In this document: positions 1-64,000 of the stretch, piece by piece
How the letters are laid out: each line of letters opens with the position of its first letter
How positions within the stretch are numbered: position 1 is the stretch's first letter
Assembly: GCF_013403245.1 (NCBI RefSeq)
Contig: NZ_JACBNQ010000022.1
Coordinates: 1-64,000, forward strand
Reading direction: 5' to 3'
Length of the DNA stretch: 64,000 nucleotides
Origin: Sedimentibacter hydroxybenzoicus DSM 7310
GTDB taxonomy: Bacteria; Bacillota; Clostridia; Tissierellales; Sedimentibacteraceae
The notes under the pieces: model-generated
Told to the model about the DNA's origin: nothing
Seen by the model: the letters and a program-made list of their open reading frames with translations, nothing else
Databases searched by the model: none
Translations under genes and position numbers: made by a program

Positions 1-57
1 CTGTTGGTTTTCCAACTGTTTCTCTGTTAAGTTTTCGTAATTTTTGTTACTTGCTGC

Positions 58-103
58 TGACTTTGTCAGCAGTCTGATGGTGACGATACGTCACCATTTC
101 ATT
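58..103. repeat. GACTTTGTCAGC repeat with adjoining hairpin
   Basis: GACTTTGTCAGCAGTCTGA is followed by a hairpin ATGGTGACG/CGTCACCAT. Nearly the same 19-mer (GACTTTGTCAGCGGCCTGA) recurs at 3766-3784 and is also followed by a hairpin, though of different sequence. The rest of 1-174 shows no gene; it is the 3' flank of the FMN-binding gene. Confidence 0.5.
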
Positions 104-120
104 TATGTTTCGCATACAGC

Positions 121-163
121 ATAAGCGACCGACACCAAATTAGAAATTTGGGTCGTCTGCTTA
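121..163. repeat. Dispersed palindromic element, copy 1 (second copy 46451-46495)
   Basis: About 42 bp running from GATAAGC-like to CTGCTTA ends, with an inner hairpin CCAAAT/ATTTGG. A copy differing at only a few positions lies at 46451-46495. Both copies lie directly 3' of a minus-strand stop codon, here 12 bp past the FMN-binding gene. The 8-mer TAAGCAGA is duplicated between the stop codon and the element. Confidence 0.7.
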
Positions 164-174
164 AAATCTGCTTA

Positions 175-795
175 TTATTTTGCTAATGCGTTGCTTACAG
201 CTTCAATTATAGCGTTGCTTGTAATTGTAGCACCTGATATAACTTCTACGTCTGCTGAATTAGCTGCTTTTATTTTTTCAGGAAGTTGTTCTATGGCATT
301 TGTTCCGATTCCGGGAGTTTCGCCGTCACCAACTATTTCAACGCCGGTTATTTTATCGCCATCCATTGTTAAAGTTACGGTTACTGTTCCACCGAACCCT
401 TCGGCAGTTCCTGTTAAAGTTGCTCCGCCACCTGCGCCGCTGCTTTCCAATGCACTTTTAACAGCTTTTATTATTGCTTCACTTGTTACAGTTGCACCTG
501 CTACGATTTCTACATCAGCCGAATTAGCTGCTTTTATTTTTTCAGGAAGTTGTTCTATGGCATTTGTTCCGATTCCGGGAGTTTCGCCATCACCAACTAT
601 TTCAACATTAACAATTTTACCGCCTTCAGTAGTAACTGTAACAGATACCTCTCCGCCAAATCCCTCAGCAGCTCCTGTCAATGTTTCTTTGCCTGATGTT
701 GCAACATCATCATTACCTGCAAGCATACCATTTCCAACCGCTAATATCGCATAAGACAACACTAATACAACTACTATTATTATACCTTTTTTCAT
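175..795 (-). CDS. Exported protein with two FMN-binding (FMN_bind) domains
   Basis: 206 residues from the ATG at 795, which follows a strong GGAGG ribosome site; a longer reading to 822 lacks one. One N-terminal hydrophobic segment (residues 4-24) acts as membrane anchor or signal. Two FMN_bind repeats follow (about residues 35-116 and 126-204), each with the family's GDGETPGIGT and final SGAT(I/V)TS / AGATVTS motif, whose threonine carries covalent FMN in relatives such as RnfG and NqrC. The DNA of the two repeats is almost identical over 86 bp (257-342 against 521-606). Likely an extracytoplasmic electron carrier; partner unknown. Domain identity is firm, the role is inferred. Confidence 0.85.
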   Translation of the reverse strand: MKKGIIIVVVLVLSYAILAVGNGMLAGNDDVATSGKETLTGAAEGFGGEVSVTVTTEGGKIVNVEIVGDGETPGIGTNAIEQLPEKIKAANSADVEIVAGATVTSEAIIKAVKSALESSGAGGGATLTGTAEGFGGTVTVTLTMDGDKITGVEIVGDGETPGIGTNAIEQLPEKIKAANSADVEVISGATITSNAIIEAVSNALAK

Positions 796-900
796 TTCTT
801 CCTCCTTTATTTTTTCCAACATCGTATATTATAACAGCTTTTATATCGCTTGTAAATAATCTAATTTTAATCAAATCTTACTATAATTATATATTTTTTA

Positions 901-2964
901 CTAACCGTAAATGTCGGAGAATTCTATAAGTATTTTTTCTATTTTACTTTCACTGCAATTATTATTAACCTGTTCTGCTTCTTCAACTAATCTTACCGGA
1001 AGTTCTATAACAAATTCACTTCCAACTCCAACTACACTGTTTACACTAATATTTCCGCCATGCATATTTATCAGTGTTTTTACTAATGATAATCCAATTC
1101 CGCTTCCCTCTTTATTTCTTATCAGCGTTTTATCAATTTGGGCAAATCTATCAAAAATCATTTTTAATTTATCTTCGGGAATTCCTATCCCTGTATCTTT
1201 AACGCAAACGCTGACATAATCCTCATTATCTTTTACGGTAACTGTTATTTCATCCCCATCATTTGTAAATTTTACTGCATTTGATAACAAATTCAGCATA
1301 ATTCTTTCTATTTTATCAGCGTCTACTGCCATAATTCTTTCTTCCGTATCAGTATCAAATAATAAGGTGACTCCCTTTGACTCTATGTATTCAGCAACTG
1401 ATAAGGTGATTTCTTCAACAATATTTACAATGTTGTAATTATGTATTTCAAGTTTCATATAACCGGAATCATATTTTGATATGTCCAATAAATTATTTAC
1501 TAATCTAATAAGCCGATACCCGTTTTGTTTAACCACATTTAGTAACAAACTTAGTTTTTCGTTGAAATTATCTGCCGGTTCCTCACTTTGACATATTAAT
1601 AATTGCACTGCACTTAATATTACATTTATCGGAGTCTTAAGTTCATGAGATATATTTGAAAAAAATTCGGTCAGCATTTTATTGTATTCATTAGTTTTAT
1701 TTAATTGGTCTTCACTTACTGACAATTCATTTTTTAGTGTCTTTATTTCATTTCTATAGCTTATATCTTTTATAATAAGTAATTGCGCTGATGTATTCCT
1801 GTAATTTATTTTGTTTACGTTGAACTCCGCATTAATCAATTCATTGTTTAAATTTTTTATAATGATTTCATTATGTTCATAATTATTCTTTTGATTAGTA
1901 AATCTAGGTGATTTTAATGAATTACCGCCTATAAAATCATAAATTTTCCTACCTTTAAGATCGTCTAAATTTTTAGCGCTCAAAATATTAACCGCTGTAG
2001 AATTTGCATAAGATATTTGCTTATCAATAATTATGACTATACCGTTGCTCGAATTATCAATAATCCAATCATAACAATGTTCATTTTGATTTATAATTTC
2101 TTCCATGGACAATCGTTGTCTCTCTTTTTCTTGAATAGCCGTATCTGCTTTATTTAAATTGTATTTTATCATGTCTAATGGTCTTTGAAGACCATTTACC
2201 ACTATCCCCGTATACAAATAATAATAAGAAACTATCTTAAAAATGTGCCCTAATACATTAAATTGATCCGTAACACCTGAGCACAAAGTAAAAGAAATTT
2301 CTGAAATTGCTTTAAAAATAAAAGCCATCATTAACATTGTATACAATTTGTAATCAATTTTTTTTTTTAATTTATACAATATGAAGCAACAAAGCAAAAA
2401 TCCCGTTGATAAAATATACTCCCAAAAAATTTTTACTGTTGTTATTCCTGAGGATGTCTTCATTTGTGGAATAAAAATATTTAAATATAATATATCAACT
2501 ATTAAAAAAATCAGTATTATTGTATACACTGCAAATATTAAGTAAAAATTAGGTCTTAAATCACTATAATATAGTAAAATAAACGAAATTAAAAATGTAC
2601 TCAATTCCAAGGTTCTGGCAGCTATCCAAAACTTTGCACCAATACCAACTGATACAAAAGGATATATTATCATATCTGCATATGTTAATATGTGAAAAAT
2701 ATCAAGGATCATAATAAATATGAACGCAAATCCTAAAAACATAAAATAGTTATTAAACGAAATTCTATATGTGTTAATTGATGTAATAAAAATGCAACCT
2801 GCAATTATACAACTATAAATTTCGGCTGCTGTGTGAAACCAATAATAATTTAAATACTTTAGCAAATAAATAACTATTAAAAATAATACGAATAAAATGT
2901 GCTGGAAAATATTAATGTGATTGATGAGAGACTGTTCATTGTTTTCTTTGTATGATGATTCCAT
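901..2964 (-). CDS. Membrane sensor histidine kinase, MASE3-like sensor plus PAS
   Basis: 687 residues. About seven hydrophobic segments fill residues 20-260, a layout typical of MASE3 sensory domains. A PAS-like region follows (about 295-405), then a coiled linker, the HisKA box with phospho-acceptor His440 (NISHELKTPINV), and a HATPase domain with N box (NLLSNAVKF), DTGIGIPED and GSGIGLSLV. No receiver domain and no neighbouring response regulator, so it is an orphan kinase whose partner lies elsewhere. The start has a GGAGG site nine bases upstream. It lies tail to head with the FMN-binding gene (105 bp gap), which could reflect redox signalling, but that is speculation. Confidence 0.85.
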   Translation of the reverse strand: MESSYKENNEQSLINHINIFQHILFVLFLIVIYLLKYLNYYWFHTAAEIYSCIIAGCIFITSINTYRISFNNYFMFLGFAFIFIMILDIFHILTYADMIIYPFVSVGIGAKFWIAARTLELSTFLISFILLYYSDLRPNFYLIFAVYTIILIFLIVDILYLNIFIPQMKTSSGITTVKIFWEYILSTGFLLCCFILYKLKKKIDYKLYTMLMMAFIFKAISEISFTLCSGVTDQFNVLGHIFKIVSYYYLYTGIVVNGLQRPLDMIKYNLNKADTAIQEKERQRLSMEEIINQNEHCYDWIIDNSSNGIVIIIDKQISYANSTAVNILSAKNLDDLKGRKIYDFIGGNSLKSPRFTNQKNNYEHNEIIIKNLNNELINAEFNVNKINYRNTSAQLLIIKDISYRNEIKTLKNELSVSEDQLNKTNEYNKMLTEFFSNISHELKTPINVILSAVQLLICQSEEPADNFNEKLSLLLNVVKQNGYRLIRLVNNLLDISKYDSGYMKLEIHNYNIVNIVEEITLSVAEYIESKGVTLLFDTDTEERIMAVDADKIERIMLNLLSNAVKFTNDGDEITVTVKDNEDYVSVCVKDTGIGIPEDKLKMIFDRFAQIDKTLIRNKEGSGIGLSLVKTLINMHGGNISVNSVVGVGSEFVIELPVRLVEEAEQVNNNCSESKIEKILIEFSDIYG

Positions 2965-3041
2965 TTTTCCTCCATGATGTTATAAAATTCCAAGTGTATA
3001 TATTATTATATCAAAGAAAATACTTGACTACAATTATCAAT

Positions 3042-3070
3042 TTAACAATTATTTCACTAATACATATAAT
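3042..3070 (+). promoter_or_regulatory. Sigma-A-type promoter for the gene at 3100
   Basis: TTAACA (3042-3047) and TATAAT (3065-3070) are separated by 17 bp; predicted start near 3077 leaves a short leader before the ribosome site. Confidence 0.55.
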
Positions 3071-3099
3071 GTATATATCTATTGAAAGGTGTGTGTATT

Positions 3100-3759
3100 A
3101 TGGATAAATCTATATTGGACAATTTTATACCTTGGAAAAGTGCTGATTTTTACACCTTTTCCGGAAGCAATACCGTTACTTATTTTCCTTCTAATGTTTC
3201 TTCTCAAGAGATATCTCCGGAATCACAAAGCCCTGCTTCTTTCAATTATGTAGCTGAAATTCCGATAGCTACGGCAAAATCTATGGAGGGTAAATATTTC
3301 GTCGGAACTGCAGTAAATGTAAGATTCGGCGAAGCGACAAACGGATGGTCAAGACTATATAATCCTCCGGGTTCAGGAGTGAATTTGTACGTTAATGCCT
3401 GGGTCATAAGTGATATTATATCCACTCCATTCAGAGTTCAAATCTGGTTTAATTCTACTCCTCCCGGTATCATTCAGGAATCTCCGTTTGTAGCTTCTGC
3501 AAATACTGCAATTATTCCTCGACCACAACCGAAAACAATACTCCAATTCGGAGTTGGTGTAAGAGGATTCCCTACAGACGGGAATTTAGCGTTTGGCAGA
3601 AGTGGTGCCGCCGGAACTATGATAGAAGAAGAAGAGCAAGGAAGATTTATATTTCCTCCGGGTGGTTCATTTACTGTTTACTTATCCAATCCGGATAGGC
3701 CTACTCTTCCTGCTATTGCAAGAGTTGCCTTTGGTTGGTGGGAGGAGCCTATATTATAA
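3100..3759 (+). CDS. Uncharacterised protein (possibly DUF6143 family)
   Basis: 219 residues from the ATG at 3100; an in-frame TTG at 3082 would overlap the likely ribosome site AAAGGTG. No signal peptide or membrane segment. The sequence is rich in Ser, Pro and aromatic residues, suggests an all-beta fold, and has a GRSGAAGTM-EEEEQGRF segment near residues 167-185. It resembles what I remember of DUF6143 proteins of Clostridia, but I cannot confirm this. It is a single-gene unit with its own promoter and terminator next to a SleB-type hydrolase, so a spore or surface role is conceivable but unproven. Confidence 0.6.
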   Translation: MDKSILDNFIPWKSADFYTFSGSNTVTYFPSNVSSQEISPESQSPASFNYVAEIPIATAKSMEGKYFVGTAVNVRFGEATNGWSRLYNPPGSGVNLYVNAWVISDIISTPFRVQIWFNSTPPGIIQESPFVASANTAIIPRPQPKTILQFGVGVRGFPTDGNLAFGRSGAAGTMIEEEEQGRFIFPPGGSFTVYLSNPDRPTLPAIARVAFGWWEEPIL

Positions 3760-3784
3760 TCACCCGACTTTGTCAGCGGCCTGA

Positions 3785-3808
3785 ACCACCTTTTATGGTG
3801 GTTTTTTC
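3785..3808 (+). terminator. Rho-independent terminator
   Basis: Stem ACCACC/GGTGGT with loop TTTTAT, followed by TTTTTT. It ends the transcript of the gene at 3100 and is preceded by the repeat 19-mer GACTTTGTCAGCGGCCTGA. Confidence 0.8.
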
Positions 3809-3848
3809 ATGTGGTGTTTTATATGACCATATATTCATGTAGTTACCA

Positions 3849-3877
3849 TTGATTAAGCATTAAATTTTAATTACAAT
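3849..3877 (+). promoter_or_regulatory. Candidate promoter of the SleB-like gene
   Basis: TTGATT (3849-3854) and TACAAT (3872-3877) with a 17-bp spacer, 84 bp before the start codon. Sporulation-sigma control cannot be excluded. Confidence 0.4.
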
Positions 3878-3961
3878 AATGATTACAATTTTAAGCTGAA
3901 TCTTTAATAAGTAACGCTGATTATCAAAAGCTGGAAGCTTAAAAGAGCATAGGAGGACAAA

Positions 3962-4600
3962 ATGAATAAGAAAATACGGTCAATTCTATTATCTGCAGGG
4001 CTTGCTGCAGGACTTACCTTCTCTTTCACAGCAACTGCGGAGGCAGCAACCTATACCGTGGTTAAAGGAGATACACTTTATTTAATATCACAAAAATACA
4101 ATATTTCTCTTTCAAGTTTAAGACAGGCAAATAATATTTATACAGATTACATAGGCATTGGACAAATACTTAATATCCCGGTAAAAACATCTTCACCGAT
4201 TGTTGAAACAGAAAAAAACGAACTGTGGCAAAACTACAGTGCTGATGAATTGGACTTGCTTTCAAGATTAATAATGGCAGAAACCGAGAGCCAGCCCTAT
4301 CAAGCAAAGGTGGCTGTTGGTGCAGTTGTATTGAACAGAGTTGAGAGCGGTGTATTTGCAAGCACGATAACAGAAGTTATAAATCAAAAGTTTGGTGAAT
4401 ATTATCAATTTTCACCTGTACAAAACGGATGGATCAAAAGATCTGCCAATGAAGAATGCATAAAAGCTGCTAAGGAAGCTTTAAATGGAGTTGATCCTAC
4501 TAACGGTGCATTATTTTTTTATGATGATTCAACAACTAATACATGGATTTTATCAAAACCTGTTTCTGTAAAAATCGGAAGAATGATATATTCATACTAA
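3962..4600 (+). CDS. LysM plus SleB-type cell-wall hydrolase
   Basis: 212 residues with AGGAGG ribosome site. A signal peptide (about residues 1-28, cleavage after AEA) is followed by one LysM peptidoglycan-binding domain (about 30-73, TYTVVKGDTLYLISQKYNIS) and a hydrolase_2/SleB catalytic domain (about 92-212, RLIMAETESQPYQAKVAVGAVVLNRV with the family's Glu). Such proteins are lytic transglycosylases of cortex or wall peptidoglycan, including the germination enzyme SleB, although many paralogues act in vegetative cells. The LysM-first order is more like YkvT/CwlJ-type relatives. Secreted; single-gene unit ended by a bidirectional terminator. Confidence 0.88.
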   Translation: MNKKIRSILLSAGLAAGLTFSFTATAEAATYTVVKGDTLYLISQKYNISLSSLRQANNIYTDYIGIGQILNIPVKTSSPIVETEKNELWQNYSADELDLLSRLIMAETESQPYQAKVAVGAVVLNRVESGVFASTITEVINQKFGEYYQFSPVQNGWIKRSANEECIKAAKEALNGVDPTNGALFFYDDSTTNTWILSKPVSVKIGRMIYSY

Positions 4601-4646
4601 AAAGCAATAAAAAATACGCCTATGGCGTATTTTTTATTGCTTTTTT
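4600..4646. terminator. Bidirectional terminator between convergent genes
   Basis: A perfect 21-bp stem (4600-4620 with 4624-4644) around a TAT loop, with A- and T-runs on both sides. It serves the hydrolase gene (plus) and the acetate transporter gene (minus). Confidence 0.92.
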
Positions 4647-4655
4647 CACCCTTTA

Positions 4656-5216
4656 TTATAAAGGCATAATTTCTTTATTAAATTCATTATTTACTACTTG
4701 GGCCAATGAGTTGTAAATAGCTGACAAACCGCATGCGATACCCACCCAGCCTGCTGCTGTTTTTATGGCGTGTGATCCGGTAAAATCTGCAATCGACAAC
4801 ATAAAAAACAACATTGTGAGTGAAAAGAAAACAACTTGTGTTGCACGGTTATGCTTTAATGTTCCGATGAACATAAAAGCTGTGAATATGCCCCATAGTA
4901 ATAAATAAAATCCCATACTTTTCAAATCAGCAGCGGCAATTTTTTCAAAAGGATTTATCCAAATCAAAATCAATGACCACCAGAAGAATCCGTATGCTGT
5001 AAATGCGGTAGCTGCAAAAGTGTTGCCTTTAATAAATTCCATAATTCCGGCAATTATTTGTGCCGCTCCGCCCAATGCAAAACCCATCGCCACTATTACG
5101 ATAGACAACGGAATAATATCTGCATTATGCAAATTAAGAAGCACTGTTGTTAATCCAAATCCCAACAATCCCAGAGGAGATGGGTTAGCAATTGATACTA
5201 CTTTCTCTTTTATCAT
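4656..5216 (-). CDS. Acetate uptake transporter, GPR1/FUN34/YaaH (SatP) family
   Basis: 186 residues with six hydrophobic segments and the N-terminal family signature NPSPLGLLGFGLTT (residues 11-24). Members are proton-linked acetate/succinate channels of the inner membrane. In an organism that makes acetate through glycine reductase, export or re-uptake of acetate is plausible. Single gene with its own 3' terminator (4600-4646). Membership is firm; the substrate is inferred from the family. Confidence 0.88.
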   Translation of the reverse strand: MIKEKVVSIANPSPLGLLGFGLTTVLLNLHNADIIPLSIVIVAMGFALGGAAQIIAGIMEFIKGNTFAATAFTAYGFFWWSLILIWINPFEKIAAADLKSMGFYLLLWGIFTAFMFIGTLKHNRATQVVFFSLTMLFFMLSIADFTGSHAIKTAAGWVGIACGLSAIYNSLAQVVNNEFNKEIMPL

Positions 5217-5297
5217 TTTTCCTCCAAATAAAATAATAATTGCAAAATCTTTAACATAATAGCATATGGATGACCTTAAATCAAGAGATATATTTTA

Positions 5298-5340
5298 ACA
5301 AAAAATCATCACCCGATTTTCTTTTAAAAAATCAGGTGAT
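5298..5340 (-). terminator. Terminator of the two-gene unit 6126-5352
   Basis: On the minus strand ATCACCTGATTTT pairs with AAAATCGGGTGAT (one G-U pair), followed by a six-T run. Confidence 0.8.
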
Positions 5341-5351
5341 GCTAACTTTAT

Positions 5352-5498
5352 TTATTTCTTGAAATCCTCTGACGCTACATTATAGAGAACAAGTATATCT
5401 TCATCACTTTTGTTGTTCAAATATTTTTCTTTTGCATTTTCTAGTCCTGCTTCTTCTAAATATCTCTCCAATGCTTTAACCATTTCATCCGTTCTCAT
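5352..5498 (-). CDS. Small acidic protein, 48 residues
   Basis: Starts MRTDEMVKALERYLEEAGLE and ends ASEDFKK. The ATG at 5498 is preceded by GGGAGA at normal spacing, and the frame ends right before a terminator. It is charged, probably helical, without cysteine or membrane segment. It begins 20 bp after the stop of the 202-residue gene, so the two are probably co-transcribed. I recognise no family. Confidence 0.6.
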   Translation of the reverse strand: MRTDEMVKALERYLEEAGLENAKEKYLNNKSDEDILVLYNVASEDFKK

Positions 5499-5517
5499 TT
5501 TAATTCTCCCCTGCCAA

Positions 5518-6126
5518 TTATATAACCCAAATGCTGAATGCCGTTGTTTGAGGTGGTATGCTCGCTGTCATAAAATCAGCATGCTCGACTCTAACCATCT
5601 GTCCGGGTCTCAAATCTCTCAGACGTATTCTGTTTCCTCTCCTGTCATAAATTTCTGTCATATCATTTACAACAAAACGCATCTGGCTCATCATATCATC
5701 TGGGTTTCCGGTTATAAGGAAATTATTATTCCTGTCAATTTCCATAATCCTATCCTCTACAACATTTGGAAAAACAGGTGACGGATTTACATTTTCTCTT
5801 ACCACAGTTATCATAAAAGCTCTTGATTGCGGCGGTATACTTCTGGTCATGGCAGCTGAAAAGCTTGCATCAACAACGTTACCGGGTCTTAATTCTCTGA
5901 CGCTTATTTTTCTTCCTCTTCTGTTCCTGATAATAGTATTTCCGTCAACCACCAATGTGACAAGTTCTATATTAATCAAACCAAAACCACCCGGTACACC
6001 GTATGAAATTGTTACAAAGCTTGATCTGTTATCATGAAAAACTTCTTCTATAACTGCATCCTCGACATTTATTGCCATGTTATTCATATGTCTGAACGCT
6101 TCTGCTCCATCATAAAAACCATCCAT
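5518..6126 (-). CDS. Uncharacterised protein with a duplicated beta-rich domain
   Basis: 202 residues, no signal or membrane segment. Two related halves (about 20-110 and 118-202) both end in the pattern RRG-x-x-I-x-(V/L)-R-(E/D)-LRPG, then MT-x-SIPPQ-x-x-AF and a hydrophobic strand (MITVV or SIWVI). The repeats suggest small beta-barrel modules; the conserved RPG and SIPPQ motifs would sit at equivalent places. Function unknown. Co-transcribed with the 48-residue protein. A similar duplicated module is seen in uncharacterised clostridial proteins, but I cannot name the family. Confidence 0.7.
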   Translation of the reverse strand: MDGFYDGAEAFRHMNNMAINVEDAVIEEVFHDNRSSFVTISYGVPGGFGLINIELVTLVVDGNTIIRNRRGRKISVRELRPGNVVDASFSAAMTRSIPPQSRAFMITVVRENVNPSPVFPNVVEDRIMEIDRNNNFLITGNPDDMMSQMRFVVNDMTEIYDRRGNRIRLRDLRPGQMVRVEHADFMTASIPPQTTAFSIWVI

Positions 6127-6214
6127 TTATTACACCCCTTTATTTAAATAATATATATAATTATATATATTCTTCAAATAAAATATTGTGCCGACATATG
6201 TATTGTAATCTCGG

Positions 6215-6243
6215 GAAAAAAAGAGGTCTTAAAAACCGACCTC
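6215..6243 (-). terminator. Terminator of the selenium-transport operon
   Basis: On the minus strand GAGGTC and GACCTC form a short stem followed by seven T residues, just after the DUF3343 stop codon. Confidence 0.75.
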
Positions 6244-6257
6244 CATCATACTGTATT

Positions 6258-6494
6258 TTATTCTGCTTCATATATAAGCTTATTATTACTGTTCTCAGTC
6301 AAAAATATTTTTTCTATTTCATCATCTATTAAGTCTTGTATATTGCCTTCGAAATTAATTTTGGCACTGATGCTGCAATTGGAACTTAAGCTTCGCGGAA
6401 CCGGCATAAGCTCGCATTGAATATTATTTTTACTGCATTTTCGTTCAAACTTTATAGATCCTGAATGTGTAAAAAATAAAACGGTATATGTCAT
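6258..6494 (-). CDS. DUF3343 protein, putative Se/S carrier
   Basis: 78 residues with the DUF3343 layout: an early hydrophobic strand (YTVLFFTHSGS), a conserved arginine in PVPRSLSSNCSIS and a single cysteine in the loop after it (SSNCSIS). The family is found next to selenium genes and has been proposed to carry reduced selenium or sulfur. The start codon overlaps the stop of the TusA-like gene by one base, so translation is coupled. Its presence beside YedE and the TusA-like protein, in a genome that makes selenocysteine, supports the selenium reading. Confidence 0.8.
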   Translation of the reverse strand: MTYTVLFFTHSGSIKFERKCSKNNIQCELMPVPRSLSSNCSISAKINFEGNIQDLIDDEIEKIFLTENSNNKLIYEAE

Positions 6495-6700
6495 TACTTC
6501 CTTGCCTCTATTACGGTAACATCACCTTTTTCTATGATTGCTGCATTATACCCGGCATTTTTTAAAAACCTTTGAACATTACCCTTGGCTACATTGTTAT
6601 CTACTATTATGTCGATTCCTTCAGGATTTTCTATAAGTGACTTTTTTGTCATTAATACCGGCTGAGGACAGCTCATACCACATGTATCTACTGTATTCAT
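6494..6700 (-). CDS. TusA/YedF-like sulfur (selenium) carrier protein
   Basis: 68 residues forming one TusA domain. The catalytic Cys of the CPxP motif is seen in DTCGMSCPQPVLMTK (Cys11 in CPQP). Relatives accept persulfide or selenide sulfur from cysteine desulfurases. YedF proteins of selenium users have a second C-terminal domain that is absent here; DUF3343, encoded by the next gene, may take that place. Strong GGAGG site; 12 bp behind yedE. Confidence 0.85.
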   Translation of the reverse strand: MNTVDTCGMSCPQPVLMTKKSLIENPEGIDIIVDNNVAKGNVQRFLKNAGYNAAIIEKGDVTVIEARK

Positions 6701-6712
6701 TCTTTTCTCCTC

Positions 6713-7789
6713 CTATTCAGCACTTGCTTTGGCATTTACTTTAAATAAACTTTCTGAGTTGAAATATGATATAACTCCTACGAAGACAAAGCATACAGCC
6801 ACGGCTATCTTTCCGTTTAAGGTAGGTCCTGCAGCACTTGAAGCCAAGCCGAAATTGTGTACGATACCTGCTCCGACCAGCAAGCCCATTACAGTTACTA
6901 CAGAATCCGCATTACCTTCTCCTGATAATATCAACTGTCTGAGAGGGCATCCGCCTAGCAGAACTGAACCCCATCCCGCCAATGCCATACCTAAGAAATT
7001 CCATAATCCGTCATTGTGTGCAACGGGTTGATCTGCAAAACCAAGGTTAAAAAATCCAAAGGCTAAATTTCCGATTAAACTGAATACGAATATTGAAATA
7101 AATCCAAGCAAAAGATAATTATCTTTGAAAAGAATCATATCACGAATGCCGCCAACCATACACATTCTTGTTTTTTGTGCTATACCGCCTACTACCAAGC
7201 CTGCTGCAAGTGAAATAATTATAGGTGCCGCCATAGAACCGGGTCCCTTTTCACTGAAGAATATAAAAGCAGGTGAAGCAATCAAAAGAGCCAATAAACC
7301 AACAGTAACTGCCGGAAAAACATAGCCTTCGATTGCAGGCATTTTATAATTTCTTTTAAGGTTAAAGCCTTTGTTTAAGAATTGAACTCCGACAAATATT
7401 CCTGCGGCATATCCGGCAATACCGAATAAAGCATTTAAATCTCCTCCGCCTAATCTTAATACCATCCTTAACGGACAGCCAAGAAATACAAGAGCTCCAA
7501 CCATTACCACTATTCCAAGCATAAATCTTGTAAAAGGCGAAGAACCACCCTTTGATGCAAATTCTTTGTTTTTTAATGATAATAAAAACGCCCCCAATAC
7601 CAGACCGATGATTTCAGGTCTGATATATTGAACAACATCAGCTCTGTGGAATCCTAATGCTCCGGATGTATCTCTTAAGAAACAGGCTATACAAAATCCC
7701 ATATTTGCAGGGTTTCCAAAATGTACAAGTAATACAGATATTATTCCGATAATTCCCCCTGCAATAATAATTCCTTTTTTATCTTTCAT
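6713..7789 (-). CDS. yedE: YedE-like putative selenium transporter
   Basis: 358 residues, about ten hydrophobic segments. YeeE/YedE family (thiosulfate/selenium-type permeases), recognised by two GCPLR motifs (LGCPLRMVLRLGGG and GGCPLRQLILSGEG), a Cys pair in GFCIACFLRD and RMCMVGGIRD. Relatives import sulfur or selenium compounds; the YedE branch follows the selenium trait in genomes. First gene of an operon with the TusA-like and DUF3343 genes, and divergent from the PLP enzyme and LysR regulator. The substrate is inferred from context. Confidence 0.85.
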   Translation of the reverse strand: MKDKKGIIIAGGIIGIISVLLVHFGNPANMGFCIACFLRDTSGALGFHRADVVQYIRPEIIGLVLGAFLLSLKNKEFASKGGSSPFTRFMLGIVVMVGALVFLGCPLRMVLRLGGGDLNALFGIAGYAAGIFVGVQFLNKGFNLKRNYKMPAIEGYVFPAVTVGLLALLIASPAFIFFSEKGPGSMAAPIIISLAAGLVVGGIAQKTRMCMVGGIRDMILFKDNYLLLGFISIFVFSLIGNLAFGFFNLGFADQPVAHNDGLWNFLGMALAGWGSVLLGGCPLRQLILSGEGNADSVVTVMGLLVGAGIVHNFGLASSAAGPTLNGKIAVAVCFVFVGVISYFNSESLFKVNAKASAE

Positions 7790-7974
7790 TTAGCGTCCTC
7801 CTTGCTATTTAAAATCTGTCAATAGTTTAACATTCGTAAATTTTAAAGTAAAATAGATTAATCTAATAGTTGCATGCCTAAGAATTTGTAAAATTTATAC
7901 TTGTTGTGTAAATTCATTTTTCATAATATAATAAATACAATTAAGGATGCAAAGACTTATGTCTTGCTTGAACA

Positions 7975-8039
7975 TGTATTTATTATATCAGTGTGAAGCA
8001 AGCCGATAAGCGGCTTGCACTTATGATAGAATAAATACA
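7975..8039. repeat. 65-bp palindromic element, copy 1
   Basis: Terminal inverted repeats TGTATTTATT(A)TATC and GATAGAATAAATACA enclose an inner hairpin GCAAGCCG/CGGCTTGC. A related copy with the same core lies at 16971-17028. A further AATAAATACAATTA occurs at 7931-7944. The element fills most of the upstream region of the PLP-enzyme gene. The remaining divergent region (7790-7974) shows no gene and must hold the promoters of both operons. Confidence 0.7.
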
Positions 8040-8065
8040 ATTATATTTTTTAAAGGAGACCAACT

Positions 8066-9211
8066 ATGAAATATGTTTACTTAGACAATGGAGCTACATC
8101 TTATCCCAAGGCGCCCGGTGTGGCAGAAAGTATGTCTGATTATATTCTTAATGTTGGAACTAATGTAGGACGCGGGGCTTATATGTCCTCTTACAAAGCT
8201 GAAAATGTTGTGTATGAAACCAGAGAACTCATATGTGAACTATTTAATTTTAATAAGCCTGAAAATGTCATATTTACAAAAAATATAACCGAAAGTATGA
8301 ATGTATTAATAAAAGGACTATTGAAGGAAAATGATCATGTAATAGTTTCATCAATGGAACACAATGCAGTTATGAGACCTTTAAATGCTCTTAACAATAA
8401 AGTTGAATATACAAAAGCCGTATGTAATGAATCAGGAGAATTGAACATTGAGGATGTAGTAAGTTCAATAAGACCAAATACTAAAGCCATAATAATGACT
8501 CATGCTTCAAATGTATGCGGTACTGTTTTAGATTTGGAAAAAGTGGGACAAATCTGCAAAAAATATAATTTGTTTTTTATAATCGACAGCGCTCAGACTG
8601 CAGGCTTCTTAGATGTTGATTTGCAAAAATTAAATGCCGACGCAATAGGATTTACGGGTCATAAGAGCTTGCTCGGTCCTCAGGGAATAGGAGGCTTTGT
8701 ACTAAATGACCGAATTAATAAAGAAATGAATACTTTAATCGAAGGTGGTACAGGCAGTCTGTCTGATACGGAAATACAACCGGAATATATGCCTGATAAA
8801 TATGAAGCGGGAACGTTGAACATACCTGGGATTTACGGATTAAATACATCATTGAAATACTTATTAAGCCATGGCATCAAAAACATCCGTGAGAAAGAGA
8901 TGTATCTTCTTGATAGATTTATGGAATCCGTACTCAATATTAAAAATATTAAAATTATCGGCAAGAAAACGACTGACGACAGAACCGGAATATTGTCCGT
9001 TGATTTCATTGACAACGATAACGGTCTCGTTGCACATGAGCTGAGCAAAAATTATGGAATTATGACAAGGAGTGGTTTGCATTGTGCGCCATCGGCTCAC
9101 AAAACCTTAGCCACGTTCCCGGGAGGTACTGTAAGATTTGCCGTAAGTCATTTTACAACAATAGAAGAAATTGATTATACTATAGATTGTATAAATAAAA
9201 TAGTAAAATAA
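8066..9211 (+). CDS. PLP-dependent cysteine desulfurase / selenocysteine-lyase family protein
   Basis: 381 residues, aminotransferase class V fold. PLP-binding Lys200 lies in GFTGHKSLLGPQG; the catalytic cysteine is Cys340 in TRSGLHCAPSAHKTL; His99 is in MEHNAV. This corresponds to the am_tr_V (EF2568-like) desulfurase family often found in selenium clusters, where it may release selenium from selenocysteine or sulfur from cysteine. Good ribosome site AAAGGAG. Followed 23 bp later by the LysR regulator, and divergent from yedE. Enzyme class is firm; preference for selenocysteine is inferred. Confidence 0.88.
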   Translation: MKYVYLDNGATSYPKAPGVAESMSDYILNVGTNVGRGAYMSSYKAENVVYETRELICELFNFNKPENVIFTKNITESMNVLIKGLLKENDHVIVSSMEHNAVMRPLNALNNKVEYTKAVCNESGELNIEDVVSSIRPNTKAIIMTHASNVCGTVLDLEKVGQICKKYNLFFIIDSAQTAGFLDVDLQKLNADAIGFTGHKSLLGPQGIGGFVLNDRINKEMNTLIEGGTGSLSDTEIQPEYMPDKYEAGTLNIPGIYGLNTSLKYLLSHGIKNIREKEMYLLDRFMESVLNIKNIKIIGKKTTDDRTGILSVDFIDNDNGLVAHELSKNYGIMTRSGLHCAPSAHKTLATFPGGTVRFAVSHFTTIEEIDYTIDCINKIVK

Positions 9212-9234
9212 TTTGTAATGAGGATGGTAATATT

Positions 9235-10152
9235 GTGGAATTTAACCAATTGGAAAGCTTTATAAGCGTAGTCAAGCATAATAGTTTTTCTTACGCGGCA
9301 AAAGAACTATATATAACTCAGCCTACTGTCAGCAACAATATTCAAAATCTTGAAAAAGAGCTTAATACTACCCTTTTAAACAGAACAAGCAAAACAATAA
9401 ATTTAACTGACTCAGGAAAAATCTTTTATAAATACGCCGTTGAGCTGATTAATATCAGAGACAAGGCCAAGTATATACTTTCCGAGCATTCCAACAAGGT
9501 TGAAGGTGAAATAGAAATAACAGCCAGCTCTATACCTGAACAATATATTTTACCTTATATAATTAAGGATTTTTTAAATATATATCCTAAGGTTTCCTTT
9601 TCTATGACTCATAAAAATTCCAAAGATATAATAGATGATATTCTGGAAGGTAAATTAAACTTCGGCATAGTGGGTGCAAGGTACCATTCTGATATGCTGG
9701 AATATATAGATTTTTATGAAGACGAGCTCATCCTGTGTACTCCAAATAATGATAACTATACGTTGTCTGAAAATGACTATTTAGATATTGACGCTTTGTT
9801 TTCTGAAAAACTAATACTAAGGAAAAAAGGTTCAGGAACAAGAAGATTAATTGAACAAAAGCTTTCTGTCATGGATATAAGCTTAGATGATTTAAACATT
9901 GTTTCTCAGATAGACAGTAATGAAATGATTAAGAAAATGATAGAGCTTGGCTTGGGCGTCAGTTTTATTTCAAAAATAGCAGTAAAAAATGAAATTGATT
10001 TAAAACTACTTAAGCCTCTCAAAATAAAGGACTTAGAATTAAAACGAAGCTTCTATTTCGTATATAGTAAAAACAGGACCTTATCTCCTGTGGTGGAAGC
10101 ATTTAAAGATTTTTTAATTAACTGGAAGGATATAAATCATATAACCCCTTGA
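9235..10152 (+). CDS. LysR-family regulator, probably selenium metabolism
   Basis: 305 residues starting at GTG behind GAGGATGG. Winged HTH at residues 1-60 (SFSYAAKELYITQPTVSNNIQNLE) and a periplasmic-binding-like effector domain (about 90-295). Position between the PLP enzyme and a terminator-like hairpin, opposite the yedE operon, fits the selenium-associated LysR subfamily. It probably controls the 276-bp divergent region. The ligand is unknown. Confidence 0.88.
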   Translation: MEFNQLESFISVVKHNSFSYAAKELYITQPTVSNNIQNLEKELNTTLLNRTSKTINLTDSGKIFYKYAVELINIRDKAKYILSEHSNKVEGEIEITASSIPEQYILPYIIKDFLNIYPKVSFSMTHKNSKDIIDDILEGKLNFGIVGARYHSDMLEYIDFYEDELILCTPNNDNYTLSENDYLDIDALFSEKLILRKKGSGTRRLIEQKLSVMDISLDDLNIVSQIDSNEMIKKMIELGLGVSFISKIAVKNEIDLKLLKPLKIKDLELKRSFYFVYSKNRTLSPVVEAFKDFLINWKDINHITP

Positions 10153-10165
10153 ATTATCAAGGGGT
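10144..10165. terminator. Hairpin at the end of the LysR gene
   Basis: ACCCCTTGA-ATTA-TCAAGGGGT, a perfect 9-bp stem that includes the LysR stop codon. There is no T-run, so it may protect or end the transcript rather than be a classic terminator. Confidence 0.45.
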
Positions 10166-10286
10166 CAGGCTGCTGAAAAAGCCCACCTGCATCGTTGCCG
10201 TTCATCCGGTCAATCCTCACGTATGTCTAATACGCTGCGGTTGCCCGTCTTCCGGCGCCTTGCAGGATGAACTTTTTCAACAGCCT
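10165..10286. mobile_element. MITE-like palindromic element, about 120 bp
   Basis: Ends AGGCTGCTGAAAAAG and CTTTTTCAACAGCCT form 15-bp terminal inverted repeats with one mismatch. The inside is GC-richer than the surroundings and holds further inverted segments (CACGTATG/ATACGCTG, CACCTGCA/TGCAGGAT). No coding capacity. The right terminal repeat supplies the last residues and stop codon of the flavodiiron gene. The short element at 18551-18593 has the same ends. Confidence 0.65.
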
Positions 10287-11485
10287 ATCAGATTGATGAA
10301 AAAGCCTTCAACAAATTTATCTACGATTTCCTCTTCATTATTCTTCATGGATGAAGTTATTTCGAATGGAGTTCCCACTATCTCCATATTTTTCATGGAA
10401 CAAATTATTTCATTCATTACCTTCAGAGCTTGCGGAGACCAAGTGCCGTTTCCTACAAGACCGACCTTACGATTTTGAAGATTTAAAGCTTTAAGCTCAT
10501 TAAGCAGCGATTCCATTCCATAATACAATCCCATATTGTATGTTACCGAGCCGAATATTACATGGCTGTATTTCCATATATCAGAAACAATGTATGAGGG
10601 ATGTGTTTTTGAAATGTCATACATACGCATATCCTTAACACCCTTTTGGGCAAGCTTGTTTGCAATAACATTCATAATGTTTTCCGTATTGCCATACATT
10701 GACGCATATACTAATACTACCCCGTTTTTTTCCGGTTCATACTTGCTCCATACGTTATATTTTTCAATAAAGTATTCTAAATTTTCTCTCCATATCGGTC
10801 CGTGTAAAGAACAAATCATCCTTATATCATAACAGCTTAATTTTTTTAATGCACCCTGTACCTGTGAACCATACTTACCTACAATATTCGAATAGTATCT
10901 TCTTGCTTCCTCTAAATAATGATGCTCAAAATCGGTTTCGTCTGCAAAAATATTTCCTGACATTGCTCCAAAGGCTCCAAAAGCATCTGCCGAGAATAGA
11001 ATTTTTTCTGTCTCCTCGTAAGTAAACATAACTTCCGGCCAATGAATCATAGGCATAGTCATAAACTTTAAATTGTGCTTACCTATACACAAGGTCTCGC
11101 AATCCTTAACTTCATGAATGTTCATACTGTAATCAAAATCATAAAACTGTCCTATAAATTGAAATGTTTTTTTATTTCCTACAATTTTTATATCAGGATA
11201 CCTTTTAACCAGTTCTTCAATGTTGGCACAATGATCCGGCTCCATATGATTTATAACTAAATAATCTAAATCTCTTCCGTTCAGAACGTGAACTATATTA
11301 TCTATAAACAATCTGCTTATTGCTGTATCTACAGTATCCATCAAGCATGTTTTGTCATCTAAAATCAAATACGAATTGTAGCATACACCGTTTGGTATGG
11401 GAAACATATTTTCAAAACGCTCAAGACGTCTGTCATTGCCGCCTACCCAATATATGTTTTCAGTTATTTTTTGAACACAATGCAT
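10277..11485 (-). CDS. Flavodiiron protein (FprA family A-type flavoprotein)
   Basis: 402 residues. The N-terminal metallo-beta-lactamase-like diiron domain (1-250) has HMEPDH (NHMEPDHC), MPMIHWPEVMF, FSADAFGAFG and LHGP. The C-terminal flavodoxin domain (about 255-400) has the FMN loop YASMYGNTENI. It reduces O2 to water (or NO) and so protects an anaerobe from oxidative stress. The terminal INLIGC-stop is read from the terminal repeat of the adjoining palindromic element, so the natural end was probably altered. GGAGCG site before ATG. Single gene. Confidence 0.92.
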   Translation of the reverse strand: MHCVQKITENIYWVGGNDRRLERFENMFPIPNGVCYNSYLILDDKTCLMDTVDTAISRLFIDNIVHVLNGRDLDYLVINHMEPDHCANIEELVKRYPDIKIVGNKKTFQFIGQFYDFDYSMNIHEVKDCETLCIGKHNLKFMTMPMIHWPEVMFTYEETEKILFSADAFGAFGAMSGNIFADETDFEHHYLEEARRYYSNIVGKYGSQVQGALKKLSCYDIRMICSLHGPIWRENLEYFIEKYNVWSKYEPEKNGVVLVYASMYGNTENIMNVIANKLAQKGVKDMRMYDISKTHPSYIVSDIWKYSHVIFGSVTYNMGLYYGMESLLNELKALNLQNRKVGLVGNGTWSPQALKVMNEIICSMKNMEIVGTPFEITSSMKNNEEEIVDKFVEGFFINLIGC

Positions 11486-11553
11486 ATTCTCGCTCCTTCT
11501 TACTGAGAACTCGTCTCAATCTTTCATCTATAGTATTATCCTGTTTTTAGATT

Positions 11554-11616
11554 ATAACATACCTGAACCGAGTGCAGCGCAAGCGAGCTTGCATTGCCGA
11601 GGTGATGGTATGTTAT
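11554..11616. repeat. 63-bp palindromic element
   Basis: ATAACATACC (11554-11563) and GGTATGTTAT (11607-11616) enclose GCAAGC-GA-GCTTGC. The design recalls the 65-bp element at 7975 but the sequence differs. It lies in the 260-bp divergent region between the flavodiiron and YdcZ genes, where no gene is seen. Confidence 0.55.
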
Positions 11617-11694
11617 ATGTATTATACCATAAACTTTGTAAGTGTCCAATTCTTTCCTTAATTTTCTCCTGCTATTATTATTTAAATTGTTTTT

Positions 11695-11723
11695 TTGAGC
11701 AATACTATAAGATAATATATTTT
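11695..11723 (+). promoter_or_regulatory. Candidate promoter of the YdcZ-like gene
   Basis: TTGAGC and TATTTT with a 17-bp spacer, 22 bp before the start codon; only a moderate match. Confidence 0.3.
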
Positions 11724-11745
11724 TTATAGTGGAAGGGAAATTAGT

Positions 11746-12174
11746 ATGATTGGTATTTTACTTGCATTGCTTGCAGGATTGTTAATGAGTGTTCAAGGAG
11801 TTTTTAATACCCGTGTAATGGATTCATCGAATATGTGGGCTACAAACAGCTGGGTGCACCTGACTGCTTTTGCCGCAAGCATAATTATATGGTTCTTCAC
11901 CGGTCGGGAAAATTTGCTTTCGGTGTTTAACGTAAGCAACAAATTATATTTAATTGGTGGTGTCATCGGTGCATTTATAACCTTCACCGTTATTAAAAGC
12001 ATATCCGATTTAGGACCCGCATATGCAACAATGCTGATTTTATTGGCTCAGCTTGTAGTTTCATGTTCAATTGAAACCTTTGGATTGTTCGGCACCGAAA
12101 AAATATGCTTTGAATGGAGCAAGCTTATTGGTGTAGCCCTCATGATTGCCGGAATTATCGTTTTTAAGAAGTAG
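11746..12174 (+). CDS. DMT-superfamily membrane protein, YdcZ (DUF606) family
   Basis: 142 residues with four or five hydrophobic segments starting at residue 2 (IGILLALLAGLLMSVQGVFNT). The internal NTR and the SWVHLTAF and KLIGVALMIAGIIVF segments match the half-size DMT transporters of the YdcZ family. These probably work as dimers; substrates are unknown. Good GGAAGGG site. Possibly co-transcribed with the flavoenzyme gene 74 bp downstream. Confidence 0.8.
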   Translation: MIGILLALLAGLLMSVQGVFNTRVMDSSNMWATNSWVHLTAFAASIIIWFFTGRENLLSVFNVSNKLYLIGGVIGAFITFTVIKSISDLGPAYATMLILLAQLVVSCSIETFGLFGTEKICFEWSKLIGVALMIAGIIVFKK

Positions 12175-12248
12175 TAAACAACTTAAAAGAACATTATCAA
12201 AATATTCATCATATAATAGATAAATTTTCGTTAATTGGGGAAAAGATT

Positions 12249-13709
12249 ATGGATGAATTTTTAGAAGGACTTACCGGTGAAATTGTGTTACCTTTTGATT
12301 TTTCCTATGATGAATTAAGACAAGGCTATAACAGTGCTGTTCAAAAATATCCGTTTGTTATTGTATATTGTTTTATGATATGTGATGTTTCTAATGCGGT
12401 AAAATGGGCAAGAAGACATTCCATGCCAGTACGAATTCGCAGCGGCGGACATAATTATGAAGGATATTCTAACGGCAGCTGTACACTTGTTATAGATCTG
12501 AGCTGCATGAATAATATTGTGATAGACGAATGTGAGGAATTAATATATATAGAAGGCGGAGCTACCAACAAGGATGTATATGAATTTGTGTCATCAAAGG
12601 GTTATCCGTTTCCGGGCGGTACATGTCCTGCAGTAGGTGTAAGCGGATATTCATTAGGCGGAGGATGGGGATTATCCTGTCGCTATTTAGGATTAGGCTG
12701 CGATAGTTTGACAGAAATTGAATTAGTTGATTTTGAAGGTGAAATAATCAGGGCAAATAGTAATTGTAATGCAGATTTATTCTGGGCTGTCAGGGGAGCA
12801 GGCGGCGGTAATTTTGGAGTTATAGTAAGTATGACTTTCAGGCTTCCTGAACCTGTTGATAAAGTCACACTTATTGAAATTGATTATTTAAACGTTGATT
12901 CTGAGGAGCAAGAAAATTTTCTTATATTGTGGCAAGCCTGGCTAAATAATGCAGATGATAGAATGACTCTTATTTCAAGGATATATAATTCTGAGGCAGA
13001 TGGGTTAGCTATGTTAGTAAGAGGAATTTTTTATGGTGACCCTGCTGAAGCAAAGATAATTTTAAAGGATTTTCTTATGCTCAATAATGCAATTTATAGT
13101 GTAGAAGAAGTTACATTTTTAGAAGCGGTAACAATTATCGGCAGTACATATCCTGAACATGAAAAATTTAAGTCTGCAAGCCGTTTTGTATTAAAAGATT
13201 TTAATAATAATGAAATTAAAAATGTAGTTAATTTGATCAGGGATCGAGCTGAGGGCTCAGTTTATGCGGGATTATCAATGTATGCATTGGGTGGCAGGGT
13301 TTCCGATATTGATATTGATGATACTGCTTTTTATTTCAGAAACGCAAAGTATATAATTTGGCTTGAAACCGTCTGGGAAGAAAATGAATATGCTGAAGAA
13401 AATAAAAGTTGGATTAAAAATAGGTTTCCATACCTGAAATCAATAACTACAGGTTCATATATAAACTTTCCATATATTGAATTAGACAATTATTTAAAAG
13501 AATATTTCGGATGCCATAAAGAAAAGTTAAAATATATCAAAGAAAAATATGATCCGTTAAATATTTTTTCTTTCCCTCAAGGTATAGAGCCAAGTAATAA
13601 TGAATGCTGTCCTGTATTATATAAACCTACTCTATTCAATAAAGAAAATTTATGGAATGCCGATAACAATATAAATCATCGTGAATTCAGATATGTATCA
13701 AAAAAATAA
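12249..13709 (+). CDS. FAD-linked oxidase, berberine-bridge-enzyme (BBE) like
   Basis: 486 residues. The FAD-binding PCMH domain (about 30-205) carries both sites for two-point covalent FAD attachment: His68 (RIRSGGHNYEGYS) and Cys126 (GGTCPAVGVSGYSLGGGWG). A C-terminal BBE domain (about 425-470, YFGCHKEKLKYIKEKYDPLNIF) completes the architecture. Such enzymes oxidise sugars, alkaloids or other alcohols, usually with O2 as acceptor, which is odd for a strict anaerobe; a different electron acceptor is possible. Start preceded by TTGGGG, a weak site. No signal peptide. Confidence 0.88.
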   Translation: MDEFLEGLTGEIVLPFDFSYDELRQGYNSAVQKYPFVIVYCFMICDVSNAVKWARRHSMPVRIRSGGHNYEGYSNGSCTLVIDLSCMNNIVIDECEELIYIEGGATNKDVYEFVSSKGYPFPGGTCPAVGVSGYSLGGGWGLSCRYLGLGCDSLTEIELVDFEGEIIRANSNCNADLFWAVRGAGGGNFGVIVSMTFRLPEPVDKVTLIEIDYLNVDSEEQENFLILWQAWLNNADDRMTLISRIYNSEADGLAMLVRGIFYGDPAEAKIILKDFLMLNNAIYSVEEVTFLEAVTIIGSTYPEHEKFKSASRFVLKDFNNNEIKNVVNLIRDRAEGSVYAGLSMYALGGRVSDIDIDDTAFYFRNAKYIIWLETVWEENEYAEENKSWIKNRFPYLKSITTGSYINFPYIELDNYLKEYFGCHKEKLKYIKEKYDPLNIFSFPQGIEPSNNECCPVLYKPTLFNKENLWNADNNINHREFRYVSKK

Positions 13710-13720
13710 AAATTCGACAC

Positions 13721-13757
13721 AAATAAAAAAACCTCAAATTTAAAGGTTTTTTTATTT
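13721..13757. terminator. Bidirectional terminator
   Basis: AAATAAAAAAACCT pairs perfectly with AGGTTTTTTTATTT (14 bp) between the convergent BBE and AraC genes. Confidence 0.88.
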
Positions 13758-13772
13758 TGCGTATAAAAATTC

Positions 13773-14636
13773 TTATTTCTTCTTCACAGGAATCCAAACT
13801 TCACTGTATGCGTAATCCTTTTTATGTTTATCCATTTTAGTAAAAGAAAAAGTAGGGATATTAATTACTTCGTAATCAGAAGAAAGAAGCCATTCCGAAT
13901 ATACCTTTGCCATAGTTTCCTGCAAGGTAGAAGGAAACGGTCCTTCGTTCGGAAATATTGCCCAAGTACATGCTTCCACCGGTATTTTATCCAATAGATC
14001 GCTCACTTGATTTTTAGTTGTTAAAACACCTATCAAATGAGTTAAATCTCCTTCTTCCTTTAAGAAATTCGCATCAGCATCATAAGATGCGTTTACAATT
14101 TCATACGGCTCAATATTTTGCAGAGAATGCATTTCTTCTTTTTGTTCATCCGTTATACTCATTGCAAGCTTCACAATCTCGTTATTCACGCCTTCAAATT
14201 GCATAGGTACGCGTTTACTTACACCAACTAAATTAAAAGCCGGTTTTTCTTCAATTCTAAATTCCATAGATATTCCTCCCTTAACGGTTATTATGAATGA
14301 AAGCTTGGGAAATGACTTGCTAATGCCTGTTTTTATTACATCAGACGGCAAAAAACCACTCCATTTTTTAAACGCTCGTGTGAATCCGTCCATAGACTGA
14401 TAGCCATATTTAAATGCAACCTCAGTCACTTTTTCACCATTTAATAAATCTCTGTTTGCTTCAGACAGCTTTCTTTTTTTGATATATTCATTCAGCGTCA
14501 TCCCTGAAAGATAAAAAAATATCTTTCTGAAGTGATAATCCGAAACACCGGCATATTCGGAAATTTTATCAAGAGATATATCATCCGTTAAATGATCATC
14601 AATATAGCCCATCACACAATTTAATTCTTTCAGCAT
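13773..14636 (-). CDS. AraC-family regulator with GyrI-like effector domain
   Basis: 287 residues. N-terminal AraC double HTH (about 8-105: ISEYAGVSDYHFRKIFFYLSG, then VTEVAFKYGYQSMDGFTRAFKKWSGF), and a C-terminal GyrI-like small-molecule-binding domain (about 120-287, with conserved EACTWAIFPNEGP and YSEVWIPV). Domain order is that of Rob-like and BmrR-effector regulators that sense amphipathic drugs. GGAGGGG site. No clear target next door; the divergent gene is absent. Confidence 0.9.
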   Translation of the reverse strand: MLKELNCVMGYIDDHLTDDISLDKISEYAGVSDYHFRKIFFYLSGMTLNEYIKKRKLSEANRDLLNGEKVTEVAFKYGYQSMDGFTRAFKKWSGFLPSDVIKTGISKSFPKLSFIITVKGGISMEFRIEEKPAFNLVGVSKRVPMQFEGVNNEIVKLAMSITDEQKEEMHSLQNIEPYEIVNASYDADANFLKEEGDLTHLIGVLTTKNQVSDLLDKIPVEACTWAIFPNEGPFPSTLQETMAKVYSEWLLSSDYEVINIPTFSFTKMDKHKKDYAYSEVWIPVKKK

Positions 14637-14734
14637 CAGTTCCCCTCCTTTTCACATTTTTATAATAACAAAAGAGAATTAATATTACTCGACATTTATG
14701 ATATAAAATATATCGGATGAAATGTTATATAATA

Positions 14735-15229
14735 TTAAATATACTTTCTCATTACAACTGCAGGCAGAATTTTCTCTGTCCAATTTAATTCGATATCTTC
14801 AACTTTAGCAAAACCATTGTTAATCCAAAAATCAAGCACTGAATTATCATAATCAGTGACCACATCTATTCTTATACATTTGCTTTTTTGCGATTTGGCG
14901 TACTCCTCAAAGTACTGAAAAATCAAATTTCCAAAACCCTTGCCCTTAAAATTATCTTTTAACATTAGTAATGATAAATATACTTCTTCTCCTGCTTTAA
15001 AATCTATAATTCCTATTATTTCTCCCGATTTTATCTCAACTATTTTACAAGAGTAAAAGCCGGACTTTTTCATTGATTCAAGCTCTTGAAGTATCCATTC
15101 ATTTGTTACTCTTTCCCTATTCATGTGACTTTTTAAAAATTGCTTATTAGAATTATAAACTTCAGCGATTTCATCTAAATCCTTAGATTCAACTAAATCT
15201 ATACAAAAATCCTTTAATTCAAAAAACAT
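14735..15229 (-). CDS. GNAT-family N-acetyltransferase
   Basis: 164 residues. GNAT fold with the acetyl-CoA loop DNFKGKGFGNLIFQYFEEY (about 91-109, R/Q-x-x-G-x-G/A type with K-G-K-G-F-G) and the C-terminal VLDFWINNGFAKVED segment. Acetyl-CoA-dependent acylation of an amine; substrate unknown. Start behind GGAGAG. Distinct from the decayed GNAT at 17007. Confidence 0.85.
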   Translation of the reverse strand: MFFELKDFCIDLVESKDLDEIAEVYNSNKQFLKSHMNRERVTNEWILQELESMKKSGFYSCKIVEIKSGEIIGIIDFKAGEEVYLSLLMLKDNFKGKGFGNLIFQYFEEYAKSQKSKCIRIDVVTDYDNSVLDFWINNGFAKVEDIELNWTEKILPAVVMRKYI

Positions 15230-15294
15230 AATCTCTCCAATGCATTTTGCAATTTATTTTAAAGACTAACTGCGAAAAAAAATAACATATTATA

Positions 15295-16608
15295 TTATTT
15301 ATCTTTTATCTCAATTATTTCTCCAATATCATATTCATATTTTATATAATTATTGTCACTGTCCGTCCATGAAACAGATGCCTCTCTTGTTTTAAATATA
15401 TTTATAATGTCATCGTCAGTCAATCCTCTTGCGTCAAATACTATTTCCTCTTCATAGATAGCAAAATTTTCAGCTTCATTGTCTCGTTCAAACGTACCTC
15501 CGCCTCTCAGCCGGTTCTCTTCATTACCCTTTTTAATCATAGCTAAGCCTGATGTTTCAATTTTTCTGTTTTTTATATTATCAGGGAATTCAACATACAA
15601 TTCAAATTTAATTTTTCTGTAATCACTTAAGTCAGGAGCATCCGGACTTTCGCCGCCGGTCTTCTTGTATTCATCATAGGTAATACCTGAAACAATTGCA
15701 CTTATATATATAGGCTCGGGTATTGTGCCGTATCTGCTGTAATTTTTTATATCTCTGTACTCATCAAACATCATATTGCCTATGTCTTTGTTTGATTTTT
15801 TAATATAATACCTTGAATTTATCTCATAAACATAATATACCTTGTCGTTTATTACAGCCTTTACATAACTGCCTGTCTCAGGCGGAGCATTTCCATTTGA
15901 TATTATTCCGGACTCATCAACATTTCTTAAAAGCATATTTATATTTGTTTTTGAAACACTGTCTGTTATTACTCTTTCAGAAACCGCTTCATTATCCTCA
16001 TATATGTATAAATTTACGGAACTTGATAAAATTTTCGAATTCATTTCACTGCCATCCGGTCTCAAAGGCATCATAAAATCCTGAATTTTATAATCTTGAT
16101 CTTCGGCTGTTTTTCCAACAATATAGCCACTAGTATATGTTCCATTCCCCCATTGAGGTCCCATAGCTGTCAAATTTAAGCTGTCCTTTTTTGTATAAAC
16201 AACATTTATTACTTCAATTTCGGTTAGGTTGTTCTTCTCCTTAAAATATTTATAAGAGTCCGAGTCATTATCAACCGTTGTAATACTGTGCAACACATAG
16301 CTGCTGTAAATATCCTTACCTGCATTTCGTTCAATATCGAGACCTATCTTATTTCTCTCTGAAATCAAATCATATTTCTTCTCGTAATCACCTTCAACAC
16401 CGTATAAAAAATACAAATAAACTAATTCCTCCTGTTTACTCTCGGGAGTATCTTCAGCATAAAAATATTTACGTCCCTCCTGCACCCATGTCATACCGCT
16501 GAATTCGTAATTTCTTCTTGGATTTGTTCCCACCGATACGACAACAACAATTAGCAGTATCACAAGCACCGCCATTAACCAGAAAGTCGGCTTTTTGTAA
16601 CCTCTCAT
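15295..16608 (-). CDS. Uncharacterised membrane-anchored extracytoplasmic protein
   Basis: 437 residues. One N-terminal anchor (residues 7-28, KPTFWLMAVLVILLIVVVVS) followed by a large polar, Tyr/Asp/Asn-rich region predicted outside the membrane. The anchor with its flanks (KKPTFW and TNPRR) looks like the last membrane segment of BlaR1/M56-type sensor peptidases of Clostridia, but no M56 domain precedes it, so it may be a split or orphan sensor region. No known domain recognised. Good AGGAGA site. Confidence 0.6.
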   Translation of the reverse strand: MRGYKKPTFWLMAVLVILLIVVVVSVGTNPRRNYEFSGMTWVQEGRKYFYAEDTPESKQEELVYLYFLYGVEGDYEKKYDLISERNKIGLDIERNAGKDIYSSYVLHSITTVDNDSDSYKYFKEKNNLTEIEVINVVYTKKDSLNLTAMGPQWGNGTYTSGYIVGKTAEDQDYKIQDFMMPLRPDGSEMNSKILSSSVNLYIYEDNEAVSERVITDSVSKTNINMLLRNVDESGIISNGNAPPETGSYVKAVINDKVYYVYEINSRYYIKKSNKDIGNMMFDEYRDIKNYSRYGTIPEPIYISAIVSGITYDEYKKTGGESPDAPDLSDYRKIKFELYVEFPDNIKNRKIETSGLAMIKKGNEENRLRGGGTFERDNEAENFAIYEEEIVFDARGLTDDDIINIFKTREASVSWTDSDNNYIKYEYDIGEIIEIKDK

Positions 16609-16693
16609 TTCGTTTTCTCCTATATCAATTTTCAGGTACAGTATTCACAAGTCGAAATGCTTAATACTGTTTTTTAAGACTGTACATAATCAA

Positions 16694-16960
16694 CTACAAA
16701 TCTTTATAGTAAGCATATCCACAAAGAAGTATACCGAATCCTCCCAATGTAGATATTACTTGCCCGGCTATTCTAAAATTGGATGTAATATCATTTGAGT
16801 ATATTTCTAATTGATTAGAAGATACACCATTCTTGTATTTTTTCAAATAATCATACCTCATTGACTTTCCTATGGCACCTGATGAAAATATGATTACGAA
16901 ACCAATAACAAATATAATAACCATTACATACAGAGAATTTCTCAGAAATTCTTTCTTCAT
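16694..16960 (-). CDS. Small membrane protein, 88 residues
   Basis: Two hydrophobic segments (about 8-31 and 66-84) separated by a polar loop, with short cytoplasmic ends. Ribosome site GGAGG lies just before the ATG. Its leader begins in the palindromic element at 16971-17028. No family recognised; 85 bp upstream of the anchored protein and possibly in the same transcript. Confidence 0.6.
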   Translation of the reverse strand: MKKEFLRNSLYVMVIIFVIGFVIIFSSGAIGKSMRYDYLKKYKNGVSSNQLEIYSNDITSNFRIAGQVISTLGGFGILLCGYAYYKDL

Positions 16961-16970
16961 TTTTACCTCC

Positions 16971-17028
16971 GTTTATATCATAGTGCAAGCCGCTTACCGG
17001 CCTGCTTCACACCGACACAATAAATACA
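16971..17028. repeat. Palindromic element, copy 2 (partly degenerate)
   Basis: On the minus strand ATGTATTTATTGTGTC, then GTGTGAAGCAGGCCGG and TAAGCGGCTTGCACT match the element at 7975-8039 almost base for base. The other terminal repeat is degraded. It provides the last seven codons and the stop of the truncated GNAT reading frame. Confidence 0.7.
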
Positions 17029-17222
17029 TAACTGCCGCCTTCTTTCATGCTGTCTAAAGATATTATTTCGCATATATCATCACCATTCATGGCAATTATA
17101 CCGTCCACTTTGGTCATATCTATTCTTACTCCACGAATAATCATGTCGGTTGAAAGCCAATGCTTTGAAATGAAGTGATTAATCTGTTGTCTATTTTGTT
17201 TACTAATAGGTAAATACTTCAT
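17007..17222 (-). pseudogene. Truncated GNAT acetyltransferase remnant
   Basis: The 71-codon frame begins like intact GNAT proteins (MKYLPISKQNRQQINHFIS, then HWLSTDMIIRG and MTKVDGIIAMNGDD) and reaches the ICEIISLDSMKEG strand, but the acetyl-CoA-binding half (G-x-G-x-A loop and beyond) is missing and the strand between NGD and CEI looks deleted. The final YVFIVSV-stop is encoded by the palindromic element. GGAGAG site still present. It may be transcribed but is not expected to be a working enzyme. Confidence 0.6.
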
Positions 17223-17280
17223 TAAACCTCTCCTGTAACACCACTTATAGAAAATAAAAAACTTGACGTATCCTACAACA

Positions 17281-17394
17281 TCATTTTAATAATTCAATCA
17301 CTTTTTTCTTTACATGATCAACTTTTTCAGGTTTTACACTTCCAAATTTTTTAATTACAATGTGTTTAGAAAGCGTGTATATTTTGTCAGCTCT
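17281..17394 (-). pseudogene. C-terminal gene remnant, possibly MazF/PemK-like
   Basis: An open stretch of 37 codons (..ADKIYTLSKHIVIKKFGS, then VKPEKVDHVKKKVIELLK and stop) preceded directly by an in-frame stop and with no start codon. The amphipathic end recalls the C-terminus of MazF/PemK-type toxins, a weak impression. The rest of the gene is absent. Confidence 0.3.
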
Positions 17395-17407
17395 TTATAT
17401 AGTATAA

Positions 17408-17545
17408 CCAAAATAAGGTTAGTGCACAAGTAGTGGAATGCATCAAATTTATTTGTTCGCTTTCACTCACATAAATTTGGTATTCTGTGCATATGACCTA
17501 TCCCCATTTTAATTTCGCTACCCGCTTATTAAAATGGGGTTAATC
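17408..17545. repeat. Intergenic palindromic repeat region
   Basis: Inverted pairs CAAATTTAT/ATAAATTTG and CCCCATTTTAAT/ATTAAAATGGGG, without coding potential. The inner arm followed by GGTATTC resembles the repeat at 39730-39845. The stretch 17223-17610 otherwise holds only the remnant at 17281 and the ssrA terminator. Confidence 0.5.
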
Positions 17546-17548
17546 CAT

Positions 17549-17574
17549 AAAAAAACTCCTCAGATTGAGGAGTT
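17549..17574 (-). terminator. Terminator of ssrA
   Basis: Minus-strand stem AAACTCCTCA/TGAGGAGTTT with a three-base loop, followed by seven T residues. Confidence 0.9.
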
Positions 17575-17610
17575 TAACATGCTTCCATAATTTATTGTGT
17601 ATTTAATGTA

Positions 17611-17962
17611 TGGAGGCGGTGGGAGTCGAACCCACGTCCGAAAATATTTCCACAAGTCTTTCTCCGAGTGCAGACGATAATTTATGTTTCGCCTCAACCA
17701 TCGCCTATCGTCAAGCTATGGTATCGGCTATCTCCGGTTGTTCAGCTTAAGGTCGAAGAACCCCTTAGGCAGTTCCCTGCTTTAAATGATGCCCCAACTT
17801 AAACTGCAGGTCGTCTAAGCGGGACAAGCGAGCAGCTTACGCTGCGAATGCTAAATTATTGTTTTCTTTTGCGTTTATTTTTGTTGCCACTTTTTACGTT
17901 GTTTGGCGACAACGACTCGCTTAACTTACTTCTATACCCCCGTCGAAACCATTTACGCCCCC
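17611..17962 (-). ncRNA. ssrA: tmRNA (transfer-messenger RNA)
   Basis: About 352 nt. The 5' end GGGGGCGTAAATGGTTTCGA pairs with the 3' acceptor strand CGCCTCC; the T-arm reads GTGGGTTCGACTCCCAC. Discriminator A is followed by TAC, so CCA seems not to be encoded. The tag frame starting at GCA reads ATKINAKENNNLAFAA followed by TAA, a normal proteolysis tag ending in AFAA. Adjacent to smpB, its protein partner (7-bp gap). Rescues stalled ribosomes. The exact tag start is inferred. Confidence 0.93.
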
Positions 17963-17969
17963 GTAATGG

Positions 17970-18419
17970 TTAATCGTCTTGTCTTTGTATACGGCGCTCG
18001 GCATCTTTTTTTGCAATATCCTGACGTTTGTCGTAGTTTTTCTTACCTTTTGCCACTGCCATTTCCATTTTAACAAGACCGTTTTTAAGATATAGACTCA
18101 ATGGTATCAATGAATAACCTTTTAAAGTTACCAATCCAATCAATTTTCTTATTTCTCTTTTATTTAAAAGAAGCTTTCTGGGCCTTAAGGGATCAACATT
18201 GTAAATGTTGCCTTTTTCATAAGGACTTATATGCAGATTGTAAACATATGCTTCACCGTTTTTTATGTTTACATAACTATCTTTTAAGTTAACTTTTCCC
18301 TGTCGTATTGATTTTACCTCTGTACCGACAAGTACAATTCCGGCTTCATATTTATCTTCTATAAAATAATCATGATATGCTTTTTTGTTGCTTGCAATAT
18401 TTTTTGTATTTTCAGCCAT
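17970..18419 (-). CDS. smpB: SsrA-binding protein SmpB
   Basis: 149 residues from the ATG at 18419, which has a GGTGAG site; earlier in-frame codons do not. Typical SmpB sequence: [48 protein letters not shown], then the basic tail [20 protein letters not shown]. It binds the tRNA-like domain of tmRNA. Directly upstream of ssrA and downstream of rnr, the usual order. Confidence 0.96.
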
Positions 18420-18550
18420 ATTCTCACCTACCATCAAGTGTAGGATGATTATAGCATTAATTATTTGCAATGTCAAATGTCAGTTTGTTTGAAAAATATG
18501 CATATATTTATTTTTTATGCATGATTTGTCAGTCAAAGTAATCAATAAAT

Positions 18551-18593
18551 AGGCTGTTGAAAAAGTTTGTTCTGCGTTTTCAACAACCTACCC
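18551..18593. repeat. Short palindromic element related to 10165-10286
   Basis: AGGCTGTTGAAAA and TTTTCAACAACCT form a 13-bp stem with one mismatch around about 13 bases. The ends match those of the larger element at 10165-10286. Located between rnr and smpB. Confidence 0.6.
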
Positions 18594-18646
18594 CTACATA
18601 TTATATATATTACAATATAAATCTTAAGCTAAGTTTAATTTTTACT

Positions 18647-20812
18647 TTAAACCTCAATTAAATCTTTTTCTTCATTCATTTTAACTTCTGTAAAATTTGA
18701 TATAAAAACAAAATCTATTTCGGCTTTTGCGATGCTTACGTTTAATACCTTGACCTTAACGTCTTCACCTATTCTGTATACCTTTCTGCTTGTTTGCCCG
18801 AATAATTCTCTTTTTTCATTATCGAATATGTAGAAATCATCAACCATATTTGATATATGCACAAGACCTTCAACTGTATTCTCCAGTTCAACAAATACTC
18901 CAAAGCTTGTTACACCTGAAATTACACCGCTGTATTTTTCACCTATTTTATCGGACATATATTCTGCAATTTTTATTTTGTCAACATCTCTTTCGATTTC
19001 ATCCGCAATTCTTTCCATTTTGGATGATTGCTCCGCCACTATGGCTGTACGTTCCGACAATCTGTGATAATCGTCTTCCGATAATTTACCGTTAAGCTGA
19101 CCTTTAATAATTCTGTGTATCTGTAAGTCGGGATATCTTCTTATGGGCGAAGTGAAGTGACAATAATACTGTGCTGCCAGTCCGAAGTGTTCCGAGCTTT
19201 CGGGTGAATATATTGCCTTTCTCAGTGACCTCAGCATCATATTGTTTATTAGTGATTCTTCTTTTTTCCCTTTAATTTTTAATAAAAGCTGCTGCAATTC
19301 TCTCGGGTGAACCTCGTTTGAGCCCTTCAACGCATACCCCAAATTATGAATCAATATGCTGAATTCATGCATTTTTTCTTCGTCGGGGTCCTCGTGTATT
19401 CTGTACACAAAAGGCATGTTGAGCCAATAATAATGTTCTGCAACGGTTTCGTTGCAAGCAAGCATAAATTCTTCTATTATCTTATTTGAAACTCTTCTTT
19501 CATACTTTGTTACGTCGGTTGCTTTACCCGTTTCATCCGTAATAATTTTTGTTTCGGGAAATTCAAAATCGATTGCACCTCTGAGCTCTCTTTTTCTTCT
19601 TAAAATCAAGCTTAACTCTTCCATATTTTTAAGCATGGGGAGAATTTCTTTATATTTTTCCGACAATTCTTCATCGTTATTTTCTAATATTTCAGATACA
19701 TCAGTATACGTCATTCTGTAACGATTTTTCAGAATACTCTCAAATATTTTATAATCTGTTACCTTTCCTTCTTTATTTATTATCATCTCAACGGAAAGTG
19801 TCAGCTTATCCTCTCCCGGGTTTAGGCTGCAGACACCGTTGGACAATTCCTTTGGAAGCATTGGTATAACTCTGTCGCTTATGTAGATACTCGTTGCTCT
19901 TTTTAATGCTTCCTTATCCAGGCTTCTGCCTTCTTTTACATAATGGGTTACATCTGCAATGTGTACTCCCAACATATATTCATCATCATTAATTTTTTCG
20001 ACATAGACAGCGTCATCTAAATCCTTTGCATCCTCACCGTCTATGGTAATTATGTTAAGATCTCTTAAATCCTTCCTGCGTTTGTACTCCTGCTCATGTA
20101 TTCCTTCAGATGAAACTCTTATTGCTTCCTTTATGACATCCTCAGGAAATACCTGTCTTACCTTTCTGTCAAGAAGCACGGCTTCTATATGTGTCCTTGT
20201 ATCTTCTATATCTCCGATTATTTCTACAATTTTACCTTCAGGATTCTTTCTTTTATCCGGCCATTCGGTTATTTTAACATTTACCTTTTCGTTTGTTTTG
20301 GCACCGTTGAACTCGTCTCCGGGTATAAAAATGTCAAAGGCAATTTTCTTGTCATCAGGGACAACGAAACCGAAATTTTTGCTTTTCTGAAATGTTCCTA
20401 TTACATATTCATTTGCTCTTTCAAGAATTCTTATAACCTTACCTTCAGGGCTTTTAACCTCTTCAGTTGTCTTCATAGGTCTTACGATAACTCTGTCACC
20501 GTGCATAGCTCCGTTCATATCTACAGGCGATATGAAAATATCACTGATGTCTTTGTTATCGGGTCTTAAGAAAGCAAATCCCTTCTGATTTCCGTCCAAG
20601 GTACCGGCAATCAAGTTCATCTTTTCGGGAATACCATATCTTTGTGACCTTGTAAATATTATACTTCCTTCATCTTCAAGCTCATTTAGAGCTCTTAACA
20701 ATTCTTTTTTCATGCTGCTTTCTATTTCAAATTCTTGTAAAAGCTCATGAAATGTCAGTGGTTTATATGCTTCTTCCTTCATATATGATAAAATTTTTTC
20801 TTTAAAGTTCAT
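18647..20812 (-). CDS. rnr: Ribonuclease R
   Basis: 721 residues. N-terminal helix-turn-helix-like region (1-60), cold-shock/OB domains (about 65-230), the RNB catalytic domain (about 245-570) with the acidic cluster DGEDAKDLDDAV and HYCHFTSPIRRYPDLQIHR, and a C-terminal S1 domain (about 625-705). 3'-5' exoribonuclease that degrades structured RNA and works with tmRNA and SmpB, whose genes follow. No lysine-rich tail beyond the S1 domain. Normally follows secG; here about 11 kb of other genes intervene. Confidence 0.95.
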   Translation of the reverse strand: MNFKEKILSYMKEEAYKPLTFHELLQEFEIESSMKKELLRALNELEDEGSIIFTRSQRYGIPEKMNLIAGTLDGNQKGFAFLRPDNKDISDIFISPVDMNGAMHGDRVIVRPMKTTEEVKSPEGKVIRILERANEYVIGTFQKSKNFGFVVPDDKKIAFDIFIPGDEFNGAKTNEKVNVKITEWPDKRKNPEGKIVEIIGDIEDTRTHIEAVLLDRKVRQVFPEDVIKEAIRVSSEGIHEQEYKRRKDLRDLNIITIDGEDAKDLDDAVYVEKINDDEYMLGVHIADVTHYVKEGRSLDKEALKRATSIYISDRVIPMLPKELSNGVCSLNPGEDKLTLSVEMIINKEGKVTDYKIFESILKNRYRMTYTDVSEILENNDEELSEKYKEILPMLKNMEELSLILRRKRELRGAIDFEFPETKIITDETGKATDVTKYERRVSNKIIEEFMLACNETVAEHYYWLNMPFVYRIHEDPDEEKMHEFSILIHNLGYALKGSNEVHPRELQQLLLKIKGKKEESLINNMMLRSLRKAIYSPESSEHFGLAAQYYCHFTSPIRRYPDLQIHRIIKGQLNGKLSEDDYHRLSERTAIVAEQSSKMERIADEIERDVDKIKIAEYMSDKIGEKYSGVISGVTSFGVFVELENTVEGLVHISNMVDDFYIFDNEKRELFGQTSRKVYRIGEDVKVKVLNVSIAKAEIDFVFISNFTEVKMNEEKDLIEV

Positions 20813-20895
20813 TATCTACTCCTTCAAAATCAAGATCAATAAGGGCACTGCCCGTCATTCAAGGTTCTGGGACGCCCACTGAAACCTTTGATTTC

Positions 20896-22050
20896 TTATT
20901 TATGTTTCCCGCCGCTTCCCATCCTGTTTAATAAATCAACGTCATAGGATACTATGTTTGATTTTTGTTGCTCTTGCTGAATTTCAGCAAATTCTATTAT
21001 TTTAGTTACTAAATCCGTAAAAGATATTCCTAATCCTTCCCATAGATAAAATGCAATGGAGCCGGGTATTGTATTGATTTCATTTACAAATATATTGTTG
21101 CCATCAAAAAGGAAATCTATTCTTGCATCACCACAGCAATCGATTGATTTAAAAGCTTCCTTAGCATACAATTTTATTTTTTCTTCAACTTCTATATCTA
21201 TATCTGCGGGTATTCTTCTTTTCGATTCCGATGCATCTTTCTTTTTGTTTACATATTTATCTTCATAGGTTAAAAACTCCTTCCATCCAACAGGTTCTTC
21301 ACAAAGCGAGACAGTAAGATCATTTTCATATCCCATAACAGCACAATTGATTTCCCTCACATTTTCAATGCATTTTTCTACTATTACTTTTCTGTCATAG
21401 TTTAAAGCCACTTCTATAGAAAACATCAGTTCTTCTTGATTATTAGCTTTGCTGATTCCAACGCTTGAACCTAAATTAGCCGGCTTTACTATTAAAGGAT
21501 AACCAATTTTTTCGATTTCCTCCATTATTTCTTGCTTGTTTTTTTCAAAACCGCTTCTGTAAAACCATGTATAACCGACTATGGGCAGATTGTTACTTTC
21601 AAAAACCTTTTTCATTATAACCTTATCCATACCTACAGAGGAGCTTAAAACAGAGCCAAATGCACATGGAACTCCATTCATCTGAAATATGCCGTGCAGT
21701 GCTCCATCCTCAACATTTGTACCGTGAACCGCCGGAAAAACTATGTCAATGCTATAAGTATTGTACTTTTTTCCGAAGAAACCTTGCTTTAAATCAGGAT
21801 GAGGATACAATATCAGTTTTCCATCTTTAAAACCGGGCAGCACTTCGTATGCATCTTCAAATTTTTTAGACTTGTAGTTATTAATGTCGTGAAGGCAATT
21901 CCCCACATACCACTTTCCGTCTTTTTGTATGTATATTATCCTTGGTTCATAAATTGTTTTATCGATGTTATCCAATACCTGAAGTCCTGTAATTATGGAA
22001 ACCTCATGTTCAACGGTTTTTCCGCCTATAATTATTCCGATTCTTTTCAT
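20896..22050 (-). CDS. ddl: D-alanine--D-alanine ligase family protein
   Basis: 384 residues from the ATG at 22050 (GGAGG site); the longer frame has no such site. ATP-grasp ligase with GGKTVEHEVSIITG, ALHGIFQMNGVPCAFGS, VKPANLGSSVGISKA and FLFDGNNIFVNEINTIPGS. It joins two D-Ala residues for peptidoglycan. Longer than most Ddl (about 350), with an extra polar C-terminal tail and a different specificity-loop region, so D-Ala-D-X (Lac/Ser) ligase activity cannot be excluded. 13 bp behind the membrane MurF gene. Confidence 0.88.
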   Translation of the reverse strand: MKRIGIIIGGKTVEHEVSIITGLQVLDNIDKTIYEPRIIYIQKDGKWYVGNCLHDINNYKSKKFEDAYEVLPGFKDGKLILYPHPDLKQGFFGKKYNTYSIDIVFPAVHGTNVEDGALHGIFQMNGVPCAFGSVLSSSVGMDKVIMKKVFESNNLPIVGYTWFYRSGFEKNKQEIMEEIEKIGYPLIVKPANLGSSVGISKANNQEELMFSIEVALNYDRKVIVEKCIENVREINCAVMGYENDLTVSLCEEPVGWKEFLTYEDKYVNKKKDASESKRRIPADIDIEVEEKIKLYAKEAFKSIDCCGDARIDFLFDGNNIFVNEINTIPGSIAFYLWEGLGISFTDLVTKIIEFAEIQQEQQKSNIVSYDVDLLNRMGSGGKHK

Positions 22051-22063
22051 AACAACCTCCATA

Positions 22064-23704
22064 TCAATTTTCGTTGTATGTGTCGGGCAAATCATTTTCG
22101 AATAATACTACATCATTTACTTTAGTAAGCTTTTTTAAAACTTTAGTTGCTTCATTCAATGAATTAACCACATACAAATTATCTTCATCAAAGCCATTCT
22201 TTTGTAAACCAGTCTGTATAGGAGCCGTTTGTTTTTTGCCTACCAATATGGCAATATCACAAACTGCTGCAATATTTTCTCCGAATTTTTCGTTTTCTGT
22301 TTGCTCATGATCTCCTAATTCTACCATACCCGGAGTTACAATTATTTTTCTCTTATCCTTGAATGACGCTAAAACATTCAGTGCGGCTTTTGCTCCGTCA
22401 GGATTTGAATTAAAGGCATCATCTATTACAATTACCCCGGTTCCCGGATCAATAAGCTGTAATCTGTGCTCTACGCTTTCTATATCAGCTATCCCTTTTC
22501 TGATTTCGTCTAAGGATAGTCCGAGCACCTTGGCAGTTGCTGCTCCCGCAAGGATGTTTAATATATTATGTTCACCTAAAAGCTTAGTTTCACATTCTAC
22601 GGTTCCTGAATCATTTATGCATAACGTGAATTTAGAGCCGGTATTTCCAACTACTATATCTGTTGCATACACATCTGCTTTATCTGCGTTTTTAATCCCA
22701 TACAGTATTTTTTCTTTATATGTTTTATCTGCCAATTTCTTTACATATTCATTATCATAATTAAAAATTGCTATCCCGTCATCAGGCAGACATTCTATAA
22801 GCTCATACTTCGTTCGCATAATATTGTCAATTGATTTAAATGTTTCCAAATGACATGGACCAATTGATGTAAGTATTCCTATCTTGGGATTGGTCAGCAT
22901 TGCAACCTCATGTATATCACCAACCTTGGTTGCACCTAACTCAGCTATAAATATTTCATAATCATCCGTTAAATCATTATTTATAACCTTGCTTATGCCC
23001 ATCGGAGTATTGTAACTGTCCGGTGTATTCAATACATTGAATTTCCTGCCCAATATTGCAGCAGTTAAGAATTTCGTGCTTGTTTTACCATAGCTTCCTG
23101 TTATACCTACAGAGGTTAATTTTGTCATGTTTTTTATTTTTTTTGATGCTGAATTATAAAAATTCTTATGTATATTTTTTTCTATTGGCTGTGCAACAAA
23201 ATTGGCTCCTATTATATAATATGAGCTGAAAAAATAAACTATAGACAAAAATCCTGACCATAACGGAAAAAATTTGACAAAATCTTTAGAAACAAATTGT
23301 ACAATTAAAACTAATATTATGAAATCTATGATGGCTAAGCCCATAGCAATGGCCAGCAATCTCTTTGCCCTTGGTGTAAATACCAGTGGTTTTTTTGAAT
23401 TATATTTTTCTTTATATTTAAATATTAGCAGAAGTGACGTAAAAACAGAAACAGCCATAGCATATTGAGTAATATTATTTTTACCTCCAGTTACGGCAAA
23501 TAAAAAAAATACGGTATTTATTATACAAATAGCTGTATATATTTTATCTTTTTGAGTGTATACTTTATCTTTATTTTTTTCAGTCCACTCTATATATTTT
23601 TCATTTTTATATCCTTCAATCTGAAGCATGTGTAATGAAAATCTCAGCTTGTAAAAACAAAGGGCAAACCAACAAATCGAAAACAAAAATATTGTAGAAT
23701 TCAT
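22064..23704 (-). CDS. MurF-like UDP-MurNAc-tripeptide ligase with N-terminal membrane domain
   Basis: 546 residues. About five hydrophobic segments in residues 1-170 precede a Mur-ligase body: P-loop GITGSYGKTSTK (about 200-211), NTPMGISKVINNDL, central domain with AELGATKVGDI and HNILNILAGAA, then the C-terminal domain with DDAFNSNPDG. It adds D-Ala-D-Ala to the UDP-MurNAc precursor. The membrane domain is absent from ordinary MurF and would place synthesis at the membrane. Next to ddl and a hydrolase, so a dedicated dipeptide-to-precursor cassette is likely. Confidence 0.85.
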   Translation of the reverse strand: MNSTIFLFSICWFALCFYKLRFSLHMLQIEGYKNEKYIEWTEKNKDKVYTQKDKIYTAICIINTVFFLFAVTGGKNNITQYAMAVSVFTSLLLIFKYKEKYNSKKPLVFTPRAKRLLAIAMGLAIIDFIILVLIVQFVSKDFVKFFPLWSGFLSIVYFFSSYYIIGANFVAQPIEKNIHKNFYNSASKKIKNMTKLTSVGITGSYGKTSTKFLTAAILGRKFNVLNTPDSYNTPMGISKVINNDLTDDYEIFIAELGATKVGDIHEVAMLTNPKIGILTSIGPCHLETFKSIDNIMRTKYELIECLPDDGIAIFNYDNEYVKKLADKTYKEKILYGIKNADKADVYATDIVVGNTGSKFTLCINDSGTVECETKLLGEHNILNILAGAATAKVLGLSLDEIRKGIADIESVEHRLQLIDPGTGVIVIDDAFNSNPDGAKAALNVLASFKDKRKIIVTPGMVELGDHEQTENEKFGENIAAVCDIAILVGKKQTAPIQTGLQKNGFDEDNLYVVNSLNEATKVLKKLTKVNDVVLFENDLPDTYNEN

Positions 23705-23715
23705 ATTATCACTCC

Positions 23716-24483
23716 CTAATTAAAATCATCTTTCAGAAATACATTTATAACTGCTTTAAATTGCTCGTAATTATCTATATAAGAATAATGACCGGCATCC
23801 TTAAAAACAATCAGTCCGCTGTCCTTGATTTTTTCTTCCATTATCTTACCCATGTAAACAGGGGTATCCTCATCATTTTCTCCCCATATGAGCAGTGCGG
23901 GTGCCTTAATATCAGGAAGCAAAGCAACTAAATTATCATGGATAACCTTGACCATAGTCTGCCTCATAATGCCGTCTGAAGCTTTGTAATCTGTTGAACC
24001 ATATTTTTTATAAAATTTTTCTATCTTTTGTTCTTTGGAATCTCCCTTAACAAACAACAAGTAGAAGCTCTTTAATAGTTTAAATGAATAAACCTTTATG
24101 TAATAATTTAGTTTCCTTTTCGGAATTATGCCTGCGCTGTCAATGAGTACAAGTTTTTTGACGTAATCATGCATACTTGATAATATTATGGATATTCTGC
24201 CGCCGTGTGAATGTCCGAATAATATTATATTGTCTAATTTTTTTAGTTCAATAAATTTATTGACACAATTTGCATAATCATATGAGTTCCACGGCTTCTC
24301 AGGCTTGTCACTTTCGCCGAAGCCGGGTAAATCTAAAGCTACAACTCTGCACTTATCTTTTAATATATTGGCTATAGGCATCATTGTCTGTATATCAGCT
24401 CCCCAGCCGTGCAAAAGCAAAACAGCAGTACCCTGACCTTCATCTATGTAGTTAATATTAATACCGTCAATATTAATTTGCAT
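23716..24483 (-). CDS. Alpha/beta-hydrolase
   Basis: 255 residues from the ATG at 24483 (GGGGG site); the upstream extension is read from repeat DNA. Catalytic triad visible: nucleophile Ser in FGHSHGGR, Asp in IWGENDEDTP, His in DAGHYSYID; oxyanion motif LLHGWGAD. Substrate unknown. Its stop lies 11 bp before murF on the same strand, so it is first in a hydrolase-murF-ddl operon, which hints at a cell-wall related substrate. Confidence 0.85.
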   Translation of the reverse strand: MQINIDGININYIDEGQGTAVLLLHGWGADIQTMMPIANILKDKCRVVALDLPGFGESDKPEKPWNSYDYANCVNKFIELKKLDNIILFGHSHGGRISIILSSMHDYVKKLVLIDSAGIIPKRKLNYYIKVYSFKLLKSFYLLFVKGDSKEQKIEKFYKKYGSTDYKASDGIMRQTMVKVIHDNLVALLPDIKAPALLIWGENDEDTPVYMGKIMEEKIKDSGLIVFKDAGHYSYIDNYEQFKAVINVFLKDDFN

Positions 24484-24495
24484 TATAACCCCCGT

Positions 24496-24590
24496 TACAA
24501 TTGATAGGCGATTGATTGGCTGTTGACTGGCAATGGATTGGCATTTGTTTTTTATCAATCGCAAATCCATTGCCACTCTATCGTTATATT
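24496..24590. repeat. 11-bp-unit inverted tandem array, locus 1
   Basis: Units such as AGGCGATTGAT, TGGCTGTTGAC, TGGCAATGGAT run in one direction; after a spacer with TTTTTT the units ATCAATCGCAA, ATCCATTGCCA run inverted. The halves can fold into a long hairpin. It lies in the leader of the alpha/beta hydrolase gene. Other copies are at 32229-32445 and 37258-37384. The remainder of 24591-24708 holds only the terminator below. Confidence 0.75.
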
Positions 24591-24627
24591 ATATGTTAAT
24601 AGTGTGAAATCTGCAAGCAGATAACTA

Positions 24628-24653
24628 AAAAAAGGACTACCCAAATGATAGCC
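24628..24653 (-). terminator. Possible terminator of the ABC operon
   Basis: Minus-strand GGCTA/TAGTCC (one bulge) with a long loop and then TTTTTTT, 60 bp past the last permease gene. Imperfect stem. Confidence 0.45.
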
Positions 24654-24708
24654 CTGCATATGATAGTATGATAAAGCTGTTTAGTTAAAAACCGAAAATA
24701 GGATTTTT

Positions 24709-25722
24709 CTATTCTGTAGAATTTTTACTACCACTGCTTGTTATAAAATAAAACAACATCCAAACTACGCAATGTATCAACAAAACAGCAAAATATGAGC
24801 TTATATTCTGTCCGCGTCCATTCACCAAGTCCATCAGACCATAAAAAGCAGCACTGGAAGGAAGCAGGTAGGATAAGATTCTGCCGATACTGTCCGCTGG
24901 AATCATCAGATAGAAAAGAATAGGTGGTGCAATAAACAATATCATAATCATTTTAATATAGACAATACCTGCCATAAGCCCGCTGGAAAATCGTCCGATA
25001 TACATCCCAATCAGCGCAGATATAAATGCAGACAATACAATTAACAACAATAACGGAAAGAGCTGCTCAATCTCAATTTTCATACATGCAAATGCGGTAG
25101 CAATGGTAGATAAAATACCACCGACAAGTCCTAAAGAAATTTTTTGAAACACATATTCCTGTTGTGTCATTGGTAATATTTCATTGATAAACGAAATGCC
25201 ATCCTCTTTTTCTCCGATAATACTCATTGCATTGAAAGTACATCCCATAAACATGGCCGTAACCATCGTTATTACGATAAGTAATGATTTGGGCCATAAA
25301 CTATCGCTTTGAGCTGGACGGGCTTCAACGGCGACTAACCTCATCGCTTCTCGTTCTTCGAAGAGCTGAGGAAGCTTATCGCCTATTGTTTTGTATAGTT
25401 GAAATTCATCTCCGGACAAGATAGACTTTATCGTACCACTATCCCGAACTACTCCAATCATTTGCGTGGCAGGGTCAATGACCGCCATTTGCAATCCTTC
25501 CATATCCTCATATACTGTGACACTTCCGTTTTGCTCTACCCAGTCTGCCATTTCTTCTGTCAAATCATTTTGAACTATACCAAAAGCCGTTTCTCCAAGG
25601 GTCGAAAAACTCACATCAGATAACAAGTTTATGGCAAGCCCGACAATAACGGGCAACAAAAAAGACAAGATACACATTTTATCCCGTCGGATATTTTTAA
25701 GCTGATGATATATACCTCTCAT
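24709..25722 (-). CDS. ABC-2 type exporter permease, second subunit
   Basis: 337 residues. One N-terminal membrane segment, an extracytoplasmic region (about 40-150) and five or six hydrophobic segments from residue 155 to the end, the ABC2_membrane layout. Last gene of the operon; its start lies one base after the stop of the other permease. Likely pairs with it and the ATPase to export a peptide antibiotic or similar. Codon use and local GC are higher than in neighbouring housekeeping genes. Confidence 0.8.
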   Translation of the reverse strand: MRGIYHQLKNIRRDKMCILSFLLPVIVGLAINLLSDVSFSTLGETAFGIVQNDLTEEMADWVEQNGSVTVYEDMEGLQMAVIDPATQMIGVVRDSGTIKSILSGDEFQLYKTIGDKLPQLFEEREAMRLVAVEARPAQSDSLWPKSLLIVITMVTAMFMGCTFNAMSIIGEKEDGISFINEILPMTQQEYVFQKISLGLVGGILSTIATAFACMKIEIEQLFPLLLLIVLSAFISALIGMYIGRFSSGLMAGIVYIKMIMILFIAPPILFYLMIPADSIGRILSYLLPSSAAFYGLMDLVNGRGQNISSYFAVLLIHCVVWMLFYFITSSGSKNSTE

Positions 25723-25723
25723 G

Positions 25724-26716
25724 CTATCCCTCCTTTGCCATTTCTCGTGTCAATGTCTTATGTGCCACCAGGAACAGGACCACAATGGATACGACACAAA
25801 TAATGTAATAGACGGGTTCCCCTACAGGCATTTCAAAGCAGGCGTTTTTTATTGCCATGAATAGGTGGTACATGGGATGATAGTTAATCCAGTTCCAAGT
25901 AATGCTCGTCTGCCCCACAAGAAAAACTGGAGTTGTAATGAAGATAGCAAAGACAATATATAATAAGGAGAACTGCTTAAAATCCGGTAACCATACAGCA
26001 CAAAAGAAGCCTACCAATGCCATAATAATGGAAAGTATAACAGTCTGTACTAAGATGGCAGGAAGTACCGAAAAACCTGCCTCCAATCCAAGATTGATAA
26101 CTGTAAGCAAAAATGCAAATACAAGGTCAGCCAGTAAGAACAGTATGAGTTTTGAAAAAATAAACAAGCTCTTGCTTATCGGCATTACTCCATGTATCCG
26201 TATCACGCCCATATACTTTTCTTCGAACAGAGTGGAAGCCAAACCTAAGAAGCCGACAGCAGCCAACTCAAAAAATAGAAACTCACTTGTTATTTCACGC
26301 CGACTTTTCATTTCTTTACTGTTTTGTCCAATCACTTCTGCCGGTGTACTTTGCCCCGGCGACAGAAGGGAGAGAGCATAGGCGGTGCGTGTGTGGTCTG
26401 TGCTGTCCAGTCCCGATGCTGTCATAATTATTTTTGGCGCTGCTCCCGTAGCGTCGATGCCGACAGCGTATCCGTCGGATGTATGCGACTGTAATTCCTC
26501 CATATTGTCTACCCGAATGATTTGACCGGATATATTTTCTATACTTTCTGCCGGGTCTAACAGGTAAACAGGATAAATAGCCTGATCTGTTCTGACATAA
26601 ACCAGATTGATGTATAGGGAATAAAGTATAAGAGACCCGACAATGAGCAGCAAAAATTTACTGGACAACATCATAGTGAAGTCTTTTTTCAGCAGGGAAA
26701 AAAAGCTATATCCCAT
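25724..26716 (-). CDS. ABC-2 type exporter permease, first subunit
   Basis: 330 residues with the same architecture as the following gene: N-terminal segment (about 15-35), an extracytoplasmic domain (about 40-145) and about five membrane segments in the C-terminal half, then a basic end. Its ATG abuts the ATPase stop codon. Two different permeases suggest a heterodimeric exporter. Confidence 0.8.
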   Translation of the reverse strand: MGYSFFSLLKKDFTMMLSSKFLLLIVGSLILYSLYINLVYVRTDQAIYPVYLLDPAESIENISGQIIRVDNMEELQSHTSDGYAVGIDATGAAPKIIMTASGLDSTDHTRTAYALSLLSPGQSTPAEVIGQNSKEMKSRREITSEFLFFELAAVGFLGLASTLFEEKYMGVIRIHGVMPISKSLFIFSKLILFLLADLVFAFLLTVINLGLEAGFSVLPAILVQTVILSIIMALVGFFCAVWLPDFKQFSLLYIVFAIFITTPVFLVGQTSITWNWINYHPMYHLFMAIKNACFEMPVGEPVYYIICVVSIVVLFLVAHKTLTREMAKEG

Positions 26717-27565
26717 TTATAACAACCCCCTCCCTGTATACTGAATAAACACATCCTCCAAAGATGGTTCCTGAGAATGGATGCTTATAATTTCATCATG
26801 AGGTAAAGAGATACCCTGTTTCAATTCAGACGCTTCAATCATCTTGTTTTCCCGCTTGCCGTTCAGCATATAATCAATCACAATCTTTTGATTGCTGTTT
26901 TGCATCTTTAGATTTTTAGGTGTATCAATTACAGCAATATTACCGTTTACGATAAAAGCCACCCGGTCACAAAGCAGGTCTGCGTCCAGCATATTGTGGG
27001 TTGTGAGAAAAACTGTAGTACCTTTTTTCCGCTCTTCTTCTATAATGTTACGGAATAACACCGCCCCGGCGGGGTCAAGTCCGCTGGTTGGTTCGTCTAA
27101 AAACAGCAGCTTCGGGCTTGTCATAAGTGCCCGCGCCATGCTCACCCGTTGACGCATACCTTTGGAGTAAGAAGATACCGGTTTTTTGATATAATCCTTT
27201 TTAAACGCCAACCGGTCTAATAATACCTCGATATCTTGTCGTTGTTCTTTTGGGTAGAAGGACGCAAAATAGTTGAGATTATCCAGTCCACTCAAATTAG
27301 CATACAGGTAAGGATACTCGAAAAGAACACCGATATTTTTGAAAAATTCCTTATTATAGGAGTTGGTAATATTTTTTCCGAATAATGAAACATGGCCGTT
27401 ATGCCCTTTCAAAATCCCCGTAAGAATTTTTTGTGTTGTAGATTTACCTGAACCATTTGGTCCAAGGAAACCAAAGATTTCCCCCTTTCCAACCGTAAAA
27501 TCGATACCGTGTAATGCCTGCTTGTCTTTGCCATAGGAAAATATAAGGTCTTTTACTTCAATCAT
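26717..27565 (-). CDS. ABC transporter ATP-binding protein
   Basis: 282 residues. Walker A GPNGSGKST, Q-loop region EYPYLYANLSG, signature YSKGMRQRVSMARAL, Walker B LLFLDEPTSGLDPAG and H-loop TTHNM. It resembles BcrA/CcmA-type ATPases of antimicrobial-peptide exporters. The start overlaps the stop of the 50-residue membrane protein (ATGA). Its higher GC and dense upstream regulation suggest horizontal transfer. Confidence 0.92.
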   Translation of the reverse strand: MIEVKDLIFSYGKDKQALHGIDFTVGKGEIFGFLGPNGSGKSTTQKILTGILKGHNGHVSLFGKNITNSYNKEFFKNIGVLFEYPYLYANLSGLDNLNYFASFYPKEQRQDIEVLLDRLAFKKDYIKKPVSSYSKGMRQRVSMARALMTSPKLLFLDEPTSGLDPAGAVLFRNIIEEERKKGTTVFLTTHNMLDADLLCDRVAFIVNGNIAVIDTPKNLKMQNSNQKIVIDYMLNGKRENKMIEASELKQGISLPHDEIISIHSQEPSLEDVFIQYTGRGLL

Positions 27566-27714
27566 TCTTCTTCACCCCATTTGTCCCTCTGGGTGCTTTG
27601 TTTTTCTTTCTGTCGCTGACTCCACCACTTCATAAACTTCACTTTAAAGGGAAGAGATATTGCCAGCAAAACGATTAAAATCACCCACCAATACCACGAA
27701 AGTCCTAAAAACAT
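27562..27714 (-). CDS. Small membrane protein, first gene of the ABC operon
   Basis: 50 residues: MFLGLSWYWWVILIVLLAIS, then a basic, Trp-rich cytoplasmic tail ending in WGEEE. GGAGGTGTG ribosome site and an ATGA overlap with the ATPase start support translation. Possibly an accessory or regulatory subunit of the exporter. Short proteins of this kind precede similar ABC modules in other Firmicutes as far as I recall. Confidence 0.7.
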   Translation of the reverse strand: MFLGLSWYWWVILIVLLAISLPFKVKFMKWWSQRQKEKQSTQRDKWGEEE

Positions 27715-27782
27715 AAGAACACACCTCCATCCTGATTTAACAATTTATTTTTACACCCTAAAACTACGATTTCGGTATAAAG

Positions 27783-27815
27783 ATGATGTAAAGATAGAGT
27801 GAAAATGAAGTAAAG
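27783..27815 (-). promoter_or_regulatory. Candidate response-regulator operator
   Basis: On the minus strand the direct repeats CTTTACTTCAT and CTTTACATCAT lie exactly 22 bp apart (two helical turns), just upstream of the small-protein/ABC operon and directly behind the terminator of the two-component genes. OmpR-type regulators bind such direct repeats. Confidence 0.55.
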
Positions 27816-27844
27816 AAAAAAACGTGCTGCGCAGCACGTTTTTT
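27816..27844. terminator. Bidirectional-looking terminator
   Basis: AAAAAACGTGCTGC and GCAGCACGTTTTTT form a perfect palindrome. It separates the kinase gene from the ABC operon. Confidence 0.9.
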
Positions 27845-27858
27845 AATAATAGATGGAT

Positions 27859-28866
27859 TTATTCAGTTATAGGAAGCATAAAATAGAACTCGGCTCCATT
27901 CTCCTTGTTATGTATACCATATTCGGATTTGTGCATGGAGAGTATTTGAGCTGATATAGCAAGACCAAGCCCTGAACCATTTCTATTGATTTCACTTTTA
28001 TCTCTATGGAACTTTATCCAGACATCATCTGTCAAATGTGGACCGTCGTTATAGATGGAAAATTGCATAAGGCTTTCTAAAATACTCACCTCAATATGGA
28101 TGTTACCGTTTTTAGAGACAAACTTTTTCGCATTCCCCATAAAGTTATGCAAAACCTGCCGCAGCCGGTTTTGGTCGGCCACCACATATACTGACTCGTC
28201 AGGAAGTGAGTAGCTCAAACGGAATGGTTCTGAGGTAGTATCAACATATTCCCGACCTGCTACTGTTTCCACTAATTCCACAAAATCAAACTTTTCCATT
28301 TTCATCGTAGCAGCCCCGACTTCCAATGAGGATAAATCCAGCAGAGCATTTATCATTCCCGCCATTTTTTCTGTTTCCTCAACAATTACCTGACTGTATA
28401 CTATTTGTTTATCCGGCACAGCATCTTTCAGTCCCTCTGCATAGGCTCTGATAACGCCAAGAGGCGTTTTAAGCTCATGGGATAGTGTATCAGTAAGTTC
28501 TTTTCGCTGTGCTAATGCATGTTGAAGATTTGTCGCTGTTGTATTCAAATTATCCCCAAGGGTTTGCAGTTCATCTTTTGTATTCAATTTGCAAGGCTGA
28601 GAAAAGTCAAGGTCGGCCATGCGCTGTGCGGCTTTACTGATTTCACGGATAGGACTCGATACCATACGGACTAACACCATGTCCCATCCCAAAATCAGCA
28701 TAATCAAAAGGAACACAAAAACAAAGTCGCTTATCCAGCCGGAAAAAGCAGATGATATGATATATGCTAACATACAAGCCCCGATAATGATTTTAGATAA
28801 GAGGAAAATCTTTTTATTGATTGGATAGATAGAAAACCAGTTTAAAAACCTTGATTTTTTATTCAT
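27859..28866 (-). CDS. Sensor histidine kinase of the ABC-linked two-component system
   Basis: 335 residues. Two membrane segments (about 20-38 and 45-65) with almost no outside loop, HAMP (about 68-120), HisKA with LSHELKTPLGVIRAYAEG (His about 130), HATPase with N box VLHNFMGNAKKF and GSGLGLAISAQIL. The intramembrane-sensing layout fits peptide-antibiotic detoxification modules where the ABC transporter is part of sensing. Start overlaps the regulator gene by 8 bp. Confidence 0.9.
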   Translation of the reverse strand: MNKKSRFLNWFSIYPINKKIFLLSKIIIGACMLAYIISSAFSGWISDFVFVFLLIMLILGWDMVLVRMVSSPIREISKAAQRMADLDFSQPCKLNTKDELQTLGDNLNTTATNLQHALAQRKELTDTLSHELKTPLGVIRAYAEGLKDAVPDKQIVYSQVIVEETEKMAGMINALLDLSSLEVGAATMKMEKFDFVELVETVAGREYVDTTSEPFRLSYSLPDESVYVVADQNRLRQVLHNFMGNAKKFVSKNGNIHIEVSILESLMQFSIYNDGPHLTDDVWIKFHRDKSEINRNGSGLGLAISAQILSMHKSEYGIHNKENGAEFYFMLPITE

Positions 28867-29539
28867 ATTCCATCACCTCAAACTTATACCCGGAGCGAAT
28901 TAGTGTAACAATATGGCAACCTTCGTTCCCTAATTTACGCCGCAGATTTTTAACATGAACATCTACGGTTCGGCTTGTACCTTCAAACTCATATCCCCAA
29001 ATACGATTTAGCAGCTGATCTCTTGAAAATACCTGCTTTGGATTTCTCATAAATAAAAACAGCATTTCATATTCTGTATGGGTTAAGCTCACCGGATTTT
29101 CCTCGACGAAAACTTCCCTTGACATAGGGTTGAGAGTAATCTTTCCAGCTTGTAAAGTTGATACAACGCTTTCAGAGTGTCCCGTTCTTTTGAGTAATAC
29201 CCGCACCTTTGCCATCAATACATTCGGGCTAAAGGGCTTCGTAACATAGTCGTCCGCACCCAACTCATATCCTCTTAATTTGTCGACTTCCTCTCGTTTG
29301 GCTGTCAGCATAATAATGGGGAGGTTGCTGATTTCCCGTGCTTGTTTACATACAGAATATCCGTCCATGTTCGGCATCATAATATCCAATATCATTAAAT
29401 CAACAGAGTTGTTTTTTAGTATCGTCAATGCGTCTATTCCATCATCAGCCAAAATGACTTTGTAACCGTCTTTTTTTAAATAATCCGATACAATACCTTG
29501 TATTCGTTTTTCATCTTCTATAATGAGAATGATTGGCAT
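28859..29539 (-). CDS. OmpR-family response regulator
   Basis: 226 residues. Receiver domain with Asp52 in LMILDIMMPNMDG, Thr in IIMLTAK, Lys in VTKPFSP; winged-helix DNA-binding domain (about 130-225, RTVDVHVKNLRRKLG). First gene of the two-gene signalling operon; probably acts on the operator at 27783-27815. Confidence 0.93.
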   Translation of the reverse strand: MPIILIIEDEKRIQGIVSDYLKKDGYKVILADDGIDALTILKNNSVDLMILDIMMPNMDGYSVCKQAREISNLPIIMLTAKREEVDKLRGYELGADDYVTKPFSPNVLMAKVRVLLKRTGHSESVVSTLQAGKITLNPMSREVFVEENPVSLTHTEYEMLFLFMRNPKQVFSRDQLLNRIWGYEFEGTSRTVDVHVKNLRRKLGNEGCHIVTLIRSGYKFEVMEYE

Positions 29540-29576
29540 ATAATCCCTCCCTCAGGCACCCAAATATACACTATGT

Positions 29577-29605
29577 ATTTTATCACATCATTTAGTTTTT
29601 GTCAG
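29577..29605 (-). promoter_or_regulatory. Promoter of the two-component operon
   Basis: Minus-strand CTGACA and TAAAAT with a 17-bp spacer, about 40 bp before the regulator start codon. Confidence 0.5.
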
Positions 29606-29618
29606 GAGAAATATAACA

Positions 29619-29649
29619 TAAAAAAAGAACCCTTCAAGGCAAAAGGATT
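29619..29649 (-). terminator. Terminator of hppA
   Basis: Minus-strand AATCCTTT/AAGGGTT stem followed by a T-run, about 110 bp past the hppA stop codon. The rest of 29540-29757 shows no gene. Confidence 0.6.
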
Positions 29650-29757
29650 TTTTCAGACCCTCTAATCTTGAGTGATTCTTTTATATGTTAATTATTAAAA
29701 TGCTCCACTGCAAGGTTGAACAACACAAAGCAGTCAAACTGTTTTCAGCGAGCTTAA

Positions 29758-31782
29758 TTAGAAAAATTTCAATAACAATCCGCCATATTCAGCCAACAAC
29801 GGTCCAAATACCAATGAAACAACTGTCATAAGTTTTATAAGAATGTTGATTGAAGGTCCCGAAGTATCCTTAAACGGGTCACCTACAGTGTCACCGACAA
29901 CTGCCGCTTTATGAGCGTCACTTCCTTTTCCGCCATGAGCACCGCCTTCGATGTATTTCTTAGCATTATCCCATGCACCACCTGCATTTGACATAAATAT
30001 TGCCATTAATACACCTGTTACCAACGCTCCGGCTTGTAAGCCGCCAAGAGCTTCTGTTCCAAGCAAGAAACCAACCAACACAGGTACTATAACTGCTAAC
30101 AGACCTGGTACAACCATTTCTTTTAAAGCTGCTGCTGTAGAAATGTCAACACAACTTCTGTAGTCAGGTTTTCCTTTACCTTCCATTATGCCGGGTATTT
30201 CTCTGAACTGTCTTCTAACTTCTTCAATCATTGAGAAAGCTGCTTTACCAACTGCACTCATTGTGATAGCAGAGAATAAGAACGGCAGCATACCTCCTAT
30301 GAATACACCTGCAATAACTGTCGGGTTTGTTAAATTTATTGATGTAATGCCAACAGATTGAGTGTAAGAAGCAAACAAAGCAAGTGCGGTTAATGCTGCT
30401 GAGCCTATTGCAAATCCCTTACCTATAGCAGCTGTTGTATTACCAACAGAGTCTAATTTATCGGTAATTTCTCTTACTTCATGTGGTAATTCACACATTT
30501 CGGCAATTCCGCCCGCATTATCTGATATCGGTCCGTAAGCATCAACCGCAACTGTCATACCTGTCGTTGAAAGCATACCTACAGCTGCTAAAGCTATACC
30601 GTACAGACCTTTTATATTGTCTATTCCGTTCGGTGTATAACCCGCTATCATATATGCACCTATTATACCAACTGCCAGAACGATTATAGGATATGCTGTT
30701 GATCTCATACCAACAGACAGACCGCTTATAATTGTTGTAGCAGCGCCTGTTTCTGATTGGTCGGCAATTTCTTTAACATATTTGTAATCACCGGATGTAT
30801 AAATTTCTGTTATTTTAGCTATTACTAAACCGACAACCGAACCGAATACTATCGCCCAGAACGGTAATAAGCTGCCAAGTATTGAGTTGCTTAAGAAGAA
30901 TGCTGCAACCATAACGATTAATGAGCTTGCATATGTACCCATGTTTAAGGCTTTTTGTGGGTTTGAGCCTTCTTTTCCTTTTACGAACATCGTACCTATT
31001 ATAGAAGCCAAGATACCCACTGCACAAATTAATAATGCAAATGATACTCCTTTTCCTCCGTCAAACGCGATAATTCCCAACGTAATAGAAGAAATTATTG
31101 ATCCGACATATGATTCAAATAAATCTGCTCCCATACCGGCAACGTCTCCAACGTTGTCTCCAACGTTATCGGCTATAACTGCAGGGTTTCTTGGGTCATC
31201 CTCAGGAATCCCTGATTCTACCTTACCAACAAGGTCAGCTCCAACGTCAGCAGCTTTAGTATAAATACCGCCTCCTACACGTGCGAATAACGCAACTGAA
31301 GAAGCTCCTAAGCTGAATCCTGTTATTACACTGGCTTCTCCAAATATTAACCAAAATGTACCTGTTCCCAGCAGACCAAGACCAACAACTGTCATACCCA
31401 TTACCGAGCCGCCTGAAAAAGCAATATCCAATGCCTTGTTCATGCCTGATTGATATGCAGCATTTGTTGTTCTTACGTTTGCCTTTGTTGCAACTGTCAT
31501 ACCAAAGTATCCCGCAAGTATAGAACAAGCAGCACCTGCAGCAAAAGCTAATGCAGTTGGCCAGCTGATTGCAAATCCTAAAACAATAAACATTATAATT
31601 GCGAAAATCCCAACTGATTTATATTGTCTTGCAAGGAATGCCATAGCACCTTCATGAATGTAAGAAGCTATTTCCTTCATTCTGTCATTGCCCGGGTCTG
31701 CCTTGTTTATTACTGATGCCTTGTAAAATGCAAACAGCAACGCTAATACTCCCACTATGGGAGCAATCAATAAAATATCCAT
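29758..31782 (-). CDS. hppA: Membrane-bound ion-pumping pyrophosphatase
   Basis: 674 residues, about 16 membrane segments. Pyrophosphate-binding motifs [31 protein letters not shown] and [15 protein letters not shown] are complete. The position that separates K+-dependent from K+-independent enzymes reads Ala in [10 protein letters not shown], which marks the K+-dependent group; this group includes Na+ pumps, so H+ or Na+ transport stays open. It uses PPi from biosynthesis and amino-acid activation to energise the membrane, common in fermenters. GGAGG site; own promoter. Confidence 0.95.
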
Positions 31783-31866
31783 TTAATACTTTCCTCCGTT
31801 GTTAATTAATGTTAAGTGCTCGAATAATTGAGCTTTTTACATGAAAAAATAATTCTAAATTCATAA

Positions 31867-31895
31867 AGAATATAGAATAATATTAATATTACCAA
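31867..31895 (-). promoter_or_regulatory. Candidate promoter of hppA
   Basis: Minus-strand TTGGTA and TATTCT with 17-bp spacing, 85 bp before the start codon. The 127-bp gap to secG otherwise shows nothing. Confidence 0.35.
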
Positions 31896-31909
31896 TTAAT
31901 TACAAAATA

Positions 31910-32143
31910 TTACTGAATAGCCACCAAGACTAATGAAGCAATCAAGAAAAATATCGCTGAAGCTGCTGTAGCTTTTTCTAGTTTACCTTCATAACTTCTA
32001 CCTTTGTTTTTTCCCCAAATTGACTCGGCTCCACCTGCTATATCACCTGACATACCGGCTGACTTACCTGATTGAAGCAAAATACTTGCTATTAGAAATA
32101 AACTTGCAATTATTAATAAAATTCTCATTACAGTTTCCATCAT
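31910..32143 (-). CDS. secG: Protein translocase subunit SecG
   Basis: 77 residues with two membrane segments (about 7-25 and 57-76) and the SecG loop LLQSGKSAGMSGDIAGGAES. Part of SecYEG. AGGAGG site. It lies at the end of the glycolytic cluster after eno, the order common in Firmicutes, but the usual next gene rnr is displaced about 11 kb by hppA, the ABC module and the cell-wall genes. Confidence 0.92.
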   Translation of the reverse strand: MMETVMRILLIIASLFLIASILLQSGKSAGMSGDIAGGAESIWGKNKGRSYEGKLEKATAASAIFFLIASLVLVAIQ

Positions 32144-32228
32144 TCCACCTCCTGCTAACCGTCTTTTCTGAATAACATTAGAATTATAACACTAAAAGAC
32201 AACATAAGCAATAAAAATATAAATATTT

Positions 32229-33736
<1,508 letters not shown>

Positions 33737-35266
33737 TTATTTAATTATTAAACTGTTTCCCGTCATCTCGACCGGTTTTTCAATTCCCATAAGTTCAAGC
33801 ATCGTAGGGGCTATATCTGCTAATATACCTTCCTTTAACTTAAAATTTCTGGGATTATGTACAACTATCAAAGGTACCTTGTTGGTTGAATGTGCCGTCA
33901 CCTTCGTTAGTGTCATCTTATCCAGCATTTCTTCGCAATTTCCGTGATCTGCCGTTATTATTGCTGTTCCTTCTGCTCTGATAATAAAATTAACAATTTC
34001 CCCAAGACATTTATCTACTGCTTCAACAGCTTTGATAGCCGCTTCTATATCACCGGTATGACCTACCATATCAGGATTTGCAAAGTTTATAATCATAACC
34101 TGGTACATATCATTTTCTAATTGCTCCATAATCATATCTTTTAATTCAAAGGCACTCATTTCCGGCTTCAAATCATATGTGGGCACGTCAGGCGACGGGA
34201 TTAACTTTCTTACCTCATGCCTGAATGGCTCTTCAATTTCACCGTTGAAAAAATATGTTACATGAGCATATTTTTCAGTTTCTGCAGCTCTTAGCTGCTT
34301 ATAACCCTTTGAGCTTAAATATTCACCCAGAGTGTTTTTTACAAAGTGAGGCTTAAAGGCAATTTCAACATTTTCTATGGTCTTATCATATAAAGTCATA
34401 GAAACAAATTTAACATTTACCTTTTTTCTGTCAAAATGGTCAAAATCTTCGTCTACAAAGGCTCTTGTAATTTGTCTGGCTCTATCAGGCCTGAAGTTAT
34501 AAAATATCACAGCATCATTATCTTTTACGGTTACCAATTCTCCGTCTTGATTTCTTACCATAACCGGTTTAATAAATTCATCTGTTACGCCGTTTAAATA
34601 CGATGATGTTATTGCCTCAAGAGGATCATCAAATACTTCTCCCTCCCCTTTAACTAATGCATTATATGCCAATTCAACTCTATCCCATTGCTTATTTCTG
34701 TCCATTGCATAATATCTGCCCGTTATTGTTGAAATATGTCCGATACCTATATTTTTGATTTTTCTTTTAAGTTCTTTAATATAATTCGGACTGCTTGTGG
34801 GGCTTACATCACGACCGTCGGTAATGCAATGTATAGCTAAATCATCAATACCTTTTTTCTTTGCCAGTTCCATCAAGCTGTACAAGTGAGAGTTATGACT
34901 GTGAACTCCTCCGTCAGATAAAAGACCAATGAAGTGCAATGTGGATTTATTTCTCAAAACATAGTCAAAAGCTGAATTTAAAGCTTCATTATTATCTATT
35001 TCTCCATCTTCAATTGCTTTGGTTATACGTGTGAAATCCTGATACACTATTCTGCCTGCACCGATATTTAAATGTCCTACCTCCGAATTACCCATTTGTC
35101 CTTTTGGAAGCCCAACATCATAACCGCTTGTAGATAAAACCGTATTAGGATATTTTCTCATCAGTACATCAAAATTAGGTGTCTTAGCCCGGCTTATTGC
35201 ATTTCCCTCGTAATCGTTACCTATTCCCCAGCCATCAAGGATAATAAGTGCTGTAACTTTATTCAT
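33737..35266 (-). CDS. gpmI: 2,3-bisphosphoglycerate-independent phosphoglycerate mutase
   Basis: 509 residues from the ATG at 35266 (AGGT site; the upstream Met codon belongs to the tpiA end). Alkaline-phosphatase-fold enzyme with LDGWGIG, MGNSEVGHLNIGAG (active Ser in NSEVGH), FADPD-like NFANPDMVGHTG and TADHGNCEEM. It interconverts 3- and 2-phosphoglycerate with Mn. Middle of the glycolytic operon. Confidence 0.97.
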   Translation of the reverse strand: MNKVTALIILDGWGIGNDYEGNAISRAKTPNFDVLMRKYPNTVLSTSGYDVGLPKGQMGNSEVGHLNIGAGRIVYQDFTRITKAIEDGEIDNNEALNSAFDYVLRNKSTLHFIGLLSDGGVHSHNSHLYSLMELAKKKGIDDLAIHCITDGRDVSPTSSPNYIKELKRKIKNIGIGHISTITGRYYAMDRNKQWDRVELAYNALVKGEGEVFDDPLEAITSSYLNGVTDEFIKPVMVRNQDGELVTVKDNDAVIFYNFRPDRARQITRAFVDEDFDHFDRKKVNVKFVSMTLYDKTIENVEIAFKPHFVKNTLGEYLSSKGYKQLRAAETEKYAHVTYFFNGEIEEPFRHEVRKLIPSPDVPTYDLKPEMSAFELKDMIMEQLENDMYQVMIINFANPDMVGHTGDIEAAIKAVEAVDKCLGEIVNFIIRAEGTAIITADHGNCEEMLDKMTLTKVTAHSTNKVPLIVVHNPRNFKLKEGILADIAPTMLELMGIEKPVEMTGNSLIIK

Positions 35267-35279
35267 ATTGTGACCTGCC

Positions 35280-36038
35280 TTACTTTGCATAATTAATAAT
35301 TTTATAAAATTCTTCAGCTTTTAAGCTTGCACCGCCTATCAGTGCTCCGTCTATATCCGATTGTGTAAGTATTTCTCCGGCATTGTCCGCCTTTACGCTT
35401 CCGCCATATTGTATGATTACCTTATCCGAAATATCTGTTCCATAAATTTCTGACACACAGTTTCTGATAAAGGATGCCATTTCATTTGCTTGTTGGCTGC
35501 TTGCAGTCCTGCCTGTTCCTATAGCCCATATAGGTTCATAAGCAATCACGGTTTTGACTGCTTCAGAAGCATGAACATTTTCAAAGTCTTTAACAATCTG
35601 ATTCTTCACGGTTTCTTTTTCAATTCCGCTTTCTCTTTGCTCCAATGTTTCCCCTACACATACTATGGGAATTATACCATGTATATGTGCAGCTTTCAAT
35701 TTCTTATTTACAGTTTCATCCACTTCATTGAAATATTGTCTTCTTTCGGAATGCCCGATTATGACATAATCAATTCCGATGCTTTTAAGCATTGTTGGTG
35801 ATATTTCGCCTGTAAAGGCTCCATAATCTTCAAAATGCATGTTTTGGGCTCCAATCTTTATATTGTATCCTTCTAAACTTTGTTTAACGGGATATAAATT
35901 AATAAAGGCTGGACATATTAAAACATCGACATCCTTGTCAAATTTATCAGATAAAGATTTAAATTTTTCAACTAATTTTAAGCTGTCATCTAAATCATTA
36001 TTCATTTTCCAATTGCCGGCTATTAACTTCCTTCTCAT
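35280..36038 (-). CDS. tpiA: Triosephosphate isomerase
   Basis: 252 residues. GNWKMN (Asn/Lys substrate residues), catalytic His in VIIGHSERR, Glu in VIAYEPIWAIGTG, and the phosphate loop GGSVKADN. Interconverts DHAP and GAP. 9 bp after pgk, strong AGGATG site. Confidence 0.98.
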   Translation of the reverse strand: MRRKLIAGNWKMNNDLDDSLKLVEKFKSLSDKFDKDVDVLICPAFINLYPVKQSLEGYNIKIGAQNMHFEDYGAFTGEISPTMLKSIGIDYVIIGHSERRQYFNEVDETVNKKLKAAHIHGIIPIVCVGETLEQRESGIEKETVKNQIVKDFENVHASEAVKTVIAYEPIWAIGTGRTASSQQANEMASFIRNCVSEIYGTDISDKVIIQYGGSVKADNAGEILTQSDIDGALIGGASLKAEEFYKIINYAK

Positions 36039-36047
36039 TACATCCTC

Positions 36048-37241
36048 CTATTTGTCATCAACCGCATCGATTCCCGGAAGAATTTTACCCTCTAAGAATT
36101 CTAATGAAGCACCTCCACCTGTAGATATATGAGTTATTTTATCTCCAAGCCCTATTTTTTCAACAGCAGCAGCACTGTCTCCACCGCCGATTATTGAAAC
36201 TGCATTCGTATTTTCAGCGATGCTTTGTGCAATTGCATTTGTTCCCTTTGCAAAATTATCCATTTCAAATACACCTAAAGGTCCGTTCCAAATAATTGTG
36301 CTTGATTTTTTTATAACTTCTTTGAACAATTCAATAGTTTTATCACCTATATCAAGTCCCATAAAACCCTCGGGCATTTTATCCGCATCTGTTACAAAAA
36401 ACTCCGTATCATTTTTGAATTCTTTTGCAACTACAGTATCAACCGGAAGAATAAGACTAACATTTTTATTTTTTGCTTTTTCAATTAAGCTTTTTGCCAA
36501 GTCTTGTTTTTCTTCTTCCAATAGCGACGTTCCTATTGAATAGCCCATAGCTTTAAGGAATGTATACGTCATTCCTCCGCCTATCAGTATGTTGTCTGCT
36601 ATGTTAAGTAAATTTTCTATAACCGCAATTTTGTCCGATACCTTAGCGCCGCCTAAAATAGCCGTGAGAGGTCTTTTAGGATTTTGAAGAGCATTGCCCA
36701 TAACTTCTATTTCTTTTTCTACCAGGAAACCTACAGCCGATGGTAAATGCTTGCAAATACCCGCATTAGATGCATGGGCTCTGTGTGCTGTACCAAAAGC
36801 ATCATTTACATAAATTTCTCCTAAAGAAGCTAAATCTTTAGCAAAATCTTCACCGTTTTTCTCTTCCTCTTTTCTGTACCTTGTATTTTGAAGAAGCATA
36901 ACATCTCCGGGCATTAAGCTTTGCGCAGATTTTTTTACATTTTCATCAACTACAATATCACAATCGGAAAATATTACTTCTTTGTCTAAAAGTTCACTTA
37001 ATCTTTTGGATACGGGAAGCAGTGAATATTTTGGATTTGCTTCTCCTTTTGGTCTGCCCAAGTGAGACATTAATATCAAGGAAGCTCCGCTATTCAGCAA
37101 ATATGTAATGGTAGGCAATGAGCTTGTAATCCTTGTGTCATCGGTTATATTGTTATTTTCATCAAAAGGTACGTTGAAATCGCATCTGACCAACACTCTC
37201 TTACCCTTAACATTCAAATCCTTCAAAGTTTTCTTGTTCAT
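36048..37241 (-). CDS. pgk: Phosphoglycerate kinase
   Basis: 397 residues from the ATG at 37241 with GGAGGG site; the longer reading extends into repeat [38 protein letters not shown], and the C-terminal [11 protein letters not shown] and [13 protein letters not shown]. Produces ATP from 1,3-bisphosphoglycerate. The whole space to gap is an inverted repeat array, so gap and pgk expression could be uncoupled by RNA structure. Confidence 0.97.
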
Positions 37242-37257
37242 AATAAAACCCTCCGTT

Positions 37258-37384
37258 GAACAATAGAAAAGCAATGGATTAGCTATTGATTAGCAATGGA
37301 TTGGCAATTGATTTATGTCCCGAAATACACATCTATTGCCTATCCATTGCCTGTCTATTGCTTATCTATCGCCTGTCTATCGTT
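37258..37384. repeat. 11-bp-unit inverted tandem array, locus 3
   Basis: Four direct units (AGCAATGGATT, AGCTATTGATT, AGCAATGGATT, GGCAATTGATT), a short spacer, then five units in inverse sense (ATCTATTGCCT, ATCCATTGCCT, GTCTATTGCTT, ATCTATCGCCT, GTCTATCG). It fills the gap-pgk intergenic space and abuts the gap stop codon. Confidence 0.85.
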
Positions 37385-38390
37385 ATTGCATTCCTCCCCA
37401 ATATTTTGCTAATCTCACTAATTGTGCCGTAAATGACATTTCATTGTCATACCAGGCAATCAGTTTTATCAGTTGTTTACCTTCTGATTCAAGCATTTGT
37501 GTAGATAGAGCATCAAATATACATGCATAGTGACTTCCGATTACATCACTTGAAACTATCGGATCCTCTGTATATGCAAATGATTCATTTGCTGCTTTTT
37601 TAATTGCCGCATTGATTTCTTCTATAGTGGTATTTCTGCTTAATTCAACTGTTAAATCAACTACCGAGCCTGTTATAGTAGGTACCCTAAGGGCCATACC
37701 GTCAAGCTTTCCTTTTAATTCAGGAAGCACCTTACCAACCGTTTTAGCCGCTCCGGTATCAGCAGGCACTATGTTTGCCGCCGCCGCACGTCCTCTTCTT
37801 GACATGATTCCCTTTTTATGTGAATTGTCATGAATGTTTTGGTCGTTTGTATAGGCGTGTACCGTAGTCATCAGACCCTTTACAATTCCAAATTCATCGT
37901 TTAATGCCTTTGCTAACGGTGCAAGACAGTTAGTTGTGCACGATGCTGCAGAAATAACTGTTTCTTTGCCGTCAAGTATATCATGGTTTACGTTGTAAAC
38001 TATAGTTTTTAAATCTCCCTTGCCCGGTGCTGACAGTAAAACTTTTTTTGCTCCGGCTTTTATATGGGCTTCTGCCTTTTCTTTATCATTAAATTTACCT
38101 GTGCAGTCAATTACTAAATCAATACTCAATTCTTTCCAATTACAGTTTTCGGGCTCTTTAATGCTTGAAGTCAATATTTCATTGCCGTCAACTATTAATG
38201 CATTATCATTGTACGTTACTTTGTCTGTCATAAAGTTTCCGTGGGCCGTATCGTATTTAAGTAAATAAGCCAATGTTTCAGCGTTAGAATTGGTGTTGAT
38301 TGCTACAACCTTAAAATCAGGATCCTGTACCATCAATCTTAATGCCAATCTTCCTATTCTGCCAAATCCGTTAATTGCTACTCTAACCAT
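37383..38390 (-). CDS. gap: Glyceraldehyde-3-phosphate dehydrogenase
   Basis: 335 residues. Rossmann start VAINGFGRIGRLALR, catalytic Cys in SAASCTTNCLAPL, downstream His in the AYTNDQNIHD region and WYDNEMSF near the end. NAD-type, glycolytic. Second gene after cggR, as in Bacilli and Clostridia. Confidence 0.98.
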   Translation of the reverse strand: MVRVAINGFGRIGRLALRLMVQDPDFKVVAINTNSNAETLAYLLKYDTAHGNFMTDKVTYNDNALIVDGNEILTSSIKEPENCNWKELSIDLVIDCTGKFNDKEKAEAHIKAGAKKVLLSAPGKGDLKTIVYNVNHDILDGKETVISAASCTTNCLAPLAKALNDEFGIVKGLMTTVHAYTNDQNIHDNSHKKGIMSRRGRAAAANIVPADTGAAKTVGKVLPELKGKLDGMALRVPTITGSVVDLTVELSRNTTIEEINAAIKKAANESFAYTEDPIVSSDVIGSHYACIFDALSTQMLESEGKQLIKLIAWYDNEMSFTAQLVRLAKYWGGMQ

Positions 38391-38435
38391 AAAATCCTCC
38401 TAATTTATATTTATATTGTTTTTAATTATAAAATT

Positions 38436-38458
38436 CAATACGGGCTTTGCCCGTTATT
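38436..38458. other. Small hairpin between cggR and gap
   Basis: ACGGGC-TTT-GCCCGT, a six-base-pair stem without T-run, in the 76-bp cggR-gap gap. A similar GGGCA/TGCCC stem lies upstream of rnr at 20840. It may be a processing or stability structure. Confidence 0.4.
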
Positions 38459-38466
38459 CAACGCAG

Positions 38467-39492
38467 TTATAACTCTAATATCCTGATTGCCGCAGCTTCG
38501 TCTGTTACAAGGATAAAGTTATTGTTAAATTTAGAAAACGCATAGATCGCTTCCGCCTTTGAGCTTCCTGCCGCTACGCCTATGGCATTTTTAATTGTTT
38601 TGAAATTGTCCAACGTGATTCCCACAGAGTTAGTTTCAATTTTTACATTACCGTCCTGATCGAAAAAATATCCAAAGGTTTCGGCAATCAGATTTTCAGA
38701 CTCAATTTTTCTTAAAACTTCTTTATCGGACTTTCTTCTTGCAGCCATTTTCTTAGCATTACCCAGACCGAAAACCAACAAATTTATTTTTTTAATATCT
38801 TCTAAAACTTCATTTATCAATTTATTGTTTTTTAAAACATTCAGCCCTTCTTTGTCTAAATTATCCGGAATATGCAGCAGCTTATAGCGTGCGTCTAATT
38901 TTTCGGCTAAATTTGCGGCTATAGTATTTGCCTGAATTTCTAATTCTTCGCTCAATCCGCCTCTTGCAGGCAGGACTAAAAGGTTTTTCAGGCCTTTCTT
39001 ACTTTTCATATGATTAACTGTGCATGCCATCGTTGTGCCGCCCGTTATTCCCAGCACAGTATCATTTTTAATGAAATTCAGCATAATTTCAGCTGCTTTT
39101 TTTCCTAGGTCATAAAATGCATATATATCATTTTCCGTGTCGCCGGCAACAACCAAAACACGTCTTAAGTTTAATTTATCCTTCAATTTTATTTCTAAAT
39201 CGGATAAATTTTTAATATAATAAAAAGTATTATGCACCTCTGATAGTATGTCTATACCCATATCCGTCAATTTTACTCCGGAAGAGTGAATATGTATTAA
39301 ATTTAATTCCTTTAACCTGTCAATTTCAGTTCGCATGGTTCGTTCAGACATCCCTAGCTTATTAGCCAGAGTTCTTCTGCCGATAGGTTCAAAGCTACTG
39401 ATAATTTTTAAAATCTCATATCTTCTCATCAGTAAATCTGCTGTTTCGGGAACTATTTTATTTTGTATATCAAGTATTTTATCTATATTCAT
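38467..39492 (-). CDS. cggR: Central glycolytic genes regulator (SorC family)
   Basis: 341 residues. N-terminal HTH (about 35-75, GRRTLANKLGMSERTMRTEIDRL) and a SorC-type sugar-phosphate-binding domain (about 90-340, with LGITGGTTMA, VLPARGGLSEELEIQAN and VGITLDNFKTI). In Bacillus CggR represses the gap operon until fructose-1,6-bisphosphate is present. A matching operator lies directly upstream, so autoregulation of the whole glycolytic operon is likely. Confidence 0.94.
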   Translation of the reverse strand: MNIDKILDIQNKIVPETADLLMRRYEILKIISSFEPIGRRTLANKLGMSERTMRTEIDRLKELNLIHIHSSGVKLTDMGIDILSEVHNTFYYIKNLSDLEIKLKDKLNLRRVLVVAGDTENDIYAFYDLGKKAAEIMLNFIKNDTVLGITGGTTMACTVNHMKSKKGLKNLLVLPARGGLSEELEIQANTIAANLAEKLDARYKLLHIPDNLDKEGLNVLKNNKLINEVLEDIKKINLLVFGLGNAKKMAARRKSDKEVLRKIESENLIAETFGYFFDQDGNVKIETNSVGITLDNFKTIKNAIGVAAGSSKAEAIYAFSKFNNNFILVTDEAAAIRILEL

Positions 39493-39504
39493 AAACCCTC
39501 CGGG

Positions 39505-39538
39505 ATGTATTGCGTCCCATGTGTATGTTTTTTGTCCC
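39505..39538 (-). promoter_or_regulatory. CggR operator
   Basis: Minus strand holds two direct GGGAC-N6-CAT blocks exactly 20 bp apart, the same spacing as the Bacillus subtilis operator (CGGGAC-N6-TGTC twice). It lies between the promoter and the cggR start codon. Confidence 0.75.
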
Positions 39539-39545
39539 TAACTTT

Positions 39546-39573
39546 ATTTTATCATATTTAGTTTTAATTGCAA
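39546..39573 (-). promoter_or_regulatory. Promoter of the cggR-gap-eno operon
   Basis: Minus-strand TTGCAA and TAAAAT, 16-bp spacer; the transcript would begin inside or beside the CggR operator. Confidence 0.6.
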
Positions 39574-39729
39574 TAGTATTTTTATAAATTTGGAAATTAT
39601 TTTTGATTAGTATCAGATTAGAAAAAATTGATATGTGTTATACTATATACCTTGATTTTTTATATGTGTTTTGTTATTTAAATTATAGCACAGTAATATA
39701 TTAATGTACAGGACCTTTTTTAAATAAAA

Positions 39730-39845
39730 AAAGAGATTCCCAGTCTCATTCACAAAAATATACACTCCCTGCGGTCGTATATTTTTGGTATTCGATGCGC
39801 TCAGAATGACATGAAATATGTCATCCTGAACACAATGAGGAATCT
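39730..39845. repeat. GTCATTCTGA-type palindromic element downstream of rpoN
   Basis: Outer arms GAGATTCC/GGAATCTC, inner pairs AAAAATATAC/GTATATTTTT and ATGACAT/ATGTCAT. Starts directly at the rpoN stop region and probably ends its transcript. The remaining 39574-39729 is AT-rich without a gene. Confidence 0.7.
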
Positions 39846-39847
39846 CC

Positions 39848-41254
39848 TTAATATCTTCTTCTCATTGATGATGCCGGTATTCTCATCTCATCTCTGTATT
39901 TGGCAACAGTTCTTCTTGAAATATTTATACCGTTTTCACTTAGCATTTCAGCAATTTTTTGATCACTTAAAGGTTTTTGAGTATTTTCTTCATTTATAAA
40001 TTTTTGTATTTGAGTTTTAACGCTTGTTGAAGATATTCCATCTCCGTCAGATTCATTTATACTGCTTGCAAAAAAATATTTAAGCTCAAATAACCCTCTT
40101 GGTGTTTGAACATATTTACCGTTTGTAGCTCTGCTGACTGTTGATTCATGTACGCCTATATCGTCAGCCACATCCTTTAAAACCAACGGCTTCAAAGACG
40201 TTTTACCTTCATCGAAAAACTTTCTTTGAAACTTCAAAATAGATTCAGTTACCTTGTACAAAGTCTTTCTTCTTTGTTCTATACTCTTAATAAGCCACAT
40301 TGAAGAATTTAATTTATCGGTCAAAAATTTATTTGCTTCCTTATCATCTAAGTCACTGACCATGCTTTTATAATAATTGCTGATTGTAAGCGTAGGTAAA
40401 TTGTTATCATTAACAATAATTATATACTCATTGTTTATTCTTTCTACGGTTACATCGGGAACTATATATCTTATGTTATCACTATCAACTATAAATCCTC
40501 TTGAGGGCTTTGGTTCAAGCATTTTTATTATATCACAAATACCTTGGACTCGAGACACCGTTATGTGCAAATCCTTCGCTATCTTTTGAATTCTGTTAGA
40601 TGCAATATCTTCTAAATAGCTTTCTGCGATAATATAAGCATTTTTGTCCTGAATTCCTTTTTCCTTTAGTTGAATCATAAGACATTCGCTTAAATTTCTT
40701 GCCCCAACACCTACAGGGTCAAAAGTTTGTATTAATCTTAAAACTCTTTCAACCTCAACAACATCTTCATTTAACAATAAGCTGATATCCTGTACCGAAC
40801 AGCTTAAGTAGCCCTTATTATCAAGAGATTCAATTATAAACTCTCCGATTCTTTTTTCCTTATTAGTTTTAACTGACACACCAAGTTGAACCATCAAATG
40901 GTCTTTCAGAGACATTTTTTTGGATGTATAGCTTTCAAAGGATTGTTTTTCATCGGAATCTATATTTCTCTCATAAGCTTTATAGCTCAAATCATCATAT
41001 CGTTCAGTAATATCCTTCCAATCTACATCGTCATTTCTCTCTTCTTTTTCATATTTTGTATCGATTTCCTCATTAGAAGAATCTTGATTTTTATTATCAA
41101 CCGATTCAAGAAAAGGATTTACTTCCAACTGCTTGTATATAAATTCCATCAATTCCACATTATTAAATTGTAATATCTGAATCGCTTGTCTCAATTCAGG
41201 TGTCATAATAAGCTTTTGAGTCTGAGTAAGGTTTAATTCAAAACCCATTTTCAT
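39848..41254 (-). CDS. rpoN: RNA polymerase sigma-54 factor
   Basis: 468 residues from the ATG at 41254 (GAGGAG site). Region I is Gln/Leu-rich (LNLTQTQKLIMTPELRQAIQ), then an acidic linker, the core-binding domain, an HTH (VADDIGVHESTVSRATNGKY) and the C-terminal RpoN box ISRRTVAKYRDEM. It directs polymerase to -24/-12 promoters and needs an AAA+ activator. Such a promoter and activator are present at 59543 and 59696. Upstream of cggR, the usual clostridial place. Confidence 0.97.
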   Translation of the reverse strand: MKMGFELNLTQTQKLIMTPELRQAIQILQFNNVELMEFIYKQLEVNPFLESVDNKNQDSSNEEIDTKYEKEERNDDVDWKDITERYDDLSYKAYERNIDSDEKQSFESYTSKKMSLKDHLMVQLGVSVKTNKEKRIGEFIIESLDNKGYLSCSVQDISLLLNEDVVEVERVLRLIQTFDPVGVGARNLSECLMIQLKEKGIQDKNAYIIAESYLEDIASNRIQKIAKDLHITVSRVQGICDIIKMLEPKPSRGFIVDSDNIRYIVPDVTVERINNEYIIIVNDNNLPTLTISNYYKSMVSDLDDKEANKFLTDKLNSSMWLIKSIEQRRKTLYKVTESILKFQRKFFDEGKTSLKPLVLKDVADDIGVHESTVSRATNGKYVQTPRGLFELKYFFASSINESDGDGISSTSVKTQIQKFINEENTQKPLSDQKIAEMLSENGINISRRTVAKYRDEMRIPASSMRRRY

Positions 41255-41275
41255 AATATCACTCCTCAATATATT

Positions 41276-41303
41276 ATTATATCAAATAATATTAATTTTA
41301 CAA
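41276..41303 (-). promoter_or_regulatory. Promoter of rpoN
   Basis: Minus-strand TTGTAA and a perfect TATAAT with a 16-bp spacer, 20 bp before the start codon region, right after the grd terminator. Confidence 0.55.
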
Positions 41304-41330
41304 TAAAAAAATGTCATTCTGAATAAAGAC

Positions 41331-41392
41331 AAAAAAAATCATCCTGAACACCGGAAAGAAATATCAGTTTCTTTCGTAATATTAAGGATGAC
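41331..41392 (-). terminator. Terminator of the grd operon
   Basis: Minus-strand outer stem TCATCCT/AGGATGA with inner stem GAAAGAAA/TTTCTTTC, followed by eight T residues. Its arms belong to the GTCATTCTGA repeat family. The remainder of 41393-41486 shows no gene. Confidence 0.7.
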
Positions 41393-41486
41393 TATTTCAC
41401 ATAATGCTATACAATAACTCTCCAACTATTCAGCATTTATTTTCCTATAGTTCTCCAATTGTTGTGCTATTGTTCTGCAGCCGTTC

Positions 41487-42659
41487 TTAGCAATCGGTTT
41501 TTTCTGCTGCAATAAATTCATTGGCTTCAAGAATTTTGATTGCCTCTTCCGCTTTTGCATCATTGACTAAAATTATAGGTCCCGTGCAGCCCATGCCGCT
41601 TTCTGCATATATATTATTTTTCCACAATATTTTAACGGCATCTTCTAAATCCATAACTTCTATACCTGAAATTTGAGAAGTTACAACAGTTTTTTCGGGA
41701 GCTTTTACTTCCTCAGCTTCTTCAGTTTTTTTAGAAGCCTTTAAACCGTTTAAAATATCTGTTAAACCTGCATTTTTAGCATTTTCAAATTCTTCCTTAG
41801 CTATTTTCATGCAATTGCCCCTTACCAGATCAGAAGCAAATTTAATCGCTCCTTCTACCAATGGTGCACCTGAAGCTCTTGAGATAATTAATATTAATTT
41901 GTCAAAGCCTTCTCCGATGCCGGGTCCGTATCCGTAGCCAAGTGATTCATAGCTGCCGCCTGTCGTAAATGATGAGAATATTTTTATCATTAAATTGCCT
42001 GTCAGGGAATCCATAACCATTACATCGCAGGAGCCCATTAAAAGATCATTTCCTCTCATAACCGCACCAACCTCTGATCTTTTAGACGATGCGAAGTTTA
42101 TGTCATAGCCCTGCTTTTTAAGCTTATTTAAAGCAATTTCTGTTTGCCTTGCTCCGTCAACATTAAGTATACCTACCGTAGGATTTTTGATGCCGCATGC
42201 TTTAGCTGTTATGATACCATAAATGGCATTCTTAATCATACCCTCAACTTTATCGGTTGATGAAGTACCTGTTGTAGTAGCTATAAACATTTCCTTACCG
42301 GTGCCCGGAGTTATAATTCTACCAACAGTTGACACCCCAATGGGGAACGGATAATGCATAGTAACCGCAGCATCAACTTCCTTGTTGTTAAGCATTTCTT
42401 CCATTACCTTGTGAGCTTCATCTTCAGATTTTACCAGTACGGTTTTAACTCCATCTGCTTCTTTTGTAGCAATAACCGTTGTATCGGCACCGTTCCTGTT
42501 TGCATTTAAAGACGCGCTGAAAATATTGTCTTCACCGTGCTCACTGCCTGTTGCCGTAACTAAAACTTTCGGCTTTTGTCCATATTCTCCGCTTATTAAC
42601 GTATCAGCCAATTGATTGAACACTTTACCGATAATTTGATTTACTTGTTTTTCGGACAT
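41487..42659 (-). CDS. grdD: Glycine reductase complex component C, subunit alpha (GrdD)
   Basis: 390 residues. FabH/PlsX-like fold; the C-terminal ESGMGCTGPIILV holds Cys358, which matches the acetyl-carrying cysteine of other GrdD proteins. With GrdC it releases acetyl phosphate from the Se-carboxymethyl group on GrdA. Last gene of the operon; strong GGAGG site and 8-bp gap to grdC. An acidic, Lys-rich linker (about 310-325) divides the two halves. Confidence 0.95.
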   Translation of the reverse strand: MSEKQVNQIIGKVFNQLADTLISGEYGQKPKVLVTATGSEHGEDNIFSASLNANRNGADTTVIATKEADGVKTVLVKSEDEAHKVMEEMLNNKEVDAAVTMHYPFPIGVSTVGRIITPGTGKEMFIATTTGTSSTDKVEGMIKNAIYGIITAKACGIKNPTVGILNVDGARQTEIALNKLKKQGYDINFASSKRSEVGAVMRGNDLLMGSCDVMVMDSLTGNLMIKIFSSFTTGGSYESLGYGYGPGIGEGFDKLILIISRASGAPLVEGAIKFASDLVRGNCMKIAKEEFENAKNAGLTDILNGLKASKKTEEAEEVKAPEKTVVTSQISGIEVMDLEDAVKILWKNNIYAESGMGCTGPIILVNDAKAEEAIKILEANEFIAAEKTDC

Positions 42660-42667
42660 GTTACCTC

Positions 42668-44200
42668 CTACTCAGCCATCAGATTCGAAGCGAAATTTTT
42701 TAATGCCTGTGCAATTAATTCTTTTATCTTATCCTCTGATATAGTTGATTGTGGTTCTGATTTACCTTTATTTGCTTCAATAATAAAGGACACCCCGTCA
42801 AATAAATTTGTCATTCTTCCGAGGAATAAGCTTCCTTTTCCTACTATCATGGTATTCTTAATTTTTCCTTCTAATATATCCTCTCTGCAGAAGCCTATAT
42901 ACGGAACTCCTGAAGGTATGTGTCCCTGTGTAGGAGCCCATCCCTGCATACCATGCTGTTCTGTAAATGAGGCTAAATCCTTTTTGTCTATGTCCCCGCG
43001 TTTAACCGCCAAAGCACCTATCATCTTATAGTTTGCCAAAGGAACATCCCCTGCCCCTGCAGGTTTTGTCACATCAGGATTTTGCATTTCAACCGAATAT
43101 TTATCTACATCAGTAATCTTCATTCCTGCTTTATCCAGTGATGAAACTAATGAAGTAATAACTGCCTGTGGTGATGAACCGGTTCCTACAGTATGTCTGC
43201 CTACTAAATCAAGATTGATTTCCGGATTGATACCGTCATTTTCACTTACCAAAACAGCAAATCCACCAAGCACATCCTCTAATACAGGAAGACCTTTTTT
43301 AATGTGATCCTTACCGTTCATACCAAGTTTTGCGGTAGCTCCTCCTGCTGAAACCACAACATTTCTAAACACACCTGCCTTAACTAATGCAGCTGCCTCT
43401 ATCAATGCATGTGTTGGTCCCGCACAGAAACCTCTTGTATCCGAACCGGTTGCATTTACAAATCCTGCTACCTCCGCACATGCTTTGGCAAAGTTACCGC
43501 CGCCTCTTTGATTCATATCTCCGCAGGCTTCTTCAGAGCAATCTATTACATAGTCAATATCTTCTCTGTTTATATTGTTTTTATAAACTAAATTTAATAA
43601 TGCAAGAACATTAGATGCCTTAGAAACAAGATTTTCATGCATAACATGAGCGTTTAAATTTACATCCAGATCATGAGCTCTCTTAACACATCCCACTAAA
43701 TTACCATTGTGATACAGCGGCTCTGCATGTTCTTCTTCAACATATTTTTTTATAACCGCAACATCCTCGCCTGCTTTAATTCTTTGCATTAAGTCATCAT
43801 CAAACAGCGGATGATTTTTTAGCTTCTTTTTTGTTCCTTCTAAAAAACTGCTTTCAAGCTTTACTAAATCAAATACGTCACACATTTGCATCAAGATAAT
43901 AAATTCGTCCTGAGGCATGATTTCTCCGTATTTTCCAAATCTATCTGCATTATCTAAATTTTTATCGTGCCAAGGCTGTTCATATTTACCTAACTCTTCG
44001 GGAATTAAATTTCCGATATACGTTTGATTCGGCAAATATGCCACTACTTGTTCAAAAGATCTCAGGTGATCTTTTATCTGCTTTAAATACTCAGAATTCG
44101 GATTAACGGTTCTTTCGGTTGTTTGAGTAGTACCGTTATGAATAACCATATCAGGTACATGCACCAATACATAACTGGTACCTTTAATTACACTGTTCAT
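42668..44200 (-). CDS. grdC: Glycine reductase complex component C, subunit beta (GrdC)
   Basis: 510 residues from the ATG at 44200 (GGAGG site); the longer reading to 44233 lacks one. KAS III-like enzyme with the thiol motif RGFCAGPTHALIEAA and a GTGSSPQAV loop. Works with GrdD to form acetyl phosphate. It starts 122 bp behind grdA; the gap holds a GCTTCGCA/TGCGAAGC hairpin and a GGGGACA-type repeat. Confidence 0.95.
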   Translation of the reverse strand: MNSVIKGTSYVLVHVPDMVIHNGTTQTTERTVNPNSEYLKQIKDHLRSFEQVVAYLPNQTYIGNLIPEELGKYEQPWHDKNLDNADRFGKYGEIMPQDEFIILMQMCDVFDLVKLESSFLEGTKKKLKNHPLFDDDLMQRIKAGEDVAVIKKYVEEEHAEPLYHNGNLVGCVKRAHDLDVNLNAHVMHENLVSKASNVLALLNLVYKNNINREDIDYVIDCSEEACGDMNQRGGGNFAKACAEVAGFVNATGSDTRGFCAGPTHALIEAAALVKAGVFRNVVVSAGGATAKLGMNGKDHIKKGLPVLEDVLGGFAVLVSENDGINPEINLDLVGRHTVGTGSSPQAVITSLVSSLDKAGMKITDVDKYSVEMQNPDVTKPAGAGDVPLANYKMIGALAVKRGDIDKKDLASFTEQHGMQGWAPTQGHIPSGVPYIGFCREDILEGKIKNTMIVGKGSLFLGRMTNLFDGVSFIIEANKGKSEPQSTISEDKIKELIAQALKNFASNLMAE

Positions 44201-44224
44201 AATAACCTCCGTTATTTGAAATTT

Positions 44225-44244
44225 GCTTCGCATCTCTGCGAAGC
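44225..44244. other. Perfect hairpin in the grdA-grdC gap
   Basis: GCTTCGCA-TCTC-TGCGAAGC, an 8-bp stem with no T-run; a possible transcript processing or attenuation site. Confidence 0.55.
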
Positions 44245-44263
44245 AAACCTATATGTTCTAATC

Positions 44264-44317
44264 TGGGACATTCTTTTTTCTTCATGGACTTTCCTATACT
44301 AAAGGTGTGTCCCCTTT
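44264..44317. repeat. GGGGACA REP-like element, copy A
   Basis: Begins GGGACATTC and ends GGTGTGTCCCC; the ends are inverted repeats and the inside shares GGACTTTCCTATACTAAAGG with copies B and C (44829, 44889). It lies between grdA and grdC. Confidence 0.75.
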
Positions 44318-44322
44318 CCTAT

Positions 44323-44796
44323 TTACAGATATTTACAATAATCTTCACGGATTGGAGTCATTTCATTTATAATATCATCAACATCCAATACCATTTCCAT
44401 CATACTGATTTGTTCATCATAAACCGCTTCATCAATTTCATCTTTTATTTCCGGTTCGCATACATGAAATACTGAGAGTCCTAACTGAACTCCTGTCAAT
44501 GGACCTGCAAAAGTAGGGTCTCCGTTTGTTACGGTTTCTGCAGCAAGACCTGCCGCTTCACCTTCTGCTGCTCCAAGTACAACTACTATATTTTCAGCAC
44601 CGTACTTATCTGCAAATTCTTTAACCCTTTTTTGATTTTCTAAATCCATTGCGCCTGCGCTAGTTCAGACAAAGCATTCTGTAGACGAAAATATAACTTC
44701 GGCTCCGGCTGTTTTTACACATTCTTCTATAGCCGGTCCCGGTATTCCGTCTCTGTCGCCTATTATAATTACTTTTTTACCTTGTAATAAGCTCAT
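44323..44796 (-). CDS. grdA: Glycine reductase selenoprotein A
   Basis: 157 residues, read through an in-frame UGA at 44665-44667 as selenocysteine 44, in the family motif CFVU after SSTE. Start [20 protein letters not shown] at 44796 with GGAGG site; the part after the UGA alone would begin at an internal Met and lack the active site. GrdA accepts the carboxymethyl group from substrate-specific protein B as a selenoether and passes it to protein C; thioredoxin reduces the result. Length matches known GrdA. Flanked on both sides by GGGGACA repeats. Confidence 0.96.
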
Positions 44797-44828
44797 TTTC
44801 TTTCCTCCATAATTATTTTATTTTATTT

Positions 44829-44944
44829 GGGGACATTCCTTACACTCCAAAGACTATCCCTGTACTAAAGTGTGTCACCTTTTCAATTGGGGACATTCCT
44901 CCTATCCCGCAGAGACTATCCCCGTCATAAAGAGGTGTGTCCCC
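44829..44944. repeat. GGGGACA REP-like element, tandem copies B and C
   Basis: Two copies (44829-44880 and 44889-44944), 60 bp apart, each from GGGGACATTCC to GTGTC(A/C)CC with internal GACTATCCC and AAAG segments. They fill most of the trxA-grdA gap. Confidence 0.8.
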
Positions 44945-44950
44945 TTTCCG

Positions 44951-45268
44951 TTAAACGTATTTTTTAATCATTGCTTCTACATTTTCAGGAGTGGCATCTT
45001 CTTTAATCAATTCTTCAATTTTTTCTCCATCTTTGTAAACAGCAACTACAGGTAAACCTAATACCTTTTGTCCTATAGCAACTCTTCTTGCTTTAGTAGT
45101 ATTTAATTTAGTGAATTTAACTTTGTCACCATATTTTTCGGATAACTCCATCACGTGGGGCATCAAAGCTTCACATGGAGCACATCCGTCTCCAAAGAAG
45201 TCAACTAATATGTAGCCTTCACCTTGCAATACTTCTTGTTCAAAATTAGTTTTATCAAGTATTAACAT
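44951..45268 (-). CDS. trxA: Thioredoxin of the glycine reductase operon
   Basis: 105 residues, thioredoxin fold. The active site is GCAPC ([13 protein letters not shown]) in place of the usual WCGPC, a feature reported for thioredoxins of glycine-reducing clostridia. It delivers electrons to the GrdA selenoether/mixed sulfide cycle. 10 bp behind trxB; cis-Pro region [11 protein letters not shown] is normal. Confidence 0.94.
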
Positions 45269-45278
45269 TGCACACCTC

Positions 45279-46214
45279 CTATATGTTTTCTATAAATTTC
45301 TCCGCCTGAACCGCTGCTATTGCACCGTCTGCTGCTGCAGTAACAACCTGTCTCAAGCTTTTTACCCTGATATCACCTGCTGCAAAAACACCGTCAATAT
45401 TGGTTTTCATATTTTCATCAGTTACAATATAGCCGTTTTCTAAATTTAATATACCTTCAAATAATTTAGTTTTTGGTTCATAACCGATAAATACAAATAT
45501 ACCGAATATGCCGTCATCTTCATCGGCAACAACTTCAGTCAATTCACCTGTTTTAACATTTTCTAAAACCATAGAATTAACGATTCCGTCACCTTTGATT
45601 TCCTTGACTACAGAGTCCCATATGAAATTTAATTTTGGCTCTGCAAAAGCTTTATCCTGTATTGATTTAGCCGCTCTTAATTCATTTCTTCTATGAATTA
45701 ACGAAACCTTTCTCGCAAATTTAGTCAAGTATAATGCTTCCTCAACTGCAGTATCTCCACCGCCTACTACAAACACTTCAAAATCTTCGAAAAATGCCGC
45801 ATCACATGTTGCACAATAAGACACTCCTTTGCCGGTAAATGTTTTTTCACCCGGACAACCGATTGGTTTTGAAGTAGCTCCGCTTGCAATTATAACTGTC
45901 TTGCCAACATATTCACCTTTTTTCCCTACAAGAACTTTTTCCTTGCCTTCCAGTCTGACCTCAACTATTTCGTCATATACTTTTTCAGTTCCAAAATGCT
46001 TAGCTTGCTCGGCCATTCTGTCTACTAACGTAGGTCCTGATTCACCTTCTAAGCAACCGGGATAATTTTCTACCTCGGACGTAAGAACAATTTGTCCTCC
46101 ATCCTTTTCTTTTTCAATTATCAACGTGCTAAGTCGAGCTCTTCCTGCATATAGACCTGCTGACAGCCCTGCAGGACCGGCGCCTATAATTAATACGTCA
46201 TATATCTTGCTCAT
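45279..46214 (-). CDS. trxB: Thioredoxin reductase
   Basis: 311 residues. FAD motif [16 protein letters not shown], redox disulfide CATC in [16 protein letters not shown](P)H motif [14 protein letters not shown] and FAAGDIR near the end. Passes electrons to the adjacent thioredoxin for glycine reduction. The cofactor arginines of the NADPH type (HRRNELRA) are present. Confidence 0.95.
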
Positions 46215-46383
46215 TTTACACCTCTTTTCCTAGAAATTTTGTCATATATACATTGTATAACGTAATAAACAGTAAGTAAATGTTTTTAATAATCATGATT
46301 ACAAAAAACATTTTTATAAGGGCAAGCCTAATTATATCAAGCAATCAGAATTGCCCTCAAATCCTCAGTTTCAGGATAACTTA

Positions 46384-46448
46384 CATGTCATTCTGAACGT
46401 AGTGAAGAATCTCATCTTTTGTACAACGAGATCCTTCGCTTTCGCTCA
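46384..46448. repeat. GTCATTCTGA-type palindromic element between grdB and trxB
   Basis: GTCATTCTGAACGTAGTGAAG and ATCCTTCGCTTTCGCTCAGGAT arms around GAGATCC/GAATCTC form a long hairpin; related copies lie at 32294, 39730, 41312 and 54172. Confidence 0.7.
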
Positions 46449-46450
46449 GG

Positions 46451-46495
46451 ATAAGCGACTGACACCAAATCAGAGATTTGGGTCATCTGCTTACT
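46451..46495. repeat. Dispersed palindromic element, copy 2 (first copy 121-163)
   Basis: Matches the element at 121-163 with few changes. Its first TAA on the minus strand is the grdB stop codon. Together with the GTCATTC palindrome it fills most of the 276-bp grdB-trxB gap; the part 46215-46380 holds no further gene. Confidence 0.7.
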
Positions 46496-47795
46496 TTTCA
46501 AATACTGTTTGTTCTGTAATTTCTGTTTCTAATGCTTTTAATGCTTTTGTTAACAGGTTTCTCCTGATATCTTTTTCTTCCTCCATTGTTAGGCTTGGAT
46601 TGCCAAGCGGATGAGGAATGGCTATTGTAGGCACTATTCTGTTAGCTCCAACCGTCAATGAAATAGGAACTACCGTACACATATGTACTACAGGAATTCC
46701 CGCTCTTTCAATTTCTTTAACCATCGTTGCACCGCAACGTGTACAGGTGCCTCAGGTTGAAGTAAGTATAACTGCATCCACTCCGTCAGCTAATAATTCT
46801 TTTGCAAATTCTTCAGCAAATGCTTTGGAATTTTTAACAGCAGTTCCATTACCAACCGTTGTATAGAAATATCTGTGAATGCTGCCGATTTTACCTTCTT
46901 TTTCAAATTCTCTTAAAACATCTACAGGCAATACTCTGTCCGGATCTAAATTAGCATATACAGGGTCATATCCGCCATGAGCCGTTGCAAAGTCGGCTTC
47001 AGTTAAATCCATAATGCCGTCAATATCATATTTGCCGTATTTTGAAGCACTTGATGATTCAATATGATCCGGATTTCCTTTTGGAACAATACCCCCTGAT
47101 GTAACTAAAGCAATTTTTGCCTTCGTAATATCTTTAACCGCAGGGTTTGGATCAACTCTATCAAAGTCAGGCATAGGAAATTCTGTTTCAAATTCTTTAC
47201 CGTTTAACTTTTTGATAAGCATATTAACTGCTCTTCTTGAACCTCTTTCTTTTTCGAAGAAGTTAACTCTCTTACCGTTTGGCATGTAGCCTTCTTCTGC
47301 AGATGCACCAACTTTTTCTCCCTTTGCCAATTTAAGTGCAAGAGGAGCCATTTTTTTAACTGCATCTCTCATACCTGCTGCTGAATTTTTTGTAGAAACA
47401 ACGTATATACTGTTTTTAAACATATCTGCACCGGGATTTTCTCGATACATTCCGCTGAGTACGGGAATGTTTAATTCATCTCTTACAGCCATAGCAATAG
47501 TTCCGCACGCAACACCATATCTTCCGGCATTAAATGCAGGACCTGCTATAAATAAATCAGGGCTATATTTTTTAACCATATTGATTATTGTCTGCTTTGC
47601 TTCTTCAAGGTTTTCATTAAAATATGAGTCTCCGCAAATAATAGTAGCAACAATTTCAGCTTCTTCTCCAAATGCCTGTTGAAAAGCAAGACCGGGGCCA
47701 ACAATGCCTTCTCTTACTTCAGCCGGAACATGAGCCATTTCTTCTCCGCCGATATTAGCAAAGAACTGGTTTATATAATGAACAACTTTTAACAT
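46491..47795 (-). CDS. grdB: Glycine reductase selenoprotein B, gamma subunit
   Basis: 434 residues, read through the in-frame UGA at 46752-46754 as selenocysteine 348 in TSTUGTCTRCGATM. Without recoding the gene would look split in two frames. GrdB with the GrdE fragments forms glycine-specific protein B: a Schiff base with glycine is made by the pyruvoyl group, and the selenocysteine of GrdB helps transfer the carboxymethyl group to GrdA. Length and motifs match known GrdB. 15 bp behind grdE. Confidence 0.95.
46725..46754 (-). promoter_or_regulatory. Selenocysteine UGA with candidate bSECIS hairpin in grdB
   Basis: After the UGA, 12 nt precede CGTTGC-GGT-GCAACG, a perfect 6-bp stem with a GGU loop, as in known bacterial SECIS elements that bind SelB. 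For grdA the equivalent region (GCGCAGGCGC) folds less clearly. Confidence 0.6.
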
Positions 47796-47810
47796 TTTTT
47801 CTCCTCCTTC

Positions 47811-49091
47811 CTATCTTGCACTCAATTTATTGAAGCCCATTTCATTTGTAGCTCCTGTAATTACCTGAAGTTCTGCGGTGATACTTCCGTCTGCATGTAA
47901 GCTTCCGTCAAATCCACCTGCAATTATATCTGCAACATCAGCATAACCGACTATTTTGTCCATAGGAGGAAGTTCAATAACTTCATTTGCATTGCCGCCT
48001 GTTACAACTGCATCAGCACTGGCATCGGCATCTGCAAGGGACTGGGAAGACCCGTCTCTGCCTGCATATTCATCAGTTATAATAACTGTCTTAATTCCTT
48101 TTGCCTCTATTTTCTTGCAGTTCATAATTAAGTCCGTATCAGGATTTCCAAAGCCTTCCTGTGAAATAATAACTCCGTCAACTCCTAAAAATTCAGCAAG
48201 CTTAGCACTCCAGTTAGAAGATCTTTCCTTATCTGCAAGATAAACATTTTCATTCGTAATAATAACACCTACAAAGTTTAATGTCTTGCCATGCTCTGCA
48301 AACAAGTCATGAATCACAGGGTTATTTAAATGATGATACGTAGTATTTTTGTCACATGCAGATACGCAATTGCCGCTTACGATTGCTCCGTCCATTAATT
48401 CGGTCGGATAAATCATAGTTGTCAATGATTGCTTTGCATCAACACCGTATACGTATGTATCGTGCATTAAGCCTTGACTCTGAAGCATTAAGACATAAGC
48501 AACTCTCGGTAATTCAGGATACATTTTAAATCCTTCTATAATTGAAGGTGTTTCAAATGTTTCAACAACATCAGGAGTTAAGTTTCTTGCAAGCTCTCCA
48601 AGATAAATTGCTACCTTGTAGCCGGCAAATCGTAATGCTTTTTCATGTTCATGCTGTTTTAATCCATCAATCGGTTCACAAACCAGGACTAAATTATTTA
48701 GCTGTGAAAACGGTGTATACTCGGCTCCGGGTCCTGTCATATCAATGATACCTTCCTGGAAGCCGACTATCTTACCGGTTGTAACAACAGCTGCACCTTT
48801 TAAAACATTAGTTTTTCCGGAACCAACAGTTTCAACCTTATTCACCATGCCGGGGAATATTCCTCCGGGTCCTTGAACCTTAACTCTTGGCTCTATAACG
48901 TCCTTAACAGGCATTATACGGATGCTTTCACCGGGCTTAGCTAATTCAACATCAGCTGATTTAAAATTTTGATCTTCAAGAATTATTTGCCTTACTTCTT
49001 CCTTGTTAACATACAGTGTTTCATTTTCAACCTTTGACTCTGCCGCAAACTGTATGTCCTTAATAAAAATACTGCCTAATTCTAACTTCAA
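47811..49091 (-). CDS. grdE: Glycine reductase component B, precursor of alpha and beta subunits (GrdE)
   Basis: 426 residues. Proprotein that is cleaved between Asn241 and Cys242 (SGNCVSACDKN) to give a pyruvoyl-carrying alpha subunit, as described for Clostridium sticklandii and relatives. The pyruvoyl group forms the Schiff base with glycine. First structural gene of the reductase, 34 bp behind grdX. Confidence 0.94.
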   Translation of the reverse strand: MKLELGSIFIKDIQFAAESKVENETLYVNKEEVRQIILEDQNFKSADVELAKPGESIRIMPVKDVIEPRVKVQGPGGIFPGMVNKVETVGSGKTNVLKGAAVVTTGKIVGFQEGIIDMTGPGAEYTPFSQLNNLVLVCEPIDGLKQHEHEKALRFAGYKVAIYLGELARNLTPDVVETFETPSIIEGFKMYPELPRVAYVLMLQSQGLMHDTYVYGVDAKQSLTTMIYPTELMDGAIVSGNCVSACDKNTTYHHLNNPVIHDLFAEHGKTLNFVGVIITNENVYLADKERSSNWSAKLAEFLGVDGVIISQEGFGNPDTDLIMNCKKIEAKGIKTVIITDEYAGRDGSSQSLADADASADAVVTGGNANEVIELPPMDKIVGYADVADIIAGGFDGSLHADGSITAELQVITGATNEMGFNKLSAR

Positions 49092-49125
49092 AAATTTTCA
49101 CCTCCATAATTTCTTGCAATTTTAA

Positions 49126-49485
49126 TTATATATCTAACGCGCTTTCAAGCACTGTTAAATCAATTAACTTAAAATCTTCTATTATTTTATCTGTCAAATT
49201 TATTAGTTTATTCTTGTTAAATTTGTCATAAGACATTATTGAATTCTCAATTATATATACTGAATCAAAATTTAATGTACCCTTATTTTCTGAAATTATG
49301 ATAGATTTATAAGGTGTTTCATTTGGCTTTAAACTGCTTGATAACGGATGAGTCAGGAGTTCATGCCCCTCCTGAATCTTGTCCCTGACTTTTACAAGCA
49401 CATCCCTGTAACTTCCTTTAATAAACAGTACATTGCAACTATCTTTAAATTTTTGATATACCCAATCATTATTCGTTATTATCAT
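49126..49485 (-). CDS. grdX: GrdX protein
   Basis: 119 residues from the ATG at 49485 (site GGGTGG), beginning MIITNN, as GrdX proteins do. A longer reading from TTG at 49539 adds a hydrophobic MSKRIIMFALVIFLTGGC stretch that looks like a lipoprotein signal, but it lacks a good ribosome site. GrdX is almost always first in grd operons; its role is not known. The LTHPLSSSLKPNETPYKSI segment is typical. Directly follows the glycine riboswitch. Confidence 0.85.
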   Translation of the reverse strand: MIITNNDWVYQKFKDSCNVLFIKGSYRDVLVKVRDKIQEGHELLTHPLSSSLKPNETPYKSIIISENKGTLNFDSVYIIENSIMSYDKFNKNKLINLTDKIIEDFKLIDLTVLESALDI

Positions 49486-49594
49486 ACAACCACCCGTTAA
49501 AAATATAACTAACGCAAACATAATAATTCTCTTGCTCAATAGAAAGGATTGACGTCCTTCCTAAGTTTTTTTAATAATAGGAACCCCTTATTAT

Positions 49595-49639
49595 ATAAAA
49601 AAGCAGCAAGGAAAATAAAAAATATTCTGCCTGCTGCTC
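49595..49639 (-). terminator. Riboswitch-controlled terminator
   Basis: Minus-strand AGCAGCAGG pairs with CCTTGCTGCT (one bulge), followed by a T-run. The 5' arm overlaps the 3' end of the second aptamer, so glycine binding could prevent it from forming and switch the operon on. Confidence 0.75.
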
Positions 49640-49822
49640 TGTATTAAACCTGAGAGTTTCCTCATATAATTATAATGAGTTGCCCCTACGGTGCTTTCGC
49701 TTTTCAGAGATTTGTCAGTATACGGTCCTTTTGCCTGAGAGCATCATCTATAATATGGCTAACATTATATACTTACTCCTTCGGCGCTGTTAATATCATA
49801 ACAGTCTCTCCCGCAAACTTCA
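49622..49822 (-). promoter_or_regulatory. Tandem glycine riboswitch (gcvT type)
   Basis: Two aptamers: the first has GCGGGAGAGACTG, GCGCCGAAGGAG and CTCTCAGGCAAAAGGACCG; the second has ATCTCTGAAAAGCGAAAGC, ACCGTAGGGGCAA and AAACTCTCAGGTTTAATACA with a short linker. Upstream of grdX-grdE on the minus strand. Known class: tandem glycine aptamers that control glycine breakdown. Here the controlled genes are glycine reductase. Confidence 0.93.
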
Positions 49823-49845
49823 TCCAAACTATTCAATTTTATTTA

Positions 49846-49874
49846 ATTATATATATAAACACATAGGAAATCAA
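49846..49874 (-). promoter_or_regulatory. Promoter of the grd operon
   Basis: Minus-strand TTGATT and perfect TATAAT with a 17-bp spacer, about 20 bp before the first aptamer. Confidence 0.65.
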
Positions 49875-49881
49875 GTAGTAT

Positions 49882-51507
49882 TTATGACTTTTTTTCATTT
49901 TTATTCGCAACAGCTTCAAGTATTGACTCTGCAATATTTGTTGAATGGTCGCCTATTCTTTCAAGATTGCTTATAATATCCAAAAACACTATTCCCGCGC
50001 TTGGTTCGCAAACAAAATTGTTCAATCTTTCAATATGATTTTTTCTTAAATTTTTATACATTTCATCTACTATATCATCATTGGCTATTATTTTGTTACA
50101 TTCATCACAATCCATGGTTGCAATAACGGTTAAAGTTTCTTTGTACATTTTCTTTGTTTCTTCAAACATTTCTCTTAAATCTTCATTTGCTTGGTCGGAA
50201 AAAATTATTTTGTTTTCAATTTTATCTAAAACCAATTCTCCGATATTATCAGCATGGTCTCCGATTCTTTCGATATCGTTAATAGAATTTAACAATACAA
50301 CCAATTTATCTTTTTCATAATTAGTTAAAGATACCTTATCTAATTTTACTAAATATTCAATAGTTTTTTTATTTAATTCATTAACATTCAATTCAATTTC
50401 AAATACCTTAAGGGCGGTTTCCTCATCATTAGTAAAAAAGGCTTTAATTGCTGTTTCAAATTCCTTAAGAGCCAAGTTTCCTAAATGCAACACTTCCTTA
50501 GAGGCCTGTGTTAATGCAATTGACGGAGTGACCAATAATCTGTCATCTATATATTTTGTAACTTGCTGCGTTTCATCGCCATTATCTTTTATTAAAATTT
50601 GAGAAATTTTAACTAATAAATTTGCAAAGGGCAACATAATAACCACATTGATTATATTAAAAAATATATGACCTGCCGCTATCTCTTGCGGAACATAATT
50701 GGGAACCATGTTAAATATTATCCATTCAACAGGTCCTCTTAAGAATATCATAAACAGCAGCGTACCCGAAATATTAAACAGTAAGTGAATTACAGCAGCT
50801 CTTTTTGCAGTTTTATTTGCTCCTATACTTGCTAGAAGTGCAGTGACACACGTACCTATATTTTGTCCGAAAACTATGGGAAATGCCTGCTCAAAAGTTA
50901 TAACACCGGTTGTGGCAACGGCAATTAAAAGACCTGTGGTGGCACTGCTGCTTTGAAGAATTGCAGTTATAATAAATCCCACAAGTATTCCCAGGTATGG
51001 ATTATTAAATTTCGTTATAAGTCCTGTAAACATTGGATTGGATTGCAATGGCTTCATAGCATCACCCATTAATTTCATACCTATAAACAGAATACCAAAG
51101 CCTATTATAACCTCTGCAATACTTTTTATTTTTTTCTTTTTAGAAGCTAAGTACATAAACACGCCGACACCAACCATAAGGGTGGCAAATTGCGTAATAT
51201 TTAATGACACTAAAAAAGCAGTGACAGTAGTACCGATGTTAGCACCCATTATAATTCCGACTGCTTGATTTAAATTCATTAATCCTGCATTTACAAAGCC
51301 AACCACCATAACCGTAGTAGCACTGCTGCTCTGAATTACACCCGTTACTAAAGCTCCTACCAATACACCCATTAACCTGTTTTTTGTCAAGGCAGCTAAA
51401 ATATCCTTCATTTTACTTCCGGCTGCTTTTTGAAGACCATCACTCATATAGCTCATTCCAAACAGGAATAATCCCAAGCCTCCAATTAAACTAATAGCAA
51501 TACTCAT
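49882..51507 (-). CDS. Na+/phosphate cotransporter family protein with PhoU-like domain
   Basis: 541 residues. Two Na/Pi modules with the QSSSATT signature repeated (GVIQSSSATTVMVVGF and AILQSSSATTGLLIAV), about eight or nine membrane segments (1-310), then a C-terminal PhoU-like helical domain (about 335-535, RIGDHADNIGE and RIGDHSTNIAE). Probably imports phosphate with Na+. 8-bp gap after trmL on the same strand. Confidence 0.92.
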   Translation of the reverse strand: MSIAISLIGGLGLFLFGMSYMSDGLQKAAGSKMKDILAALTKNRLMGVLVGALVTGVIQSSSATTVMVVGFVNAGLMNLNQAVGIIMGANIGTTVTAFLVSLNITQFATLMVGVGVFMYLASKKKKIKSIAEVIIGFGILFIGMKLMGDAMKPLQSNPMFTGLITKFNNPYLGILVGFIITAILQSSSATTGLLIAVATTGVITFEQAFPIVFGQNIGTCVTALLASIGANKTAKRAAVIHLLFNISGTLLFMIFLRGPVEWIIFNMVPNYVPQEIAAGHIFFNIINVVIMLPFANLLVKISQILIKDNGDETQQVTKYIDDRLLVTPSIALTQASKEVLHLGNLALKEFETAIKAFFTNDEETALKVFEIELNVNELNKKTIEYLVKLDKVSLTNYEKDKLVVLLNSINDIERIGDHADNIGELVLDKIENKIIFSDQANEDLREMFEETKKMYKETLTVIATMDCDECNKIIANDDIVDEMYKNLRKNHIERLNNFVCEPSAGIVFLDIISNLERIGDHSTNIAESILEAVANKNEKKS

Positions 51508-51515
51508 AACTCCTC

Positions 51516-51986
51516 CTACATCATTTGTGGAAATCCAAATTGTCTTAGGGCCTCGTACATTACTATATTTACCGAGTTCGCCAAATTCAATGATCTTGCA
51601 TGTTCATTATCTATCATCGGAATCTTAATCCTGTTTTCTTGAAAAGCCGAATGTATATAATCCGGAAGTCCTGCTGTTTCCTTGCCGAATAAAATATAAC
51701 AACCCTCTGAATATTTAACATCTGTATAAAATCTGCTTTCTTTGGTAGTCGCTATAAAAACGTGTTTATCCTTTATTGTTTCCTTAAATTCATCAAAACT
51801 TTCATAATAAGTTATATTTACCAAGCTCCAATAATCAAGACCTGCTCTTTTCAAATACTTGTCCGTTACCGAAAAGCCAAGGGGCTTAATTAAATGAAGG
51901 TTTGAACCCGTAGCCGCGCACGTTCTTGCAATATTGCCTGTATTTTGCGGTATTTCCGGTTCAAATAACACTATATTTAATGGCAT
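51516..51986 (-). CDS. trmL: tRNA (cytidine/uridine-34-2'-O)-methyltransferase
   Basis: 156 residues from the ATG at 51986 (AGGAG site). SPOUT-family knot: NIVLFEPEIPQNTGNIARTC, LHLIKPLGFSV, YILFGKETAGLP and MIDNEHARSLNLANSVNIVMYEAL. It 2'-O-methylates wobble base 34 of tRNA-Leu with SAM. Full length for the family. Confidence 0.94.
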   Translation of the reverse strand: MPLNIVLFEPEIPQNTGNIARTCAATGSNLHLIKPLGFSVTDKYLKRAGLDYWSLVNITYYESFDEFKETIKDKHVFIATTKESRFYTDVKYSEGCYILFGKETAGLPDYIHSAFQENRIKIPMIDNEHARSLNLANSVNIVMYEALRQFGFPQMM

Positions 51987-52117
51987 TTTTTTCTCCTGTT
52001 CAATTAAGGGTTTATTTGAGTAATAATTGTGATAAACCAAAAGTATTATATCACCGAATGTACATATATCAAAGATAAATTATATGTAATTTTTTGGCAA
52101 TTACAATTTTTTATCAC

Positions 52118-52750
52118 TTATTTTTTATTATTTCTAAAATAATTACAAATATTACTTACACTGCAAGCTTCACATTTTGGATTTTGTGCTATGCACGTTT
52201 CGCGACCGTGTGTAATCAAAAGATGGTGCATGAGATGCCATTTATATTTGGGAAGCTTGGACATCATTTCATCAGATACTTTATCCGGAGTTGTTGCCGT
52301 AGAAAGTCCTATGCGCCTCGTAATCCTGAAAACATGAGTGTCCACAGGAAAAGCAGGAATTTTGAATGCCTCTACCAATACGACAGAAGCAGTCTTTCTG
52401 CCGACACCTGAAAGCGACATTAAATCTTCCATATTTTTCGGCACTTCTCCATTGTGTCTTTCTTTAAGCTCTCTTAGCATTTTATATATATTCTTAGCTT
52501 TGTTCTTATAAAGACCAATTTTTCTTATTTTATTTTCTATTTCTTCCTGAGTAAGCTCTAAAAAACTGTTCAAATCAGGATATTGCTTGTACAAATCTTC
52601 GGTAACCTGATTAACGCTTTTATCTGTTGCTTGTGCGCTTAACATAGTAGAAACTAACAATTGAAACGGTGTTCCATAATCAAGACCGCATTTTGCATGC
52701 GGATATGATTCTTTTAATAATTCATACGCTTTATCCGCTTTTGTCATCAC
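52118..52750 (-). CDS. nth: Endonuclease III
   Basis: 210 residues. HhH motif LSGVGRKTASVVL with catalytic Lys, catalytic Asp in FPVDTHVFRIT, and C-terminal 4Fe-4S loop C-x6-C-x2-C-x5-C (CIAQNPKCEACSVSNIC). Removes oxidised pyrimidines from DNA. Its start codon overlaps the stop of the DUF503 gene (ATGA). Confidence 0.96.
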   Translation of the reverse strand: MMTKADKAYELLKESYPHAKCGLDYGTPFQLLVSTMLSAQATDKSVNQVTEDLYKQYPDLNSFLELTQEEIENKIRKIGLYKNKAKNIYKMLRELKERHNGEVPKNMEDLMSLSGVGRKTASVVLVEAFKIPAFPVDTHVFRITRRIGLSTATTPDKVSDEMMSKLPKYKWHLMHHLLITHGRETCIAQNPKCEACSVSNICNYFRNNKK

Positions 52751-53028
52751 ATAACCTCCATTATATGATTGATTATTTCAACTCTTTCATCATTATCTAT
52801 AAAATCAATTATTTTGGTTATCATTGATTCACATAACGCCTTTTTATTTGAAACCACTGCAACACCAATCACAGATCTGTTCCATAAATCATTATAGTCC
52901 ACTTCTGCTGCAGATGCATTAAATCTTGCTTTGATTCTTTCAATTATACTTTTTATTACGTGTCTTTTTTCCTTTAAAGAATTTGCTTCATATATAATAA
53001 GTTCTATTTCACATGTTCCGACAATCAT
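52747..53028 (-). CDS. DUF503 (YlxP-like) protein
   Basis: 93 residues with the DUF503 pattern: CEIELIIYEANSLKEKRHVIKS, RFNASAAEVDYNDLWNRSVIG and DNDERVEII near the end. YlxP proteins are small ferredoxin-like-fold proteins often near ribosome-assembly genes. Overlaps both neighbours by 4 bp, so queG-ylxP-nth are translationally coupled. Confidence 0.85.
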   Translation of the reverse strand: MIVGTCEIELIIYEANSLKEKRHVIKSIIERIKARFNASAAEVDYNDLWNRSVIGVAVVSNKKALCESMITKIIDFIDNDERVEIINHIMEVM

Positions 53029-54113
53029 AACTCAAGCTCCATTAATTTCATATATTCTCGTTTAATTTTATCATCCTCATATTTAAGCTTGTTATTCAAC
53101 ACATCTCTTGCATCTTCTTTTTTTAATTTCAGCAAGGACCACGCTGCATATATTCTTATTAATTCTGAAGGATTGCCTAATTCTTCCTTAACTGTATCAT
53201 ACATGGACAATAACTGCAAATTACCGGTTGCAATAAGTCCGTTTCTTTTCCAAACATTTTTACCCCTCCAGCTGCCGGATAATGCTCCATACTTTTTAAT
53301 AAAATCCCTGTTACCTGTATGCATTAATTCATTTAAATCTACTAAAAGCGACCTATAATCATTTTTCGTATCTTTTTCTGAATTTAATCTGTTTTTTGGA
53401 CATACAAGCTGGCACACATCACAGCCGTATATTTGATTGCTCATACTTTTCCTATAATCAACAGGGATATAATTTTTCGTCTGTGTTAAATAAGATACAC
53501 ATTTTTTTGAATTTAATCCACCATTTTTAAAAATTGCATTATTGGGGCAGCTTTTAACACATATGTCGCATTCTCCGCAAATATCCATACCAATTGTTTT
53601 TGAATTTTCTATATCCAAATCAGTCAGAAGGTAGCCAAGATGTATAAAGGAACCATATCTGTCATTTATTAACAGACTATTCTTACCGTAGTTTCCTAAC
53701 TGAGCGTTTTTACAAATTTCTTTGTCAATCAGAGGTGATGTATCAACACATATGACGTACTCAAAGCATTTATGCTTTTTTATTTCTTCTGCTAAATTAT
53801 ATAAAATACCACTTAATTTTTTATGATAATCAATTCCGTATGAAGACACGCTTAATAGTCCCATATCCTTTGTTACGGGTTTTTTATAACCCTCTGCATA
53901 TGGAATACCTATTGCAATAATACTTTTACACTCAGGTAATATATTTCTTACATCCAATCTTTTATTAATTTCATTTTCTTCAAATTCGCTATTATATTCT
54001 TTATCTGCCCTGTTAATCAGCAAATCCTTTAAATATCCATAGTCCAGCAAAGATGTAAAACCAATTATATCTATTCCCATGGAATTTGCTATTTCAGTTA
54101 TCTTTTGTTTCAT
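53025..54113 (-). CDS. queG: Epoxyqueuosine reductase
   Basis: 362 residues from the ATG at 54113, which matches the family start (KQKITEIANSMGIDIIGFT); the first in-frame ATG lies eight codons upstream and neither has a strong site. Two 4Fe-4S motifs: CGECDICVKSCPNNAIF and CDVCQLVCPKN; cobalamin-binding core before them. Final step of queuosine synthesis in tRNA. C-terminal HEAT-like repeat is present. Confidence 0.93.
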   Translation of the reverse strand: MKQKITEIANSMGIDIIGFTSLLDYGYLKDLLINRADKEYNSEFEENEINKRLDVRNILPECKSIIAIGIPYAEGYKKPVTKDMGLLSVSSYGIDYHKKLSGILYNLAEEIKKHKCFEYVICVDTSPLIDKEICKNAQLGNYGKNSLLINDRYGSFIHLGYLLTDLDIENSKTIGMDICGECDICVKSCPNNAIFKNGGLNSKKCVSYLTQTKNYIPVDYRKSMSNQIYGCDVCQLVCPKNRLNSEKDTKNDYRSLLVDLNELMHTGNRDFIKKYGALSGSWRGKNVWKRNGLIATGNLQLLSMYDTVKEELGNPSELIRIYAAWSLLKLKKEDARDVLNNKLKYEDDKIKREYMKLMELEL

Positions 54114-54159
54114 ATCTTTTACTCTATAATACGACATAATATTTATTATACCATATTCA

Positions 54160-54204
54160 CAAAAAAATAAAAGGTCATTCTTCAGCTACGCCTCAGAATG
54201 ACCT
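54160..54204 (-). terminator. Terminator of the ptb-buk-vor operon
   Basis: Minus-strand AGGTCATTCT pairs with AGAATGACCT, followed by TTTATTTTTTT. The stem is a GTCATTCTGA-type repeat, so the mobile palindrome doubles as terminator. Confidence 0.85.
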
Positions 54205-54228
54205 AAGAGGGATATTTTTTTATTATAC

Positions 54229-54771
54229 TTAAGCCTTCACTGCTTCCGCACCTTTTATCAACGCTTCTTTATTTAGCGGCACCAAGTGAGATTTTTCTTC
54301 ACCGAATACTTTTACAAATGCCTGAAGCACTGATTCTGTTTCTATTGTTTTAGCCAATTCAAGATATGCACCTAACATAACCATGTTAGCTACCTTGGCA
54401 TTTCCTAATTCCATTGCAAGCTCGTTAGCATTTACATAGTAAGCATCTATGTCTGTTCTTGTTGGTTTTGCATCTATTAATGATTTGTTTATAATTAATT
54501 TTCCGCCGGTCACCAACTCTTTTTCAAACTTTGTCATAGATGGCAGATTCATAACTATGGCTGCGGTACCGTCTCTTGATATAAGTGGTGAACCAACTTC
54601 ATCATCAGATACAACCACTGCACAGTTAGCGGTACCCCCTCTCATTTCAGGACCATAAGAAGGCATCCATGTTACGTTTCTGTTTTCAAGCATTCCTGCA
54701 TATGCCAATAATTTACCGATAGCCATTATACCCTGACCACCAAATCCGGCCATTATTACTTTTTGTTCCAT
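54229..54771 (-). CDS. 2-oxoacid:ferredoxin oxidoreductase, gamma subunit
   Basis: 180 residues from the ATG at 54771 (GAGGAGG site). Pyruvate/ketoisovalerate reductase gamma domain: MAGFGGQGIMAIGKLLAYAG, PSYGPEMRGGTANC, NMVMLGAYLE. With alpha, beta and ferredoxin-like delta it forms a four-subunit enzyme that oxidises a 2-oxoacid to acyl-CoA and CO2 and reduces ferredoxin. Next to ptb-buk, so branched-chain 2-oxoacids (VOR) are most likely; 2-oxoglutarate is the alternative. Confidence 0.9.
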   Translation of the reverse strand: MEQKVIMAGFGGQGIMAIGKLLAYAGMLENRNVTWMPSYGPEMRGGTANCAVVVSDDEVGSPLISRDGTAAIVMNLPSMTKFEKELVTGGKLIINKSLIDAKPTRTDIDAYYVNANELAMELGNAKVANMVMLGAYLELAKTIETESVLQAFVKVFGEEKSHLVPLNKEALIKGAEAVKA

Positions 54772-54772
54772 A

Positions 54773-55519
54773 CTATTTACCCTCCTCAAAATTTCTGAAG
54801 TTTCCTAACGGATAATATGGAATCATATTATCTTTTAACCAATCCAATGCTTTAACAGGAGTTAATCCCCAGTTTGTAGGACATGTTGACAATACTTCAA
54901 CTATAGCAAAGCCTTCGCCTTTAATCTGACATTCAAAAGCTCTTTTTATTGCTTTTTTTGCTTTTCTGATATTTGCCGGAGTATCTACGGATACTCTTTC
55001 TACAAACTTAGCTCCGTCTATGGTTGCCAACATTTCTGATATTCTTATCGGTTTACCGCTCAGAGCTTCGTCCCTGCCCAGAGGTGATGTAGTTGTTTTT
55101 TGTCCTACTAATGTCGTAGGAGCCATTTGTCCGCCTGTCATACCGTATATAGCGTTGTTAACAAAAATTGTAGTAATTTTTTCAGCCCTGTGAGCTACAT
55201 GTACTATTTCACCGGCACCGATTGATGCCAAGTCTCCGTCTCCCTGATATGAGAATACAACTTTGTCAGGGTGAACTCTTTTAATACCTGTTGCTACAGC
55301 CGGCGCTCTACCGTGAGCAGCTTCCTGCATGTCACAATTGAAATATTTATATGCCAATACTGAACATCCAACAGGAGCAACTCCGATTGTATCATCTAAA
55401 ACACCTAATTCAACCAAAGACTCTGCAACTAATTTATGAATAACTCCATGAGTACATCCCGGGCAGTAGTGAAAAGGAACATCTGTTAAGCCCTTAGATT
55501 TTTCATATACCATTGTCAT
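54773..55519 (-). CDS. 2-oxoacid:ferredoxin oxidoreductase, beta subunit (TPP-binding)
   Basis: 248 residues. TPP domain with [24 protein letters not shown] and [16 protein letters not shown], the last two being the Mg/TPP-binding segment. Start overlaps the stop of alpha (TAATG). Decarboxylates the 2-oxoacid on thiamine diphosphate. Confidence 0.93.
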
Positions 55520-56580
55520 TATTTTGTACCTCCTGCTATTTTTTCAATATCCGCCAATACACTAGCCGGTGTAGGAACCATACCGCCCTGTGTTCCGTTG
55601 AAATAAACAGGTAGTCTTCCTTCAACAGCGATTTTAACGTCATCTATCATCTGACCTGCACTCATTTCAACAGTGAGTATACCTTTTGCATTATTCCCTA
55701 TAGTTTTGAAAACATCATGTGGGAATGGCCATAATGTTATCGGTCTGATTATACCAACTTTTATGCCTTTTGCTTCAGCTTGCTTCATAGCTGTTTTAAC
55801 TATTCTTGATGTAGTACCGTATGCAACTAAAACAACTTCAGCTTCTTCCAAACCATAAGCTTCGTATAACACTTCATTTTCTTCAATTAATTTGTATTTT
55901 TTTTCTAATCTATCATTATGCGCCTGTAATTCTTCTGCCTGTAAGAACAATGAGTTAACAACGTTAGGCTGTCTTTTTCCGCCTGTTCCTGTAGTTGCCC
56001 AATCTTTTTCAGGTAAATCAATCGGTGCAGGATCTTTAAATTCAACAGCTTCCATCATTTGTCCAATCATACCGTCCGCAACTATCAAAACAGGATTTCT
56101 GTAATAATCTGCTTTATCAAATCCCAGTATAACTAAATCAACTATTTCCTGTATACTTGAAGGTGCATAGCAAAGTGTTCTGTAGTCACCGTTTCCGCCG
56201 CCTCTTGTTGATTGGAAATAATCTGCCTGTCCGGGTTGTATACTACCGAGTCCCGGGCCGCCTCTCATCATGTTAACTATAACGCACGGAACTTCCGCTC
56301 CCGCAATATACGTAATACCTTCTTGCTTTAAGGAAATTCCGGGGCTTGATGATGCAGTCATTACCCTTGCTCCTGCTCCGCCTGCTCCGTAAACCATGTT
56401 TATTGCCGCTACTTCACTTTCCGCTTGTAAAAATACTCCGCCTGCTTCAGGCAATGCTTTTGACATATATTCCGGAATTTCACTTGATGGAGTTATAGGA
56501 TAACCGAAAAAATATTTGCAGCCGGCTTTTATAGCTGCAGCTCCAACAGCTTCATTACCTTTCATTAATACCTTAGACAT
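55519..56580 (-). CDS. vorB: 2-oxoacid:ferredoxin oxidoreductase, alpha subunit (VorB-like)
   Basis: 353 residues. [66 protein letters not shown], and a C-terminal transketolase-like domain (about 245-340). The pattern fits the 2-oxoisovalerate (VorB) branch rather than pyruvate oxidoreductase. 16 bp behind the delta subunit. Confidence 0.9.
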
Positions 56581-56596
56581 AATTTACCCTCCAATA

Positions 56597-56812
56597 TTAT
56601 AATCTTTCTACCGTAATTACAGAATCTGGACACATAATTGCGCAGTTTCCGCATGCAATGCATTTTTCTTGATCAATTACATGAGCAGGACTGTATCCCT
56701 TGTCGTTTATCTTTTCTTTGTTAAGCTCGATTATTTTTGTGGGACATACAGTCACACAAAGCTCACAACCCTTGCATGCATCATCAATAAATGTAACCTT
56801 ACCTTTAGCCAT
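56597..56812 (-). CDS. 2-oxoacid:ferredoxin oxidoreductase, delta subunit (2x4Fe-4S)
   Basis: 71 residues with two CxxCxxCxxxCP clusters (CKGCELCVTVCP and CIACGNCAIMCP). Passes electrons from the TPP/FeS core to ferredoxin. GGAGG site; between the ATPase gene and alpha. Confidence 0.92.
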   Translation of the reverse strand: MAKGKVTFIDDACKGCELCVTVCPTKIIELNKEKINDKGYSPAHVIDQEKCIACGNCAIMCPDSVITVERL

Positions 56813-56828
56813 TATAATACCTCCATTC

Positions 56829-57503
56829 TTAACTCATCCATTCTTCCCTCATATATAGATTTATGGGGAATAATTTTTCTAAAATCTCTTTATTTGTTAT
56901 TTGTAAAGCAGTATCCTTGATACAAGCTTCATACCTGATTGGAATATCTGTTTCCCAAGAAACCTTCTTGGTCAGTTCATGACCGAATTCAACATCTTCA
57001 ACAGTTGTATCTTTCAGTAAATGCGTGTTGTTTATCAAACCTGAAATTTTTAATTTTGATGTTGCTTCAATTAATTTCAAATATTTAAGAACGCCTTCAA
57101 CCGTACTGGTTTCGGGTCTTCTTCCGTTAATCACGAAAAACATATCGTATTCAACATTTTTTATTTGTTCCGAGTATCTCGCAAGCACTCTTGCTCCTAC
57201 AGGATCCCCTCCTACATCAAGAACCGATCTGCTGTTCGGATTTAAAATAACACCCATCAGTTCTGCCGGAAGCGCAGGTAAATCTACAGCGACGTTTCTT
57301 ATGCTGGAGTCATATACCTTAATACCTATTTCTTCAAAAAACTCTCTTTTTTCTCTTGATCTGAAATAAGGATTTACTATATCTAAATCGGCAATGCTTA
57401 CAAAGTCGTGATTCTCTTTCATTTTAACCGCATAATTAACTGCAAATTCAGATTTGCCGCTTCCATAGTGCCCTATAATTATAACTAATCTTTTATCAAG
57501 CAT
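56829..57503 (-). CDS. P-loop ATPase of the vor operon, function unknown
   Basis: 224 residues. Walker A GHYGSGKSE (residues 11-19); Walker B-like region SVLDVGGDPVGARV; SIADLDIVNPYFRSREK is reminiscent of MinD/CooC-like deviant P-loop proteins. No membrane segment. Placed between buk and the oxidoreductase delta gene in the same operon, 16 bp before delta, so it may help assemble the metal clusters or regulate the enzyme. No assigned family known to me. Confidence 0.75.
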   Translation of the reverse strand: MLDKRLVIIIGHYGSGKSEFAVNYAVKMKENHDFVSIADLDIVNPYFRSREKREFFEEIGIKVYDSSIRNVAVDLPALPAELMGVILNPNSRSVLDVGGDPVGARVLARYSEQIKNVEYDMFFVINGRRPETSTVEGVLKYLKLIEATSKLKISGLINNTHLLKDTTVEDVEFGHELTKKVSWETDIPIRYEACIKDTALQITNKEILEKLFPINLYMREEWMS

Positions 57504-57529
57504 ATTAATCCTCCTTCCGAAGCCATATG

Positions 57530-58597
57530 CTATTTATATTGCTTTGCTTCTTCTTCCTTATTCAGAACTCTCAAGCCGCCCTCTGCAAGTGCAAGCAGCT
57601 CGTCTTCTCCCGGGTAAGCAATAACTTCGGCAATGAATTTAACTTTATTTTCTATAATTTTGACAAATTCTTTATCATAAGCAATTCCGCCTGTAATAAG
57701 TATTGCGTCAACCTCTCCGTCAAGAACTACGGCATATTCTCCGATTGCCTTTGCAACCTGGTAAGCCATTGCTTTGTATATCAATTCAGCTTTTTCGTCT
57801 CCTGATTTTGCTCTGTCACTTACTTCCTTAGCATTGTTGGTTCCTAAAAGTGCACTTAAGCCGCCTTTACCAACAATCATTTTCTTAATTTCCTGCTCAG
57901 TGTATTGTCCGCTGAAGCATGTTTTAACTAACTGTTCAGCCGGTAGAGTTCCGGATCTCTCAGGAGAAAACGGACCTTCACCGTTTAAAGCATTATTTAC
58001 ATCAATTGCTTTTCCTTTTCTGTGAGCTCCTACCGAAATTCCGCCTCCTAAGTGAGCTACTACGAAATTCATATCCTCATATTTTTTGTTGAATTTTTCC
58101 GATGCTGCTCTTCGTGCAACTGCCTTCTGATTTAAAGCATGCCATATGCTTATTCTTTCAAAATTCGGATGCCCGCTTATTCTTGCAACATCTTCAATTT
58201 CATCAACAACAACAGGGTCAACTATAAAAGCCGGGATATTTACCTCTTCTGCAATGGAGCGAGCAATCAGACCACCTAAATTTGAAGCATGCTCTCCCAT
58301 TTTACTTGCTTTTAAATCTTCAACCAATTCATCGTTAACTAAATAAGTACCGCCTTCGATTGGCTTTAACAAGCCACCTCTTCCTACAACAGCGTTTAAT
58401 GATTCAGCTCCGATGTTATTTTCTTTTAATGCTTCTAAAATTAAATTTTTTCGGAATTCAAACTGGTCTGCAACCTTAGCGTATACACCTAATTCCTCGT
58501 TAGAATGTCTTAATGTTTTTTCAAATATGGATTTTTCATCTTTAAAAACAGCTATTTTAGTGGATGTAGAACCCGGATTAATAATTAATTGCTTCAT
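57530..58597 (-). CDS. buk: Butyrate kinase (branched-chain acyl kinase)
   Basis: 355 residues from the ATG at 58597 (AGGAG site). Acetokinase family: [39 protein letters not shown]. Makes ATP from butyryl-, isobutyryl- or isovaleryl-phosphate. One base after the ptb stop codon; the following vor genes supply the acyl-CoA. Confidence 0.95.
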
Positions 58598-58598
58598 T

Positions 58599-59519
58599 TT
58601 ATTCTCCTTTAAACGATGAACATAGTACCGACAATGCAATTGAATTTAATTTTGCTTTGTCAGAATCCGCTCTTGATGTTAATACTATCGGGGCCTTAGC
58701 TCCAAGGATAATTCCTGCGTTTTCCGCATTGGCAAGATAAGTAAGTGCTTTATACAATATATTTCCCGCTTCTATATCCGGCATCAATAAAATATCCGCA
58801 TCTCCGGCAGCTTCTCCCTTTATACCTTTAACTTCCGCAGCTTCCTTTGAAATAGCATTATCTAAAGCATACGGACCTTCAATTATGCATCCGGTAATTT
58901 TTCCATCCTTTTGCATCTGAACAAGCTCCTGCGCATCTAACGTTGCCGGCATTTTAGGATTAACCTTTTCTTTAGCACAAATAACCGCAACTTTAGGCAG
59001 TTGTGCGCCTAATGCACGACTTAACGTTAAAGTGTTTTCAATAATCTGTCGCTTTTCCTCGGCATCAGGTGCAATGCTCATAGCAGCATCTGTCACTATA
59101 AAAAATTTATGATAAGTATCAACTGAAAATACGGCTGCATGACTGAGAACATTTCCTGTTCTCAAGCCTATTTCCTTATCAAGAACAGCTTTTAATATTA
59201 TTGAGGTATCGATTAATCCCTTCATAACTATGTCTGCCTTGCCGCTGCTTACTAATTCCACTGCTTTTCTGCAAGCTTCATTTCCGTCCTTTTCATCTAT
59301 TATGTCAATATTATTCAAATCTAATTCTATTGTCTCGGCTAACTCGGTTATTTTATCCGCATCGCCGACTAAAATAGGTTTACAGATATTTTCGTTTACC
59401 GCTTCTTTTATCGCTTTTAATACATCTTCATCCTGCGCATTAGCTACGGCTATTTTTTTTGGACCCATTGCATTGGCATAGTCCTGAGCGTATTTTATAA
59501 TTTCATCAAATTTTATCAT
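58599..59519 (-). CDS. ptb: Phosphate butyryltransferase
   Basis: 306 residues. Phosphate acyltransferase fold with [31 protein letters not shown] and [18 protein letters not shown]. Converts acyl-CoA to acyl-phosphate. First gene of the operon behind the sigma-54 promoter; GGTGAGG ribosome site. Confidence 0.94.
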
Positions 59520-59542
59520 AATTTCACCTCACCTTTTATAAT

Positions 59543-59560
59543 AAGCAATAATTGTGCCAA
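59543..59560 (-). promoter_or_regulatory. Sigma-54 (-24/-12) promoter of the ptb-buk-vor operon
   Basis: Minus-strand TTGGCAC-AATTA-TTGCTT: TGGCAC and TTGC are separated by exactly five bases, matching the consensus. It is the only match of this quality I noticed. Confidence 0.9.
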
Positions 59561-59573
59561 CATAATATTTTTT

Positions 59574-59613
59574 ATAAAAAAAGTCAAACCTTGTAAAATC
59601 ATAGGTTTGACTT
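59574..59613 (-). terminator. Terminator of the activator gene
   Basis: Perfect 11-bp stem AAGTCAAACCT/AGGTTTGACTT with a T-run, between the activator stop codon and the sigma-54 promoter. It keeps upstream transcription out of the ptb operon. Confidence 0.88.
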
Positions 59614-59637
59614 CCGCTATTATAAACAGCAATTTTC

Positions 59638-59700
59638 ACTTGCAAAATATTGCGTGCAAAATATTGCACAAAAATATATTTTGCATTATTTTGCATTATT
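59638..59700 (-). promoter_or_regulatory. Upstream activator-binding boxes
   Basis: Minus-strand GTGCAA-TATT-TTGCAC, then GCAA-TATT-TTGC 14 bp on, preceded by two TGCAAAATA repeats, 80-140 bp before the -24 element. This is the place and look of enhancer sites for a sigma-54 activator. They reach into the end of the activator gene. Confidence 0.75.
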
Positions 59701-61087
59701 TTATACCGTATTTCTCCATCTTGTAATACAAAGACCTTAAAGAAATACCCAGGACCTTCGCAGTATCAGTTTTGTTTTTATTTAATCTTACATAAATATC
59801 CTTTATGTAATCCGATTCGGCTTTATCTAATACATTGCTTAGTTTTGTCATTGCTTCATTACCTGCAGCAACATAATTTTTAATAGGTAATTTCTTATTA
59901 AGATATAATTGCGGCAGATGTTCCGACTCAATTATTCTCTCGTTTAAATTCATATTTATGATTGAACGGCCAATAACATTTTCCAATTCTCTTACGTTAC
60001 CCGGCCATTGATGATTAATTAAAATGCTTGATGACTCATCTGATATACCTACAATGTTTCTTCCGTATTCATCATTAAATTTAACTATAAAGCTTTTAAT
60101 TAAAAGAGGTATGTCTTCTTTCCTTTCTCTAAGAGCCGGGAGTACTATAGGCAATATATTCAATCTGTAGAATAAATCCTCTCTGAATTTTCCTTCTCTT
60201 ACAAGCTTGGATAAATCAGCATTAGTAGCAGCTATAACCCTTACATCAACATTGATGGTATAGTTGCCGCCAACCCTCATTATCTCTTTTTCCTGCAATA
60301 CTCTAAGAAGCTTTGCCTGAGTGTTCATGCTTATTTCAGATATTTCATCCAGAAAAATAGTACCTTTATCAGCTTCCTCAAAAAGACCTTTTTTACCTCC
60401 CTTTAGGGCACCTGTAAAAGACCCTTCTTCATACCCAAAAAGCTCGCTTTCAAGTAATGAATCGGTTAAAGCGGCACAATTAACCCGTACAAAGCTGTTG
60501 TTTCTTCTGCTGCTGAGTGCGTGAATAGAATTAGCGAACAATTCCTTACCTGTTCCGCTTTCTCCTCTTAATAAAACTGTTGCGGGCACTTCTGCTGCTT
60601 TTTCTATCATTTTTTTAACTTCATTTATTGCAACGGATTCTCCTATTATATCTTCCGGTTTGTATTTATACGTTAACTCTCTTAACTTCTTTTCTGCTTT
60701 ATTCAGTTTATCCGTTAAATCCTTTATACCTGACATATCATGCAAAACCGCTACGCTGCCCTTCAAAGTTTCGTTTACAATAATAGGAGCAGCCTGTGCT
60801 ACAACTGTCTTTCCACTGGGCTTTATTTTAAGCTTAGTATTACCGACAGGTTTTTTTGTACTGAGAACTTTCATATGCAAGCTTTCGCCTTCCTCGATAT
60901 CATATAATGAATTTTTACCTATAATATCGTCATTATCTATTCCTGTCAGCTTCTCATATGCAGGATTTACAAGGATATGCTCTCCGTTTTCATTAACAAC
61001 ACTTATTGCATCCTGCGTTGCAAGAAATACGGCTTCAAGCATTCCTTGATAATCCATGTTATTTATTTCAATATTTACCTTGTTCAT
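59696..61087 (-). CDS. Sigma-54-dependent activator with PAS domain (BkdR-like)
   Basis: 463 residues. PAS domain (about 15-120), AAA+ domain (about 145-380) with Walker A GESGTGKE (175-182), the sigma-54 contact loop GSFTGA (222-227), Walker B GTIFLDEIS, RVIAATN sensor, and a Fis-type HTH at the C-terminus (KTDTAKVLGISLRSLYYKM). No receiver domain, so the PAS probably senses a small ligand or redox state. Immediately upstream of the -24/-12 promoter for ptb-buk-vor, which it very likely activates. 11 bp behind cdaR. Confidence 0.93.
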   Translation of the reverse strand: MNKVNIEINNMDYQGMLEAVFLATQDAISVVNENGEHILVNPAYEKLTGIDNDDIIGKNSLYDIEEGESLHMKVLSTKKPVGNTKLKIKPSGKTVVAQAAPIIVNETLKGSVAVLHDMSGIKDLTDKLNKAEKKLRELTYKYKPEDIIGESVAINEVKKMIEKAAEVPATVLLRGESGTGKELFANSIHALSSRRNNSFVRVNCAALTDSLLESELFGYEEGSFTGALKGGKKGLFEEADKGTIFLDEISEISMNTQAKLLRVLQEKEIMRVGGNYTINVDVRVIAATNADLSKLVREGKFREDLFYRLNILPIVLPALRERKEDIPLLIKSFIVKFNDEYGRNIVGISDESSSILINHQWPGNVRELENVIGRSIINMNLNERIIESEHLPQLYLNKKLPIKNYVAAGNEAMTKLSNVLDKAESDYIKDIYVRLNKNKTDTAKVLGISLRSLYYKMEKYGIK

Positions 61088-61098
61088 TTCTTCTCCGA

Positions 61099-62331
61099 TT
61101 ATTCTTCGTCATTTGACCTTGACTCAATAACTTCCACGTTAATTATCTCCTGATCTAAAGAAATATTGTTAACGTCTTTTTCACTAGTACATACTATGGA
61201 AACTTCGTGCAAGCCAATATCTCTACCTTCCATATCAACCGTTATTGTTAAATCGTCTTTCATCAATTGATTTACAATGCTTGATGGTCCTGTTACGGTT
61301 ACTGTTATATCGGACTGAGTGTCTGATAACACAACCTCATAACCTTCCTCAACGTTTATAAAGTTAATTTCCGACGGTTCAAACACTAATTCCTTATCCA
61401 CAATTTTATCAACAGTAGCATTCACAACAGGAGTTGTTGTTAAATCTAACAATAATAATCCATCCGTATTTAAAATATCTCTTGCTATAATTATATTTCT
61501 CGAAGCTCCCGTTATATCCAGCTCTGCTAATTCCAGTTCATTTATTGTATCCAATATATCCTGTCTTGCCGCTATTCTGATTCTTTCAGGTCTTACCGTT
61601 ACATCCGTAAGCTGATATCCTTCTTCAGGTGTTCCCGTAACATTTGGCGTTAAGCTCACATACTTAGTAGGATAGATAGGTACGATTACATCAACATTTT
61701 CAACAGGTGCCGACATAAAAATCTCCGTATCGGTTCCATCATATATTCTTACAGGTACCGTCTTTACCACATTGTCTGTGGCATTGGCTATATTCACCGT
61801 TGCAACAGCCATATCAGCAGCGTTTACAACACTTCTCGGTCCGGTAATTTTAACCGATGAAGGGTTGGAAAGAGATAAAGCTTTATAATAATTTTCTGCC
61901 TGTGTTCCCTCATACTGTATTGTTACATCCATGACCTTGGATATTATGCCTTCAATATTACATACTATCTGGGATGGAGATTTGCTTAATATTTCAACAC
62001 CGCTCGGTCCAGTAATATATATTTCCGCACTTCTTATGCCTTCTCCAAAACCTAAAACATCAATATATGCGGAAAAATCGTCTCTTTTAAGACCGCTTAC
62101 CAGATCAGGCGGACCTTCAACATTGACATTTAGCATAAAATTATCCTTATCGGAATTCATCAATATTAAATTTGAATTTTCCAAGGCGCTTGAATTTCTG
62201 ATTGTTACAGGGACACTGTTTATGAGCTTCGTCATAGGCGGTTTGGTATTATATATAATGACAGCCCACAAAACTACAGAAACTATCAGACAAGTTATTT
62301 GAATTATTATTTTATCGTTTTTTATCTTCAT
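61099..62331 (-). CDS. cdaR: YbbR-domain regulator of diadenylate cyclase
   Basis: 410 residues from the ATG at 62331 (GGAG site); an earlier TTG at 62352 lies inside cdaA. One N-terminal membrane segment (about 6-28) and four YbbR repeats, each about 80-90 residues with V-x-G-P-x-x-V motifs (VEGPPDLVSGL, TGPRSVVNAA, TVRPERIRIAA, VTGPSSIVNQL). It binds and regulates CdaA outside the membrane. Overlaps cdaA by 20 bp. Confidence 0.92.
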   Translation of the reverse strand: MKIKNDKIIIQITCLIVSVVLWAVIIYNTKPPMTKLINSVPVTIRNSSALENSNLILMNSDKDNFMLNVNVEGPPDLVSGLKRDDFSAYIDVLGFGEGIRSAEIYITGPSGVEILSKSPSQIVCNIEGIISKVMDVTIQYEGTQAENYYKALSLSNPSSVKITGPRSVVNAADMAVATVNIANATDNVVKTVPVRIYDGTDTEIFMSAPVENVDVIVPIYPTKYVSLTPNVTGTPEEGYQLTDVTVRPERIRIAARQDILDTINELELAELDITGASRNIIIARDILNTDGLLLLDLTTTPVVNATVDKIVDKELVFEPSEINFINVEEGYEVVLSDTQSDITVTVTGPSSIVNQLMKDDLTITVDMEGRDIGLHEVSIVCTSEKDVNNISLDQEIINVEVIESRSNDEE

Positions 62332-63139
62332 TTCTGTTTCTCCACTTTTCAATAATATTCACTTTTTCATTATCCGAATAAATACCTGACAATAAGGTTT
62401 CAAGCTCGCTTATCTGAATATTTCTGTACAGTCTTCCTTCAATGGCATAAGAAATATAGCCGGTTTCTTCCGAAACTATTAAAGCGATTGAATCTGATCG
62501 TTCAGTCATTCCTATTGCTGCCCTGTGCCTTGTCCCTATATCTTTGCTTAATAAATTATTGTCCGTCAAGGGTAAAAAGCATCCGGCAGCTCTTATATTG
62601 TAATCTTTGATAATTACTGCCCCGTCATGCAGCGGTGTGTTGGGTATAAATATATTGATTAGCAGACCGCTTGAAATGTCGGAGTTAAGCCTTGTACCGC
62701 TTTCAACTATATCTGTCAGTCCTATTTTCTGCTCAAAAATTATCAGTGCACCTATCTTTTGTCTTGCCAGAGAAGAGGTTGCGGACACTATTTCTTTTAT
62801 AATCTGTTCCGATGTTTGAGAATTTTTTTCTATGGCAGCAAGGGTAAATGATGTTCTTCCGATATACTCTAAAGCCTTTCTTATTTCAGGCTGGAACACC
62901 ACAACTAAAGCTATAATCCCAACCTGAAACGTATGCTCCAATATATATTTAACCATGTACAGGTCAAATATTTCAGATATCGGAATTAAAGAAATTAATA
63001 AAACTATACCTTTTACAAGCTGCTTTGCTCTCATATCGCGAATAAGCAAGTACCCGTGATACAAAACATAATAAACTATAGCTATATCAACCAAGCTGTT
63101 CAATCCAATATTAGCAAAAATTAATCGTAACTGATCCAT
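62312..63139 (-). CDS. cdaA: Diadenylate cyclase
   Basis: 275 residues. Three N-terminal membrane segments (about 12-85), then the DAC domain with TPLHDGAVII (DGA) and GTRHRAAIGM (RHR). It makes c-di-AMP, which controls potassium and wall homeostasis in Firmicutes. First in a cdaA-cdaR pair; the usual glmM is not in the window. Confidence 0.95.
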   Translation of the reverse strand: MDQLRLIFANIGLNSLVDIAIVYYVLYHGYLLIRDMRAKQLVKGIVLLISLIPISEIFDLYMVKYILEHTFQVGIIALVVVFQPEIRKALEYIGRTSFTLAAIEKNSQTSEQIIKEIVSATSSLARQKIGALIIFEQKIGLTDIVESGTRLNSDISSGLLINIFIPNTPLHDGAVIIKDYNIRAAGCFLPLTDNNLLSKDIGTRHRAAIGMTERSDSIALIVSEETGYISYAIEGRLYRNIQISELETLLSGIYSDNEKVNIIEKWRNRNEDKKR

Positions 63140-63168
63140 GCCACCACTTCCCCAATTATTTTAATGTT

Positions 63169-64000
63169 TTAATCAATTTGCATCTGAGCTGTCGTATCAT
63201 TCAATGACCTTTGCATTCTTAGTTTTGAATTGTCATCTACGTCCCTGCTTTCAATATATTCCATTATAGGATATACAACGTGCTCTACTCCCCCGTCGGC
63301 CGTATTTCCTTTATATACCCAAAGAGGAATATATCTTATATTTTTTACACTTATTTCTCCCGTTTCACCGTTTTTAACGATTTCTATATCAACAATTACA
63401 CCATCTTCAGTATATTTTGATATCTCCTTGGATATACCATACGGTGCCAAAGTTTCTTCTCTTTGATTAGATAAAAAATTACCCATAGAATATGCAACAT
63501 ACTTGGTTTTACCGTCTATTTCATACAGCTTAGCCGGTTGTATTACGTGAGGATGACTCCCTAAAATTATGTCCACTCCTTCATTAAGCAGCATATCCGC
63601 AAGCATTTCCTGTCTTTCATTCTGAACTCTTGCGTATTCGTTGCCCCAATGCATATAAGCTATTATTACATCCGCCTTTTGTTCCTTTGCATACGCAATA
63701 TCTTCCTTAATTTTTGTTTCATCTATTATATTAATCATTACATCCAAATCCTGAGGCGATAAAACAGATTCAAGACCGTTAACCATTTCTGTATATGACA
63801 TAATGGCTATTTTTATACCCTTTACATCCTTCATAAGTACTCTTGTTTCGGGCTTTTCCTTATATGTCCCGACAGTATCAATGCCTCTTGCCTGAATTTG
63901 TTCAATAGTTCTTATAATCCCTGCTTTCCTCGTATCTAAAGAGTGATTGTTTGCAGTTACCAGTACATCAAAACCTGCTTCCTTTATAGCATCCAGCACC
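63169..64000 (-). CDS. CapA-family protein, partial (cut by window end)
   Basis: The last 276 or so residues. PGA_cap metallophosphatase-like motifs: VTANNHSLD, MHWGNEY, ILGSHPHVIQ and YSMGNFLSN. The N-terminal part including any signal lies beyond the window. Relatives act in poly-gamma-glutamate export/capsule or as wall phosphoesterases. 29 bp before cdaA on the same strand. Confidence 0.88.
   Translation of the reverse strand, partial: VLDAIKEAGFDVLVTANNHSLDTRKAGIIRTIEQIQARGIDTVGTYKEKPETRVLMKDVKGIKIAIMSYTEMVNGLESVLSPQDLDVMINIIDETKIKEDIAYAKEQKADVIIAYMHWGNEYARVQNERQEMLADMLLNEGVDIILGSHPHVIQPAKLYEIDGKTKYVAYSMGNFLSNQREETLAPYGISKEISKYTEDGVIVDIEIVKNGETGEISVKNIRYIPLWVYKGNTADGGVEHVVYPIMEYIESRDVDDNSKLRMQRSLNDTTAQMQID

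Follow-up and report, generated by a model that had tools for sequence, protein, structure and literature searches.

Leader and operon at the grd locus

The window analyzed here is a stretch of 64,000 nucleotides from Sedimentibacter hydroxybenzoicus DSM 7310, which contains a glycine reductase (grd) operon together with its leader. When the minus strand is read from 49874 to 49597, a promoter, two glycine aptamers and a terminator follow one another ahead of the operon. The elements of the leader and the genes downstream are the following.

49846–49874, minus strand: promoter, TTGATT from 49874, spacer of 17, TATAAT ending at 49846
49711–49828, minus strand: proposed leader–linker P0 with kink-turn sequences (outer limits), UUUG 49828–49825 with CAAA 49714–49711, read by eye
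49713–49823, minus strand: glycine aptamer 1, canonical, RF00504, 67.9 bits (E 5.3e-12 in the window, cut-off 32)
49637–49709, minus strand: glycine aptamer 2, divergent, P1 5′ strand CTCTG 49709–49705, P1 3′ strand CAGAG 49641–49637, core common to relatives
49597–49640, minus strand: intrinsic terminator, 5′ arm 49640–49630, T-tract 49602–49597, −19.4 kcal/mol by folding
49126–49485, minus strand: grdX, NF038093 (GrdX), 140.4 bits; the listed ORF runs to 49539
47811–49091, minus strand: grdE (component B subunit), PF09338, 705.7 bits
46491–47795, minus strand: grdB, selenoprotein with in-frame TGA, PF07355; SECIS element 46751–46714, RF01990
45279–46214, minus strand: trxB, thioredoxin reductase, TIGR01292 above cut-off
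44951–45268, minus strand: trxA, thioredoxin, NF047697 above cut-off
44323–44649, minus strand: grdA, ORF-listed portion (from profile position 48 on), PF04723 and NF040748
42668–44233, minus strand: grdC (component C beta), NF040746 above cut-off
41487–42659, minus strand: grdD-like ORF, named from position and sequence only

The Pfam, NCBIfam and Rfam families found on this strand bear out the proposal of an earlier sequence-only reading that the leader precedes a glycine reductase operon. The glycine-type family TIGR01917 was the best match on both halves of grdB, with 560.8 and 135.8 bits, each of which alone is below the cut-off of 602.2. The GrdX protein most likely starts at the ATG at 49485, because the NF038093 match covers the longer ORF from residue 18 on. 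If it does, and if transcription starts near 49839 as presumed, the leader is about 355 bases long. Between the terminator and grdX, two small inverted repeats are apparently present (49538–49592, minus strand, by eye). The grdD-like ORF is followed on the same strand by a sigma-54-like ORF (39848–41269, minus strand), whose relative in locus L127 matches sigma-54 families. Elsewhere in the window there is a tmRNA gene (17608–17962, minus strand; RF00023, 186.1 bits).

The promoter and its 17-bp spacing, which had also been proposed from the sequence, were confirmed by comparison with relatives. By eye, L004, L005 and L009 have identical hexamers with the same spacing in the corresponding position, and L007 and L011 have near-matches. 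A consensus promoter scan of the window was rejected as evidence, as its 13 sites equaled the chance level (13.2 expected in shuffled sequences). The gene of a Na/Pi cotransporter (49882–51507) ends seven bases ahead of the −35 hexamer of the grd promoter (intervening stretch 49875–49882, minus strand). An end so close to the −35 hexamer leaves the gene no space for a separate terminator, and the terminator of the riboswitch may also end the cotransporter transcript.

The search with the RF00504 covariance model placed the leader in this family by aptamer 1, which scored 67.9 bits against the curated 32 bits that at least one aptamer should exceed. Aptamer 2 gave no RF00504 match at the gathering cut-off in the scan of the window, and in the genome-wide search (3,809,287 bases in 71 contigs) it scored 29.8 bits (E 8.4e-4; 49717–49629, minus strand), which is just below the cut-off. 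This genome search returned three matches, that is both aptamers of the grd leader and a third match, of 57.9 bits, which lies on a different contig ahead of a putative gcvT ORF named from its sequence. The shared core of the second aptamer was nevertheless found within its P1 pair, as the window has CTCTG/CAGAG, CCGTAGG and CTCTCAGG; the conservation of this core in relatives shows aptamer 2 to be real. The J1/2 sequence is GGAGAG in aptamer 1 and AAAAGC in aptamer 2, the J3/1 of which is U/A-rich. The two-aptamer model RF03166 spans both aptamers end to end with 80.1 bits (E 2.8e-17), and it aligns a leader–linker pairing at the proposed P0, although this model is itself below its cut-off of 110. 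Membership in the glycine-GGAnGA class described by RF03166 was rejected on that score; the class resembles the window leader in its two-aptamer layout and in a leader–linker pairing, which is putative in the window, while aptamer 1 of the window has GGAGAG in J1/2. Hence, the expectation that covariance models would find two aptamers was fully borne out for aptamer 1 and, for aptamer 2, only at scores below the curated thresholds. The interval 49595–49874, to which the riboswitch had been assigned, fits the elements found.

Terminator overlap in the window and in related leaders

To compare the leader with its relatives, 80 grdE loci were used (designated L), the top-ranking ones among 581 confirmed candidates, which therefore lean to close relatives; the closest named species among these best 80 of 581 was Sedimentibacter saalensis, at 90% identity. 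When their genomes were searched with RF00504, 62 of the 80 loci had a match ahead of grdE and in the same orientation. Two matches were found in 36 of these leaders, and aptamer 1 had the higher score in all 36 (medians 61.7 vs 41.9 bits). Two matches, the one in L008 (46.6 bits) and the second one in L038, failed the mapping check and stand outside the 62 and the 36. In the remaining 18 loci there was no mapped RF00504 match upstream of grdE. Three of them (L047, L057, L074) offer under 550 bases of upstream sequence, and in L008 the match is the unmapped one, while the other loci without a match count against a universal link of the aptamer with grdE. A motif pattern found both aptamer cores in 52 of the 80 loci, each of which also has an RF00504 match. 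These 52 loci and the window make up the tandem set of 53 used below; the other 28 of the 80 were dropped because the pattern failed to detect both cores in them. The kink-turn motif pair of the leader–linker is present in 41 of the 53 tandem leaders, including the window.

The hairpin of the terminator was absent from the output of a simple terminator scanner, which accepts loops of 3–8 bases, and folding was used instead. In the window the 5′ arm of the terminator contains the AGAG of CAGAG, the P1 3′ strand of aptamer 2. This is the position in which an ON-type leader should have this strand, and it upholds the earlier claim that the terminator overlaps the end of aptamer 2. Of the four bases that pair with this AGAG in the terminator, three belong to the T-tract. 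When P1 was forced in the folding, the cost was 4.5 kcal/mol with the terminator complete, and a 7-bp terminator stem persisted, one base from the T-tract. The short overlap, which falls mostly in the U-tract, and the small energy margin suggest that the switch may leak, and control by the window leader is likely leaky.

A hairpin followed by a T-tract was found in 51 of the 53 tandem leaders. In 48 of the 53, the 5′ arm of the terminator takes up four or more bases from the 3′ side of P1 in aptamer 2, and in three more the overlap is two bases. The leaders L044 and L059 had no hairpin under the rule used and are counted so among the 53, and L033, for which the P1 chosen by the script looks wrong, is counted as given. 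Sequence changes are consistent with pairing of the overlapping strand in the terminator. In L006, L009, L011 and L072, which are leaders with a hairpin found, CAGGG replaces CAGAG, and the terminator partner is C instead of T in four out of four; in L070 all three strands are changed together (CACTG, CAGTG, CAC). This covariation rests on few cases, because most leaders keep CTCTG/CAGAG.

The small margin in the window, as well as the overlap of 2–4 bases in the closest relatives (L004, L005, L007, L009, L010, L011), could also be expected if the leader folded yet controlled little, and the operon were set mainly by another regulator. Also in its favor, loss of SigL in Clostridioides difficile was reported to raise the grd operon 8- to 60-fold (PMC7438776). 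This explanation is nonetheless improbable, as the aptamers, the terminator and their overlap are kept in the same closest relatives, and the promoter, judged by eye, in most of them.

Probable direction of the response to glycine

The aptamers and the hairpin are present in the leader, and their overlap is conserved among its relatives. Very probably, the leader is a tandem glycine riboswitch of the ON type, which controls the glycine reductase operon by transcription attenuation. In such a switch, when glycine is lacking, the P1 3′ strand of aptamer 2 would join the base of the terminator hairpin beside the U-tract, and RNA polymerase would stop ahead of grdX. When glycine is present, the fold of both aptamers, in which the canonical aptamer 1 takes the lead, would hold the P1 of aptamer 2, so that the base of the terminator would be unable to close onto the U-tract and the operon would be read. 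For S. hydroxybenzoicus we infer the binding of glycine as well as the direction and the size of the response.

The ON direction had been predicted by the sequence-only reading, and it is supported by the covariance matches, the gene families downstream and the overlap of P1 with the terminator in 51 of 53 leaders. It also agrees with a review in which the C. difficile grd operon is credited with a glycine riboswitch and its transcription is said to go up upon glycine addition, which is taken to suggest an ON switch (PMC11477304); a further paper says the same briefly (PMC10880999). The likeness of that operon (CD2357-48) to the window is one of description, as a glycine riboswitch lies ahead of the grd operon in both, while induction by glycine is reported for C. 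difficile and the ON response of the window is predicted. The further prediction, which confines transcription of the operon to times of abundant glycine, goes too far, as the overlap in the window is just AGAG, three of whose four partners are T-tract bases. Given this short overlap in the T-tract and the margin of 4.5 kcal/mol, the ON direction rests more on the relatives than on the window leader.

The opposite arrangement, in which glycine shuts the operon down, is allowed by the class, because the glycine riboswitches of symporter genes in Vibrio cholerae and Streptococcus pyogenes are OFF switches (PMC11477304). To see how direction goes with gene context, loci were compared that came from two sources, 118 genomes belonging to the same class and the genomes in which the grd loci lie. 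The assignment of genes is valid for matches on the plus strand, and the 16 loci used besides L002 are on this strand; Pfam was run on L084, L097, L108 and L094, while the other loci were grouped by BLAST. Eleven loci stand ahead of sodium:alanine symporter or serA genes. Eight of these 11 leaders have two matches, and in all eight aptamer 2 outscores aptamer 1 (pairs read from the score tables). The second aptamer contains CAGG[CT]AAAAGGAC in 10 of the 11 and GGAGA in 9 of the 11, the misses being stretches outside the printed sequence; the sequence printed for L108 lacked the aptamer, and that for L095 showed its end alone. In the gcvT leaders aptamer 1 was stronger in four out of four, as in the grd leaders. 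A comparable dependence on the regulated gene was described for glycine cleavage and transport genes in the study of Crum et al. (PMC6944388).

Judged by their aptamers, the grd leaders side with the glycine-cleavage (ON) group. This, together with the location of the P1 3′ strand of aptamer 2 in the terminator stem and with downstream genes that consume glycine, makes an OFF switch very unlikely. The ON-type layout favored here is in itself ordinary, because it has already been described in a related bacterium, and it is now better documented. In many Clostridia, glycine reductase operons are preceded by the tandem ON-type arrangement that is also seen at the glycine cleavage operon. The 2019 survey of glycine riboswitch contexts leaves this one unmentioned, and in its main text the words 'reductase' and 'stickland' occur 0 times (PMC6944388), as does 'grd' in the main text of two surveys of riboswitch-regulated genes (PMC3766115, PMC12452182).

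Two Sedimentibacter relatives have an extra glycine aptamer about 10 kb from the grd leader (L116 1501–1589 and L127 1501–1589, with 70.0 and 64.0 bits, respectively). It faces a small ORF, which we take to be an ACT domain, and a DUF711 gene, and in L127 it is divergent from the sigma-54 gene. A glycine riboswitch ahead of rpoN in L127 was considered and rejected, as the aptamer is on the other strand. The whole-genome RF00504 search found no counterpart of this extra aptamer in the genome of the window.

The second aptamer of grd leaders

The less ordinary point of the grd leaders is their conserved, non-canonical aptamer 2. The J1/2 sequence GGAGAG is present in 42 of the 53 first aptamers vs 5 of the 53 second ones, and CAGG[CT]AAA in 45 vs 4. 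The rest of the core is kept in both, with CCGNAGG in 53 first and 50 second aptamers and CTCAGG in 51 and 52, respectively, of the 53 leaders. The mean pairwise identity was 0.756 for aptamer 2 and 0.653 for aptamer 1, over stretches that differ in length (averages of 76 vs 102 bases). The view that aptamer 2 is in plain decay is weakened by this identity and by the kept core. Aptamer 2 of grd leaders is a conserved special form, more than a decayed copy.

The grd leaders form a natural set in which to ask which aptamer matters in an ON switch. A refinement compatible with the ON switch is that aptamer 2 no longer requires bound glycine and serves as a structural arm linking aptamer 1 to the terminator, so that the leader would be a one-ligand ON switch on its way to a 'ghost' aptamer state. 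The rarity of GGAGAG and CAGG[CT]AAA in second aptamers speaks for it, as do the data on the gcvT leader of Bacillus subtilis, in which a change in the pocket of aptamer 2 left regulation intact, while a change in the pocket of aptamer 1 reduced it to about a tenth (PMC5666159). The core otherwise kept in aptamer 2, and an identity not below that of aptamer 1, argue the other way, and we regard this refinement as possible, with the balance against it. We would propose with similar caution a broader generalization, namely that the ON (catabolic) switches of Clostridia grd and gcvT genes carry a distinct conserved aptamer 2, with J1/2 mostly RAAAG and a U/A-rich J3/1, which could be the moving part of the switch with glycine binding dispensable, and that aptamer sequences alone might tell ON from OFF.

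The account of the B. subtilis gcvT leader describes two aptamers, a leader–linker kink-turn the breaking of which abolishes regulation, and an ON switch acting by a terminator (PMC5666159). By this description it resembles the window in its tandem aptamers and terminator-based layout; it differs in the operon regulated, and aptamer 2 of the window combines AAAAGC in J1/2 with a U/A-rich J3/1. The one-ligand reading also draws support from the same genome as the window, where the gcvT leader (L002 1409–1610, minus strand) has one RF00504 match and, by eye, a P1-like CTCTG/CAGAG remnant beside the terminator. This leader exemplifies the singleton type-1 glycine riboswitch with a ghost aptamer (Crum et al. 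2019), which is like the window in its canonical aptamer 1 and, by eye, in a second P1 overlapping the terminator. It differs in that its second aptamer is lost save for P1, while the grd leader retains the second aptamer.
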